Origin: Candidatus Parvarchaeota archaeon
GTDB taxonomy: Archaea; Nanobdellota; Nanobdellia; JAFCGN01
DNA: 53,166 nt
Assembly: GCA_017608045.1 (NCBI GenBank)
Contig: JAFCGN010000007.1
Span: 1 to 53,166 of the forward strand
Reading direction: 5' to 3'
Part shown: positions 1 through 53,166 of the stretch, piece by piece
Layout of the letters: every line of letters begins with the position of its first letter
Numbering within the stretch: the first letter of the stretch is position 1
Position numbers and translations under genes: made by a program
Notes under the pieces: generated by a model
Databases searched by the model: none
What the model saw: the letters and a program-made list of their open reading frames with translations, nothing else
What the model was told of the DNA's origin: nothing

Positions 1-366
1 ATTATTAGGAAACCTGGTAGGGCGTGGCACTTACCCGGAGGGCATCCCGAGGACGGAGAGTCCTTGATACAAACTATTAAGAGAGAAGTGATGGAAGAAG
101 CGAGCGTTGAATTAAGCGATTGTCACTTAATTGGTTACTCAGAAGTCTTCTACCCTGAAAATCCTGACGAGATTGAAGGAGAGCATTATTATCAAGCGCG
201 CTTAGCCTGCAAGATCAAGAAGATTAATAAATTAAGAACAGATCCAGCAACAGGAATTCTTTTTGAACGAAAACTCGTAACACCACAAGAATTCCTTGAA
301 CTAATTAAATGGCCTGACGCTAAATTTTTACTAGAGAAAAGCCTTAAGAAAATAAAGGAAAATTAA
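1..366 (+). CDS. NUDIX hydrolase, 5'-truncated by window edge
   Basis: Reading from base 1 in frame gives IIRKPGRAWHLPGGHPEDGESLIQTIKREVMEEASV, which matches the Nudix box GX5EX7REUXEE. Confidence 0.87.
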   Translation: MIRKPGRAWHLPGGHPEDGESLIQTIKREVMEEASVELSDCHLIGYSEVFYPENPDEIEGEHYYQARLACKIKKINKLRTDPATGILFERKLVTPQEFLELIKWPDAKFLLEKSLKKIKEN

Positions 367-470
367 AGCGAAGTTCATTAAAATCAGACTAAAATAGTAT
401 TGAAATATTGGATTGTGTGTTGTTTGCCTTCATTACTTCAAGGATTAAACTTAGATTAATTTAGTGTTTG

Positions 471-642
471 AATTTTTTTTTTGAGAGAGTTAAGGATGGG
501 GTTGCTTTTGAAAGATTAAAAAAGTTAATAAACATGATTTTATTAAAGTATAATTAAATTTTTTTTTTGAGAGAGTTAAGGATGGGGTTGCTTTTGAAAG
601 ATTAAAAAAGTTAATAAACATGATTTTATTAAAGTATAATTA
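471..642. repeat. Perfect 86-bp tandem duplication (471-556 and 557-642)
   Basis: Both copies read aatttttttttt gagagagttaaggatggggttgcttttgaaagattaaaaaagttaataaacatgattttattaaagtataatta, with no differences. Confidence 0.96.
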
Positions 643-643
643 T

Positions 644-3304
644 ATGAATAAGGGTTTAATGTTTTTTTTCATTGCCTTGTTTTTAGTTTTCTCTCTTTCA
701 ACGAGTTTAGCTCAAGAAACAAATGAGACTCTGTCAAATACTTCAACAAACAATTCAAATACTGTTTCAGATAACACTAATGCGAGCACTCATCAAAAGA
801 GTTTAATCACGAGTAATCAACAAGTAAATGAAGGAGAGAATATGATTCTTGAGAATGCTTCAACAAGAACACGAGAAAACATTCAAGCAAATAATAATGT
901 TTTTGAAAAAAAATTTGAAGAAAGGTTTTCGTGTGAAATTCTTTCAGGCAGTGAAAGGGATTCTTGTTATTTCGGGGAAGCAATGAATAAAGGTGATGTG
1001 AGTTATTGTGATGAGATTAAGAATGTTGCGGAAAAAGAGAATTGCGTAAAAGCGTTAATACGGTTTAAAGAAAAAAATAAAGCAGAAGTGAAAGGGATTG
1101 TGAAATCCGGAGAAGAGTACTTAAAAGATGAGGACAAGGATGGTGTTCCTGACATAAAAGATGAATGCTCGCACACTCCTGAAGGAGTGAGTGTTGATGA
1201 AAGAGGGTGTAAGATTATAAATCCAGAAACACTTGAAGGTTGTTTAGAAGTTTCTCAAAGAGATGATTGTTATTTAAGGTTTGCTTTAAAGAATAAGGAT
1301 AAAGAGCTTTGTGATAAAATTGAGGATGGCATTAAAAAAGATTCTTGCTTAGCAACTGTTGGAGGTGGCTTTGAAAAAACACTTCAAGAGAGGTACGAGG
1401 AAGGAGGAACAGAGTGCGAAGTAAGTGGTTCACCAAGAACTCCCGATGATTGCAAGAAACTCGCTAAGTGCAAAGGAGTTGATGGAACACCCATTCTTGA
1501 TACTCAAACAAAAATTGATGAATGCATTTTTCACATAGCATGGGAGAATAATAATATTAGTTTTTGTGATGAGATTTCTAATCCCTCAAAAAAAGAGGAT
1601 TGTAAGAAAGCATTAAGCAATGATTTTGAAGGAAGACATCCTAAAGCAAGAATGCCAACAAGCATTCCAGCACCAATACTTGAAGCAGGAGCAGAACAAG
1701 AATTCATACAATTTTTTTGCAAGAGTGTTAGGTCAGAGATTGAAGGGCAAATGATGACAGCTGTTTCTGCAATGATTGATTATTATAAAGAAATGAATGA
1801 GGATCCTGACTTAAACCTGGGTTTTGATTATTCTGAAATTGAGAAAAAAAGAGAGGATATTGAGAACGCTGTTAACAAGGTTTGTGCGAGTAATAAGGAT
1901 ACTTTTTCTATTGCTGCTGAAGAATTAAGCAATCTCATTGAAGGAGAGAATGGCATGGAAGAATTAATGGATGAAACAATGCGTTCCTTCCAGAATAAGA
2001 TAAGAGAAAGAATTAATTCCTTAAAAGAAGTAGCGTACGCTGAATCACAAAATAATTTTTTAGGACCTGAAAAGAGTTCTTCTAATGAGAAGGACTTCCA
2101 TGAATTAATTGAGGAAGTTAAGCAAGAGTACTTAAGCAAATTCACTATTAACGGACAAAATGTTGCTGGAATACCACTTGATGAATTAAATAATTGGCTT
2201 ACTCCTAACATGCAATTAGAAGGAGGAACGAGGGAAGAACTTGAACAAGCAATACAACAAGTAATGAATTACGAGCAACAATTAAGGAATGAAGAAAAAC
2301 AAAAAGCGAGTCAAGATTTCAAGCAAGCAGAAAAGAAAGGCGCTGAATTAGAGAGGTTCACAACAAAATTAGATACTATGATGACTGATTTAAGAAATAA
2401 GATGATGGCTCTTGAGAGAAAACAGAAGTCCACGCTTATTACATACTCAATAGAAAGATTTGAAGGGATGAGGAATCTTATTCAAAAAGTTGTTGATTAT
2501 AAAATAAGTAAAGCAGAAGAAAAGAAAGAAGAATTAAAAGCAGAAGGCATTAACACGCAATTATTTGAGGATGCTATAAAGGATATTAAAGATAAGATGA
2601 ATGAACTTGATAAAAAAATAGAGGATTACAAAAAAGAAGTGAGAAAAGCAGGAGACGAGCAAGAAGTTTGGGTTTTAGAAGGTAATATGACGAAAGAGAT
2701 AAACAATTTCATGAATGAATTAAATGATGTTTGGAAGGAAAAACAAGAAGAATTAAATGCTCGACTTAAGAAGGACTTGCAGAAAAAACAAGCAGAGAAG
2801 TTTTTTGAGAAATTGCAGGAATTCAAAGAGAATTACGAAAATCAAGTTAATTCAACAGGAATTAATACAACAAGAATGCAAGCAATTTACAATGACTTGT
2901 TAGTAGCGGAAGATAATGCAAAAAACGCTTATGAAGCAGGCAATTATGATGCTTGCATGATTTTCCTTGCTACAATAAAAGGCAAGTACGAATTATTAGA
3001 TGAAGCATGGAATGAAGCAAAAAAACAAGAAACAATAACCATGTTTTTAGATAAGGTAATGTCATTTCAAGAAAAAATAAGTCAAGGAATTAAGAAAGCG
3101 CAGAAACTAGGACTTAATACTACAACTTTAGAAGGATTAAATAATGAACTCAATACTCAAGTAAATAATGCGAGGGATAATTTTAACTCAGGAAGTGTTG
3201 AGGAAGCGTATGAATACGTTAAACAAGCAAGAGAGACTCTTAAACAAATCAAACTCGAATGGGATGCTTTAAATAAACTTGCTGTAAGCGGTGAATCAAA
3301 ATGA
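644..3304 (+). CDS. Large secreted/membrane-anchored coiled-coil protein with Cys-rich modules and a thrombospondin type 3-like Asp-rich segment
   Basis: Internal start MNKGLMFFFIALFLVFSLSTSLA looks like a signal peptide. DEDKDGVPDIKDEC is TSP3-like. Long Glu/Lys-rich helical C-terminal half. The ORF call at 620 starts inside the duplicated repeat. Confidence 0.75.
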   Translation: MNKGLMFFFIALFLVFSLSTSLAQETNETLSNTSTNNSNTVSDNTNASTHQKSLITSNQQVNEGENMILENASTRTRENIQANNNVFEKKFEERFSCEILSGSERDSCYFGEAMNKGDVSYCDEIKNVAEKENCVKALIRFKEKNKAEVKGIVKSGEEYLKDEDKDGVPDIKDECSHTPEGVSVDERGCKIINPETLEGCLEVSQRDDCYLRFALKNKDKELCDKIEDGIKKDSCLATVGGGFEKTLQERYEEGGTECEVSGSPRTPDDCKKLAKCKGVDGTPILDTQTKIDECIFHIAWENNNISFCDEISNPSKKEDCKKALSNDFEGRHPKARMPTSIPAPILEAGAEQEFIQFFCKSVRSEIEGQMMTAVSAMIDYYKEMNEDPDLNLGFDYSEIEKKREDIENAVNKVCASNKDTFSIAAEELSNLIEGENGMEELMDETMRSFQNKIRERINSLKEVAYAESQNNFLGPEKSSSNEKDFHELIEEVKQEYLSKFTINGQNVAGIPLDELNNWLTPNMQLEGGTREELEQAIQQVMNYEQQLRNEEKQKASQDFKQAEKKGAELERFTTKLDTMMTDLRNKMMALERKQKSTLITYSIERFEGMRNLIQKVVDYKISKAEEKKEELKAEGINTQLFEDAIKDIKDKMNELDKKIEDYKKEVRKAGDEQEVWVLEGNMTKEINNFMNELNDVWKEKQEELNARLKKDLQKKQAEKFFEKLQEFKENYENQVNSTGINTTRMQAIYNDLLVAEDNAKNAYEAGNYDACMIFLATIKGKYELLDEAWNEAKKQETITMFLDKVMSFQEKISQGIKKAQKLGLNTTTLEGLNNELNTQVNNARDNFNSGSVEEAYEYVKQARETLKQIKLEWDALNKLAVSGESK

Positions 3305-3657
3305 AGAAAATAATAATGTTGTTTTTAATCGGGGTTTGTTTATTTTCAATGGCTTGCGTATCCACTAATTCATTGAACAAAACGTTAAAGCCTTCGAGTT
3401 ATACAACAGAAGAAGATTGCGTTAACGCTGGTTTTTATTGGTGCGATGATGATAATGATGATGTTTATGCTTGTCAAAAAAATGAGTGCATTGGTTTAGG
3501 AAGTTTAAGTGATTTGCCTGACACTGAAGAAGAATTAACGAGTGATGAGGCATTAAGTGATTTAGATACGAGTGTTAATGATATTGGTTTAGGGGAGTTA
3601 GGGGATTTAGGCTTAAACATTTTTAACGGAACAGATGTTACTGGTGGATTAATTTAA
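3301..3657 (+). CDS. Small secreted or lipoprotein-like protein, acidic
   Basis: ATGA overlap with the preceding gene; N-terminus MKKIIMLFLIGVCLFSMAC is lipobox-like. Confidence 0.6.
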   Translation: MKKIIMLFLIGVCLFSMACVSTNSLNKTLKPSSYTTEEDCVNAGFYWCDDDNDDVYACQKNECIGLGSLSDLPDTEEELTSDEALSDLDTSVNDIGLGELGDLGLNIFNGTDVTGGLI

Positions 3658-3762
3658 GAAAAGGATTAAGCGTTTTTTTATCTTACTCATTTTTTTTAGG
3701 ATTTGCATGATAAAATCGTTTTTTCAAAAGTTTTAAAAGATGTTATTAACTCAATATATTCT

Positions 3763-5250
3763 ATGAATAAGGAAGTTGAATTACAATCCTTTATTTTGAA
3801 GAACGGGTTTATATGGGGTCCTGAGCCAGAAATTTATGGAGGTGTTTCAGGATTCTATACTTACGGTCCTTTAGGAAAACTTCTTAAAAATAATGTTGAA
3901 AACGAATTAAGAAAGCATTTAATCTTAAACAAGTTTTATGAAGTTGAGTGCCCAACAATTCTTCCAAAAATTGTGTGGGAAGCAAGCGGGCATTACAATG
4001 GGTTTAATGATTTAATAATAAAATGCAGTAAGTGCAAAAAAGTTTTCAGGCCTGACAAATTAATTGAAGAAAATAAAGGAAAACCTGAAGGAATGACTAA
4101 GAAAGAAATGCTTGAATTCATTCAAGAACACAAGATTACTTGTCCTTCTTGCAAAGGAAGGTTTCAACAAAGAATTGAAGAAGCAACACTCATGATGAAA
4201 ACAATAATTGGTGTGGATGAAGAAGCTTACTGCAGGCCTGAAACAGCAACCACGACTTACTTACCCTTCCAAAGGTATTATGATTTCTTCAGAAAAAAAA
4301 CACCCATGCGTGTTTTTCAAATAGGAAAAGCATACAGGAATGAAATAAGTCCAAGACAAAATGTTCTAAGAGGAAGGGAATTCACTCAAGCAGAAGCTCA
4401 AATATTCTTAACTCAAGAAGAAAAAATTGATTTCAAAGAATACGAAGAAGTAAAGGATTTAAAACTCCCATTATGGCCTTATAAACAACAGAAAAAAGGA
4501 AAGCCAAAGAAAATGAGTTTAAAAAACGCTTTAAACAAGGAATACTTACGAAATAAAGCATACGCTTGGTGTCTTGGAATCACTTATACTTCTTTAATAA
4601 ATCTTGGGATTCCTGAAAACAAGATAAGGTTCAGGCAGCACTATCCAAAAGAAAGAGCGCATTACGCTCTTGATGCATGGGATGTGGAGGTTCTAACACC
4701 AACTTATGGTTGGATTGAAGTTTGCGGGGTTCATGACAGAGGGGATTATGACTTAACGCAGCATTCAAAAATGTCAGGAAAAAAACTTGTTTTTGAAGGC
4801 AAGAAAAAACCTCATGTTCTTGAAATCGCTTACGGTTCTGATAGAATCGTGCTCTCATTAATTGATATTTTCTTGGAAAAAGAAGAAGAAAGAATTGTTT
4901 TAAGACTGCCATCACATATCTCACCCATTAAGGTTAGCATAATGCCTTTAGTAAGAAAAGACGGGCTTCCTATTATTGCTAAAAACATATACAATGATTT
5001 AAGAAAAGAGTTTATTATTAATTATGATGAAACGGGTAGTGTAGGAAGAATGTATCGTAGGATGGATGAGAAAGGAACGCCTTACTGCATAACAATAGAT
5101 TATGATACAAAAAAAGATAATAGCGTGACAATTCGAGAAAGAGATTCAATGAAACAAGTGAGGATTAAAATAAAAGATTTAAAAGAAACATTAAAGAAAT
5201 TAATAAATCAAGAAATTGAATTCAAGAAAGCAGGAAAGAAATTCAATTAA
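3763..5250 (+). CDS. glyS: Glycyl-tRNA synthetase (class II, archaeal/eukaryotic type)
   Basis: ILKNGFIWGPEPEIYGGVSGFYTYGPLG N-terminus, RNEISPRQNVLRGREFTQAEAQIF, zinc-type CxxC motifs, GSDRIVLSLID. Start preferred at the internal ATG 3763; the ORF opens at 3703. Confidence 0.93.
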   Translation: MNKEVELQSFILKNGFIWGPEPEIYGGVSGFYTYGPLGKLLKNNVENELRKHLILNKFYEVECPTILPKIVWEASGHYNGFNDLIIKCSKCKKVFRPDKLIEENKGKPEGMTKKEMLEFIQEHKITCPSCKGRFQQRIEEATLMMKTIIGVDEEAYCRPETATTTYLPFQRYYDFFRKKTPMRVFQIGKAYRNEISPRQNVLRGREFTQAEAQIFLTQEEKIDFKEYEEVKDLKLPLWPYKQQKKGKPKKMSLKNALNKEYLRNKAYAWCLGITYTSLINLGIPENKIRFRQHYPKERAHYALDAWDVEVLTPTYGWIEVCGVHDRGDYDLTQHSKMSGKKLVFEGKKKPHVLEIAYGSDRIVLSLIDIFLEKEEERIVLRLPSHISPIKVSIMPLVRKDGLPIIAKNIYNDLRKEFIINYDETGSVGRMYRRMDEKGTPYCITIDYDTKKDNSVTIRERDSMKQVRIKIKDLKETLKKLINQEIEFKKAGKKFN

Positions 5251-5305
5251 CATTAAGCACGAGAATAGAAATTATTTAATAATAAAAAAGAATTAATTCA
5301 TTCTT

Positions 5306-5701
5306 ATGAAGGACTGCATTTTTTGTAAGATTGTTAAAGGAGAAATTCCTTGTCATAAAGTGTATGAAGATGATTATGTTTTAAGTTTCCTTGATATAAC
5401 ACCAAGAACAGAAGGCCACACTCTTGTTATTCCAAAAAAACATTATGAAAATATTTACGAACTCCCTGATGAAGAAATAGGAAATTATTTCAAAGGATTA
5501 AAGAAAACAGCAATGATTCTTAAAAAAAAATTGAATGCGAAAGGCATGAATATTTTAAACAATAATGGTGAAGTAGCAGGACAATTCGTTTTTCACCTTC
5601 ATTTTCACTTACTGCCTAAATACGAAAAAGGAAAAGAATTATGGCCTGAAGAAGGATTTAAAGGAAGTTTAGAAGAGACCATGAAGAAATTGAAATCCTA
5701 A
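5306..5701 (+). CDS. HIT-family nucleotide-binding hydrolase
   Basis: MKDCIFCKIVKGEIPCHKVYEDD and the HIT motif HLHFHLLP. Confidence 0.92.
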   Translation: MKDCIFCKIVKGEIPCHKVYEDDYVLSFLDITPRTEGHTLVIPKKHYENIYELPDEEIGNYFKGLKKTAMILKKKLNAKGMNILNNNGEVAGQFVFHLHFHLLPKYEKGKELWPEEGFKGSLEETMKKLKS

Positions 5702-5704
5702 GAT

Positions 5705-6180
5705 TAATAAACTTCTAAAAAGATTATACTTGATTCTGTTATTGTTTCAGGATTTGTTAGCATTCTTTTCGGGAGGAATAGGAGTTCAGAAGACATTGAT
5801 CTTCTTTTAAAAAAATTAGATTATGCCTCATTTCAAAAGTTATGGAAGAAAATAAATAAGAAATTTGTTTGCATAAACGTGCAAGATGTGAAAAGCGCTT
5901 TTCACGATTATTTAGCAAAAAACATTGCTTTGCGTTTTTCAAAAAAAAATTCTTTTATCCCAAACATGGAATTAAGGTTTGTTAAATCAGATTTAGAAGA
6001 ATGAGTGCTTAATCAATTGAATTACAGATTTCATTTAAATTATTGCTTGGAAGCAAAAAAGATATTGAAGATGCAAAATTTTTGTATGACTTATTTAGGG
6101 AAAATTTGGACATGAATTTATTAAAAGAATTTAATAAAAAACTTAAAGTAGAGAAAAAGTTTAAGAAGTATGTGATGTGA
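5705..6180 (+). pseudogene. Frameshifted nucleotidyltransferase-like gene remnant
   Basis: One frame gives KKIILDSVIVSGFVSILFGRNRSSEDIDLLLKKLDY...SDLEE* and another gives IELQISFKLLLGSKKDIEDAKFLYDLFRENLDMNLLKEFNKKLKVEKKFKKYVM*. The two halves lie in different frames and are separated by stops. Confidence 0.6.
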
Positions 6181-6350
6181 GTCAAAGAAAAAAGGTTAAA
6201 CTCCCGAGAATAAATCTTGATGAAATAAAAAAGGATATTGAAAGGAATTTTAAGCAGAGATTAGAATTCATCGAGGAGTATGTTGAATGGCTTAAGAAAA
6301 CAAATAATGTTGTGTGGAGCGAGCAACAAAAAAAGATAATAAAAAAATAA
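6177..6350 (+). CDS. Small 57-aa charged protein, GTG start, overlapping the end of the nucleotidyltransferase remnant
   Basis: GTG at 6177, open to TAA at 6350: (M)SQRKKVKLPRINLDEIKKDIERNFKQRLEFIEEYVEWLKKTNNVVWSEQQKKIIKK. Confidence 0.45.
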   Translation: MSQRKKVKLPRINLDEIKKDIERNFKQRLEFIEEYVEWLKKTNNVVWSEQQKKIIKK

Positions 6351-7040
6351 TTATTTCTTTTTGAATCTCGTGAGACTAAGCAAAGCATAAGCAATCATGC
6401 TTATTAATCTATAAGCCCCCCATAATCCACTGAGCATGAAAGCATATCTTAAACTCAACATTGAATACGCGAGAGCGCGCAAATTCACTCCCTCACTAAT
6501 CACTTCAACACGCCCAGTAAGATTGAACTTCTCGCACAACCTCCTTGCTTTCAAAAGATTACCCCTGCATAAAACAATGATCTTATTATTCTTCACTCCA
6601 AGAGCATTAATGAATCTCTTAATCTCAGTGTGATTCAAAGGGTGAAGCACGACAACCTCAAAGAACACACTCAATTCCTCAGTGATGACTTCTCCAGCAA
6701 CGACAAGAGTGTTGTTCTTCAATAAGTCCACCAAGAAATTAATCCTATTCCTACTCAAATTACTTGCATTATCAATAAGGATTACGAACTCACCCATAAC
6801 TAATTTCCTTAATAATTCCTTCTTCCTGCCATCACCAAAATATTTTTGCAAATCACTCAAACAAAAATTAAAACTATCAAAAAATAAAGCATTAGGGAAT
6901 TCCTCGCGAACTCTTTCAAGCAAAACAGTTTTACCACTACCCAAATCACCCTTAACAAAAACACTCACATTATTCCTCACAAAGAAAACAATCCTCTCAA
7001 ACTCCTCCCTCCTAACCCAAGAAAAAAAATTAGTTCTCAT
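6351..7040 (-). CDS. P-loop ATPase (AAA-like) with hydrophobic C-terminus
   Basis: Walker A VKGDLGSGKTVLLE, Walker B-like EFVILIDNASNL, hydrophobic C-terminal segment. Confidence 0.7.
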   Translation of the reverse strand: MRTNFFSWVRREEFERIVFFVRNNVSVFVKGDLGSGKTVLLERVREEFPNALFFDSFNFCLSDLQKYFGDGRKKELLRKLVMGEFVILIDNASNLSRNRINFLVDLLKNNTLVVAGEVITEELSVFFEVVVLHPLNHTEIKRFINALGVKNNKIIVLCRGNLLKARRLCEKFNLTGRVEVISEGVNLRALAYSMLSLRYAFMLSGLWGAYRLISMIAYALLSLTRFKKK

Positions 7041-7063
7041 ACTAAAACAAACTATTTAAATAA

Positions 7064-7083
7064 AATCTACTAATTAGTAGATT
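7064..7083. promoter_or_regulatory. Perfect 20-bp palindrome AATCTACTAATTAGTAGATT in a divergent promoter
   Basis: Sequence equals its own reverse complement. It lies 4 nt upstream of the ATG at 7088 and just downstream of a TTTAAATA box. Confidence 0.8.
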
Positions 7084-7087
7084 AATA

Positions 7088-7651
7088 ATGAAAAATGAAA
7101 AAACAATAAGAATTTATCAATATGTTTTAGGTAATTCAGGGAGTAATTTTAATCAAAAAGAGATAAGCAAGAAATTAGGAGTAAGTCCTCAACTTGTGAA
7201 TAAAGTCTTTAAAAAATTAAAAGAAGAAAAAATTTTGAATAAAGAATCAAAAAATTCTCATATTCTCGTGGATAAAATCAGGCTTTTAACAAAATATGTT
7301 TTAGCAAGGAGTTTTAAAGAAATAAATTATTTTGTTTTTGGTTCAAATTTTTATGATATAAGAGATTATTTTGAAAATCAAAAAATTTCTTATGCTTTTA
7401 CGCTTGATTCTGTCATTGAATTAAATCCTTCTAAAATTTATGCTTATGTTTTGCATAAGGATTTAAAAAAACTTGATTTAATCAAAACAAATTTTTCAAA
7501 AGCAAATCTTGTTTTATTCCCTGTTAAAGTGCTTCCTTTCAGAGAATTTACAGGAGAGTTTTGGAGAGTTAAGGATTTCGAACTACTTGCAGACATGTTT
7601 TATTTTAAAGAATACAAAAATATTTTGAAATTTTTTTTGCAAATTATTTAA
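7088..7651 (+). CDS. Winged-helix transcriptional regulator
   Basis: N-terminal HTH: NQKEISKKLGVSPQLVNKVFKKLKEEKILNKESKN. Confidence 0.7.
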   Translation: MKNEKTIRIYQYVLGNSGSNFNQKEISKKLGVSPQLVNKVFKKLKEEKILNKESKNSHILVDKIRLLTKYVLARSFKEINYFVFGSNFYDIRDYFENQKISYAFTLDSVIELNPSKIYAYVLHKDLKKLDLIKTNFSKANLVLFPVKVLPFREFTGEFWRVKDFELLADMFYFKEYKNILKFFLQII

Positions 7652-8430
7652 AATATGTTTTTGTTTTTTCTACTTGCACCAAATAAGAATACTATCAAAA
7701 ATATAAAAAATAAAGGGTATTTAAAGGGTTCAAGCATTTGTCTTATTTTTGTTTTCCTTTTTTGGTTTAATTCTTCTGCAAGAATATCATCTAAACTTTT
7801 GTTTGAATAAAAATAATGGTTTTGAAACTCTTTGTTTAAAAAAAGAGTTCTTATTTCAACATTAGACACATTTTCACATATAATATAAGCATTTCCTTCT
7901 TCAAAATATTTTGTGCAATTATTATCATAGGGTTTTATCCAAAAAAGGCTTTTATTTAATTCATAATCACTATCTATTTTTGCATTTAATTCTTTTATTT
8001 TTGTGTTCTTGTCATAGTCTTGTTTTATAATGTTGATTTCAGTAATTGTTATATTATTTCCTTTAATTACTCCTGGAATTAAAAAATAATTATATGTTAT
8101 GTTAATGCTTTTATTGCATACAGGGTTTTGGAAGTAATATGATAAGGTTTTATGATTTTCAAAATCATTGCTTTCAAAAGTTCCATTTTCTCCGATTGCA
8201 CTTAAACCCCACAAGGTTATGTTTTCTTTTTTTGGAATTTTAATCTCTGTTTTGTTAAAACAAGTTTTGGAAGAATACATTATTGTTTTTGAATAATGCA
8301 CAATCCCGCTTTGACTTATGAAAATATTTTCCCAAACATATGGTGTTTCTTTATTTTTTTCAATACTTGATGCTTGTGCAATAGGTATGATGAGAAGGAT
8401 AATCATGATTGAAAAAAATTTGTATTTCAT
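7648..8430 (-). CDS. Secreted/membrane-anchored protein with C-terminal TM
   Basis: Signal peptide MKYKFFSIMIILLIIPIAQAS, many N-glycosylation-type sequons, terminal TM segment YPLFFIFLIVFLFG. Confidence 0.6.
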   Translation of the reverse strand: MKYKFFSIMIILLIIPIAQASSIEKNKETPYVWENIFISQSGIVHYSKTIMYSSKTCFNKTEIKIPKKENITLWGLSAIGENGTFESNDFENHKTLSYYFQNPVCNKSINITYNYFLIPGVIKGNNITITEINIIKQDYDKNTKIKELNAKIDSDYELNKSLFWIKPYDNNCTKYFEEGNAYIICENVSNVEIRTLFLNKEFQNHYFYSNKSLDDILAEELNQKRKTKIRQMLEPFKYPLFFIFLIVFLFGASRKNKNIF

Positions 8431-8449
8431 GATTTCTTAAACTTTTTTT

Positions 8450-9031
8450 TTACTTATTTAGTTTTTTAATTACTTCAAAATCTTTCATTAAAATTGTTTT
8501 CTTATCAGGGTAATAAACAGCAAAAGCAGGGTGGAATAATGGGATTATTTTTAAGATTCCATTCAAAGTTGGTATTCTAAAAACTCTGCCATGCACTTCG
8601 CTTATTTTTTTTGAATCCAACCCATATTTTTTAAAAATGAAATTCATTGCATAACTCCCAAGAGGGCAAATAATTTTTGGATTAATTAAAGAGATTTGTT
8701 TATTCAAGAATTCACTGCAATATTTAATTTCCTGTGGTAAGGGTTTTCTATTGTTTGGAGGCCTGCATTTCAATAAACTCGTGATATAAACATTTTCTCT
8801 TTTAAGATTTATGTGTTTTAATAATTCATTAAGAACGCGTCCTGCTTTTCCAACAAAAGGTTTTCCTTGCATGTCTTCATTAAATCCTGGTGCTTCTCCA
8901 ATAAACATTATTTTTGCATTTAAATTACCTTCTCCAACAACAACATTGTTTCTTGTTTTGAATAACGCACACTTTCTGCAGTTTTCAATTTCTTTGCTCA
9001 AAATTTTCATTTTTTCTTCTTTTTCTTTCAT
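8450..9031 (-). CDS. Uracil-DNA glycosylase, family 4 (Fe-S)
   Basis: CRKCALFKTRNNVVVGEGNLNAKIMFIGEAPGFNEDMQGKPFVGKAGRVLNELL, ITSLLKCRPPNNRKP, LFHPAFAVYYP. Confidence 0.92.
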   Translation of the reverse strand: MKEKEEKMKILSKEIENCRKCALFKTRNNVVVGEGNLNAKIMFIGEAPGFNEDMQGKPFVGKAGRVLNELLKHINLKRENVYITSLLKCRPPNNRKPLPQEIKYCSEFLNKQISLINPKIICPLGSYAMNFIFKKYGLDSKKISEVHGRVFRIPTLNGILKIIPLFHPAFAVYYPDKKTILMKDFEVIKKLNK

Positions 9032-9120
9032 TTTTCTTGCTATTTAATATATTCATTTGTTTTTTTAAACAATTGCTCGCAATTAACCAAACATTTTTAA
9101 ATTATTTTTTTCTTTTTTTA

Positions 9121-9160
9121 CACATGTTGGTGTTGCCGTTCCGGTTCAAATAATCATGTG
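9121..9160 (+). promoter_or_regulatory. Candidate structured 5' leader of pheST (CACATG...CATGTG arms around a GC-richer core)
   Basis: CACATG 9121-9126 pairs with CATGTG 9155-9160. The core ttggtgttgccgttccggttc is GC-rich relative to its surroundings and lies downstream of a TTTTTAAATTA box near 9092-9105. Confidence 0.35.
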
Positions 9161-9214
9161 GTTTAGAAATTCTTTTAGTTATGACAAGATTAAAAAAAGA
9201 TTAACTTGTAAGAG

Positions 9215-10732
9215 ATGAATAATATGGAAACAGAATTAAGCGCAATTGAAAGAAAGACACTTTCTTTAATCAAGAATTTGAAGAGCTTTCAATCTGTTGA
9301 AGTTCTTGCTGAAAAAACAGGAATGAAAAAGGATTCTTTAATTAAAGCATTAAGTATTCTTGAAGAGAAGGGCTTTGTTGATAAAAAAGAGAAGGTTTTG
9401 GAGGAGGTATCTTTAACAAAAACAGGAATAAGTGTTGTGAAAAAAGGGTTTCCTGAAAAAATATTTTTGAATGGTCTTAAAAAACCTGTAGGCATTAAGG
9501 ATTACAAAAAAAAGAGTAAATTGAAAGAACAAGAATTTAACATAAGCATGGGTTTGTTAAAAAGAAATGATTGTATAAAAATTGAGAAAGGATTAATATG
9601 CAAAAAAAATAATGAAAAATTTTTGAAAGAATTAAATCAAAAAGAGGAACTCATAAACAAAATCAATAAGAAAAAACCCTTTTATTTAAAGAAAGAAGAT
9701 GAAAAATATGTGGAGGAGTTTTTGAAAAGAGGGCTTGTTGTCAAGAAAATAAGAGTTGTTAGGCAATATAGGATTAATGAAAATGGTAAAAAAATTTTGA
9801 AAAATTTAAAAGAAGATTTAATAGAAAAACTCACACCAAAAATGATTTTAGATGGAACTTGGAAGAATAAAAAGTTTCGCTCTTATAATCTTAGAACAAA
9901 GTATCCAAGTTCTTTTGGGAAAAAGCATTTTCTTAAAGAAATGACAGGATTAATTAAACAAATTTTTATTGAGATGGGCTTTAAAGAAATGAAGAGTGAT
10001 TATGTTGAAACTTGTTTTTGGAATTTTGACAATTGTTTTATGAGGCAGGATCATCCTAATAGGGAGATAATGGACACTTATTTTTTAAAATACCCTTCTA
10101 AAGGAAGGATTCCTGAGGATTTAAGCAAAATAATTAAGAGTGTTCATGAGGACGGGTGGAAAACAGGTAGTAAGGGGTGGGGTGGTGAATGGAGTAAAAA
10201 AGAAGCAGAAAAACTTATTTTGAGAACTCATACAACAGCAACAACTTTTAGAATGCTTTCAAAATGTTTTAAACCACCGTATAAATTTTTTAGTGTTGAT
10301 AGAATTTTCAGAAATGAAACGCTTGATTTTAAACATCTTCACGAGTTTCATCAAGTAGAAGGAGTTATTGTAGCAGATAAACCTTTAAGTCTTGCAAATC
10401 TAATAGCAGTACTTAAAGAATTTTATAAGAAGATGGGTGTGAAAAAATTAAGATTTAAACCAACATATAATCCTTATACAGAACCAAGTATGGAGATTTT
10501 TGCTTATTTACCTAAACTAAAAAAATGGGTTGAACTCGGAAATTCCGGTGTTTTTAGACCAGAAGTATTGCTTCCTCATGGAATAACAAAACCTGTAATC
10601 GCATGGGGGCTTGGGCTTGAAAGATTAGCAATGCTTTGTTATGGTATTGATGACATAAGACAAGTTTATGGGCATTTTGTTGATGTTGAAAATATAAAGA
10701 AAACAAAACCAATATTTAAGGTGAGTGAATAA
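9215..10732 (+). CDS. pheS: Phenylalanyl-tRNA synthetase alpha subunit
   Basis: MRQDHPNREIMDTYFL, HTTATTFRMLS, DRIFRNETLDFKHLHEFHQVEG, WGLGLERLAML; N-terminal wHTH. Confidence 0.96.
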   Translation: MNNMETELSAIERKTLSLIKNLKSFQSVEVLAEKTGMKKDSLIKALSILEEKGFVDKKEKVLEEVSLTKTGISVVKKGFPEKIFLNGLKKPVGIKDYKKKSKLKEQEFNISMGLLKRNDCIKIEKGLICKKNNEKFLKELNQKEELINKINKKKPFYLKKEDEKYVEEFLKRGLVVKKIRVVRQYRINENGKKILKNLKEDLIEKLTPKMILDGTWKNKKFRSYNLRTKYPSSFGKKHFLKEMTGLIKQIFIEMGFKEMKSDYVETCFWNFDNCFMRQDHPNREIMDTYFLKYPSKGRIPEDLSKIIKSVHEDGWKTGSKGWGGEWSKKEAEKLILRTHTTATTFRMLSKCFKPPYKFFSVDRIFRNETLDFKHLHEFHQVEGVIVADKPLSLANLIAVLKEFYKKMGVKKLRFKPTYNPYTEPSMEIFAYLPKLKKWVELGNSGVFRPEVLLPHGITKPVIAWGLGLERLAMLCYGIDDIRQVYGHFVDVENIKKTKPIFKVSE

Positions 10733-12387
10733 TGGTAACATTAAATACTTCTTTTAAAAGATTAAAAAAATTGTTAGGAGCAAGAATAACTCTTGAAGAG
10801 CTTGAAGAAAAATTATTTCAATATGGAATGGAACTTGATGGCGTTAATGGGGATGAATTAATTATTGACATTACTCCTGATAGAGCAGATATGGTGTCCC
10901 CGCAAGGATTAGCAAGAGCATTAAAACCATTTCTTGGTTTGGACTCAATAAAATATAAAGTGAAGGAAACAAAAAACAAGTTCATAATTGCAAAAGAGCT
11001 TGCATCAATACGTCCTTTTGCTGTTGGTGCAATTGTTAAGAATGTTAATTTTACAGATGACTTAATAAAAGAAATTATTTGGGTGCAGGAAAAACTTCAT
11101 GCAACTTATTGCAGGAATAGAAGGAAAGCAGCAATAGGCATTTACCCATTAGATAACATTAAATTTCCTGTTTATTTTAAGGCGAAATCTCCAAAAGAAA
11201 TAAAGTTCATTCCTCTTGATTTCAATGAAGAGCTTACTGGAGATGAAATTTTGAAAAAGCATCCTACTGGGATAAAATACGCTCACCTTATTAATAAATT
11301 CAGTAAATATCCAGTGCTTGAAGATAGTGAAGGAAAAATTTTGTCCATGCCTCCAATAATAAATTCAGAAATAATGGGCAAGGTGACAAAAAATACAAAA
11401 GATGTTTTTATTGAAGTTACAGGAACAAATCTTGAAACAGTAAATCAAATACTTACTTTAATGGCAACAGTTATTGCACATGAAACAGGAATAATTGAGA
11501 AATTAATTACTGTGCTACCAAATAAAGAAATTAAAACCCCTCTTCTTGAAGGAGAAAAAATGAGTGTTGTTTTTAATAATGTTAAGGAATTAATTGGAGT
11601 AGAACTCACGAGCGGTCAAATTAAGAGATTACTTAAAATGATGGATTATGAAATTTTAAGCGAAACAGAAAATGATATTATTGTAAAAACTCCTTTTTAT
11701 AGAACAGATATCCTTCATGAAGTGGATGTGATTGATGATATTGCAAGAGCATATGGATTTGAAAACATTGTTCCTAAAATGCCTTCTGTAAGCACAACAG
11801 GTGGTCTGCGAGACGAAACTCTTTTTATTGAAAAATTAAGGGATTTTATGATAGGAAATGGTTATCTTGAGGAATATACTTTTGCATTAACAACAGAAGA
11901 AGAACAGTATAAAAAAATGAATGTAAGAATACAACCTCCTCATGCAACAGTAATTGAAGCAAAAAGTCCTTACTATTCGCTTAGAACATGGGTTTTACCT
12001 GAATTGCTTAAATGCGTTGAACAAAACTTGCATAGAGATTTCCCCATGAAATTATTTGATATTGGGGATGTAATAATTCCTCATGAAAAATATGAAGTAA
12101 AAGCAAAGAATGAACTGCATTTAGGAGTAATTAATGTTTCTGATAAAGCAGGGTATGAAAGTATTAAAAAAGTTTTTGACGCTTTAGTTGAAACATTTGA
12201 TTTCAAGTTTGAATTAAAAAAGAGTAATCATGATTCTTTTATTCAAGGAAGATCAGCAGACATTTATTACAAGAATAAAAGGATAGGCGTGATGGGGGAG
12301 TTGCACCCGAAAGTTATCACGAATTTTGGTATTAAACTGCCTGTAGTAGCAATGGAAATAAGTTTTGAAGATTTAAATATTTATTAA
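10732..12387 (+). CDS. pheT: Phenylalanyl-tRNA synthetase beta subunit
   Basis: Overlaps pheS by 1 nt. ELIIDITPDRADMVSPQGLARALKPFLG, YRTDILHEVDVIDDIARAYGFENIVP, GVMGELHPKVITNFGI. Confidence 0.95.
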   Translation: MVTLNTSFKRLKKLLGARITLEELEEKLFQYGMELDGVNGDELIIDITPDRADMVSPQGLARALKPFLGLDSIKYKVKETKNKFIIAKELASIRPFAVGAIVKNVNFTDDLIKEIIWVQEKLHATYCRNRRKAAIGIYPLDNIKFPVYFKAKSPKEIKFIPLDFNEELTGDEILKKHPTGIKYAHLINKFSKYPVLEDSEGKILSMPPIINSEIMGKVTKNTKDVFIEVTGTNLETVNQILTLMATVIAHETGIIEKLITVLPNKEIKTPLLEGEKMSVVFNNVKELIGVELTSGQIKRLLKMMDYEILSETENDIIVKTPFYRTDILHEVDVIDDIARAYGFENIVPKMPSVSTTGGLRDETLFIEKLRDFMIGNGYLEEYTFALTTEEEQYKKMNVRIQPPHATVIEAKSPYYSLRTWVLPELLKCVEQNLHRDFPMKLFDIGDVIIPHEKYEVKAKNELHLGVINVSDKAGYESIKKVFDALVETFDFKFELKKSNHDSFIQGRSADIYYKNKRIGVMGELHPKVITNFGIKLPVVAMEISFEDLNIY

Positions 12388-12438
12388 ATATTTATAAAGT
12401 ATAATTTATTATAAGCAGATTATTAGGTGATTAAAAAA

Positions 12439-13002
12439 ATGTTCAGCACTAAAAGATTAAGGTTTAGGGAAGTAAGAACAGAGGATGTTCAAGAAATAAT
12501 GAAGAATTGGAATAATTACAATATAAGAAGAAATCTTGGCCAAGTTTTGTTCCCAACATCAAAAGAACAAGAAGAGGAGTGGGTGAAGGAAACTTGGAGT
12601 GATGCTAAAAAAGGAAGTGCTTTCACTTTCGCAATTGAGATAAAAAAAACAAAAGAATTAATCGGCACAATCTCTCTTTTTAAAATAAACAAGGTTTCAA
12701 GACATGCTGAACTCGGGATTGCGATTTATTCAAGCAAGCATCATGGGAAGGGTTATGGCACTGAAGCAATGAAATTCATTTTACAATACGGTTTTCAAGT
12801 ATTAAATCTTGAAACAATTCATTTAGGAGTTTGTGAGTTTAATAAACCAGCAAGACATGTTTATGAAAAAGTTGGGTTCAAAAAACAAGGAAGAAAAAGG
12901 AATTTTGTTTTCAGAGAAGGGAAATCATATGATTTACTCTTATATGACATAACAAAAAAAGAATGGAGTGAATTAAATCAAGAAGTTATTTCAGAATTCT
13001 AA
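12439..13002 (+). CDS. GNAT acetyltransferase, RimJ/RimL-like
   Basis: TKRLRFREVRTEDV, HGKGYGTEAMKFILQYGF, NKPARHVYEKVGFKKQGRKRNFVFREGK. Confidence 0.88.
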   Translation: MFSTKRLRFREVRTEDVQEIMKNWNNYNIRRNLGQVLFPTSKEQEEEWVKETWSDAKKGSAFTFAIEIKKTKELIGTISLFKINKVSRHAELGIAIYSSKHHGKGYGTEAMKFILQYGFQVLNLETIHLGVCEFNKPARHVYEKVGFKKQGRKRNFVFREGKSYDLLLYDITKKEWSELNQEVISEF

Positions 13003-13035
13003 GCAGAAAACAATGATTCAAAAAATGAGTTCTAA

Positions 13036-13719
13036 TTATTTCTTAACTAACACTGCTTTATTTATGACAACATTTCCTGAGTATTCATTCTCCATTCTTA
13101 TTTCATATTCTAATATCTTAACTTTTTTTTTGAAAAAAGGAGCATCAAAAACAAAGGTTTCTAATTCACCACCCTCCCCTGCTAAACTAAAATAACATTT
13201 TTTTTGAAGCTCTTTCAATTTTTTTAATAGTTCAAAATCATATTCCCTCCCGAGAAACCTTTTTTCCAAAGGATAACTTGCAATCCTGCTTATAATAAAC
13301 TTAATCCCGGATTTAATTGCATAATTAACTTCCTCTTCTTCATTCATCTGCCACAAAGGATTAAAACATTTTAATTTTAATTTATCGCAAATTTTTTGAA
13401 TTCTTGAAGATTGATAAACAGATTTTATTGCTCCTGTTATTATTCCCTTTATTTTATACTCACTCTTTGCTTCCCTTATTGCTTCCTCAAGTTCTTTTAA
13501 CTCTTTTTCCTTTTCCCCTCTTGTTGTTTTTTGAATTAATGGCAATTCCATTGCTCTTGCTTGCAATTCAACTAAATTAATGTTTGGAGTGTGAAACATG
13601 AAACTATCAGGATTCTTGCTTATAATACTGATTAAGCATACAACATCATGCTTTTTTAACACTTCATTCATTGCTAAACAAGAATCCTTACCGCCACTAA
13701 ATAAGACGCCAACACGCAT
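13036..13719 (-). CDS. Diphthine--ammonia ligase-like ATP pyrophosphatase (DPH6 family)
   Basis: MRVGVLFSGGKDSCLAMNEVL (PP-loop), GAIKSVYQSSRIQKICDKLKLKCFNPLW, SLAGEGGELETFVFDAPFFKK. Confidence 0.88.
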   Translation of the reverse strand: MRVGVLFSGGKDSCLAMNEVLKKHDVVCLISIISKNPDSFMFHTPNINLVELQARAMELPLIQKTTRGEKEKELKELEEAIREAKSEYKIKGIITGAIKSVYQSSRIQKICDKLKLKCFNPLWQMNEEEEVNYAIKSGIKFIISRIASYPLEKRFLGREYDFELLKKLKELQKKCYFSLAGEGGELETFVFDAPFFKKKVKILEYEIRMENEYSGNVVINKAVLVKK

Positions 13720-13846
13720 ATTTCTTTTTCCAATTACTTTTATTAAAAATGTTTTCATTTCTTGTTAATCACAGATTTTTTAAGAAATTTTAACAACAAC
13801 TTGCGTGGTTGCATATAATTATATATAATAAATTTAATACTACTTC

Positions 13847-14209
13847 TTGGTGATAATAAAAATGTCTTTGGATGAAGTTGTTGATTTGCCATCAGTTAAA
13901 ATGAGGGAAATGAATCAAGAGAAGGGTTTGATTAGAACTCTTTTAGAAGATAAAAGAGGTTATTTTCCACCACCAATTAGAAAACCAAAGAAAAAAGTCT
14001 CATATCTTGACAAAATTATAGGTCTTGTGAATGGTATTGGCCTTGGTCTTACATCCGCTGCTATTGCTAAATGTGCAGTAGATCTTGGAGAACCTGCAAG
14101 TCATGTGCTTTATCCTCTTTCAGCAATGTTTGCAGGTCTTGCTTTTATGGTTCCAATTGCTTACCTAACTGGTGCAGTGGGAAGAACATATAGAACAGAT
14201 GAGGAGTAA
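13847..14209 (+). CDS. Hypothetical membrane protein
   Basis: Two hydrophobic segments (GLVNGIGLGLTSAAIAKCAV, VLYPLSAMFAGLAFMVPIAYLTGAVG). Likely start 13862. Confidence 0.5.
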   Translation: MVIIKMSLDEVVDLPSVKMREMNQEKGLIRTLLEDKRGYFPPPIRKPKKKVSYLDKIIGLVNGIGLGLTSAAIAKCAVDLGEPASHVLYPLSAMFAGLAFMVPIAYLTGAVGRTYRTDEE

Positions 14210-14250
14210 GGATGTAACAAACTTATTTAAATCTTTTTTATTTTTTTTTA

Positions 14251-14943
14251 TTATTTCCATGCTAATTCAAATAATTTTCTCATTAATTTTGCAAAATTTT
14301 TATCACGAATAATAATTGTTTCATTTGATTCAATTAATGCTATCCAAACTAATTTGTCATCAATTATTGAACCTGCAATATTATCAAATTCAAATTTTTT
14401 TATTTTCAATTCTGGGAAATTTTTTTTCCATTTTTTTATATTTTCTTTAGTGTTCTCATCGTATTTTGCAAGTATTTTTAGTTTTACGCCTCTTTCAATA
14501 TTCTCTTTTGTTTTTTTGACAAAAAAAGGATTCCATTCTGAAGAAAATTTAAAAGAATATTGATATTTTTTTGCTGCAGGAATTCCTTTTATTATTTTGT
14601 AAAAGTTTCTTTGCCCTTTCACAATTTCAACAGGTTCTGTTAAGGTTTCACTATAAATTTTTTTTGCTTTTTCTAACTCTTTTTTTATTTCTTGAAGTTC
14701 TTTTTCTTTTTTTTTCAAAGATTCAAGAAGCACATCAGGTGTTGCAGGCACGAATTTTTTAATTTTTTCTGGAATTATTTTAATTAAGTTTTTGCTTACT
14801 AAACTATTTAATACATCATAAATTCTCCCATATGGAACACCAGAGCTTTCACTTATCTTATATGCAGTTGCTTTGCCAAGTTTAACAAGAGTTTCATAAC
14901 AATCTGACTCATACTTATTAAGGCCTAAAATTTTTAAATCCAT
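14251..14943 (-). CDS. TrmB-family transcriptional regulator
   Basis: LGLNKYESDCYETLVKLGKATAYKISESSGVPYGRIYDVLNSLVSKNLIKIIPEKIKKFVPATPDVLLE. Confidence 0.85.
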   Translation of the reverse strand: MDLKILGLNKYESDCYETLVKLGKATAYKISESSGVPYGRIYDVLNSLVSKNLIKIIPEKIKKFVPATPDVLLESLKKKEKELQEIKKELEKAKKIYSETLTEPVEIVKGQRNFYKIIKGIPAAKKYQYSFKFSSEWNPFFVKKTKENIERGVKLKILAKYDENTKENIKKWKKNFPELKIKKFEFDNIAGSIIDDKLVWIALIESNETIIIRDKNFAKLMRKLFELAWK

Positions 14944-15080
14944 ACAACAACTATGGTTGTTATTAAATATTAATTTTGTTATTTAATAAATTGAAAAATT
15001 TTTTAAAAATATTTTGTGGTTAATTATTATTTTAAATAAAGTTTATTTAAGTTTAAATTTCATTAATTTAGGCGATAACC

Positions 15081-16004
15081 ATGATAACAATTTATAAGAA
15101 AGTTAAGGGTGGAGAATTAAGACAGCAGAAGAGATTAAGTAAGGGTTGTTGGATTGATGTGGTTGAGCCAACAGAAAGTGAAGTGGAAGATTTTGTAAAT
15201 TTTCTTAAAATACCTCCTGATTTTATAACAAGTGCTCTTGATGAAGAGGAAAGACCAAGGTATGAAGTTGAGGGAGGGAATAAACTTTTTATTTTTAGTG
15301 TTCCATTTGAAGAAAATAATAATTTGCGCACATTTCCTCTTGCTATTATCATAACAAAAAATTATTTTCTTACAATTCATAAAAAACAATTTAATTTTTT
15401 AAAAGATTTTATTGAAGATAAGGTGAAATCTTTTTCAACAACAATGAAGATAAGGTTTTTACTTCAAATATTGTTAAGAATTAACAATCAATTTATGAAA
15501 TACATTCATGAATTGGAAAAATCAATAAACAAAATTGAAGCAAAACTCGTGACTTCTTTAAACAACAAAGAAATTGTTAGACTCTTAACAATTCAGAAAA
15601 CCTTAACTTATTTTCATAATGCGGGCATATCTAATCACAGGGTTTTTAATACAATCTTGAATAGTAATATTGTAAAATTATTTGAAGAAGATGTTGATGT
15701 GCTTGAGGATGTAATAATTGAAAACAAGCAGTATATAGAAATGATTTCAAATTATAATAATATTGTTTCTGGAATGTTAGATGCTTATGCTTCCATTGTT
15801 TCAAACAATTTGAATATTGTAATGAAGGTTCTTGCAGTTATAACAATTATTTTATCAATTCCAACAATAATAACCAGTTTTTATGGCATGAATGTAGTTC
15901 TTCCATTGCAAAATAATTCAAACGCTTACTTGTTTGTAATACTCTTGTCCTTTTTTTCAATGTTTTTGCTTACTTTTATTTTTAAGAAGATGAATTGGTT
16001 ATAG
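15081..16004 (+). CDS. corA: CorA-family divalent metal transporter
   Basis: C-terminal double TM with the YGMN motif (TSFYGMNVVLPLQNNSNAY). Confidence 0.92.
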   Translation: MITIYKKVKGGELRQQKRLSKGCWIDVVEPTESEVEDFVNFLKIPPDFITSALDEEERPRYEVEGGNKLFIFSVPFEENNNLRTFPLAIIITKNYFLTIHKKQFNFLKDFIEDKVKSFSTTMKIRFLLQILLRINNQFMKYIHELEKSINKIEAKLVTSLNNKEIVRLLTIQKTLTYFHNAGISNHRVFNTILNSNIVKLFEEDVDVLEDVIIENKQYIEMISNYNNIVSGMLDAYASIVSNNLNIVMKVLAVITIILSIPTIITSFYGMNVVLPLQNNSNAYLFVILLSFFSMFLLTFIFKKMNWL

Positions 16005-16021
16005 ATGTATTAACTAATTTT

Positions 16022-16633
16022 TTAATTTTTTTTTGAAATAAATCTTATCATTGATTCGCAATTGTTTTTTTCAATAATTTTGAAGCCAACGCTTTCAAAT
16101 AATTGGAAAATTTCTTTTTCTTCAAACAAATAATAGTATCTTTTTCCTTTATTTTTCCAACCAATTAATTTTTCTTTTTCTTTTTCTCTTTTGAATCTTT
16201 TATTATTTTTGTTCCAGACCATTACAAGAAGTTCAGCATTTGGTTTTAAAACCCGGAACATTTCTTTAATTGCTTTTAAATGCTTTTCTTTTTTCAAGCA
16301 ATGCAATGCTGAAATGCAGATTCCGCCATCAAAGAAATTATCTTTATATGGAAGACAAGTCATGTCAGCAACACAGAATTCTGCTTTAATTTTTTTCTTT
16401 TCAGCATTTTTTTTAGCAAGTTCAATCATTTTTTCTGAAAAATCAACTAAATACATTTTACCATTTTTGATTTTTTTTAAATGCCTTCCAGAACCTGCAC
16501 CAATATCTATTATTTTTCCTGATTGTTTTGAAAGGAATTTCTCTGATAATTTTGAACTCTTTTTTTTGAATTCATTCCATTCAGGAGCAATGGTGTTCCA
16601 AACTTTTTTTTGTTCTTTAATTAAGTTTTTCAT
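16022..16633 (-). CDS. Class I SAM methyltransferase, Trm9/ABH8-like
   Basis: WNTIAPEWNEFK, IIDIGAGSGRHLK, FDGGICISALHCL, EMFRVLKPNAELLVMVWNK. Confidence 0.8.
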   Translation of the reverse strand: MKNLIKEQKKVWNTIAPEWNEFKKKSSKLSEKFLSKQSGKIIDIGAGSGRHLKKIKNGKMYLVDFSEKMIELAKKNAEKKKIKAEFCVADMTCLPYKDNFFDGGICISALHCLKKEKHLKAIKEMFRVLKPNAELLVMVWNKNNKRFKREKEKEKLIGWKNKGKRYYYLFEEKEIFQLFESVGFKIIEKNNCESMIRFISKKN

Positions 16634-16746
16634 TAATAAATAACAAGAAAAAGGAATTATTAAAAACTTAACTTATAAAGAATAATATTTTAAATTTTTT
16701 AAAAAATTAACAAAGTAAATAAAGGTAATGTGCATAATATTTTCTT

Positions 16747-17064
16747 ATGGTAAGGAAAACAAAGCAAAACAAGACAATGAAAGCAAAAGTAATTAAGAGT
16801 GAAGTAGAGGATTACAAGGATAAAGTGATCTTGATTTCAGGGATTTTCGTTTTTTCTATGATGTTCTTATCGTTTGTCGTTGAATCAAGCATTCTAACAA
16901 TATTAATAACTCTTTTAATAGTTGGGTCAGATATTTATTGCGTAGTAGCAGGCATTAAACTTTTGAAACTCAAATACAGGTTAGCACCTTATATATTAAC
17001 AGTTTACGGCATTTACCTTTTATACTTTATACTTTCATTCCTGTATTTATCAACTATTGGTTAA
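16747..17064 (+). CDS. Small membrane protein
   Basis: ORF with three hydrophobic segments. Confidence 0.5.
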   Translation: MVRKTKQNKTMKAKVIKSEVEDYKDKVILISGIFVFSMMFLSFVVESSILTILITLLIVGSDIYCVVAGIKLLKLKYRLAPYILTVYGIYLLYFILSFLYLSTIG

Positions 17065-17140
17065 ATTCTTATTCTTATTTTTTTTTAATTAATAATCTTT
17101 AACACTAAATTTATTATTGTAATTTGATTTTCAAAAAAAT

Positions 17141-17494
17141 ATGAAGAGAAAAGGCACGAATGCTGAAAGAGAATTAATGCATAAATTATGGAATCAAGGA
17201 TTTGCAGTTGTAAGAGCAGCAGGAAGCGGTTCAACAACTCTTCCAAACCCTGATTTGTTTGCTTCTTTTGAAGGTAAGAATTATGCTATTGAATGCAAGT
17301 GCACTAAAAATAAATTTATAAGAATAAGGAGGGAACAGCTTGAAAACTTGAAGATTTTTTCAAGAAGAGCAGGTGCAAAGCCAATTATTGCTGTGAAATT
17401 TATAAATAATGGATGGAGGTTCTATGAAGCAAATAAATTGGTTTTGAAATATGAAGAAGGTGTTAGGAGTTTTTATCAAAAGAAACTTTTTTAG
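17141..17494 (+). CDS. hjc: Holliday junction resolvase Hjc
   Basis: KGTNAERELMHKLWNQGFAVVRAAGSGSTTLPNPDLFASFEGKNYAIECKCTK. Confidence 0.94.
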   Translation: MKRKGTNAERELMHKLWNQGFAVVRAAGSGSTTLPNPDLFASFEGKNYAIECKCTKNKFIRIRREQLENLKIFSRRAGAKPIIAVKFINNGWRFYEANKLVLKYEEGVRSFYQKKLF

Positions 17495-17794
17495 AAGTCT
17501 TTTTAATAAAATATTTTTTATTGATTATACTCATTCAAGGTTTTTTTAATGAATTAAAAAAATTGAATGAAGAATTATGCTTAAATCTTCTGTAAATAAA
17601 AGAAGTATGTTTGTTTTTAGTGAAGAGAGAATTTGACAAAGAAAGAGTAAAAATGATGGGTGGGGATGAGAAATTAGTGAAAAAAGAAAAAAATCTTTTG
17701 AATTTGCTTGTTGATTATGCGTTAGATGAATTTATTTTGAATATTGTAAAGAATATAATAAATATTTAAAAAAAGCAATTTTTGTGAATATTTT

Positions 17795-18154
17795 ATGAGA
17801 TTATACAGGGTTAAAAACGAGGAATTAATGAGTCATGCAATTGATTGGCAGAATGAAATTTTTAATTTAGTGTCTCTTTTAAGGGAAGTTGATGAAAATG
17901 ACAAACAAGTGAATTCTTTTTTAATAAACTTATTGGATGGTTTTAATGCCTTTCTTTATTGGAAATGGCCAAACAAGCATTCAGAGGAGGAATTAAAAAT
18001 TATTGAAGAAAAAGGAAATTTTGTAAAAGAGTATTTTCAAAAAAAAGCAAAAGAAAGCGAATTGCCTGGGAATTCAAAATACTATAAGAAGATGGCGAGC
18101 ATAACAAAAGAAACCATAAATTATATTTTGAATTCTCAATATAAATTGCAGTAA
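17795..18154 (+). CDS. Hypothetical protein
   Basis: Uninterrupted 119-aa ORF; no family recognised. Confidence 0.5.
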   Translation: MRLYRVKNEELMSHAIDWQNEIFNLVSLLREVDENDKQVNSFLINLLDGFNAFLYWKWPNKHSEEELKIIEEKGNFVKEYFQKKAKESELPGNSKYYKKMASITKETINYILNSQYKLQ

Positions 18155-18237
18155 GCCCTTGGTGAGATTCGAACTCACGACCCCTGCCTTTCTTGTAGGA
18201 TTACGAGGGCAGTGCTCTACCACTGAGCTACAAGGGC
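18155..18237 (-). tRNA. tRNA-Thr(CGT) with a predicted 12-nt intron next to the anticodon
   Basis: Reverse complement GCCCTTG TA GCTCAGTGGTAGAGC A CTGCC CTCGTA[ATCCTACAAGAA]A GGCAG GGGTC GTGAGTTCGAATCTCAC CAAGGGC. Acceptor, D, anticodon and T stems all pair; the anticodon loop is 19 nt instead of 7. Confidence 0.9.
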
Positions 18238-18266
18238 GCTTGTTTGACTATCTTTATTAATTAAAT

Positions 18267-18839
18267 TTGTTTATTAATTTGCATATGTTTGATATAAATT
18301 TATTGTTTAATTTTGATTTAGAAGCAATTAAGTTTTTTTTAGTAACTGTTTTAATTAATGCAAAAGATATATTTTTAGCGCCTTTAGGTGATTTTGATGT
18401 TTTTTGGACGCTTCTTCCTGTTTATGTTTCATGGATACAAGCAGAATTTTTTGTTGAAAGAGAAAAAACAAGTTATGCAAACGCATTTACTAATGGTTTT
18501 GCTATGATTTGGGCAAGTGCTAATTGGCTTAAATATTTAATAGATACTCCCTCGCAAGCAAATGATTTTAAACTCTTTGTTTCTGTTTTATTCATAATTT
18601 ATGGGATTTCTGTATGGATTAATGCATATCTTGGTAAAAAAATTGCAGTTTTAATTGGAAAACAAGTTTTGATAAGTTTCTTCATTATTGTTTTCTCACC
18701 ATATATTTTTGGAATTGTTGATTTGAATTTAAGTAATTTCACAAGCATGTTGCTTGTTTTTTTCTTTATATGGTTTGTTTTTTCTATTCTTAAGAGGGTT
18801 CTTCCAGAACCTAAGGGGATTGTAGAAGATGGGAATTAA
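18267..18839 (+). CDS. Multi-pass membrane protein
   Basis: Repeated hydrophobic segments. Likely start 18285 (MFDINLLF). Confidence 0.5.
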   Translation: MFINLHMFDINLLFNFDLEAIKFFLVTVLINAKDIFLAPLGDFDVFWTLLPVYVSWIQAEFFVEREKTSYANAFTNGFAMIWASANWLKYLIDTPSQANDFKLFVSVLFIIYGISVWINAYLGKKIAVLIGKQVLISFFIIVFSPYIFGIVDLNLSNFTSMLLVFFFIWFVFSILKRVLPEPKGIVEDGN

Positions 18840-18860
18840 AAATAATAAAATAATAAATAA

Positions 18861-19352
18861 TTGTGTAGAATAAAATATATTATGCCTTATAAAGAATTTA
18901 AACCAAAAAAAAGAGTTATTCTGGTTTGGTTTTATGAAAAAGCAATGTTTTTTAGCTTGCTCATGCTTTTTATTTTCACATTTCTTTTAACACTTGTTGC
19001 ATTTTCAAACGTTAATGTTGTTGAATTTTACAGACCGTTTCTCTTTGCTTTTTTTGTTGCATTCAATTTCACGCTTTTTCTTGTTTTAATTTATGAATGG
19101 TTGCAGAAAAAATATTTTGTTCTTCCAATAAATGTTTATGTTAGGCAAGGTAAAAAAATAAAGAAAATCTCTATTGTTGATATAAAAGAAATAAAAATAA
19201 CACAAAATAAATTAGAGAGATTATTGAAAATTGGAAAAGTGAGAATTAAAACACAAGAAGGAGAAATAATTTTAGAAGGAGTGCATTATCCTGAGAAATT
19301 AGAAATTGATTTGCTTAAAAAAGCGCACGCATTGAGAAAAGAAAGAATTTAA
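18861..19352 (+). CDS. Membrane protein with two N-terminal TM segments
   Basis: Hydrophobic pattern. Likely start 18882 (MPYKEFKPKK). Confidence 0.5.
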   Translation: MCRIKYIMPYKEFKPKKRVILVWFYEKAMFFSLLMLFIFTFLLTLVAFSNVNVVEFYRPFLFAFFVAFNFTLFLVLIYEWLQKKYFVLPINVYVRQGKKIKKISIVDIKEIKITQNKLERLLKIGKVRIKTQEGEIILEGVHYPEKLEIDLLKKAHALRKERI

Positions 19353-19804
19353 TCTTTAATTCTTCTATTTTTTGCAAGCATATTTAATATGATGTTTCCT
19401 GTAAATTTTCCGCTTCCATAGAAATCTTTTTTGTTTTTTATTAATACATACCCTTTTGTTAGGTTTATTGAATTAAACTCTAATATGTTTTTCCCGTGAA
19501 TCCATTTGTTCAAATTTTCTTCATCTAATTCAACAAAATTCTTTTTTGCAAAAGGCCCGATTAATTGACATGCTTCAACGCTTAATCTAAAATATTTATC
19601 ATCATAGCTTCCGAAATAGGAGCCGACAAACTCGATTCGCATCTTGTCAAGATTTATTTTATTAAATTCAGGAGGGATTATCCATACTTTTTCTTTTCCG
19701 CTCCGCAAGAAATCAAAATTAAATTTAAAGTCTTCAAGAGAGTATCTTTCTTTTAAATAATTTATTAATTCTTTTTTTTCATTTCTGGATATGATTATTG
19801 CCAT
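19349..19804 (-). CDS. PUA-domain-like protein, likely RNA-modification partner of the adjacent methyltransferase
   Basis: C-terminal IHGKNIL...KGYVLIKNKKDFYGSGKFTGNIILNMLAKNRRI resembles PUA / archaeal Nol1-associated C-terminal domains. One-nt gap to the upstream methyltransferase gene. Confidence 0.6.
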   Translation of the reverse strand: MAIIISRNEKKELINYLKERYSLEDFKFNFDFLRSGKEKVWIIPPEFNKINLDKMRIEFVGSYFGSYDDKYFRLSVEACQLIGPFAKKNFVELDEENLNKWIHGKNILEFNSINLTKGYVLIKNKKDFYGSGKFTGNIILNMLAKNRRIKD

Positions 19805-19805
19805 T

Positions 19806-20741
19806 TTATTCCACTCTTTTTATTTTACATACAAAAAAACCTTCACTATCATTATCTTGCGGGAGTATTCTTAATGCGTTTTTAATGCTTTTATGAAATT
19901 CGTTTTCTTTCCATTCAAGTATTGGTTCATGTTTTTTTAATTTTAGATTTATTTTTTCAATTTTTGCAGTTCCCCTTTTTTCTAATAAGAAATCAATCAC
20001 TTCTTCGTTTTCTTCAACAGTAACAGAACAAGTGCTGTATACAAGAGTTCCGTTCTGTTCCAAACTATCAAAACTGCTTAGAATTAATTGTTTTTGAAGC
20101 TTGCTTAGTTTTTCAACTGCTTTTAAACTCCACATTTTAGGTATATGCAAGTTTCTTCTTACAGTTCCGCTTGCACTGCAAGGAGCATCTAAAAGAACAT
20201 AGTTAAATTTTTGAGGTATTTTGCGAAAACTCCTTCCATCCATTCGGGTTATGATAGTATTAATAACTCCCATTCTTTGGATATTGCTTCTTAATACTCT
20301 AAGTCTGTTCATTTCAGGTTCATTAGCAACAATGATTCCAGTGTTTTTCATTATTTGAGCGATAGAGGTTGTTTTGCTCCCTGGTGCTGCTGCAATATCA
20401 AGAACAATTGAGTGTTTTTCAGGATTTAAAACAATAGGAGGTATCATGCTTGCGCTTTCCTGCACATAAAAGTATCCTAAAAGGTGTTCAAGCGATTTCC
20501 CTATGGGATTCGGTTTTTCTATTACTTTATAACCATTCGGAACAAAACTAATTTTATTGAATACCCATCCTTTTTTTTCTAATCTTTCAATAATTTCTTT
20601 TTCATTTATTTTTAATGTGTTAATCCTTATACATGAGTTTAATGGTTTTAAACTCCATTCAAAGAATTCTTTCGCTTCTTTTTGAAGTAATTCTTTGAAA
20701 TAATCCTTGAATTGTTTTGATAAAATATTTTTTTTATTCAT
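19806..20741 (-). CDS. RNA (cytosine-5) methyltransferase, NOL1/NOP2/Sun family
   Basis: VLDIAAAPGSKTTSIAQ, YVLLDAPCSASGTVRRN, LVYSTCSVTVEENEEVID. Confidence 0.93.
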   Translation of the reverse strand: MNKKNILSKQFKDYFKELLQKEAKEFFEWSLKPLNSCIRINTLKINEKEIIERLEKKGWVFNKISFVPNGYKVIEKPNPIGKSLEHLLGYFYVQESASMIPPIVLNPEKHSIVLDIAAAPGSKTTSIAQIMKNTGIIVANEPEMNRLRVLRSNIQRMGVINTIITRMDGRSFRKIPQKFNYVLLDAPCSASGTVRRNLHIPKMWSLKAVEKLSKLQKQLILSSFDSLEQNGTLVYSTCSVTVEENEEVIDFLLEKRGTAKIEKINLKLKKHEPILEWKENEFHKSIKNALRILPQDNDSEGFFVCKIKRVE

Positions 20742-20750
20742 TTTTTTCCC

Positions 20751-21182
20751 TCAGAAAATCTTTAACATGCAAATTCCAACTAAAATCCCGTAGATTGCTC
20801 CACCAACAACATCAATTAAATCATGAACACCTAACTTAATTCTTGAATATGCTATGAAAAAAGCAAATGGTAAGATAAAAAAGCCAAGAAGCGGGGTCCA
20901 ATAACCCATAATTATTGTTAATAGAAAAATGCTGCTTGTATGACTGCTTGGGAACGCGTAATCTTTTGAATGTTTTGTTTTAATTTTTCTCTTTTTTTTT
21001 ACAATTTTTTTAATCAATTTTATGCTAAGAATACTGAATAATTCTCCAATAATTATTTGCAAGCTGATTTTTTTTATATCAAGATTTAAACTCCAAAAAA
21101 CAAGTAGGATTAATAAAACCATGATGAATAGTCCTAACTTTGCTTTTGAATCAATTAAATCAAAAATTTTTTTTGTTTTCAA
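20751..21182 (-). CDS. PAP2-type phosphatase membrane protein
   Basis: KTKHSKDYAFPSSHTSSIF ... AYSRIKLGVHDLIDVVGGAI. Confidence 0.85.
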   Translation of the reverse strand: MKTKKIFDLIDSKAKLGLFIMVLLILLVFWSLNLDIKKISLQIIIGELFSILSIKLIKKIVKKKRKIKTKHSKDYAFPSSHTSSIFLLTIIMGYWTPLLGFFILPFAFFIAYSRIKLGVHDLIDVVGGAIYGILVGICMLKIF

Positions 21183-21284
21183 TAAAAGACACCTTAATAC
21201 TCATAAATTTTTTATTTTTTAAGTATTTTGAGGCTCTCAATAAAAATAATTATTTATTTATAATAAAAAATACTATGAACGAAT

Positions 21285-21812
21285 ATGTCTGTGAGAGTAT
21301 ATGAAGGAATAACTTTAGTAATTATTCCTGTTGAACAATATTTTAAAAAAAATATTTCTTTAATAAGTAATTTTTCAAAAAAAGGTTATGAAATTATTTA
21401 TGTAACTTCTAACAAGCCTTTTAAAATATTGAATGAAGTTTTTAAGAAAAAAAAGATAGAGAACGTGTTTGTTATAGATATGATAACTAAAACAGCTGTT
21501 AATGCTCCTAAAAAAGAAAAAAATGTTTTATTTACAAATTCTCCAACATCTTTAACAGAAGTTTCAATAAGCATTAACCAATTGCTTAATAAGTTGAAAA
21601 ACAAAAAAAGAATGTTATTCTTTGATTCTTTGACTGCATTAAGAATTTATAATGATGAATCTCGCGTTGAAAAATTCACGCATTTTTTAACAAATAAGCT
21701 GCGCTTTGCAGAAGTAAAAGCAATTTTTATTAGTGTGGAAGAGGAAACTGACAAACTTTTAATACAAAAACTTTCTTTATTAGTTGATAATGTGGTGAAA
21801 TTAAATGATTAA
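21285..21812 (+). CDS. KaiC/RAD55-like protein lacking a P-loop
   Basis: Walker-B-like RMLFFDSLTALRIYND and C-terminal VDNVVKLN, but no GxxGxGKT. Paralogous to 26203-26736 (shared SPxxLTEx-I and FDSLxxLxIYxD). Confidence 0.6.
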   Translation: MSVRVYEGITLVIIPVEQYFKKNISLISNFSKKGYEIIYVTSNKPFKILNEVFKKKKIENVFVIDMITKTAVNAPKKEKNVLFTNSPTSLTEVSISINQLLNKLKNKKRMLFFDSLTALRIYNDESRVEKFTHFLTNKLRFAEVKAIFISVEEETDKLLIQKLSLLVDNVVKLND

Positions 21813-22587
21813 TATGCTTTTCATTTTGCAATTAATTGATTTTTTGGTTGTAGGAGGATTAATAATTAATTTTTTTCTTATGATGTTAGCATATTTTGGG
21901 TTTGAAAAAGGAGAAACAAAAAATCTTATGAAAAGCAATATTTCTTTACAATTCTTTGTTTCATTGCTTATTATTTCTTTAGTTATTTCTCAAGTAAGAA
22001 GTGGGTATGCTGGTTTGGAAGATATTAACTATTATATTCAAAGAGTTTTATTCTTGATTGTGCTTATTGTAGAAAGCAGGTTTGTTCTTAAATTGAATGT
22101 TTTTTCAGCAAATTTTGGATTTAAAACAAGTTATGAAGGCATCTTATCATTATTTAATTTAAAACCTGAAAAAGAGATTACAAACAGTCAAAGAAGAGAA
22201 CATTTATCATTTTTAATCCTTGTTTCAGTAATGTTTTTTGCAACAATTTTTTTAATAAAAAGTTATCTTCCTCAAAACGACCTTGAAGTTTTTTCTGACG
22301 GCATAATAGGTCTTTTATACATTATTGCTTTTGGATTTAATTTTATTGCCTTTAAATTCACTAATAATAAGAAGGTATTTTGTATTTCAGCAAGTTTTTT
22401 CGGACTTGCTATAATTCGTCTTTTTGAAATTGGTTTTCAAGGATTAGATTATATTGCGCCTGCAAGCACTCATTATTTTGCAAAAATGCTTATTGAATTG
22501 TTTAGGATGTTATTTATTATTTTCCTCTTATATTTTATGTTTGGATTAATAAAAAATAACAAAAAAACAGGTGATGTTCTTGATTAA
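21805..22587 (+). CDS. Multi-pass membrane protein (sensor-like)
   Basis: Several hydrophobic segments; overlaps the preceding gene. Confidence 0.55.
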   Translation: MINMLFILQLIDFLVVGGLIINFFLMMLAYFGFEKGETKNLMKSNISLQFFVSLLIISLVISQVRSGYAGLEDINYYIQRVLFLIVLIVESRFVLKLNVFSANFGFKTSYEGILSLFNLKPEKEITNSQRREHLSFLILVSVMFFATIFLIKSYLPQNDLEVFSDGIIGLLYIIAFGFNFIAFKFTNNKKVFCISASFFGLAIIRLFEIGFQGLDYIAPASTHYFAKMLIELFRMLFIIFLLYFMFGLIKNNKKTGDVLD

Positions 22588-22846
22588 TGTATATGCAATT
22601 TTGTCTATTGTAATTAATTTTATTTTATCAATTATATTTGGTTTTTCTTGTCTTATTTTGTTGGAAAATTTTAGGAAAAAAAATTACTCTTATTTAATAA
22701 TTGGTTTAGCCATTTTTAGTATTGTTTATTTGTTGAAAGGTGTTTTTAGTTTTTTAGTATTGTTTAATACTCCTTATTGGATTTTTGTTAATCTTCTTGA
22801 ATCCTTGGGCATGATTTTTGTTATATTGTCAATAATTGCTTATTGA
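22571..22846 (+). CDS. Small membrane protein
   Basis: Three hydrophobic segments; overlaps the preceding gene. Confidence 0.5.
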   Translation: MMFLINVYAILSIVINFILSIIFGFSCLILLENFRKKNYSYLIIGLAIFSIVYLLKGVFSFLVLFNTPYWIFVNLLESLGMIFVILSIIAY

Positions 22847-22903
22847 GAATGTTCAAATTTTAATGAATAATTTAAAATAGTTAGTTTTTGTATATTCATA
22901 TAT

Positions 22904-25333
22904 ATGAAAAATGATAATAAGGAACTTTTTTCTAAAAAAGATTTTAATAACTTAATAAGATTGTTTGGAAAAGCCATAATAAAACTTGATTTAAAAACTG
23001 GTAAGTATGATTTCGTTTTAGGGAATATAGAGAAGTATGGATATTCAAAAGAGAATTTTCAGAAAAAATTTTTTATTAAGGACATAATGCATCCAGAAGA
23101 TGTTAAAAACATACTGTTGAGAGACATAAAATTAATGAATGAAGGTAAAACACCTCCATTGAGGGAAAATTTTAGAATAAAAAACCCAAAAGGAGGGTAT
23201 TATTTTGTTGAACAAAGAAATCATTGGATAAAAGATAAGGAAGGAAATTTTACACACTTAATGGCTGTTTTAGAGGATAAAACTAAAGAAAAAACGCTTG
23301 AAGAAAAGTTAAAAAAAAATGAGGAACTTTATGAAACACTTGTTGAAAGGGCTAATGATGGAATCTTATTAATACATAATAAAAAAATAATTTTTGTAAA
23401 TAAAAAGATTACAAAAATGTTTGGTTATTCAAAAAACGAGATTTTAAATACTGATTTTACAAAATATGTAAGCAAAAAAGAGATTCCTAAATTGCTTAAA
23501 CTTTATGTTAATCGTTTTCTCGGAAAAAAAGTGCCGACAATTTATGAAACAATTCTGATTAATAAAAATGGAGAAGAAGTTATTGTGGAAGTGAATGGTG
23601 GTTTAGTGGATTATGAGGGTAAAAAATGTGATTTAGTGTTTATTAGGGATATAACTGAGAGAAAAAAGACAGCTGAAAAAATAATTGAAAGTGAAGAAAA
23701 ATTCAGAACTTTGTTTGATAACCTGAATGATGGTGTAGTAATTTATGATTATGTTGAGAATCAAAATGATTTTGTTTTTGTTGACTTAAATAAAGCAGTA
23801 GAGAAAATGGAGGGTGTAAGAAGAAAACATGTAATTGGGAAAAGAGTTACAAAAGTTTTTCCTATTGTAAAAAAAACAGGTTTATTTGATGTTTTTCAAA
23901 GGGTTTTTAAAACAGGAACACCAGAATTCAAAACAATTGTTTTTCGTGATAAAAAAAATAAAATTTATGCTTATAGAAAAAATTATGTTTTTAAACTTCC
24001 TGATAATCATTTAGTAGTAATTTATAAAGATTTAACAAAAGAAAAAGTAGCTGAACAAAAAATAATTGAAAGTGAAGAAAAATTCAGAACACTTTTTGAA
24101 ACAGCAAACATTGGTATTTCTTTGATGAAAAAAGAGGTTTTTACTGATTGTAATCAAAAATTTCTCGAATTATTTGGGCTTAATTCAAAAAAACAAATAA
24201 TTGGTAAAACAATATATGATTTTTTTCCGCAAAAACAAACACATGGAAAGGATTCAAAAACAAAAGCAAAACAATTATTTAATAAAACATTAAAAGGGCA
24301 AGCGCAATTCCTTGAATGGAAATTTAAAAAACTTAATAACACTGTGTTTGATGCAGAAGTAACATTGTCAAGATTAATAATTAAAAACGAGCCATATATT
24401 CTTATTTTTGTCAAAGACATTACAGAAAGAAAAAAAATAGAGCAAAAATTGGTGATTGCACAAAAGAAATTGAAAGAATACTCCTTAAATCTTGAAAAGA
24501 AAGTTAAGGAAAGAACAAAAGAGTTGAAGAAAACAATAAAGGCACTTAAACTAAAAGAAAAAAGATTAATTAATTCAAAAAAAGCTTTAATAAATCTTAC
24601 AGGAGAACTTAATAGTGCTTTAAAAGAATTGAAAAAATTAGATGAGATGAAAACGCGTTTTTTAAGCACAATAAGCCATGAATTAAGAACACCCATGACT
24701 CCTATGAAAGCACAATTGCAAATGCTTTTAAAAAAATATTTTGGAGAGTTGAATGATGAACAAGAAGAAAGTCTTAGAATTGTGCTTAATAATACTGAAA
24801 GACTTGATTCCCTTATAGCTGATTTACTTGATGTTTCAAGAATACAAGCAAAAGCACTTAAACTCTTTCTTAAAAAAAATAGTTTAAATGAGGTGATAAA
24901 AGAAACTCTTAAATTGCTTGAACCAAAAATAAAGAAAAAAGGTCTTGACATAAGCATAAGATTAACACCGCTTCCTAAATTTTATTTTGACAAGAACAGG
25001 ATAACGCAGGTGATGATTAATTTATTAGATAATGCAGTTAAATTTACTCCAAAAGGAAAAATAAGCGTGTTTTCCAAAAAATCTAGAAAAAAAGCAATCG
25101 TGGTTATAAAAGACACGGGAGTTGGAATTTCAAAAGAAATTCAATCAAAATTGTTTCACCCATTTATTCAAGAGGATACTTCTAAAACAAGAAATTTTGG
25201 AGGTACAGGTCTTGGATTAAGCATTTGTAAAGGAATAATAGATGCACATAATGGGAGAATATGGTTTGAAAGTAAGAAAAACAAAGGAAGCACGTTTTAT
25301 TTTGAGTTGCCAATTAAAGAAAGTTTGAAATAG
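22904..25333 (+). CDS. Multi-PAS sensor histidine kinase
   Basis: PAS repeats (IIESEEKFRTLF twice, DITERKK), HisKA FLSTISHELRTPMTPMKAQLQ, N-box NLLDNAVKFTPKG, G1 DTGVGIS, G2 GGTGLGLSICKGII. Confidence 0.96.
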   Translation: MKNDNKELFSKKDFNNLIRLFGKAIIKLDLKTGKYDFVLGNIEKYGYSKENFQKKFFIKDIMHPEDVKNILLRDIKLMNEGKTPPLRENFRIKNPKGGYYFVEQRNHWIKDKEGNFTHLMAVLEDKTKEKTLEEKLKKNEELYETLVERANDGILLIHNKKIIFVNKKITKMFGYSKNEILNTDFTKYVSKKEIPKLLKLYVNRFLGKKVPTIYETILINKNGEEVIVEVNGGLVDYEGKKCDLVFIRDITERKKTAEKIIESEEKFRTLFDNLNDGVVIYDYVENQNDFVFVDLNKAVEKMEGVRRKHVIGKRVTKVFPIVKKTGLFDVFQRVFKTGTPEFKTIVFRDKKNKIYAYRKNYVFKLPDNHLVVIYKDLTKEKVAEQKIIESEEKFRTLFETANIGISLMKKEVFTDCNQKFLELFGLNSKKQIIGKTIYDFFPQKQTHGKDSKTKAKQLFNKTLKGQAQFLEWKFKKLNNTVFDAEVTLSRLIIKNEPYILIFVKDITERKKIEQKLVIAQKKLKEYSLNLEKKVKERTKELKKTIKALKLKEKRLINSKKALINLTGELNSALKELKKLDEMKTRFLSTISHELRTPMTPMKAQLQMLLKKYFGELNDEQEESLRIVLNNTERLDSLIADLLDVSRIQAKALKLFLKKNSLNEVIKETLKLLEPKIKKKGLDISIRLTPLPKFYFDKNRITQVMINLLDNAVKFTPKGKISVFSKKSRKKAIVVIKDTGVGISKEIQSKLFHPFIQEDTSKTRNFGGTGLGLSICKGIIDAHNGRIWFESKKNKGSTFYFELPIKESLK

Positions 25334-25403
25334 TAATATTGCGTTCTAATATATAGTTTTGTGTATTCATTAAAAAAGGAGTTTTAATGAATGGAGGTAT
25401 TTA

Positions 25404-25769
25404 ATGAAAAAGAAGATTCTTGTTATAGATGATGACAAAGATACATTAGAAACCATAAAAAAAATCTTGGTAAAAAATAACTATGAAGTTAAGATTCTTG
25501 AAGAACCAAAAAAATGCATAGAATTTATAAAAAAAACAAGACCAGATCTTGTGCTCTTAGATATTTTAATGCCTGAAATTTTAGGCACGGATTTGTCTGA
25601 GATAATAAAAACAGAATTTTGTAATTTACCTGTTGTTTTTTTGACAATAGTTCCAAAAGAAGAAATTGATGTTAAAAGAGTAGATGGTTATATAAGAAAA
25701 CCCTTTTACATAAAAGATCTTTTGAAACTTGTGAAAAAAGTGCTTAACAAAAAATCAGCAAACAGATAA
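25404..25769 (+). CDS. Response regulator (receiver domain only)
   Basis: KKILVIDDDKDTLETI, LVLLDILMPEI, DGYIRKPFYIKDLL. Confidence 0.93.
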   Translation: MKKKILVIDDDKDTLETIKKILVKNNYEVKILEEPKKCIEFIKKTRPDLVLLDILMPEILGTDLSEIIKTEFCNLPVVFLTIVPKEEIDVKRVDGYIRKPFYIKDLLKLVKKVLNKKSANR

Positions 25770-25810
25770 CAAAATATTAATTTAATCATGGATTATTAAA
25801 AAAAAGAGGT

Positions 25811-26188
25811 GTGTTAATGAAAAAAAAGATAATTATTGTTGATGATGAAAGAGATATAAGAAGAACTGTGAAACAAATTCTTGAAAAAGAAAATTATGAA
25901 ATTTTTACAGCAGTGAATGGTGAAGACCTTTTTAAAAAACTTGAAAGAATAACTCCAGATTTGATTCTTCTTGATATAATGATGCCTGGAATGACCACTT
26001 CTCAGATAATAGAAAAATTAAGAGACAATAAAAAAACGAGAAATATTCGGATTATTTATTTAACTGTTGTGCAAGTAAGTGAAATGGAAAAAATAAAAAT
26101 ATTGAAATCAAAAAATATTGAGGATTACATTCAAAAACCGTTTGATATTAATGATTTAAAGAAAAGAATTAGAAAAGCACTAAGATAA
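25811..26188 (+). CDS. Response regulator (receiver domain only)
   Basis: KKIIIVDDERDIRRTV, LILLDIMMPGM, DYIQKPFDINDL. Confidence 0.93.
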   Translation: MLMKKKIIIVDDERDIRRTVKQILEKENYEIFTAVNGEDLFKKLERITPDLILLDIMMPGMTTSQIIEKLRDNKKTRNIRIIYLTVVQVSEMEKIKILKSKNIEDYIQKPFDINDLKKRIRKALR

Positions 26189-26202
26189 GAGAGGCGAATT
26201 AA

Positions 26203-26736
26203 TTGGAAAATTTAGGAGAAGTATTAGAAGTTAATGATGTAATTTTAGTAAAAATAAAATCCGATGTTTATACAAAAAATATAAAAGAAATAGCAAAAAT
26301 ATTGAGCAGTAAAAATAAATTATTGTTCATAACATTGAATAAGAGTTCTGATTCTTTAATTTCTTCTTTTAAAAAATACAAAATAAATGTTGGTAATATT
26401 TATTTTTTAGATGCTATAACAAGAACATTTACTAAACCAAGAAGAATAAAGAATTCTACTTTTGTGAGATCACCGCAAGCATTGACAGAAATTGGGATTG
26501 AATTTACAAAAATTATCAAAAAATTTAAACCAGATTGCATAGTCTTTGACTCTTTAAGCACTTTAATAATTTATGAAGATGATATAAGAACTGGTTTGAA
26601 CAGGTTTATTACATCAATAATTAATAAAGCATTAAGAAATAATTTGAAAATAATTTTTTTCTGCTTAAAAAGCGATGAAAACAGCAGATTAATTAAGAAC
26701 ATAAGCATTGTTGCTGAAAAAATAATTAATATTTAA
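26203..26736 (+). CDS. KaiC/RAD55-like protein lacking a P-loop (paralog of 21285-21812)
   Basis: DCIVFDSLSTLIIYEDDIRTGLNRF retained; no Walker A motif. Confidence 0.6.
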   Translation: MENLGEVLEVNDVILVKIKSDVYTKNIKEIAKILSSKNKLLFITLNKSSDSLISSFKKYKINVGNIYFLDAITRTFTKPRRIKNSTFVRSPQALTEIGIEFTKIIKKFKPDCIVFDSLSTLIIYEDDIRTGLNRFITSIINKALRNNLKIIFFCLKSDENSRLIKNISIVAEKIINI

Positions 26737-27600
26737 TTAAACTTCTGTAAAGACTTCTTCTTCTGAATAAATTGTTATTCCACCTTTTTCAATATGGAAA
26801 GGCATTATTCTTTCTGTATGTGTTGTTCCCCTCATTTTTAAAATAGCGAGCATTCTTTCATACACATTTCCTGTTTTTACGTGGTATAATAAAATAACTC
26901 CATCTGCTGCGTATTCTTCAAGACTGAAAGTATTTTCACTTTCTAAATTAAAATCACTTGTAATGATGCTTGTAATTTTTAATCTTTTAAGCAGGTTTGC
27001 CATATCAATTAATGCTTTTCTAACTTCTATTTTTGTCTCAAAAAATAAACTTATTAAAGACCCTGGGTCAATGACAATTCGTTTGGCATTAATTAATTCA
27101 ATGGAATCCGTAATATTTTGCATTAAGGCGTCCATCTTATACAATGTATTCTTTACAATAAGAAGTTTTTTATTTTTGATTAATGGTTTAACTTTAAAAC
27201 CCATTTTTTCATAGTTCTCAATTATTCTTTCAGGTTCTTCTTCGAGAGAGATAAAAACACCGGGTTCCCCAAATTTTTTTGCACCCTCATACAAATATTG
27301 AAAGCCTAATGTAGTTTTTCCGCTGCCAGGACCGCCTGCAACAATAACAAAATTCCCTTTTGGGATTCCGCCATTCAAGGATTCATCAAGACCTGAAATC
27401 CCTGTTTTGCTTCTGATGTCTTTTTGGTTTGTTGTTTTTATTTTTTTAATAGCTTTAATATGTTTATCATATTGTTTTTTCTTTTTTGGAATTTTAGAAA
27501 TATTTTTTCGTAATTCCCCAATTTTTTTTTCAAAAACAACTTTTTCAGGCACAATATTTTTTCGTAATTCCTTAATTTTTTTATTAAATGACTTATTCAT
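26737..27600 (-). CDS. Single-domain KaiC-like RecA-superfamily ATPase
   Basis: TGISGLDESLNGGIPKGNFVIVAGGPGSGKTTLGFQYLYEGAKKFGEPGVFISLEE, RIVIDPGSLI. Confidence 0.92.
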   Translation of the reverse strand: MNKSFNKKIKELRKNIVPEKVVFEKKIGELRKNISKIPKKKKQYDKHIKAIKKIKTTNQKDIRSKTGISGLDESLNGGIPKGNFVIVAGGPGSGKTTLGFQYLYEGAKKFGEPGVFISLEEEPERIIENYEKMGFKVKPLIKNKKLLIVKNTLYKMDALMQNITDSIELINAKRIVIDPGSLISLFFETKIEVRKALIDMANLLKRLKITSIITSDFNLESENTFSLEEYAADGVILLYHVKTGNVYERMLAILKMRGTTHTERIMPFHIEKGGITIYSEEEVFTEV

Positions 27601-27700
27601 TATTTTATATAAAATAACAAATGATTATAAAGGTTTTTTCATAAACCCTTTAATGCTTTAATACCAAATACTTAATAATTTGCGGTTCATACTTATTCTT

Positions 27701-29917
27701 ATGCATAAAGCACAAGCTGCACTTGAATACTTAATGTTAATAAGCTTCATTATCTTGATTATAGTGCCATTAGCGTATTATGCAAAATCAAAAACTATTG
27801 AAACATCTACATTAAAAGAAACAGAAACTGCATTAAATAAAATAAAAACAACTATTGACACTGTTTATGCAATGGGTTATCCAGCAAGAAAAAGCATTTT
27901 GATTTACTTACCTGAAAATATTGCAAATAGCAGTATAATCAATAATACAATTATATACTATATGGCTTCAGGAACTTCTGTTTGGGAAAGCATAAGCACT
28001 TGTATTGAAGGAGAAGGGCTTCCTACAAAACAAGGATATCATTTTTTAAATATTAATGCAAGGCCAAATGGTTGTGTAATGTTAAAACAAAAAAGCCTTT
28101 ACTACGTTCCTGATGAAATAAGCACGTACGTTCCGCACGATTTTTCAAAAACATTTTATTTGAACATTACTAATTTATTAAGCACAAGCGTAAATCTTAA
28201 TTTGACTTCTTATGGAAGCATGAATTCGTATATTGATTTGGATTTATCAACTCCTGGAAGGCAGACTTATTATGATTTAGGGTCTTTCAATGCTGGAGAG
28301 ACAAAAAATATCTTAATAGAATTGTTTGGTGATTCAATAGGTTCTTATAGTGGAAACATAACCATACAAGGTTTAAGTGAGGAAGCAGTTTTAGTGGATT
28401 TCACAACAACTATTGGTGTTTTGGATTTAGAGCCTGAATACCAAAAAGTTGATGTTGCTTATGGAGCTTATAAAGATGTTAGTTTAACAATAAATAACAG
28501 TGGTTTAACTGATTTATTGTTTGTAAATTTAAGTGTTGATACTGGTTTTGAAGATTTTGTTGATTTAATTCCTGGTGGTTCCAAAGATGCTTTTAGGGAT
28601 ATTGGGAATCTTAGTAGTGGAGAGCATTATTTTACAATAAGGGTTTTTGGAAATCAAACAGGGAATATTACAGGAAAAATAATTGCAAAAGCATATGATA
28701 ATTCTGATGATAACATTACAATTGAACTGAATTCCACAACAGATACAATACCTCCTGAAATAGTTTTTGTAAGCCCTACGCCAAATAATAATCAAGTAAT
28801 AACAGATGCTTTTGTTTATGTAAATATAACTGGAAATGAAGAATTAAATTCAGCACAGCTTGAATGGCAAGGAGTTAATGAGAGCATGACTTGTTCAAGC
28901 AATAATTGTTATATTAATAAAACAGGTTTAACAAAAGGAGATTATACTTATAGGGTGTGGGCAGAGGATTTAAGCAATAATGGTAATTGGACAGAAACGA
29001 TGGTTGTTAAAATATGCAAACCTCCAAGAAGATACGTTGTTACTCTTGGAAATGAAAATATTAATGAAGGCTTGAGTGTAAGCGGGGATTACAATAGCAC
29101 TAATAATAATGATGGTGTTTACAGGATTGTAAATGAAACATCAACACAAGTAATTCAAACATTTTTTTATGATGATTTTGAAAGCAATAGTTTAATTAAT
29201 TGGACTGAAACAGGAGGAGGTGATTGGAGAACAAGTTCAGCAAATCCAGCAAATGGGACGTATTCAGCAATAGCAGACAATAGTGATCCTCCGCAAGGCT
29301 CTCAAATGTACACAACACAATATGTTGATTTAACAACAAAGAATTGTGATAATGTTTTGTTAAGTTATTATTGGTGGATTGATAGGGGTCTTGATAGTGG
29401 CGAATATTTAGCACTTGATTTGTATGATGGTTCTTGGCATTATGATGTTTTAAGATTAAATGGGAATGTTGATGCTGAAAACACATGGCATGGTGTTGAT
29501 TATAATGTAAGTGAAAATCTTAATACAAATACAAATTCTTTTAGAATACAATATGATACATTAGAAAATTTGGCTAACGAAGACGTTTATGTTGATACAA
29601 TATCCTTAATAAGTGATTGCCAAAGCATTCCATTAAATATTACTTATTTAATAAATGATATTGATACTACTTATGATTATTATAATTTAAGTGTGAAAGC
29701 AAGCAGTTCTAATGAAAACTTTACAGTAGATGCTGATGGTGTAACCATTGATTATGTGGATTCAAGTGTAGATGAATTGGTTATTTACAATGCAACAAGC
29801 ATAGCAAAAGACGGACAAGTTTTGATTACTTTTTATGACACAGATAAGTTTAATGACACGAGTATTGATTCACTTAATATAGATTTCTTGGAGGTTTATG
29901 CATGGGATGTGGAGTAA
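27701..29917 (+). CDS. Large class III signal-peptide pilin-like adhesin with Ig-like and lectin/MAM-like extracellular region
   Basis: N-terminus MHKAQAALEYLMLISFIILIIVPLAYYA. Repeated domains (DLGSFNAGETKNILI / DIGNLSSGEHYFTI) and FYDDFESNSLINWTETGGGDW...VYVDTISL. ORF opens at 27680. Confidence 0.8.
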   Translation: MHKAQAALEYLMLISFIILIIVPLAYYAKSKTIETSTLKETETALNKIKTTIDTVYAMGYPARKSILIYLPENIANSSIINNTIIYYMASGTSVWESISTCIEGEGLPTKQGYHFLNINARPNGCVMLKQKSLYYVPDEISTYVPHDFSKTFYLNITNLLSTSVNLNLTSYGSMNSYIDLDLSTPGRQTYYDLGSFNAGETKNILIELFGDSIGSYSGNITIQGLSEEAVLVDFTTTIGVLDLEPEYQKVDVAYGAYKDVSLTINNSGLTDLLFVNLSVDTGFEDFVDLIPGGSKDAFRDIGNLSSGEHYFTIRVFGNQTGNITGKIIAKAYDNSDDNITIELNSTTDTIPPEIVFVSPTPNNNQVITDAFVYVNITGNEELNSAQLEWQGVNESMTCSSNNCYINKTGLTKGDYTYRVWAEDLSNNGNWTETMVVKICKPPRRYVVTLGNENINEGLSVSGDYNSTNNNDGVYRIVNETSTQVIQTFFYDDFESNSLINWTETGGGDWRTSSANPANGTYSAIADNSDPPQGSQMYTTQYVDLTTKNCDNVLLSYYWWIDRGLDSGEYLALDLYDGSWHYDVLRLNGNVDAENTWHGVDYNVSENLNTNTNSFRIQYDTLENLANEDVYVDTISLISDCQSIPLNITYLINDIDTTYDYYNLSVKASSSNENFTVDADGVTIDYVDSSVDELVIYNATSIAKDGQVLITFYDTDKFNDTSIDSLNIDFLEVYAWDVE

Positions 29918-30327
29918 AAGCACAAATAAGTGTTGAAGCAATATTTGTTATTAGTTTTTTGTTGCTTGTTTTCGGTTTTTTAATGGTTGATTACAATTTC
30001 AGGTTAAAAGTGTTAAATAATGAGGAAATAATTGTTTCAGAGGAGAATCTTTGCAAAGGATTAGCACAAAGGATAGCAAATGTGTTATTGAGTAATAACA
30101 CTAAAACAACAATTATTTTGCCAAAAAAAATAAATGGTGTTAATTATGCAATAAATATTAATGGTTCTGAAAAAGTAATAATTCTTAGTGATGATAAAAA
30201 CAATAATATTTTTTGTGGAATAATTACAACAGAAGTTTATGATTCAACAAATAATAATGGGTTTCTTATTCCAAAAACTACTATTAATTTAATAAATATT
30301 GATTCAAAGGTGGTTTTTTTATGGTAA
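29902..30327 (+). CDS. Minor pilin-like protein (class III signal peptide)
   Basis: VKAQISVEAIFVISFLLLVFGFLMV; overlaps the preceding gene. Confidence 0.75.
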   Translation: MGCGVKAQISVEAIFVISFLLLVFGFLMVDYNFRLKVLNNEEIIVSEENLCKGLAQRIANVLLSNNTKTTIILPKKINGVNYAININGSEKVIILSDDKNNNIFCGIITTEVYDSTNNNGFLIPKTTINLINIDSKVVFLW

Positions 30328-30827
30328 AAAAGGCACAAATATTTTCTGCAGATTTAACTATATCTTTTGTGATTTTTCTTGCGTTTATGCTTATAGGGAT
30401 TAATAAATGGAATGCAAAGCTGAATGAGTTGGATGAATTAAGAAACACTGAAAAACTATGGTTTGAAGGAGGAATACTGATGGAAACCTTATTTACTCAA
30501 GGCAATCCAGAAAATTGGACTTTAAATGCAATAAAAACAATTGGTTTAACAAACAAACCAAACTATCTTGATAAACACAAGTTAGAATTATTCATAAATT
30601 ATTCAAAAACAAATTATGATACAATAAAAAAAGAAATTGGCATTAATGAATATGAATATAATCTTAAAGTAGCATATCTTAATGGAACACTTATTTATGA
30701 CCAAGAGAACAATTTTAATCAAGGCAGTGAAGTTATTAGATTAACAAGAACCGCATTTCTTGACAAACATGAATTTAAGCCAAATTATGAAGAAGTTATT
30801 GTTGAGTTAATAGTTTGGAGGGTATAA
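30321..30827 (+). CDS. Minor pilin-like protein
   Basis: KKAQIFSADLTISFVIFLAFMLIGIN; overlaps the preceding gene. Confidence 0.65.
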   Translation: MVKKAQIFSADLTISFVIFLAFMLIGINKWNAKLNELDELRNTEKLWFEGGILMETLFTQGNPENWTLNAIKTIGLTNKPNYLDKHKLELFINYSKTNYDTIKKEIGINEYEYNLKVAYLNGTLIYDQENNFNQGSEVIRLTRTAFLDKHEFKPNYEEVIVELIVWRV

Positions 30828-30830
30828 CAG

Positions 30831-31250
30831 ATGCTAAATAAAAGAGGGGTTGTTTTATCAATAGATATAGTTCTTGCATCACTACTTTTAGTTTATTTTT
30901 TAACAAGTTTTTCTAAAATTTCTCATAATTTTGATTTTAATAGAAAAGTAATAAATGATGAGGCAAGAAATATTGTTGTTGTTTTAGAAGATGAGCTTAA
31001 AACCATGAATCTCACATTAATCAATGATACCATAAATGAATTAAAAAAAGAAGATTATGATTATTCTTTGAACATAACTTATTATGACAAGAATTTAAAT
31101 ACAATAAGTTCTACAACACTTGGAACTTCATTTAATGACCTTTCAAATGATTTTAGCGTATATAATAGTAAAGGAGTAATAATTGATAGAGGTAATATAA
31201 CAACGTATTATTTTGTTCAGCTAAGATTGTGGAGGAAAAACAATGAATAG
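30831..31250 (+). CDS. Minor pilin-like protein
   Basis: NKRGVVLSIDIVLASLLLVYFLTSF. Confidence 0.6.
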   Translation: MLNKRGVVLSIDIVLASLLLVYFLTSFSKISHNFDFNRKVINDEARNIVVVLEDELKTMNLTLINDTINELKKEDYDYSLNITYYDKNLNTISSTTLGTSFNDLSNDFSVYNSKGVIIDRGNITTYYFVQLRLWRKNNE

Positions 31251-32061
31251 AAATGCTGTTATTTATACAATATATCTTTATTTTTTATTTTCCTTAATTG
31301 CTTCTTTAGTAACATTGGTTTTTATTAAATCAACAAACTTTTGGGACATGATGAACGACAATTCTTTTGCAGAAAACCTTGTTAATGAAAAAAACAATAT
31401 TTATTCTCTTTTAGAGGATAGTCTTAATTCAATAACGCATATTCAAACTGATAATCAGAATGTTAATATAACAATTCAATCGAGTTTAAATCCTAATATT
31501 AACATAAGTGAAAACTTGATGCAAACTGAAAAATTTATTAATATGTATAAGGACTTTTATGGAGCAAACATAAATATAAATTTTTCATTGTTAAAAAATG
31601 AGTTAAATAATGTTACAAGGATTATTGAACCTCAAAAGGTTTTTATTATACATGATTATGATAACAAAATAATTTATTTGAACAATACTTCTCAATTAAA
31701 AGGCACATATATTTTCATAGACCATAATGTAACAACATTTTCAACGCAGTGGATACCCACGCCATCTGGAGATTATCCTGTTGTTATAAAAACACCAGAT
31801 TCTGAAACAAGTGTTAATTTAACAAGGACTTCTTCTTATGTTTATACAATTAGGTTGAGGCAAGGTTTTGTTTCTGAGAGGATACGTATTTTTTTTAATT
31901 TAGATGTTGGTGAAATTCTTGTTGATTACTCAGATCTTAGTGTTATAACAAATGTGACAATTTATTTCAAGAATGAATTAAGTGCGGGCCAAACACTTAT
32001 TGATTTTAATCAAAAAAATATTGTTAATCTTAGTTTAGGAAATTATGAGACAAGCATTTAA
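31243..32061 (+). CDS. Pilus-locus membrane-anchored protein
   Basis: N-terminal hydrophobic segment, extracellular Asn-rich body, ATG overlap with the preceding gene. Confidence 0.6.
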   Translation: MNRNAVIYTIYLYFLFSLIASLVTLVFIKSTNFWDMMNDNSFAENLVNEKNNIYSLLEDSLNSITHIQTDNQNVNITIQSSLNPNINISENLMQTEKFINMYKDFYGANININFSLLKNELNNVTRIIEPQKVFIIHDYDNKIIYLNNTSQLKGTYIFIDHNVTTFSTQWIPTPSGDYPVVIKTPDSETSVNLTRTSSYVYTIRLRQGFVSERIRIFFNLDVGEILVDYSDLSVITNVTIYFKNELSAGQTLIDFNQKNIVNLSLGNYETSI

Positions 32062-32677
32062 ACATTATGTATTAAATGTGAGTATAATTCTTCTAAGTTT
32101 TCTCCTGTTTTAGCGCTTAAAGGAATAATTTTTTGTTCAGGAAAAACACTTTTTATTAAATCAACATTTGATTGAACGGAATTTTTTGAACTTCAAGATT
32201 TGTGATTAATGGAACATTTAAATCTTTAGACGGATTTTTAGTGCTGTCAATAATTACAATAACTGCATTCATTTTTTTTAATTCTGTTATGCTTTCAATA
32301 ATTCCTTCAATGGCTTCATAGCTTCTAATTTTTGCTTTTGTTCCTCTTATACCATATTTCCTGAAAATTTTGTAATCAACATCAGAAGCTAATCCAGGAG
32401 TATCAATTAAATCAAAATACATCCTCCCATATTTGCTTTTTAAACAAATACTTTTTAATTCCTGTATTTTGCGAGTTTCATGAGGTATTTTACTTACTTT
32501 GCCAAATGTTCTGTTTGCCAAGTCTTTTGAAATTAGATTGGCAAGAGTTGTTTTTCCTGCATTTGGGCTTCCGTAAATTGCAATTTTTAATTTTTTTCTT
32601 AAAATAAAATTTCTGAAAAAAAATTTTAATCTTAAGCTAAAATCTTTACTAAATTTTTTTGAGCTACTCTCATCCAT
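32058..32677 (-). pseudogene. Small Ras/Era-like GTPase with an apparent frameshift at the G4 motif
   Basis: G1 GSPNAGKTTLAN and G3 DTPG lie in the 32156-32677 ORF. The other frame immediately downstream reads VDLIKSVFPEQKIIPLSAKTGENLEELYSHLIHNV* with the G5 SAKTGENL motif, ending at 32058. Confidence 0.75.
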
Positions 32678-32794
32678 ATTAATATTTTAAAAATCAATAC
32701 TATTAAATGATTTTGTTAAACATTATTTTTAAAATATTAGTTAATTAATCTTTTTTTGAAAGAATTTAAATATATTCTATGAATAAAAAAGAAT

Positions 32795-33517
32795 ATGGTT
32801 ATGAGTAGGGCAAAAAAGATTTTTAGTTCAAAAAAAAAGCATTCAAGAAAAAAACTGAAAACAAAAAAGAAACAAAACAATAATGTAAAAGCATTGCAGG
32901 AAAAAATAAAAAAGACGTTTAAAAAAATTGATAATAAAGAAATAAAGCCTTCAAATGCGCAAAAAGTTTTGTTGAAACTTGCTTTAGAAACTCAGAACTT
33001 GATTAATAAAGATTCAAAAAAGACAAATATTCTTACAAAAGCGTGGACAGATTCTTTGGATGAGACTTTTAAGAATTATTCAGAAAATGAAAAACTTGAA
33101 TGGTTGTTAAGTCCTGATTTTTGGAAGAAAATTTATGAAGTAGCACCTTTTTTGAAAATGGAAAAAAATCCAGAAAGAACAAAAAAAATAATGAAACAAG
33201 CAGTAAAAGAGTTTTCTAAAGTAAAAAAAAGAAAGCCTTTTAGTAAGAAATTAAAAGAATTTTTTGGATTAAAAAAAAGGAAACCAGATATAATTATCTG
33301 GACTCCTGGAAAATTTGATACAAAAATTGACCTTTTACTAAAAATTTTGGAAAAAAAGAAAAAATTAAGGCTTGGAAAATTAAGCGAGTTGCTTAAACAA
33401 GATTACGAACTTGTTGAAGAATGGGCAACAATACTTGATGAAAAAGGCGTAATTCAATTGAAGTATCCTCTCATAGGAGATGCTTATGTAGTGAAGAGGG
33501 ATAAAAAACATGGTTAA
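32795..33517 (+). CDS. Pilus-locus cytoplasmic protein, basic N-terminus, possible winged-helix C-terminus
   Basis: Overlaps the secretion ATPase gene; C-terminal LGKLSELLKQDYELVEEWATILDEKGVIQLKYP. Confidence 0.55.
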   Translation: MVMSRAKKIFSSKKKHSRKKLKTKKKQNNNVKALQEKIKKTFKKIDNKEIKPSNAQKVLLKLALETQNLINKDSKKTNILTKAWTDSLDETFKNYSENEKLEWLLSPDFWKKIYEVAPFLKMEKNPERTKKIMKQAVKEFSKVKKRKPFSKKLKEFFGLKKRKPDIIIWTPGKFDTKIDLLLKILEKKKKLRLGKLSELLKQDYELVEEWATILDEKGVIQLKYPLIGDAYVVKRDKKHG

Positions 33518-35018
33518 GGAAAAAATATTGAAAGAGTATAAATTTAAATCAAATGGGTTGCCTATAAAAGTAAGGATATTGATGAAAAAAGGAAACATTT
33601 CTCCAGTGTATGACATTAAGTTACCTGCATTAAAGTCTGGGACAAAAATTATGCTTAACCATGTTATAGAAGAAATAGTTGAAGAATTGAAATTGAATTC
33701 TAAAGAATTAACAAATCAAAAAGAAACTTCTAAAATTAAAGAATCAATAGAACAAGAAATAAAACGGAAATTAAGAATTTTGTTTCCTCAAGAAACCGAA
33801 GAAAAAATAAATTTTTTGACAGGTGCAATAATGCCAAAGACCATGGGTCTTGGACCTATTGAACATTTAATAAATGATAATCTTTTGGAAGAAATTGTTA
33901 TCCGAAGCAATAAACCTTTGTGGGTATATCATAGAGAGTTTGGTTGGTTAAGAACTAACATAATTATTTCAGAACAAAAGATTTATGATTATGCTGCATT
34001 AATTGCAAGACAGGTTGGAAGACAAATAAGCACTCTTGACCCTTTGCTTGACGCTCACATGTTAAATGGAGATAGAATAAATGCTGTGTTGAGTCCTGTA
34101 AGTTCTTTTGGCAATACAATAACAATTCGCAAGTTCAGGCGCACTCCTTGGACAATAACTGAATTAATAAGCAATAATACTATACCAATTAATCTTGCAG
34201 CACAATTATGGTTGTTAATTCAATATGAAATGAGTATAATTGTAAGTGGGGGGACTGCAAGTGGTAAAACAACAATGTTAAACACACTGCTTTCTTTTGC
34301 ACCGCCAAACCAAAGAATACTTAGCATAGAAGAAACAAGAGAGTTGCAATTACCAGAGTATTTGTTTTGGGATTCTTTGGTTGTAAAGGAGCCAAACCCT
34401 GAGGGAAAAGGAGAAGTGAGTATGCAAGACCTTTTAGTTAATTCTTTGCGTATGAGGCCTGACAGGATTGTTGTAGGCGAAGTAAGACGAAGCGAAGAAG
34501 CAAGAACTCTGTTTGAGGCATTGCATACAGGACATAGCGTTTATTCTACAATACACGCAGACACGAGCGAACAAACATTAAATAGATTAATGAGTGAGCC
34601 AATTAACATTCCTGAAAGCATGGTTTCAGGAGTGCCTATAATTTTGGTAATGATAAGGGATAGGAGAAAAGGTATAAGAAGGGTTTTTGAATTCAGTGAG
34701 GTTGTGCCAACAGCAATTGGTGGAAAAAGTGGTGTGAGATCAAATATATTGTGGCGTTGGAGACCAAGAAAAGACATTTTTAAGGAAGAAGGCATCAGTC
34801 AAAGAGTATACGATGATTTAAAATTACATACTGGTTTAAGTGATGAAGAAATAAAAAAGGATTTGCAAGAGAAAGAAGTAATTCTTGAATGGATGGTTCG
34901 CAATAAAATTTTTGATAATAGAAGGGTTGGAAACATTTTTAAGGAATATTATGAAAATAAAGAAGAATTATTGGTGCAAATTAAAAACAATTCTAAAAAG
35001 TTATTAAAGGGGTTTTAA
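33510..35018 (+). CDS. Type II/IV secretion system ATPase (archaeal pilus assembly, FlaI/GspE-like)
   Basis: Walker A IVSGGTASGKTTMLNTLL, ILSIEETRELQLPEY, LRMRPDRIVVGEVRRSEEARTLFEALHTGHSVYSTIHAD. Confidence 0.95.
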   Translation: MVKEKILKEYKFKSNGLPIKVRILMKKGNISPVYDIKLPALKSGTKIMLNHVIEEIVEELKLNSKELTNQKETSKIKESIEQEIKRKLRILFPQETEEKINFLTGAIMPKTMGLGPIEHLINDNLLEEIVIRSNKPLWVYHREFGWLRTNIIISEQKIYDYAALIARQVGRQISTLDPLLDAHMLNGDRINAVLSPVSSFGNTITIRKFRRTPWTITELISNNTIPINLAAQLWLLIQYEMSIIVSGGTASGKTTMLNTLLSFAPPNQRILSIEETRELQLPEYLFWDSLVVKEPNPEGKGEVSMQDLLVNSLRMRPDRIVVGEVRRSEEARTLFEALHTGHSVYSTIHADTSEQTLNRLMSEPINIPESMVSGVPIILVMIRDRRKGIRRVFEFSEVVPTAIGGKSGVRSNILWRWRPRKDIFKEEGISQRVYDDLKLHTGLSDEEIKKDLQEKEVILEWMVRNKIFDNRRVGNIFKEYYENKEELLVQIKNNSKKLLKGF

Positions 35019-35878
35019 TGAAAAAATTTTCAAGATTTTCAAAAAAGTTTAAAAGCATATCAAAGATAATTGTGAAATTTTATCCGAGTTTAAAAAATGA
35101 TTTGGAACTTATTCAAAACAACAAAACACCTGAAGAGTTTTTAAGCAGTAATTTGGTAATTTCATTAATTGTTAGCTTGTTCTTCTTTTTTTTCATTTCA
35201 GTTTATTTTTATTTACATGAAGGTGTTTTGTTTTTTGAAAAAATATTCTTGTTGTTATTTTATTCTATTGCAATTCAAATTTTTTTATTTTTTATTTTAA
35301 ACTTAAGACCAAGAATTGAATCTAATAAAAAAATGAAACTTTTTGAGAGGAATCTTCCAGTTTTCATAAGGCAATTATATGTGAGAGTTACTGCAGGGAT
35401 GTCTTTGTATGCAAGCATAGAGAACATAAGTGAAAAAGATTATGGAGGAGCAAGTTCATTAGCAAGAAGAATTGTTGCTCATGTTAGAGGTGGTTTGAAT
35501 GAAGTTGAGGCATTGGAAGCTGTTTCTAAAGAAATACCATTAGAGAAATTGAATAAACTTTTTTGGCAGATAATTAATTCAGTTAAGTCCGGGGCAAATA
35601 TATCTGAGACACTTAATTCAATGGTTATTGATTTAGAAAAAGAACAAGGGATAATGATTGAAGAATTTGGTTCTAAACTAACTCCACTAACAATGATGTA
35701 TTTATTGTTAACTATTATCTTTCCTTCTTTAGGAACTGCATTTGTTATAATTATTTCTTCATTATTTGGTACAATAATGAATGAAAAAATTTTGTGGATG
35801 TTTCCTATTTATATCATAATTATTAATTTCATATTTTTTAATTTAGTAAAAAGGATTAAGCCAAATGTTGAAATGTGA
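35018..35878 (+). CDS. Type II secretion F-domain membrane protein (TadB/FlaJ-like)
   Basis: ERNLPVFIRQLYVRVTAGMSLYASIENIS, SGANISETLNSMVIDLEKEQ, C-terminal TMs. Confidence 0.88.
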   Translation: MKKFSRFSKKFKSISKIIVKFYPSLKNDLELIQNNKTPEEFLSSNLVISLIVSLFFFFFISVYFYLHEGVLFFEKIFLLLFYSIAIQIFLFFILNLRPRIESNKKMKLFERNLPVFIRQLYVRVTAGMSLYASIENISEKDYGGASSLARRIVAHVRGGLNEVEALEAVSKEIPLEKLNKLFWQIINSVKSGANISETLNSMVIDLEKEQGIMIEEFGSKLTPLTMMYLLLTIIFPSLGTAFVIIISSLFGTIMNEKILWMFPIYIIIINFIFFNLVKRIKPNVEM

Positions 35879-35884
35879 TTAAAA

Positions 35885-36880
35885 GTGAAAAATAGAATTT
35901 ACAAAAAAGTAACAGCTTTAATGCCTAAAAGATATGTTAATAAAGTAAAAGAAAGACTTTATTTTGCAGGAATAAAAGTAAAAACAGAAGAGTGGATAGG
36001 TTTTTTGACACTATTTCCAACAACATTAGGTTTGCTTTCAATATTTTTGCTTTATTTTTTTTACGGTGTTAGGAATCCTCTTTCTTTTATAGGAAGTTTC
36101 GTGTTAATAACCTTAATAGTCTTCTTTACAATAAATGCTATTTTGGTTTTAATTAAAGACAGGCGCGCTATTTTTGTAAATAAAATACTGCCTGATGTGT
36201 TAATGCTCATATCAAGTAATCTTCGTTCTGGCATGACAGTTGAACAAGCAATACTTAATGCGAGCAGGCCGGAGTTTAAATCATTTGCAATTGAATTAGG
36301 AAATGCAAGCAAAAAAACTTTAATGGGAGAAAATTTTGTTAAAGCATCAGAAAGTATTACAAAGCATATTGATAGCAAGGATTTAAAATATGTTGTTGAG
36401 TTAATAAACGAGGGCCAAAAAAGTGGGGGTAACTTGGCAAATTTATTAAGTACAGTAAGTTATGATTTAAGAGCTAAACAAAGACTTTTGCAAAAAACAA
36501 ACGCAAGCACTATAACTTATGTTATCATGTTTTTTATTGCAACAATTTTAGGCGCTCCTTTATTGTTTTCCCTAAGCACTTTTTTGGTTAGCACAATGGA
36601 GGGTTTAATAACTGTGAATGTTCCTTTAAGTTTTGAATCCCAAGTTAGTAGAACATTAAGGATTAAAGCCCCAATAATAACTGAAAATTATTTAAATTAT
36701 TTATCAATCAGCATGATTTTGCTTAATGCATTGTTTGTTTCATTCATGTTAGGATATATTCAAAAAGGAAGAGCAAATAATGGAATAAAATGGATTCCAA
36801 TATTAATGCCATTAAGCGTCTTTTTTTTCTTTTTATTTAAAAATATAATAAACAGTGTTTTTACAGGATTCTTCTTTTAA
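35885..36880 (+). CDS. Type II secretion F-domain membrane protein (TadC/FlaJ-like)
   Basis: KILPDVLMLISSNLRSGMTVEQAILNASRPEF, EGQKSGGNLANLLSTVSYDLRAKQ, multiple TMs. Confidence 0.9.
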   Translation: MKNRIYKKVTALMPKRYVNKVKERLYFAGIKVKTEEWIGFLTLFPTTLGLLSIFLLYFFYGVRNPLSFIGSFVLITLIVFFTINAILVLIKDRRAIFVNKILPDVLMLISSNLRSGMTVEQAILNASRPEFKSFAIELGNASKKTLMGENFVKASESITKHIDSKDLKYVVELINEGQKSGGNLANLLSTVSYDLRAKQRLLQKTNASTITYVIMFFIATILGAPLLFSLSTFLVSTMEGLITVNVPLSFESQVSRTLRIKAPIITENYLNYLSISMILLNALFVSFMLGYIQKGRANNGIKWIPILMPLSVFFFFLFKNIINSVFTGFFF

Positions 36881-36886
36881 TTTTTT

Positions 36887-37573
36887 TTAATATATTCTTG
36901 TGCCTCTAAAATCTTTTCCATTTAAATATTTTTGAAGTTCATTTAATTTTTTCCCATTTATTATTATTACTTCTATTCTATTTTTCTGTGCAAAAATGCT
37001 TGCTCTTGGGTCAAAAGGCAAATTTAAGCCAGGCTTCCATTTAAATTTAGAAATAATCTTAAGCATATCATCCCACATCATATTTTTTATAGGTTTTGCA
37101 TTTTGATATTTATTCGGGTCCTTATCATATACGTAGTCTATATTTGTCAAATTAATTACTCTATGCACATTCTGTTTTTTTGCAGCAATAACAGCATCAT
37201 AATCAGTGCTCCACCCAGGTTTCCAACCAGAACATATTATTATTTTTTTAGAAGTTATTATTTTTTCAGGATTTGAAACAACTTTTGGAAAAGCATGTTT
37301 TCCTAAAGAAGTTCTTATTAATTCTGCATTTAATTGCGTGACTTTTATTCCTATTATATCTAATTTTTTATTTTCTTTTACGCCAATTTTTTTTGCTGAT
37401 TTAATGTATTCTCTTGCTAAACTCCCTCCGCCAACAAAAGCAATTATGTCATAATTTTTTTTTAGTTCAACAAGTTTTTTAACAAGAGATTTGACAAAAG
37501 CATGGTCTATTCCATCTTTTTTACTTATTAAGGACCCTCCAACAGAAAGAATTAATTTCATGATTTGAACCAA
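36887..37573 (-). CDS. pyrH: UMP kinase, archaeal type
   Basis: MKLILSVGGSLIS, FVGGGSLAREYI, CSGWKPGWSTDYDAV, LTNIDYVYDKDP, PFDPRASIFA. Confidence 0.88.
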   Translation of the reverse strand: MVQIMKLILSVGGSLISKKDGIDHAFVKSLVKKLVELKKNYDIIAFVGGGSLAREYIKSAKKIGVKENKKLDIIGIKVTQLNAELIRTSLGKHAFPKVVSNPEKIITSKKIIICSGWKPGWSTDYDAVIAAKKQNVHRVINLTNIDYVYDKDPNKYQNAKPIKNMMWDDMLKIISKFKWKPGLNLPFDPRASIFAQKNRIEVIIINGKKLNELQKYLNGKDFRGTRIY

Positions 37574-38328
37574 TCTAAAATTTTTTTAAAAATGCTTTTG
37601 CGTTCTTTAAACCTTTCATACTTTTCTCCAATAATCTCAGCTGCAATTTTTTTGTATTGCGTGCTTGCCTCGCATTCAGGATACTTAAAAACAACAGGTT
37701 CATGCTCTCTTAAACTTTTTTTTACAAAACGCGATTCCGGAACAATACCAATAAGTTCCATTCCAAGAAATTCTCTTATATTCTCAATAGGAAGTTCCTC
37801 TTCTGTTCCTTCGTATCTTGTTATAATAAAACCTATTACTCTAACGCCATATTCTTTTGCAAGCAAACTTGCTTTAAGAGCATCAGTAACACTTGGAAGA
37901 TTTGGGTTAACAACAATAAGCACTTCTGTTGCAGCAGCAATCGCGCTCTCAGCATTATTATCCAAACCTGCTGGACTATCAATTAAAATTATGTCTGCTT
38001 CTCCAACTAAATCAATAATCTCATCTCTCAAACTTTTTTTAAACTTCTTTTTTAATTCGCTGAAACTTATTCCAGAAGGAAGAACTTTAATCCCGCTTTC
38101 ATCAGTATATAATGCTTCTTTAATTGATATTTTACCGCGCAGAACATCATTCAGAGAGTATTTTGTTTTCGGCAGTCCAAGATGAATATTTAAATTAGGA
38201 GTTGTTATATTTCCATCTACTAATATTACTTTTCTACCAAAATCTGTTAAAGCAGCGCCAATATTGCTTACACTTGTTGTTTTACCAACCCCTCCTTTTC
38301 CGCTTATTACAGCAATAATTCGCGTCAT
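37558..38328 (-). CDS. MinD/ParA-family ATPase
   Basis: TRIIAVISGKGGVGKTTSVSNIGAAL, IILIDSPAGLDNNAESAI. Confidence 0.93.
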   Translation of the reverse strand: MTRIIAVISGKGGVGKTTSVSNIGAALTDFGRKVILVDGNITTPNLNIHLGLPKTKYSLNDVLRGKISIKEALYTDESGIKVLPSGISFSELKKKFKKSLRDEIIDLVGEADIILIDSPAGLDNNAESAIAAATEVLIVVNPNLPSVTDALKASLLAKEYGVRVIGFIITRYEGTEEELPIENIREFLGMELIGIVPESRFVKKSLREHEPVVFKYPECEASTQYKKIAAEIIGEKYERFKERKSIFKKILDWFKS

Positions 38329-38473
38329 AACTATATTATATGAATATCTTATTTAATTAACTTATGATTTTTTAAAAATTCATAAGAATTTCAAGAAACT
38401 ATTTTAACTAAAAATTGTAATTACTTTTTAGAGATAAAAAAATTTATAAGATAAAATTTGTGCTTTTAATTTT

Positions 38474-38977
38474 ATGAAAACAAAACTTTTGCAATCTAAA
38501 AACAAAACTGATATCATTATTTCAGATTTTGTTAAAGATGTTCTTGGCAGTAATTGTCTTGAAATCTTATTAAATGATAATCCTTTGCTTAAAGAAAAAG
38601 TAGATATTTCATGTAGGAAAAATATGCGTGATTTTAATTGTTATGGGTTTGTGCTTTTTTATCTTGGATTATCTGAAAAGCTTTTTTATATGGATGAAAC
38701 AAATTTTATGGAAGAAATAAAAATTTTAGAAAAAACAAATGATTTTGAACAAGGAAACATTTTTTTAATAAGCACTAAATACATGGGGTTTTTTAATCCT
38801 ATTCATGCAGGCGTGTGCGTGGATGAAAAAAATAGAATTGTTTTTTCCAAAAGAGGATTAAATAATTTTTTTGTTGAATCCTTAAAAAGAGAAGAGCTTC
38901 ATTACCTATATCTTATGAATTCTGTTTATAGATTGGATAATGATTCAAAAATTGAATTTTATAAATTAAAAAAATGA
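38474..38977 (+). CDS. Hypothetical protein, possibly NlpC/P60- or CHAP-like Cys/His fold
   Basis: DFNCYGFVLFYLG resembles the catalytic-Cys helix and NPIHAGVCVD the His strand of NlpC/P60 proteins; weak pattern only. Confidence 0.4.
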   Translation: MKTKLLQSKNKTDIIISDFVKDVLGSNCLEILLNDNPLLKEKVDISCRKNMRDFNCYGFVLFYLGLSEKLFYMDETNFMEEIKILEKTNDFEQGNIFLISTKYMGFFNPIHAGVCVDEKNRIVFSKRGLNNFFVESLKREELHYLYLMNSVYRLDNDSKIEFYKLKK

Positions 38978-38982
38978 TTAAA

Positions 38983-39054
38983 TGGGGTTGCTGGGACTCG
39001 AACCCAGGACATCACGGTCTTCAGCCGTGCACTCTCCCACTGAGTTACAACCCC
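38983..39054 (-). tRNA. tRNA-Phe(GAA)
   Basis: Reverse complement GGGGTTG TA ACTCAGTGGGAGAGT G CACGG CTGAAGA CCGTG ATGTC CTGGGTTCGAGTCCCAG CAACCCC A; full cloverleaf. Confidence 0.95.
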
Positions 39055-39127
39055 TTTGATAAAATTCAAGGAATAATCACTTTTAAAATTTATGCATAAT
39101 TTGTTGATTTAACATTTTTCCAAAAAA

Positions 39128-39583
39128 TTATTCAAAAGCAAGCAATTTTGATTGTTTTTTTTCTGGGTAAATTATTCTAAAAGAGTGTTTACGAATTAAT
39201 GAATTAATTCTGTCTATGTACGCGTCTATTAATTTTTCATCAACGCCTTTTTCAAATAAGATTTTTTTTGCTGCTTTTTCTCCTTCTGCATAATTATTAT
39301 ATGAATAATAACTCCAATTAAAGTCTTTTAAGAGCTCACCTATTTTTTTGTTATAAGGGAGTATTCCTTTTTTCATTAAAAAGCATAAACCTTCAGAACC
39401 AATATACCCTTTTCTAATGCTTTCCTCGTCTTCAATGCATATGCCGTTTTGCTCTCTATTAAAAAAAACATTTACTCCATTTATTATGGCACTATCAGAT
39501 GTAAGTGTTTTTACATGATTTCTGCTTTGAAGTGATAGTGCTTCAAGAATTTTAATTCTTGGTGGTTGATTCCATACTCTCAT
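39128..39583 (-). CDS. Hypothetical protein
   Basis: Uninterrupted 151-aa ORF; no family recognised. Confidence 0.5.
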   Translation of the reverse strand: MRVWNQPPRIKILEALSLQSRNHVKTLTSDSAIINGVNVFFNREQNGICIEDEESIRKGYIGSEGLCFLMKKGILPYNKKIGELLKDFNWSYYSYNNYAEGEKAAKKILFEKGVDEKLIDAYIDRINSLIRKHSFRIIYPEKKQSKLLAFE

Positions 39584-39668
39584 TGCTTTTGTTGATTATA
39601 TCTTGGATTTAAATATGCATTATTGCTTCCTGTAATAGAAAAGGATATTAAAAACAATTGTGTATGTA

Positions 39669-41603
39669 TTATGCTTTTCTCAAGGTTTTTTTTGATTTAA
39701 GCATTTTTTTGAACTCTAATAAGGCTTTTGAATAATTAAATTTATTATTTTCAAGACATTTATCAAATTCTTTTTTTAAAGAAATAATTTCTTTTAATTC
39801 ATCTTTATCTTTCAAAGCATTATTGATTATTTTCTTTTTTTTACTTAATATTTTTATTATATTCCTTATTTCTGAAATGCTTTTTCCTTGAAGAAGAGAT
39901 TGCCTGTTTATTATATTTGAATTCTTTAATTCTTGTGTAAAAACAAGCTCATCTTTAATTGGGTCGTATTTCATTAATTCTATTAATCCTTTTTCTTTAA
40001 AAGGATCATTTTGCCATTCTTTTCTTATTTCTGTTATACTAATTACTCTTCTTATTTTTTTTCCATTCCTATTAAGGTTTGCGCAGGAAATAACAATATC
40101 TGCTGCTTTAAAGCTTGTGCTTGGCACGCCTAAATCATTTACAATTCTATCCCATGTGTCATAAGCAGTATTTCCATGGATTGTTCCTAAAACAACATTG
40201 CCAGTGGCTCCTACACGCATTGCCTCAAAAAGTGTTTTTGCTTCTTTACCTCTTACTTCTCCTATTACTAATACACTCTCTCCTAATCTTAAAGCAGTTC
40301 TTAGTGCTTGTTCTGGACTGAATTCATAGCCTTTTTCAGGATTTGTTTTTATGTGCTGTATTCTAAACCCATTTTCTCTTAATTTATCTACTAAAATTTC
40401 ATTTGTATCTTCTATTATTATGAATCTATTATTATTCTTAATTTCTGTTAACAAAGCACCGAGCAAGCTTGTTTTTCCACTTCCTCTTGGCCCTGTTATT
40501 AAAATTGATGAATTAGAATTGAGTAAGAATTCTAATAAGCCTGCGGCATCATAATTAATCATGCGATTGTCTATAAATTTTATTAGGTTCCAGGGGTTTG
40601 TTCTATGTTTTCTAAATGCAAAACCAATCCCATTAAATGTTAAAGGGTCTTTAATACCGCAAACCCTTAAATCATATTCTTCTATTGTTGTGTCAATAAC
40701 AGGATGTGCTTCATCAAAAGGTCTTCCGCTCAAACTTCTTAATTTTGTTGAAATTTTTTCTAAATCTTTCTTGCTTAAAATTATGTTTGTTGTTATAATC
40801 CCATACTTTGCGTGATTAACATAAATTTCTTTATTAGAAGGAGAATCAATAAAAATATCTTCAAGATTTGGGTCTTTAAATAAATGTTCTATAACACCAT
40901 ACCCTATGCTATACATGAGCAAAATATTGATTAATTTTTCATCAATATTTTTGAATTCTTTTTTAATCATATTTTTTATTTTAGACATTGTTCTCTTTCT
41001 TTCATTCTTGTATTCCATGTCAAATTCTTTTTTACTTATTATGTCAAAAGCTTTAACTAATGTTTTTACTTCATCAACATGCAAGGAATATTCTTCAGGA
41101 TAAATTGTGTAAAAATAGCCATCACTGTTTTTAAGAATCTCAATTTTCACATTGTCTATGTAATAAGATTCAATTCTTTCGCCTTTAAATGTTTTAAGTT
41201 TAGAATGAACAAAATCTGGCAGGACTTTTGGAACAAAGAGTGTATTATATATATCTACTTCTTTTACTTTTTTTTCTTTTCTTTTTATTTTTTCTATTTC
41301 TTTGAAAAGCGCAGTTTTTTTAACAATTTCATCATCTTGTCTTATAATGCAATAACGCACAGGATTTTCAAAAGCATTTTTATTGTCAATTTTGCTTACA
41401 AAATCATTAAGCAGGTCTACATTTTTTTCAAAAATTAAATTGAATTCTGTTTCAATTATTATTTCATTAACTTTTTCTTCAGAAAGTCTTTCACATACTT
41501 CTGTTAATATCATTGGATTGTTTAAGTTTTTGTTTAGAATACTTTTAGCATTAATAACTAATCGTTTGCTTCCCACGTCGTTTTCAAAGAAGCTTTTTAT
41601 CAT
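39669..41603 (-). CDS. Second type II/IV secretion ATPase (GspE/VirB11-like)
   Basis: Walker A SILITGPRGSGKTSLLGALL, FIIIEDTNEILV, LRLGESVLVIGEVRGKEAKTLFEAMRVGATGNVVLGTIHG. Confidence 0.92.
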   Translation of the reverse strand: MIKSFFENDVGSKRLVINAKSILNKNLNNPMILTEVCERLSEEKVNEIIIETEFNLIFEKNVDLLNDFVSKIDNKNAFENPVRYCIIRQDDEIVKKTALFKEIEKIKRKEKKVKEVDIYNTLFVPKVLPDFVHSKLKTFKGERIESYYIDNVKIEILKNSDGYFYTIYPEEYSLHVDEVKTLVKAFDIISKKEFDMEYKNERKRTMSKIKNMIKKEFKNIDEKLINILLMYSIGYGVIEHLFKDPNLEDIFIDSPSNKEIYVNHAKYGIITTNIILSKKDLEKISTKLRSLSGRPFDEAHPVIDTTIEEYDLRVCGIKDPLTFNGIGFAFRKHRTNPWNLIKFIDNRMINYDAAGLLEFLLNSNSSILITGPRGSGKTSLLGALLTEIKNNNRFIIIEDTNEILVDKLRENGFRIQHIKTNPEKGYEFSPEQALRTALRLGESVLVIGEVRGKEAKTLFEAMRVGATGNVVLGTIHGNTAYDTWDRIVNDLGVPSTSFKAADIVISCANLNRNGKKIRRVISITEIRKEWQNDPFKEKGLIELMKYDPIKDELVFTQELKNSNIINRQSLLQGKSISEIRNIIKILSKKKKIINNALKDKDELKEIISLKKEFDKCLENNKFNYSKALLEFKKMLKSKKTLRKA

Positions 41604-41645
41604 TTGATAAACCTTATAACATTTGCATATTTAATAATTAACTAT

Positions 41646-42335
41646 ATGCTTAACAAAAAATCTTACATTATAACTCCTTTGTTAATCTTAGCTTTTGTTA
41701 TCATAACTGTGAGTTTCTCTTTTTTTATTAATAAAGATGTTAATAATAATAAAATTTCTCTTGAACTTTTAATTAATAGATTGAGGTTTGAAAACGAGAT
41801 TGAACAGCAAGTTTTTCTTGGAAATCTAACAGGAATAATATTGAATTTATCTCAAAGTTCCTTTAATACCTCTAATTTAAAACAAAGAACTACTGAAGTT
41901 CTGCTCTTGAAGTATGGGAATGACTTCGGAATTAGTTTGGATGAAATAAACGGAACTATTTTATTAAAAGCAAATTTTACTCAAAAAAATAATAAATGGA
42001 AAAGTGTGAATATTCCTGAACAAACTCGTTATATCTCAAAATCCTTGTTTTTTCCATTTTCAAGCCTTGTAAATGCATCTAATAGTTTTGATTTAAATTT
42101 TTTTAAAAATTGCCTAAAACCGTGTAATATCAGCAATTATGAAGATAAAATAAATTATTGTTTAACGGAACTTGAAACGGAAAAAATACTTTACAAGTAT
42201 TCTTTTTCAGACAAACCTTTTGATTCAGGTATTATTAATTTAAGTATTGCTGTTTATTTTAAGGATGATAATTTAACAAGGTTGTTCCCTCATCAAATTC
42301 AAGAGGACAAATGGACTCTTATTAATTGCAGTTAA
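41646..42335 (+). CDS. Membrane-anchored hypothetical protein
   Basis: MLNKKSYIITPLLILAFVIITVSFSFF TM anchor; divergent from the second ATPase. Confidence 0.55.
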   Translation: MLNKKSYIITPLLILAFVIITVSFSFFINKDVNNNKISLELLINRLRFENEIEQQVFLGNLTGIILNLSQSSFNTSNLKQRTTEVLLLKYGNDFGISLDEINGTILLKANFTQKNNKWKSVNIPEQTRYISKSLFFPFSSLVNASNSFDLNFFKNCLKPCNISNYEDKINYCLTELETEKILYKYSFSDKPFDSGIINLSIAVYFKDDNLTRLFPHQIQEDKWTLINCS

Positions 42336-42396
42336 TCTTCTGATTCTGTGAAACAAGGAAAAATCCTTATATATTTGAAATTTATCTTATTCTTAT

Positions 42397-42975
42397 ATGT
42401 TAAAGAGATTTTTAGGAATTAGAAATTTAGAAAAAAAAATTTTGGAATTAAACAAAGCATTGTCAAACAATTGGTCGCATACAACAAACCTTTATAACTT
42501 AAATGCTGTTTCTTTTGAAAAAATAAAAGAAATTGAGAAAAAATTAGATGAGAGAACTAAACACATAATGTATGTTCTTGATAAAGTTGTGAAGCAAATA
42601 GATGAATCAAACAAAAAGCTTTTATCAAAAGATGTTGAAAAAACTGTAAATAATTCGTACAAGGAAGTTAGACAACCTGTTTCTCAACGTACTTCTCAAG
42701 CTGTTTTTCAATTATCTAAGAACGATGATTTAATTTTAAAAATTCTTCATGAAAATGCTGCTTTGAGTGAGGATTTTGCTATTCCAACAAAAACAATTTA
42801 TGGAAATTTACCTTTTTCAATAACAGAAAGAGGTTTAAGGAAAAAACTTTCAAGTTTGCAAAACATGGGTCTTGTTGATTCAATCAAAAAAGGGAATGAA
42901 AGAAATTGGTTTATTAGAACAGGCAGCATAATGAAAGTGAAAGAAATAATAAAAAAAAGAAATAAAATTCTTTAA
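42397..42975 (+). CDS. Coiled-coil plus C-terminal winged-helix protein
   Basis: C-terminal FSITERGLRKKLSSLQNMGLVDSIKKGNERNWFI. Confidence 0.55.
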   Translation: MLKRFLGIRNLEKKILELNKALSNNWSHTTNLYNLNAVSFEKIKEIEKKLDERTKHIMYVLDKVVKQIDESNKKLLSKDVEKTVNNSYKEVRQPVSQRTSQAVFQLSKNDDLILKILHENAALSEDFAIPTKTIYGNLPFSITERGLRKKLSSLQNMGLVDSIKKGNERNWFIRTGSIMKVKEIIKKRNKIL

Positions 42976-43430
42976 TTTTTTTTAACATTCTTTAAACTTG
43001 ATTTATTGTAGAGTTTTTCAATTTTTTTGGAACTAAATCCAGCATTTACAAGAATATTAATTATTTCTTTTTTTCTTAATCCTTCTTTTTTTAAACTATT
43101 TATGATTGAAATAAGAACTATTTCTTCCTTTTTTGTTCCAAAAATAACTTCTTTCTTTTTTGCTTTAATTCCAAATATTGTTGTTATTCCTCTAACAATG
43201 ATTACTAAAAGAAAACTTATGAGAAAATAAAGGAAACTGAAAAAAAATGATGAAATTCCTTTATAAATTATAATATGGTCTAAAATGATTACATATGATG
43301 TAAAAAACAAGAGCCAATCAATTATGTACTGAAATCTTGATTCCATAATCCCAAAAATAGAATTTGAAAAATATTCACCAATGTAAATTCCAATAATAAG
43401 AGAAATAAAAGCTATTAATTGAAATAACAT
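42972..43430 (-). CDS. Membrane protein
   Basis: Four hydrophobic segments, basic C-terminus. Confidence 0.5.
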   Translation of the reverse strand: MLFQLIAFISLIIGIYIGEYFSNSIFGIMESRFQYIIDWLLFFTSYVIILDHIIIYKGISSFFFSFLYFLISFLLVIIVRGITTIFGIKAKKKEVIFGTKKEEIVLISIINSLKKEGLRKKEIINILVNAGFSSKKIEKLYNKSSLKNVKKN

Positions 43431-43445
43431 ATTTATTAAACAACT

Positions 43446-44183
43446 TTACACTTTTATGTAATTTTTGTTTAAGGATTCAAGCAATTCTTTTATCTTCCTA
43501 TATTGTTCTCCTTTCAACCCTTTTTTGTAAATAATTGCGCCTGTTGGTTTTGGAACTGTTTTTTGAAACATTTGCTCAATCATTTTAGAAGTTAAATTAT
43601 CAGCATTATATTTTGGACAAATATGTCCTATAAGTAAGTCATCATTTAAAACTAATTTCGTAAATTTTTCTGCATGATGCATTCCGCCAAACCCAACGTA
43701 GCATTCTTGTTTGAATTTTTTTTGCTTTAAAACATGCTTAATGCTTTTTGCTACTAATTCACACGCCTTTAAATCCTCCCATTCTTCTTTAGTTGAACCA
43801 ACTTCTGCATAAACTAACGGAACTTTAAAATGAGTTGGTCCATGATGCGTTACCTCCATTTTAATATCATAAGGTAGTTCTTTTATATTTTCTGAAAGGA
43901 AAATTAAACCATTTTTTATCATGTTTGCATCAATTATCCCAAGTTCAAAAGCATTTCCTCCAACGGAACAATCGGAACTAAAGTTCCCTGTTCCATGGAA
44001 CGTTAGGAACTTTTTCTTAGATTTTGAACTATGTCTGCTTGCACAGATGTACGCATTTGATTTTGGCAATGATTTAACAAAAACACTTTCTATTTCAATT
44101 TTATGCGTTGGTGTTTTCATTTTGTTAAGGAAATAACTTATATTTTTTCCAGCAATATCTTTGGTTGAATAATATATTAACAT
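43446..44183 (-). CDS. dtdA: D-aminoacyl-tRNA deacylase, archaeal/plant type (DtdA/GEK1)
   Basis: MLIYYSTKDIAGKNIS, MEVTHHGPTHFKVPLVYAEVGSTKEEW, GFGGMHHAEKFTKL. The longer ORF start at 44246 would run into the tRNA-Gln gene, so the internal ATG is preferred. Confidence 0.88.
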   Translation of the reverse strand: MLIYYSTKDIAGKNISYFLNKMKTPTHKIEIESVFVKSLPKSNAYICASRHSSKSKKKFLTFHGTGNFSSDCSVGGNAFELGIIDANMIKNGLIFLSENIKELPYDIKMEVTHHGPTHFKVPLVYAEVGSTKEEWEDLKACELVAKSIKHVLKQKKFKQECYVGFGGMHHAEKFTKLVLNDDLLIGHICPKYNADNLTSKMIEQMFQKTVPKPTGAIIYKKGLKGEQYRKIKELLESLNKNYIKV

Positions 44184-44224
44184 AATAAATTTTATAATTG
44201 GATGTAATATAAAAACTTGTGTGT

Positions 44225-44297
44225 AGCCTCGTGGTGTAGTGGTCAAGCATAAGAGGTTCTGGCCCTCTTGACCCAGGTTCGAATCCTGGCGAGGCTA
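44225..44297 (+). tRNA. tRNA-Gln(CTG)
   Basis: AGCCTCG ... AGAGG TTCTGGC CCTCT TGAC CCAGGTTCGAATCCTGG CGAGGCT A; A1-U72 acceptor end, anticodon CTG. Confidence 0.93.
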
Positions 44298-44354
44298 ATC
44301 TTTAATAAATAAGTTTAAATAAATAAATTAATAAAAATTAAATGAGGTGTTGTT

Positions 44355-44816
44355 ATGCCAATCATTGGAACAAACTTTTTAAAAATGCAATATGAGAGGA
44401 AACCTGTAGATTTAACTAAGGTTAAATTAGGAAAGATAGAAAGGAATTTTAGGATTGTTGATGTAACAGAGAGAAAAATAAATCTTAAAACATCTGAAAA
44501 AGCAATTGTATTTAAGTTTAATTTCAAAGTAAATTATTTTTTAGCAGAACCAAAAGATGGAGAATTAGGCACAATTGATCTGCTGAGTGAAATAATCTTT
44601 CTTCCATCAGATGATAAAGAAAGAAAAGACATAATAAAATCATGGGATAAAAAGAAAGACATACCTACAAATATTTTAAAAATGATTTTAGCAGCAGGAA
44701 TGGATATGACACAAACAGAAGCAATGTACAATGCTCGAAAAATCATGTTGCCACCACCAATTCCTTTACCACAAATAAAAATTGAGGGAATAGGTTCAGA
44801 GAAAAACAAAAAATAA
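44355..44816 (+). CDS. Hypothetical protein
   Basis: Uninterrupted 153-aa ORF with a TTTAAATAAATAAATTAATAAA-type upstream region. Confidence 0.55.
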   Translation: MPIIGTNFLKMQYERKPVDLTKVKLGKIERNFRIVDVTERKINLKTSEKAIVFKFNFKVNYFLAEPKDGELGTIDLLSEIIFLPSDDKERKDIIKSWDKKKDIPTNILKMILAAGMDMTQTEAMYNARKIMLPPPIPLPQIKIEGIGSEKNKK

Positions 44817-44824
44817 GAAAATTG

Positions 44825-45709
44825 TTAAAATTCTTTTTCTTTTTCCCATAATAACTTTCTTTTAGCTTCTAATAGAACATTCGGTCTTCCAACAAATTCT
44901 GCTGCAGTCAACACTTTTTTTCCAAGACTATCAGCAATTTTGTAAATGTTGCTTAATTTATCTTTAAAATCTAAACTTCTAACAGAACTATGATCTAAAA
45001 TTATTGTTTTGACTTTACTCTCTTTTAAAATTCGTATAACATTTTGTTCTGCTTTTTCAAATTTTATAGTAGAATAATTAACGCTTTTTTCTTCAACTAT
45101 TGGGCCGTCAAGAATAAGAAAATCAGGGTCAAACTTAATTATGTATTCTGTATTTGTTTCATCAAGCGGACCTCTTGTGTCAGGACAATGAAGGAACTTT
45201 TTATTGTTCCATTTAATTCCTGTAAAAAGAACATAACCTTCAAGGGAACCCGAAGTTCCGTGCCACATTGGAGGTGAAAAACGGAACTTTATTCCGTTCC
45301 GTTCCATTTCTTTACCATCGCAGAATATTAGTTCTTTTGCTAATTGACGAACATCTAATTCAAATTTTTTACCACGTTTTCTTTGGTCAAAATTACATTT
45401 TGAACGCCTATCTTTACATAAAATTATTTTATTTCTGTATATCTTTGAATAATCCTGTTCAAATGAAGGATAATAATGATCATAATGGTAATGAGAAACT
45501 ACAATAAAATCAATTTCTTTTGAAACACTCACTATTTTATTTTTTAAAACATCCAAAACTCTTAATTCTGTTCCTGATGGAGGGAGATTTTCTCTTCTTG
45601 GAGTTACCATTATTCCAGGGTCTATTAATATGTTTTTATCTCCAACACTCACTAATGTGCACATACTTCTAACTCCAAATGAGTCAAATGCTAATGGTAA
45701 AATCTTCAT
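44825..45709 (-). CDS. Metallo-beta-lactamase fold protein, UPF0282-like
   Basis: MKILPLAFDSFGVRSMCTLV, NILIDPGIMVTPRRENLPPS, VVSHYHYDHYYPSFE, LILDGP. Confidence 0.85.
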   Translation of the reverse strand: MKILPLAFDSFGVRSMCTLVSVGDKNILIDPGIMVTPRRENLPPSGTELRVLDVLKNKIVSVSKEIDFIVVSHYHYDHYYPSFEQDYSKIYRNKIILCKDRRSKCNFDQRKRGKKFELDVRQLAKELIFCDGKEMERNGIKFRFSPPMWHGTSGSLEGYVLFTGIKWNNKKFLHCPDTRGPLDETNTEYIIKFDPDFLILDGPIVEEKSVNYSTIKFEKAEQNVIRILKESKVKTIILDHSSVRSLDFKDKLSNIYKIADSLGKKVLTAAEFVGRPNVLLEAKRKLLWEKEKEF

Positions 45710-45783
45710 AAATAATGAATGTTGTTCATCCTATATAAGCTATTCTATTCATTTGAATTGCGTTTTAAGGCAATTTACTCAAT

Positions 45784-46068
45784 TCTCACTTTTTAGTTTC
45801 TTCTTTTTATTTTTTTGAAATTTCTCATTTTTTTCTTTATTTGTTTTTCTCACTTTTTTATTACATTTTTTTTAATTATAAACTCCCACATATTTCTCAT
45901 TCATTCATAGAATTTATTTAGAATCTACAACTCTCACTTTTTTTTAAAATTCAATTTTTTTCTATTATTTTAATCCAAGAATATATATTCTTTCACTAAT
46001 AATTATTATTTACTTTTAAATGGCTTTGTTTTGCTATTTTTAATCATTTTTAACAACTCTCACTTTTT
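45784..46068. repeat. Four dispersed copies of TCTCACTTTTT in noncoding DNA (45784, 45848, 45932, 46058)
   Basis: Direct reading. Copies 3 and 4 extend to the identical 16-mer ACAACTCTCACTTTTT (45927-45942, 46053-46068). Confidence 0.7.
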
Positions 46069-46164
46069 CTTATTTGGAAAATTTTTGTTAAAATATATTC
46101 TTTAAAATATATTATGGATAACCATATTTGATTATTTACTATAGTAAAAAATTGGAAAGTTATG

Positions 46165-46269
46165 TGTTGGAACAAGTGTTGGAACTGTTGGAACAAGTGT
46201 TGAATGTGTTGGAACAAGTGTTGGAACTGTTGGAACACAACTCTTTTAAGTGTTGGATGTGTTGGAACA
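46165..46269 (+). repeat. TGTTGGAAC repeat array with 21-bp period
   Basis: TGTTGGAAC exact at 46165, 46177, 46186, 46207, 46219, 46228, 46260; variants at 46198 and 46251. Spacing 12/9/12/9/12/9. Confidence 0.92.
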
Positions 46270-46286
46270 CATAGAAAGTGCTTAAA

Positions 46287-46889
46287 ATGGCAATTTGGGA
46301 TGTTTTTAAGAGAAAAAAACAAAAAACAAAAACAGGGCAAAGAGCTAAGTCTCGCTCTAAAACCCAACACAAGAAAAAAAGAAACTTAACACAAAAAAGT
46401 AAAAAAATATTTGAAAAAAAGCCTTTTTCAGATTTGAAGTTTACTGAAAATGAAATTGAGAATTGGAAACAAATTGTTAAAGTTGTGCAAGATCATCCTT
46501 TAAGTCAGGCAAGAGTAATTAATGATCAACTGTTGGGACAATTGTCTAAAGTGTTGGAACAAATGAATTCTAAACTTGATACATTAGTAAAATTAGACTA
46601 CATAATTTCCCTTTTAGAACAATCAAAAAAAGACATGGAAGGTAGGGGTGTTGAAACAAAAAGCATTGATTTGGCAATAAAAGAATTAAAGGCACTTTCA
46701 CTTAAAGACCAGGAAGCATATGAGGTGTTAAAGAAAGAGGGGGCATTAACAACTGAAGAGTTTGCGCAAAAAATAGGCATATCAAGAAGTACCGCAAGTA
46801 CAAGATTGAATAAAATGTATCAGTTGGGGTTGCTTGATAAGAAAACAATTGATAAAAAAGTGTTATTTGAAGTAAAAAAACACGATTAA
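46287..46889 (+). CDS. Basic N-terminus / coiled-coil / C-terminal winged-helix DNA-binding protein
   Basis: MAIWDVFKRKKQKTKTGQRAKSRSKTQHKKKR... and AYEVLKKEGALTTEEFAQKIGISRSTASTRLNKMYQLGLLDKK. Start at 46287 follows the repeat array. Confidence 0.7.
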   Translation: MAIWDVFKRKKQKTKTGQRAKSRSKTQHKKKRNLTQKSKKIFEKKPFSDLKFTENEIENWKQIVKVVQDHPLSQARVINDQLLGQLSKVLEQMNSKLDTLVKLDYIISLLEQSKKDMEGRGVETKSIDLAIKELKALSLKDQEAYEVLKKEGALTTEEFAQKIGISRSTASTRLNKMYQLGLLDKKTIDKKVLFEVKKHD

Positions 46890-47329
46890 AACATTTAATT
46901 TTTAATTAAAACTTTTATTACTAAATTTATGCGATTTAAAGAGCCTTTTTTGATTAAAAATTTGCTAAAAATGTGTTCTAAAAAAGTATATATTCTTAGG
47001 TGAAAACAGGACAAGTTAGAAGCAAAACTAAACTACTCAACGTTATAAAATTAACTCAGGTTTTATTTGTTTGTATCCAATAATAGGGATTATGTTGCGC
47101 AAAAGCCCAAATACACTCAACGTTGTGAAACAGGTTTTCTTTGTTTTTTTGGTTAAAAATCTCATTTATTTACTACGTTGTGATTTTGTTTCTTTTTGTT
47201 TGTAATCATGATGTGGTTGGAAAAAAGTGTTCGTAATCCTGTTTTTTACGCGTTAAAATCGCGTTCTGCGGAATATATATTCTGAGCTGAAAATACGCTT
47301 ATTTAGAAGCATTATTTTTTGGCATTTTT

Positions 47330-47381
47330 GATTAAAACTTTTAATCGAAAACAACAATAAAAAAGATTAAAACTTTTAATC
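47330..47381. repeat. Two copies of the perfect dyad GATTAAAA-C-TTTTAATC (47330-47346, 47365-47381)
   Basis: 17-bp inverted repeat around a single central base, repeated 35 bp apart. Confidence 0.88.
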
Positions 47382-47785
47382 GGTTTTTTGTGTTTTTTAT
47401 TAAAAACTAAAAGCAAATTTTTTGTTCTTAAGGTGATTTAAGGAGTTTTTAATATTTTGTTTTGCAGGGGTTTGAGGTAATAAGAAAGAACAAATTGTTG
47501 TGATCAATATTTCAAAATTATTTTTCTTAATCAAAAACACTTGCAAGCACTACTAAAATAATTACTTCTAAAAGAGTTAAACCAACAAAAATTAGAGAAG
47601 TTGTTTTTCATAGGCATCCTATTAAAAGTAGAACGCTCCCTCTAAAATATACCTTTGCAATGCTGTTTCTTTTCAGGAGCATTGACATTAGCTAATTTAA
47701 CCATAAATTTGATGATTAAATTTGTTCAATACAGATTCATAATTTTTTCGGTAGATTTATATATATCTTAATTATTTTAAGTAAT

Positions 47786-48853
47786 ATGGACAAGAGGACA
47801 AAAAAAGACAAAATTCTTCAGGATATTTCTTCTGCACTTAAGAAAAAACCCATGACTATAAATGAACTTGCAGAAACAATAGATCTTAATTGGACAACTG
47901 TAAGAGACAACTTGAAGATTTTGGAGAATTTAGGTCTTGTAAATTTCGAACATGAAAAAAGTAAAAAAATTTACTTTGTAAAGGAAGACCTTACTATTAA
48001 AGTAAAGAGAAGTAACACTTTTTTTGGATTACCTATATCTTCTGAACAAGAAAAAATTTTCAATACACTATTTAGTAAAACAAGAGAATTATGGGTTAAA
48101 GTAACTGGAAAAGAACCTGGAAAAACAAAGGTTTATAAAACAGCAGTTGAAGCAATCAAAGAATTAGGTTTAGAAGTACCTTATGGTTGGTATAAATTTG
48201 GAGAAGTATGTTTAATGACTTATGAACCAGAAAAAGAATACGTGCCTGAAATACAAATACCAAAAATTGATAGTGTAATAGAAAGAATTATAGAAAAATT
48301 TAAGACAATGAACACACTCGAGTTAGAAATTTATTGTTATTCAAAAAATTCTCTATATAAATCAAGTTTAGAAATAAGAAAAAAGTTAATAGAATGTGGG
48401 GGAAATATTAAAAATCTGGAAGGGTTACAAAAAGATCTTTATACTTTTCTCTTTTCAATGAAAAAAGGGGTATATGATGAAGAAACATTTGACTTAGTAA
48501 GAGATTTTGTGATTATTACTTCATTTTTAGTAAATAGCAAAAAAAATGCTCTGCCTCAAATAATACTTGCTTTTGAAACGATTTGGTCATTAATTGCAAT
48601 TTTTAATTTTATGTATTCTCTTGAAAAAGAATTTGGTTACAGTAGAAAAATGTTAGAAGAATATATGAAAGATAAAATACTTTCAGCTAAAGAAGAATGT
48701 AATTGTATATTATCGGATTTAAGTGAATTAATGAAAGAGAGTTTGTCTTCGAATGAAAAAGGATTTTCTCAAGGAAAATTAAAAGGTAAACTAAAAGAAA
48801 TTGATAGAGAAGAAGTGTTTGAAGAGTTTGCAGAAAAAATTTCTAAACATTAA
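47786..48853 (+). CDS. Winged-helix N-terminal protein with long helical C-terminus
   Basis: KKPMTINELAETIDLNWTTVRDNLKILENLGLVNFEHEKSKKIYFVKE. Confidence 0.7.
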   Translation: MDKRTKKDKILQDISSALKKKPMTINELAETIDLNWTTVRDNLKILENLGLVNFEHEKSKKIYFVKEDLTIKVKRSNTFFGLPISSEQEKIFNTLFSKTRELWVKVTGKEPGKTKVYKTAVEAIKELGLEVPYGWYKFGEVCLMTYEPEKEYVPEIQIPKIDSVIERIIEKFKTMNTLELEIYCYSKNSLYKSSLEIRKKLIECGGNIKNLEGLQKDLYTFLFSMKKGVYDEETFDLVRDFVIITSFLVNSKKNALPQIILAFETIWSLIAIFNFMYSLEKEFGYSRKMLEEYMKDKILSAKEECNCILSDLSELMKESLSSNEKGFSQGKLKGKLKEIDREEVFEEFAEKISKH

Positions 48854-49283
48854 GGAAATCAGATGGAAATAAGATTTCAATTTTATCTATGAAAATACTA
48901 AAGTGTTCTATGTTCCCTGTAACTAAAAAATCTGTCTTGGCTTTTATGGCTAAGACTGCATGTAGGGCATCTGCATAATGCGTTTCATTAGTGCTTCTGC
49001 ATATTTTTCTAGTTTTTTCTATGTCTTCTTTACTGGTCTTTACTTCTTCTGTTTTTAGGTTAAATTCATGAATAATTTTCTCAAAATTTTCCGAAGAAAT
49101 ACCTATTTTTTTACATTCTTCTTTTAACCAATCTGAAACAATAAGGATGAATTGTTCATCTCTAATTTTTTTGAATGTTTCAAATGCAAAGTATGAATGA
49201 GGGATAATTGTGTTCTCCCCTGATAAATAGTTCTTGAAGACATTAGTATCTAAATAAACTCTTTTTTGTTTGTTATTACCCAT
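48843..49283 (-). CDS. PIN-domain ribonuclease-like protein
   Basis: RVYLDTNVFKNYLSG, ETHYADALHAVLAIKAKTDFLVTGNIEHF (conserved acidic positions of the PIN fold). Confidence 0.8.
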   Translation of the reverse strand: MGNNKQKRVYLDTNVFKNYLSGENTIIPHSYFAFETFKKIRDEQFILIVSDWLKEECKKIGISSENFEKIIHEFNLKTEEVKTSKEDIEKTRKICRSTNETHYADALHAVLAIKAKTDFLVTGNIEHFSIFIDKIEILFPSDFLNV

Positions 49284-49490
49284 AAAATCAATACTTGAAC
49301 ATATTTTGTAAATAAATAATTTATTTTTAGTTTATGATAGTAATCTTAAGGAAAACAAGATGTATGCTTTATAATCATAAAAACTTTATAATTAAATAAT
49401 CCTAACAATACTTAGTAATTCATAAACATTAACAAGATTTATGAGTAATGAAGATGATAAGTATTAATTAATTATTTCTCTTACACTTTG

Positions 49491-49528
49491 CTCTCGCCTG
49501 TTCTTTCAGAGAAAAGAACGGGCGGGAG
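49491..49528. other. 16-bp GC-rich hairpin, 6-nt loop
   Basis: CTCTCGCCTGTTCTTT-CAGAGA-AAAGAACGGGCGGGAG; 14 Watson-Crick plus 2 G.U pairs, no bulges. Confidence 0.85.
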
Positions 49529-49594
49529 TTTAGTATTTAGTAGCGGAAAAAAGTAATATTTATAAGTATGTGTAACTATTTGCTTATTTGAGGA

Positions 49595-49753
49595 ATGAAA
49601 ATGACATCAAAGAACATAACACTCAAAGTAAATGCTAAGCTTTATAATAAATTTAGAAAACTCTGTAAGGAGGAAGGATGGATAGTATCTCGTCAATTTG
49701 AGAAATGTATGGAAGCAGAGTTAAAAAAGAGAGGACAAGAAAATGGAAGTTGA
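49595..49753 (+). CDS. 52-aa ribbon-helix-helix-like protein
   Basis: MKMTSKNITLKVNAKLYNKFRKLCKEEGWIVSRQFEKCMEAELKKRGQENGS; overlaps the next CDS by 11 nt. Below the size cutoff of the supplied ORF track. Confidence 0.7.
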   Translation: MKMTSKNITLKVNAKLYNKFRKLCKEEGWIVSRQFEKCMEAELKKRGQENGS

Positions 49754-51830
49754 AACATTATTACGCGATATAGAAAACAAGGATTTAGTTCTGCCTGAAT
49801 TTCAGAGAGAGTTTGTATGGAAAGAACAGGATGTAAAGACATTTATTCAATCTTTGTATAAAGGATACCCTACAGGTTCTTTACTTATTTGGAAAACTCT
49901 TAACCCACCAAAAATAAGGGGAGAAAAAAAAGATGCTGAGGGGGTTTATACTCGTGTTCTTCTTGACGGACAGCAAAGATTAACTACACTTTACTTATTC
50001 ATTAAAGGTAGATCCCCTCCATATTACCCCGATATGAAGAAGCGATTTAATCTTTATTTTAATGTAGAAACTGAAGAGTTCAGATATTTTCAAAAAACTT
50101 TAATGGAAGGTAAGAAAGAATGGATTTCTCTTTTAGATTTTTTTAAAGCTGGAAGTGCTGCTACATTTATAAATAACAGCGAAGACAAGGAGTTTTATTT
50201 TAAACATTTAGATCAATTAACAAAACTTGAAAATATAAAGACATATGATTATTTTGTTGATGAAGAAAAGCTTGGAAAATTAACTGAAATAAAAGAAGTT
50301 GTAAGAATATTTAACTTAGTTAATAAACAAGGACGAACATTATTAGAGGAAGATTTGGCGTTGGCTCATGTTTGTGTTTTTTGGCCTGAAATTAAAGAGA
50401 TTTTTAGAAAAGAATTGGAATTATTAGAAAAAAGCGGTTTTGAATTTGATTTTAATTTTTTGATTTTATGTTTAAACTGTGTTGCAACAGGTCATGCTAA
50501 ATTTGATAGTTTTTATAATGTTTCTGAAGATAAAATAAGAGATGCATGGACAAAAGTAAAGAGAAGTTTGGAATATTTGATTAATATACTTCACGACAAA
50601 GCTTATGTTAGTTCGACTAAATCTTATGAATTAAAATCTAATGCTTTGTTAGTACCGATGATTGTTTACTTATCCAATAACAGGTTTGAATTTAAAGATG
50701 AGAAAACATTAAACAAATTCTTATATTGGTTTTATAATGCAATGATGTGGGGAAGATATACAAGAAGAGGAAAATCATCGCCATTAGAACAAGATGTTGT
50801 AACAATCACAAGAGAAAATTCACCAGAATCATTAATCCATAATTTTAAAAGAGAAGTTCCATATTTTGAAGTCAAGCCTGAAAATATTAAAGGTGCTCCT
50901 GTTACAAGCCCGTTTTTTAATATGATGTTTATTATAGCTAAATCAGAAGGTGCAGTGGATTGGTTTAATGGTCAAGTTTTACATTCAAAATTGATTGGAA
51001 GTTCTTATAGGTTGCACAAACATCATATCTTTCCAAGGAGTATATTAAAGAAATATGGTTATTATAATGAAATTGAAAAGAAAAAAATGGTCAATGAAAT
51101 TGCTAATAGAGCATTCCTAACAGAGAGAGCTAATATTCAAATAAGAAATTCAAAACCTGAGAAGTATTTACCTAAAGTATTGAAAAAATACCCTAGTGCA
51201 TTAAAGTCTCAATTTGTTTCTGAGAAAGAAGATCTTTGGAAAATTGAAAATTTTGAAGACTTTTTAAGAGATAGAAGAAAAAGGATTGCAGAACAAATTA
51301 ACAAATTTATGAAAAATTTAGTGGATAGTGATTTGCCTAAACTAGATATTCGTGAATTAATTAAACAGGAAGAAAGCTACAATCTTGAATTTAAATCAAC
51401 ATTCTCTTGGAATCTAAAAGAAGAAAAAGTAGATAAAGATATAAAATATTCAGTTTTGAAAACAATTGTTGGGTTTATGAATGCAAACGGTGGGACTCTT
51501 CTTATTGGGGTTAGCGATGACAAAAAGATAATTGGCTTGGAATATGACTATAAAGCAAATTGGAAAGGAAACAAAGACGGTTTCTTGCTAGATTTTAGAA
51601 ATTTTATTGAAAAACAGATAGGTATAACAAATTATAATCGTTATATCACCCTAAATTTTATGGAAATTAATAATAAAGAGATTTTAATGGTTCAAGTTGA
51701 AAAAAGTTTAGATCCAATCTTTGTCAAAGCGAACGGTAAGAAAATTATGTATGTTAGATTAGATAACAAAACTGAACCTATAGATGACCCAGAAGAAATA
51801 AATAAGTATATTGAAGATAATTGGAAATGA
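49743..51830 (+). CDS. DUF262 (GmrS-like) + HNH-type + AlbA_2/Schlafen-type fusion protein
   Basis: N-terminal LPEFQREFVWKEQDVKTFIQSLYKGYPTGSLLIWK and VLLDGQQRLTTLY (DUF262); central HKHHIFPRSILKK (HNH-like); C-terminal ESYNLEFKSTFSWNL...LKTIVGFMNANGGTLLIGVSDDKKIIGLE (AlbA_2). Confidence 0.9.
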   Translation: MEVETLLRDIENKDLVLPEFQREFVWKEQDVKTFIQSLYKGYPTGSLLIWKTLNPPKIRGEKKDAEGVYTRVLLDGQQRLTTLYLFIKGRSPPYYPDMKKRFNLYFNVETEEFRYFQKTLMEGKKEWISLLDFFKAGSAATFINNSEDKEFYFKHLDQLTKLENIKTYDYFVDEEKLGKLTEIKEVVRIFNLVNKQGRTLLEEDLALAHVCVFWPEIKEIFRKELELLEKSGFEFDFNFLILCLNCVATGHAKFDSFYNVSEDKIRDAWTKVKRSLEYLINILHDKAYVSSTKSYELKSNALLVPMIVYLSNNRFEFKDEKTLNKFLYWFYNAMMWGRYTRRGKSSPLEQDVVTITRENSPESLIHNFKREVPYFEVKPENIKGAPVTSPFFNMMFIIAKSEGAVDWFNGQVLHSKLIGSSYRLHKHHIFPRSILKKYGYYNEIEKKKMVNEIANRAFLTERANIQIRNSKPEKYLPKVLKKYPSALKSQFVSEKEDLWKIENFEDFLRDRRKRIAEQINKFMKNLVDSDLPKLDIRELIKQEESYNLEFKSTFSWNLKEEKVDKDIKYSVLKTIVGFMNANGGTLLIGVSDDKKIIGLEYDYKANWKGNKDGFLLDFRNFIEKQIGITNYNRYITLNFMEINNKEILMVQVEKSLDPIFVKANGKKIMYVRLDNKTEPIDDPEEINKYIEDNWK

Positions 51831-51920
51831 TAGCAATGAGCAATAAAAAAGTAGAGATTACAAAAGGGTTGAAGTGAGCATAAAACTTTCATTAAAACAT
51901 ACTCCTGCAAAAGATATATC

Positions 51921-52553
51921 TTGAGTGTTATTAAAGTTAGTCTTTTAGCCGTACTTGTTATTGGTGGGTCAATTTCCTCATTAATTGAAGATTATATTCC
52001 AAGAAAGAAAGAGGAGCGTCTTCTTAGTTTCATAAAAGGATTAACTATCAAACTTGAAGAATATGTCCAGATTGATGTAAAATATATCAAAACAGAAGAT
52101 TTTGCATACTTATTTGAAGAATGTATGAAAGGAGTTTTATCAAACTACCAAGAACAAAAATTATTTTATTTTAAAGGCATTATTATTATAAATTCTTTAA
52201 GGCGAGATATAAAGAACAAAAAGATATTATTTACATCTTGTTAATAGTCTAACAGATTTACATTTAAGAATTTTAGTAACCTCTAATAATCCAAAAGCTT
52301 ATTTTGATAGTTATAATTTAGATGCAAATTTAATTCAGGGAATGTCATTTGGAAAGGTTTTTGAAGTTGCTTTAATAGGAATAGAATCTGAAATGATTAG
52401 GTCAGCATATGGAGACTTATTCTAGATATATTTATTGAATACTGATAAAAGCATTTTTGGAACATTGATAACAGGAACAGGTTTTAATATTGTAAAAGGA
52501 AGAGTTATTAATTTTGGAAGATCTTTTATTGACTTCTGTACAAATTATTGATT
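51921..52553 (+). pseudogene. Decayed hypothetical gene with frameshift and internal stop
   Basis: SVIKVSLLAVLVIGGSISSLIEDYIPRKKEERLLSFIKGLT...RRDIKNKK, then in another frame RYYLHLVNSLTDLHLRILVTSNNPKAYFDSYNLDANLIQGMSFGKVFEVALIGIESEMIRSAYGDLF*IYLLNTDKSIFGTLITGTGFNIVKGRVINFGRSFIDFCTNY*. Confidence 0.7.
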
Positions 52554-52955
52554 AAATTTTCTTGTCTCCCCTCTAATAAATTTCTTTTACGCAGTAGAAG
52601 ATTATCTGTCCGAGGACTGAACTTCACTCTTTTGTCTTAATGAACGTATTGTCTGCTTCGCAGTTATTGATATCAAAGTAAGTAAAAACTACGGCACCTA
52701 TCCGATTTTCGGCAGTAAGGAAACTCTCTCCGTTCCTTTTATTCCGAGCCACGCTGCTTTCTCATCCTTCAGGTTTAATTATAATAACAGATTTAACTGG
52801 AAATTCCTTGCAAGAAGTGTAGAAAATTTGGGAAAATCGCTTTGGAAACTTCATTAAATCACATATGTTAATTGTAATTATTTTTAAGGACTAAAAGTAA
52901 AAGAAACAGTTCATGAAAAGAAAGATTTATTAATTAATGGGTATATCTCGGTAAT

Positions 52956-53166
52956 ATGGAAGATCCAATCATTTCTTTTAAAGGACGAAACGGAAAAATT
53001 GAGTTGTATAAAGATTTTGTAAGATTGGATAGAAGAACAGTGATGGGAGTTTTAATGCAAGGATTAAAAGGTAAAAAGGATATTTTTTTTCACAATATAA
53101 CTTCCATTCAAATAAAAAAGCCTGGATTGACCGTAGGTTATCTTCAATTTTCAATTCCAGGGGGTA
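52956..53166 (+). CDS. DUF4429/bacterial PH-like domain protein, 3'-truncated by window edge
   Basis: MEDPIISFKGRNGKIELYKDFVRLDRRTVMGVLMQGLKGKKDIFFHNITSIQIKKPGLTVGYLQFSIPGG; open to the window end. Confidence 0.65.
   Translation, partial: MEDPIISFKGRNGKIELYKDFVRLDRRTVMGVLMQGLKGKKDIFFHNITSIQIKKPGLTVGYLQFSIPGG

What the first reader, a model, noticed from the sequence alone, without database searches (positions are those of the whole stretch)
49595..51830. Candidate defence operon: RHH protein translationally coupled to a DUF262-HNH-AlbA_2 fusion
The sequence shows a 52-aa RHH-like ORF (missing from the ORF track) overlapping by 11 nt a 695-aa protein. That protein carries a DUF262 DGQQR motif, an HxHHIFPRS HNH-like motif and a C-terminal AlbA_2/Schlafen-type module. 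DUF262 plus HNH/DUF1524 is the core of GmrSD-type type IV restriction enzymes and SspE-like effectors. A C-terminal AlbA_2 domain adds a putative nucleic-acid-binding or nuclease module, and an overlapping RHH gene suggests toxin-antitoxin-like or autoregulatory control. The surroundings are accessory (PIN gene, pseudogene, foreign-composition stretch). Function as anti-phage or modification-dependent restriction is inference.
Basis: partly seen in the sequence, partly recalled or inferred. Interest (0 to 1): 0.75.

Follow-up and report, generated by a model that had tools for sequence, protein, structure and literature searches.

The report
RHH control cassette on restriction-type gene
A tiny archaeal DNA-binding protein, carried with its own promoter as a ready-made switch, overlaps a gene that looks like a three-part virus-DNA-cutting enzyme, and the same switch stands before dozens of unrelated restriction and defence genes in related small archaea.

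Summary
The two ORFs, their 11-nt overlap and the three domains are real. The 695-aa protein is a GmrSD-type (DUF262 + HNH) core fused to a C-terminal Schlafen/AlbA_2 domain, with all catalytic motifs intact. Five other full-length members of this architecture were found (two archaea of the same phylum, two haloarchaea, Sinorhizobium); three lie in or beside type I R-M or DUF1156-methylase/helicase loci; none follows the RHH.

The larger result is the RHH. It belongs to a short family (mostly 44-54 aa) found in front of unrelated genes: 46 of 59 copies overlap the next gene by 1-29 nt, 8 abut it, and 45 of these 54 neighbours are DNA methyltransferases, restriction subunits or nucleases, or BREX. 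Twenty related longer RHHs used as control have 0, sitting mostly beside RelE-like toxins. A promoter with an operator-like repeat is conserved with the RHH and covaries with its beta-strand residues; homology to the window largely stops at the client's start codon. The operator occurs once in the genome.

Best reading: a portable autoregulatory promoter-RHH cassette controlling a GmrSD-Schlafen restriction enzyme. Toxin-antitoxin is not supported; autoregulation is. All function is inferred.

The parts
49490..49529 (+). Strong hairpin just upstream of the promoter (17-bp stem); role unknown, possibly a terminator or a boundary of the cassette
   Evidence: RNA fold -30 kcal/mol, z -6.15 against shuffles
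49557..49588 (+). Archaeal-type TATA box overlapped by operator-like tandem repeat TATTTATAAG TATGTGTAAC TATTTGCTTATT between TATA box and start codon
   Evidence: Conserved upstream of RHH homologs with the same strand residues (TLKV: 14 of 18, other RHHs 0 of 43, Fisher p 1.4e-10); one match in the whole 775-kb genome with up to 3 mismatches
49595..49753 (+). Short ribbon-helix-helix-like control protein (52 aa; likely start 49601, 50 aa)
   Evidence: weak RepB-RCR_reg/RepA hits
49743..51830 (+). GmrSD-type restriction enzyme core fused to a Schlafen/AlbA_2 domain, 695 aa; start codon lies inside the RHH gene
49749..50372 (+). GmrSD_N / DUF262 domain, aa 3-210; FQRE 20-23, DGQQR 75-79
   Evidence: Pfam E 3.4e-29; motifs invariant in homologs
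51018..51248 (+). GmrSD_C / DUF1524 HNH nuclease domain, aa 426-502; HH 427-428, N455, N464
   Evidence: Pfam E 5.9e-4; residues invariant against viral-contig GmrSD homologs; model of aa 200-530 is confident and matches BrxU
51372..51782 (+). Schlafen/AlbA_2 domain, aa 544-680; triad E544, E549, D592
   Evidence: Pfam E 2.6e-18; profile hits Schlafen structures at 4e-11; E544/E549 invariant 9/9, D592 8/9

Best explanation
A two-gene restriction operon under a portable control cassette. The cassette (promoter, operator repeats, short RHH gene) ends at the start codon of its client. The RHH dimer is proposed to bind the repeats between TATA box and start codon and to repress its own transcript, so the operon is open when it enters a naive cell and is throttled once RHH builds up; the 11-nt overlap couples translation of the client to the RHH at a low level. 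The client is a GmrSD-type enzyme: the DUF262 domain binds NTP and senses foreign, probably base-modified DNA, the HNH domain cuts it, and the fused Schlafen domain, whose catalytic triad is intact, is proposed to cleave tRNA or other RNA as a second or back-up effector. Shown here: genes, overlap, domains, intact motifs, cassette conservation, operator-RHH covariation, client bias. Inferred: repression, modified-DNA sensing, DNA and RNA cleavage, antiviral role.
For: Domains and motifs; modelled core matches BrxU, a solved type IV enzyme, E 5.8e-8, probability 1.00, and BrxU by sequence, 1.2e-7. The AlbA_2 profile matches Schlafen structures, 4e-11; E544/E549/D592 align with SLFN13 E205/E210/D248, whose mutation reduces or abolishes tRNA cleavage (PMC5862951). 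Same-architecture homologs sit in a type I R-M operon, near hsdM and hsdR, beside DUF262, DUF1156 and helicase genes. RHH homologs in front of 59 genes: 46 overlap, 8 abut, 45 of these 54 are R-M/nuclease/BREX; control RHHs 0 of 20. Nucleotide homology to the window covers promoter plus RHH in front of unrelated genes and ends at 49745, the last base of the client ATG, in seven matches. Operator covaries with RHH strand residues, p 1.4e-10 and 1.3e-8.
Against: No experiment. Fold of the RHH is not confidently modelled (single sequence, strand not recovered), and profile hits to RHH families are below cut-off. Full-length model is weak outside aa 200-530 (mean pLDDT 63.7), so the DUF262 and AlbA_2 folds rest on sequence profiles. 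Nothing shows which DNA or RNA is the substrate. Some RHH clients are not defence genes (two surface proteins, several of unknown family), so client type alone does not prove defence. The operator motifs were defined by eye on the same sequences on which they were then counted, which inflates the p-values.
Confidence: 0.7

Rival explanations
1. Type II toxin-antitoxin pair: the RHH protein binds and neutralises a toxic GmrSD-AlbA_2 protein.
For: Overlapping small RHH gene upstream of a nuclease; closest other RHHs are RelB-like antitoxins beside RelE-like toxins.
Against: The short family (mostly 44-54 aa) lacks the roughly 20-30 aa C-terminal extension of those antitoxins and precedes 41 unrelated client clusters, too many for specific neutralisation; the other five fusions have no RHH.
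Confidence: 0.1
2. The AlbA_2 domain is only a nucleic-acid-binding or specificity module, with the HNH domain the sole effector.
For: Nostoc and Paracoccus relatives carry a different C-terminal segment in this position, and many GmrSDs have none; C-terminal add-ons in GmrSD are variable (PMC4619093).
Against: The Schlafen triad is conserved: E544 and E549 in 9/9, D592 in 8/9, more than binding alone would need.
Confidence: 0.35
3. The RHH is an activator or a global regulator and not a local autorepressor.
For: C proteins of R-M systems can also activate; the R-M review contrasts them with RHH regulators that act strictly as repressors (PMC3874152).
Against: The repeats overlap the TATA box and the likely start site, where binding should block, and the operator has one match in the whole genome.
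Confidence: 0.15
4. Chance linkage: the RHH is a generic small gene that happens to stand before defence genes because these are frequent in accessory regions.
For: The region is accessory, and a few clients are not defence genes.
Against: 45 of 54 adjacent clients against 0 of 20 for related RHHs, conserved overlap, and homology that stops at the client ATG.
Confidence: 0.03

Closest known systems
GmrSD / BrxU (type IV restriction, DUF262 + DUF1524)
   Same: Single-chain DUF262-HNH, DGQQR and HNH motifs intact; fold search returns BrxU first
   Different: About 15% identical to BrxU in the structural alignment; carries a C-terminal AlbA_2 domain, which the 2015 family survey (PMC4619093) does not list among extra domains (DUF4268, DUF4357, DNA_binding_1); substrate unknown
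PADLOC candidate family HEC-05
   Same: Best PADLOC match, E 7.5e-39 over aa 71-524
   Different: Model ends before the AlbA_2 domain; no adjoining gene set of a larger system was identified in the window
Schlafen RNases (SLFN11/12/13/14) and prokaryotic Schlafen effectors
   Same: AlbA_2 domain with E-E-D triad; Schlafen RNases are reported as back-up effectors in BREX loci (PMC12839542, which cites a preprint on bacterial Schlafens)
   Different: One AlbA_2 lobe here against the pseudo-dimer of mammalian SLFN; fused to a restriction enzyme and not to a helicase or kinase module
C (controller) proteins of type II R-M systems
   Same: Small DNA-binding protein gene upstream of, and coupled to, R-M genes, with operator-like repeats at its own promoter
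   Different: C proteins use a helix-turn-helix; this one looks RHH; clients span type I, IIG, II, III, BREX and GmrSD-like genes. The review read here names RHH regulators (omega, PaaR) for TA systems only
RelB-like RHH antitoxins of RelBE-type pairs
   Same: Related RHH sequence; small gene overlapping or abutting the next
   Different: 65-80 aa with a longer C-terminal tail and a RelE-like partner

Membership tests
GmrSD (type IV restriction) | DUF262/GmrSD_N domain with DGQQR | tested here: met
   Pfam 3.4e-29; D75-R79 invariant
GmrSD (type IV restriction) | DUF1524/GmrSD_C HNH domain | tested here: met
   5.9e-4, slightly under cut-off; homologous cores pass; H427/H428/N455/N464 invariant; BrxU fold match
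GmrSD (type IV restriction) | NTP-stimulated cleavage of modified DNA | not testable with these tools
   needs biochemistry
Schlafen/AlbA_2 nuclease | AlbA_2 domain by profile | tested here: met
   Pfam 2.6e-18; Schlafen structures 4e-11
Schlafen/AlbA_2 nuclease | three-carboxylate catalytic triad | tested here: met
   E544, E549, D592
Schlafen/AlbA_2 nuclease | RNA cleavage | not testable with these tools
   needs biochemistry
Ribbon-helix-helix (MetJ/Arc) regulator | strand-helix-helix fold, dimeric | tested here: inconclusive
   Two helices modelled, strand not; Arc at E 0.022; RepB/RepA profiles under cut-off
R-M controller (C) protein | small gene coupled to R-M genes with its own operator-like promoter repeats | tested here: met
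   binding itself not tested
R-M controller (C) protein | helix-turn-helix (XRE-type) fold | tested here: not met
   No HTH family hit in Pfam or NCBIfam; RHH-like pattern. Works like a C protein; not filed as one
Type II toxin-antitoxin | antitoxin with toxin-binding region and a dedicated toxin partner | tested here: not met
   No C-terminal extension; 41 unrelated partner clusters
HEC-05 (PADLOC) | family profile | tested here: met
   E 7.5e-39; this library gives no score cut-off

The most novel reading that the evidence does not exclude
Small-genome archaea carry a mobile promoter-RHH cassette that installs one self-limiting expression circuit on unrelated restriction and defence genes; copies with the same strand residues and operator in one genome (three in G184) cross-regulate each other and can exclude incoming systems, as C-protein incompatibility groups do. 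In the window the circuit holds a dual effector that answers foreign DNA by DNA cutting and, if that fails, by Schlafen RNA cleavage.
Probability: 0.35. Interest if true: 0.8.

Novelty: new variant of a known kind. Interest (0 to 1): 0.66.

Why it matters
How restriction systems in archaea are kept from killing their host on arrival is little studied; the archaeal R-M survey and the R-M regulation review searched here mention no RHH controller of R-M. A short, recognisable RHH gene with a readable operator would give a handle on control of immunity in uncultured archaea, and a search key for new defence genes: genes of unknown family behind this cassette become defence candidates. The GmrSD-Schlafen fusion joins a DNA-targeting and an RNA-targeting effector in one chain and can be tested directly.

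Tried and rejected
Toxin-antitoxin reading: rejected on RHH length and partner diversity. RHH as conserved partner of the fusion: rejected, none of five other full-length fusions has it. RHH in plasmids, phages and viral contigs: no match in plasmids, three marginal Vibrio phage hits at E 0.07 (two of them annotated arc-type RHH), no confirmed viral contig. Genome-contig scan returned only one core-only relative. Single-sequence model of the RHH did not settle the fold. The conserved CACTGGACA element upstream of some cassettes was not explained.

Full report
OBSERVATION. Both ORFs are in the sequence as described: 49595-49753 (52 aa) and 49743-51830 (695 aa), + strand, 11-nt overlap. Homologs of the small protein begin at its third residue, so the start is probably 49601, with GAGG at 49590 as ribosome-binding site; the large gene has GAGG at 49731 inside the RHH gene (sequence). 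The small ORF is a gene and not chance: differences to 12 homologs fall 175/103/251 at codon positions 1/2/3.

THE LARGE PROTEIN. Pfam gives GmrSD_N (3.4e-29), SLFN_AlbA_2 (2.6e-18) and a just sub-threshold GmrSD_C (5.9e-4); PADLOC gives HEC-05 (7.5e-39). FQRE, DGQQR, HH427-428, N455 and N464 are invariant against viral-contig GmrSD homologs. The model is confident at about aa 200-530 only; the fold search puts BrxU first (E 5.8e-8, probability 1.00), and only its two chains fall below 0.001. The C-terminal profile matches Schlafen structures at 4e-11; by those alignments E544, E549 and D592 correspond to SLFN13 E205, E210 and D248, where mutation diminished tRNA cleavage and E205A/E210A were inactive (PMC5862951). 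E544 and E549 are invariant in 9 of 9 AlbA_2 sequences and D592 is kept in 8 of 9.

RELATIVES OF THE FUSION. Full-length homologs of the same architecture: Haloquadratum walsbyi PL100 (36%), halophilic archaeon DL31 (35%), Sinorhizobium meliloti pSymA (33%), and two genomes of the window's own phylum sample, G390 and a divergent one in G290. They are sporadic: of 377 phylum genomes sampled, only G000, G390 and G290 gave a full-length match. On the tree of the GmrSD core five fusions form one supported clade and G290 falls elsewhere, two changes at least, with a long-branch warning. In the same position the Nostoc and Paracoccus relatives have a different C-terminal segment and the Planctomycetes one has none, so the C-terminus is modular. 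Contexts read from ORFs and annotation: inside a type I R-M operon in G390 (hsdM, ORF6N-type genes, the fusion, hsdS, hsdR, my reading of translations, not profile-tested), before hsdM and hsdR in pSymA, beside DUF262, DUF1156 and helicase genes in DL31. None has the RHH upstream.

THE RHH FAMILY. A search with the 52-aa protein found free-standing homologs in 18 of 85 genomes; most of the first nine loci looked at stood before methyltransferase or nuclease genes. A profile found the broader family in 128 of 377 genomes. I fetched the 60 strongest hits besides the window; 59 had a readable next gene. 46 overlap it by 1-29 nt, 8 lie within 0-3 nt, 5 are further away; 45 of the 54 adjacent genes are DNA methyltransferases, restriction subunits, restriction-type nucleases or BrxB. 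The 59 form 41 clusters at 35% identity, about 28 of them of that kind (my tally). Classes were assigned from cluster representatives and from the Pfam tally, so single loci could be misplaced. Control: 20 weaker, longer RHHs from the same search, 13 of which stand before an 85-92-aa protein that I read as RelE-like, none before an R-M gene. PADLOC also finds methyltransferase models in many of the 58 clients scanned.

THE CASSETTE. blastn of 49300-49900 against the 60 loci: the main matches run from about 49512-49555 to 49713-49745, at 66-80% identity, in front of unrelated genes; seven end exactly at 49745, the last base of the client's ATG, and only three run further (to 49746, 49752, 49761). 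Between TATA box and start codon the TLKV-strand RHHs share TATTTATAARTATGTGNNANTATTT (14 of 18 by the counted pattern, 0 of 43 others), while TLSL/TLSI RHHs share ACATTTG...CATTTG-type repeats (11 of 13, 2 of 48 others). Both motifs were chosen after seeing these sequences, so the p-values (1.4e-10, 1.3e-8) are optimistic, and related loci are not independent. In the window's genome the operator occurs once, at 49557, with up to 3 mismatches.

MECHANISM. Shown in the sequence: overlap, operator-like repeats over the promoter, a single such site in the genome, intact catalytic motifs, client bias. Inferred: the RHH represses its own operon and thereby times and limits a dangerous enzyme, as C proteins do for R-M systems; DUF262 senses modified foreign DNA with NTP and HNH cuts it (from GmrSD/BrxU/SspE, PMC10952713); the Schlafen domain cleaves RNA as second effector (from SLFN13, and from the proposal of Schlafen RNases as back-up effectors in BREX, PMC12839542).

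NOVELTY. The GmrSD survey lists DUF4268, DUF4357 and DNA_binding_1 as extra domains, not AlbA_2 (PMC4619093). The R-M regulation review places RHH regulators in TA systems only (PMC3874152), and the archaeal R-M survey and the archaeal immunity paper mention no RHH controller. Only open-access papers were searched, so prior description elsewhere is possible. I rate it a new variant of a known kind: restriction control by a small coupled regulator is known; this fold and this portable form are not described in what I read. The organism is an archaeon with a 0.77-Mb assembly, probably DPANN (inference from size and gene content, not tested).

Noticed in passing
49490-49529: 17-bp hairpin (z -6.15) just upstream of the cassette promoter; a similar 39-nt stretch occurs near the RHH of L166 (87%), and similar GTTCTTT/AAAGAAC stretches appear upstream of some other cassettes.
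   Followed up: partly
upstream of the RHH in L132, L134, L137, L147, L151, L157 and others: CACTGGACA-type element upstream of the TATA box in 12 of 61 cassettes (well below 1 expected in shuffles); absent from the window. Possible recombination or regulator site.
   Followed up: no
48843-49283 and 47786-48853: PIN-domain gene (PIN_3, 9e-7) convergent with, and overlapping by 11 nt, a gene with an ArsR-type winged helix; both next to the cassette.
   Followed up: no
L115, L126, L134 (all genome G184): One genome carries three cassettes with the same TLKV strand and operator before a type IIG-like enzyme, a type III Mod and a 131-aa protein without Pfam family: possible cross-regulation.
   Followed up: no
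L134:731-1123, L166:1561-3372, L169:2-589: Genes of no Pfam family directly behind the cassette; candidate new defence genes.
   Followed up: no
L016, L017, L019, L020: Nostoc/Paracoccus GmrSD relatives carry an unassigned C-terminal segment with a DLAWP...PIALLID-like pattern in place of AlbA_2, which could be a nuclease domain.
   Followed up: no
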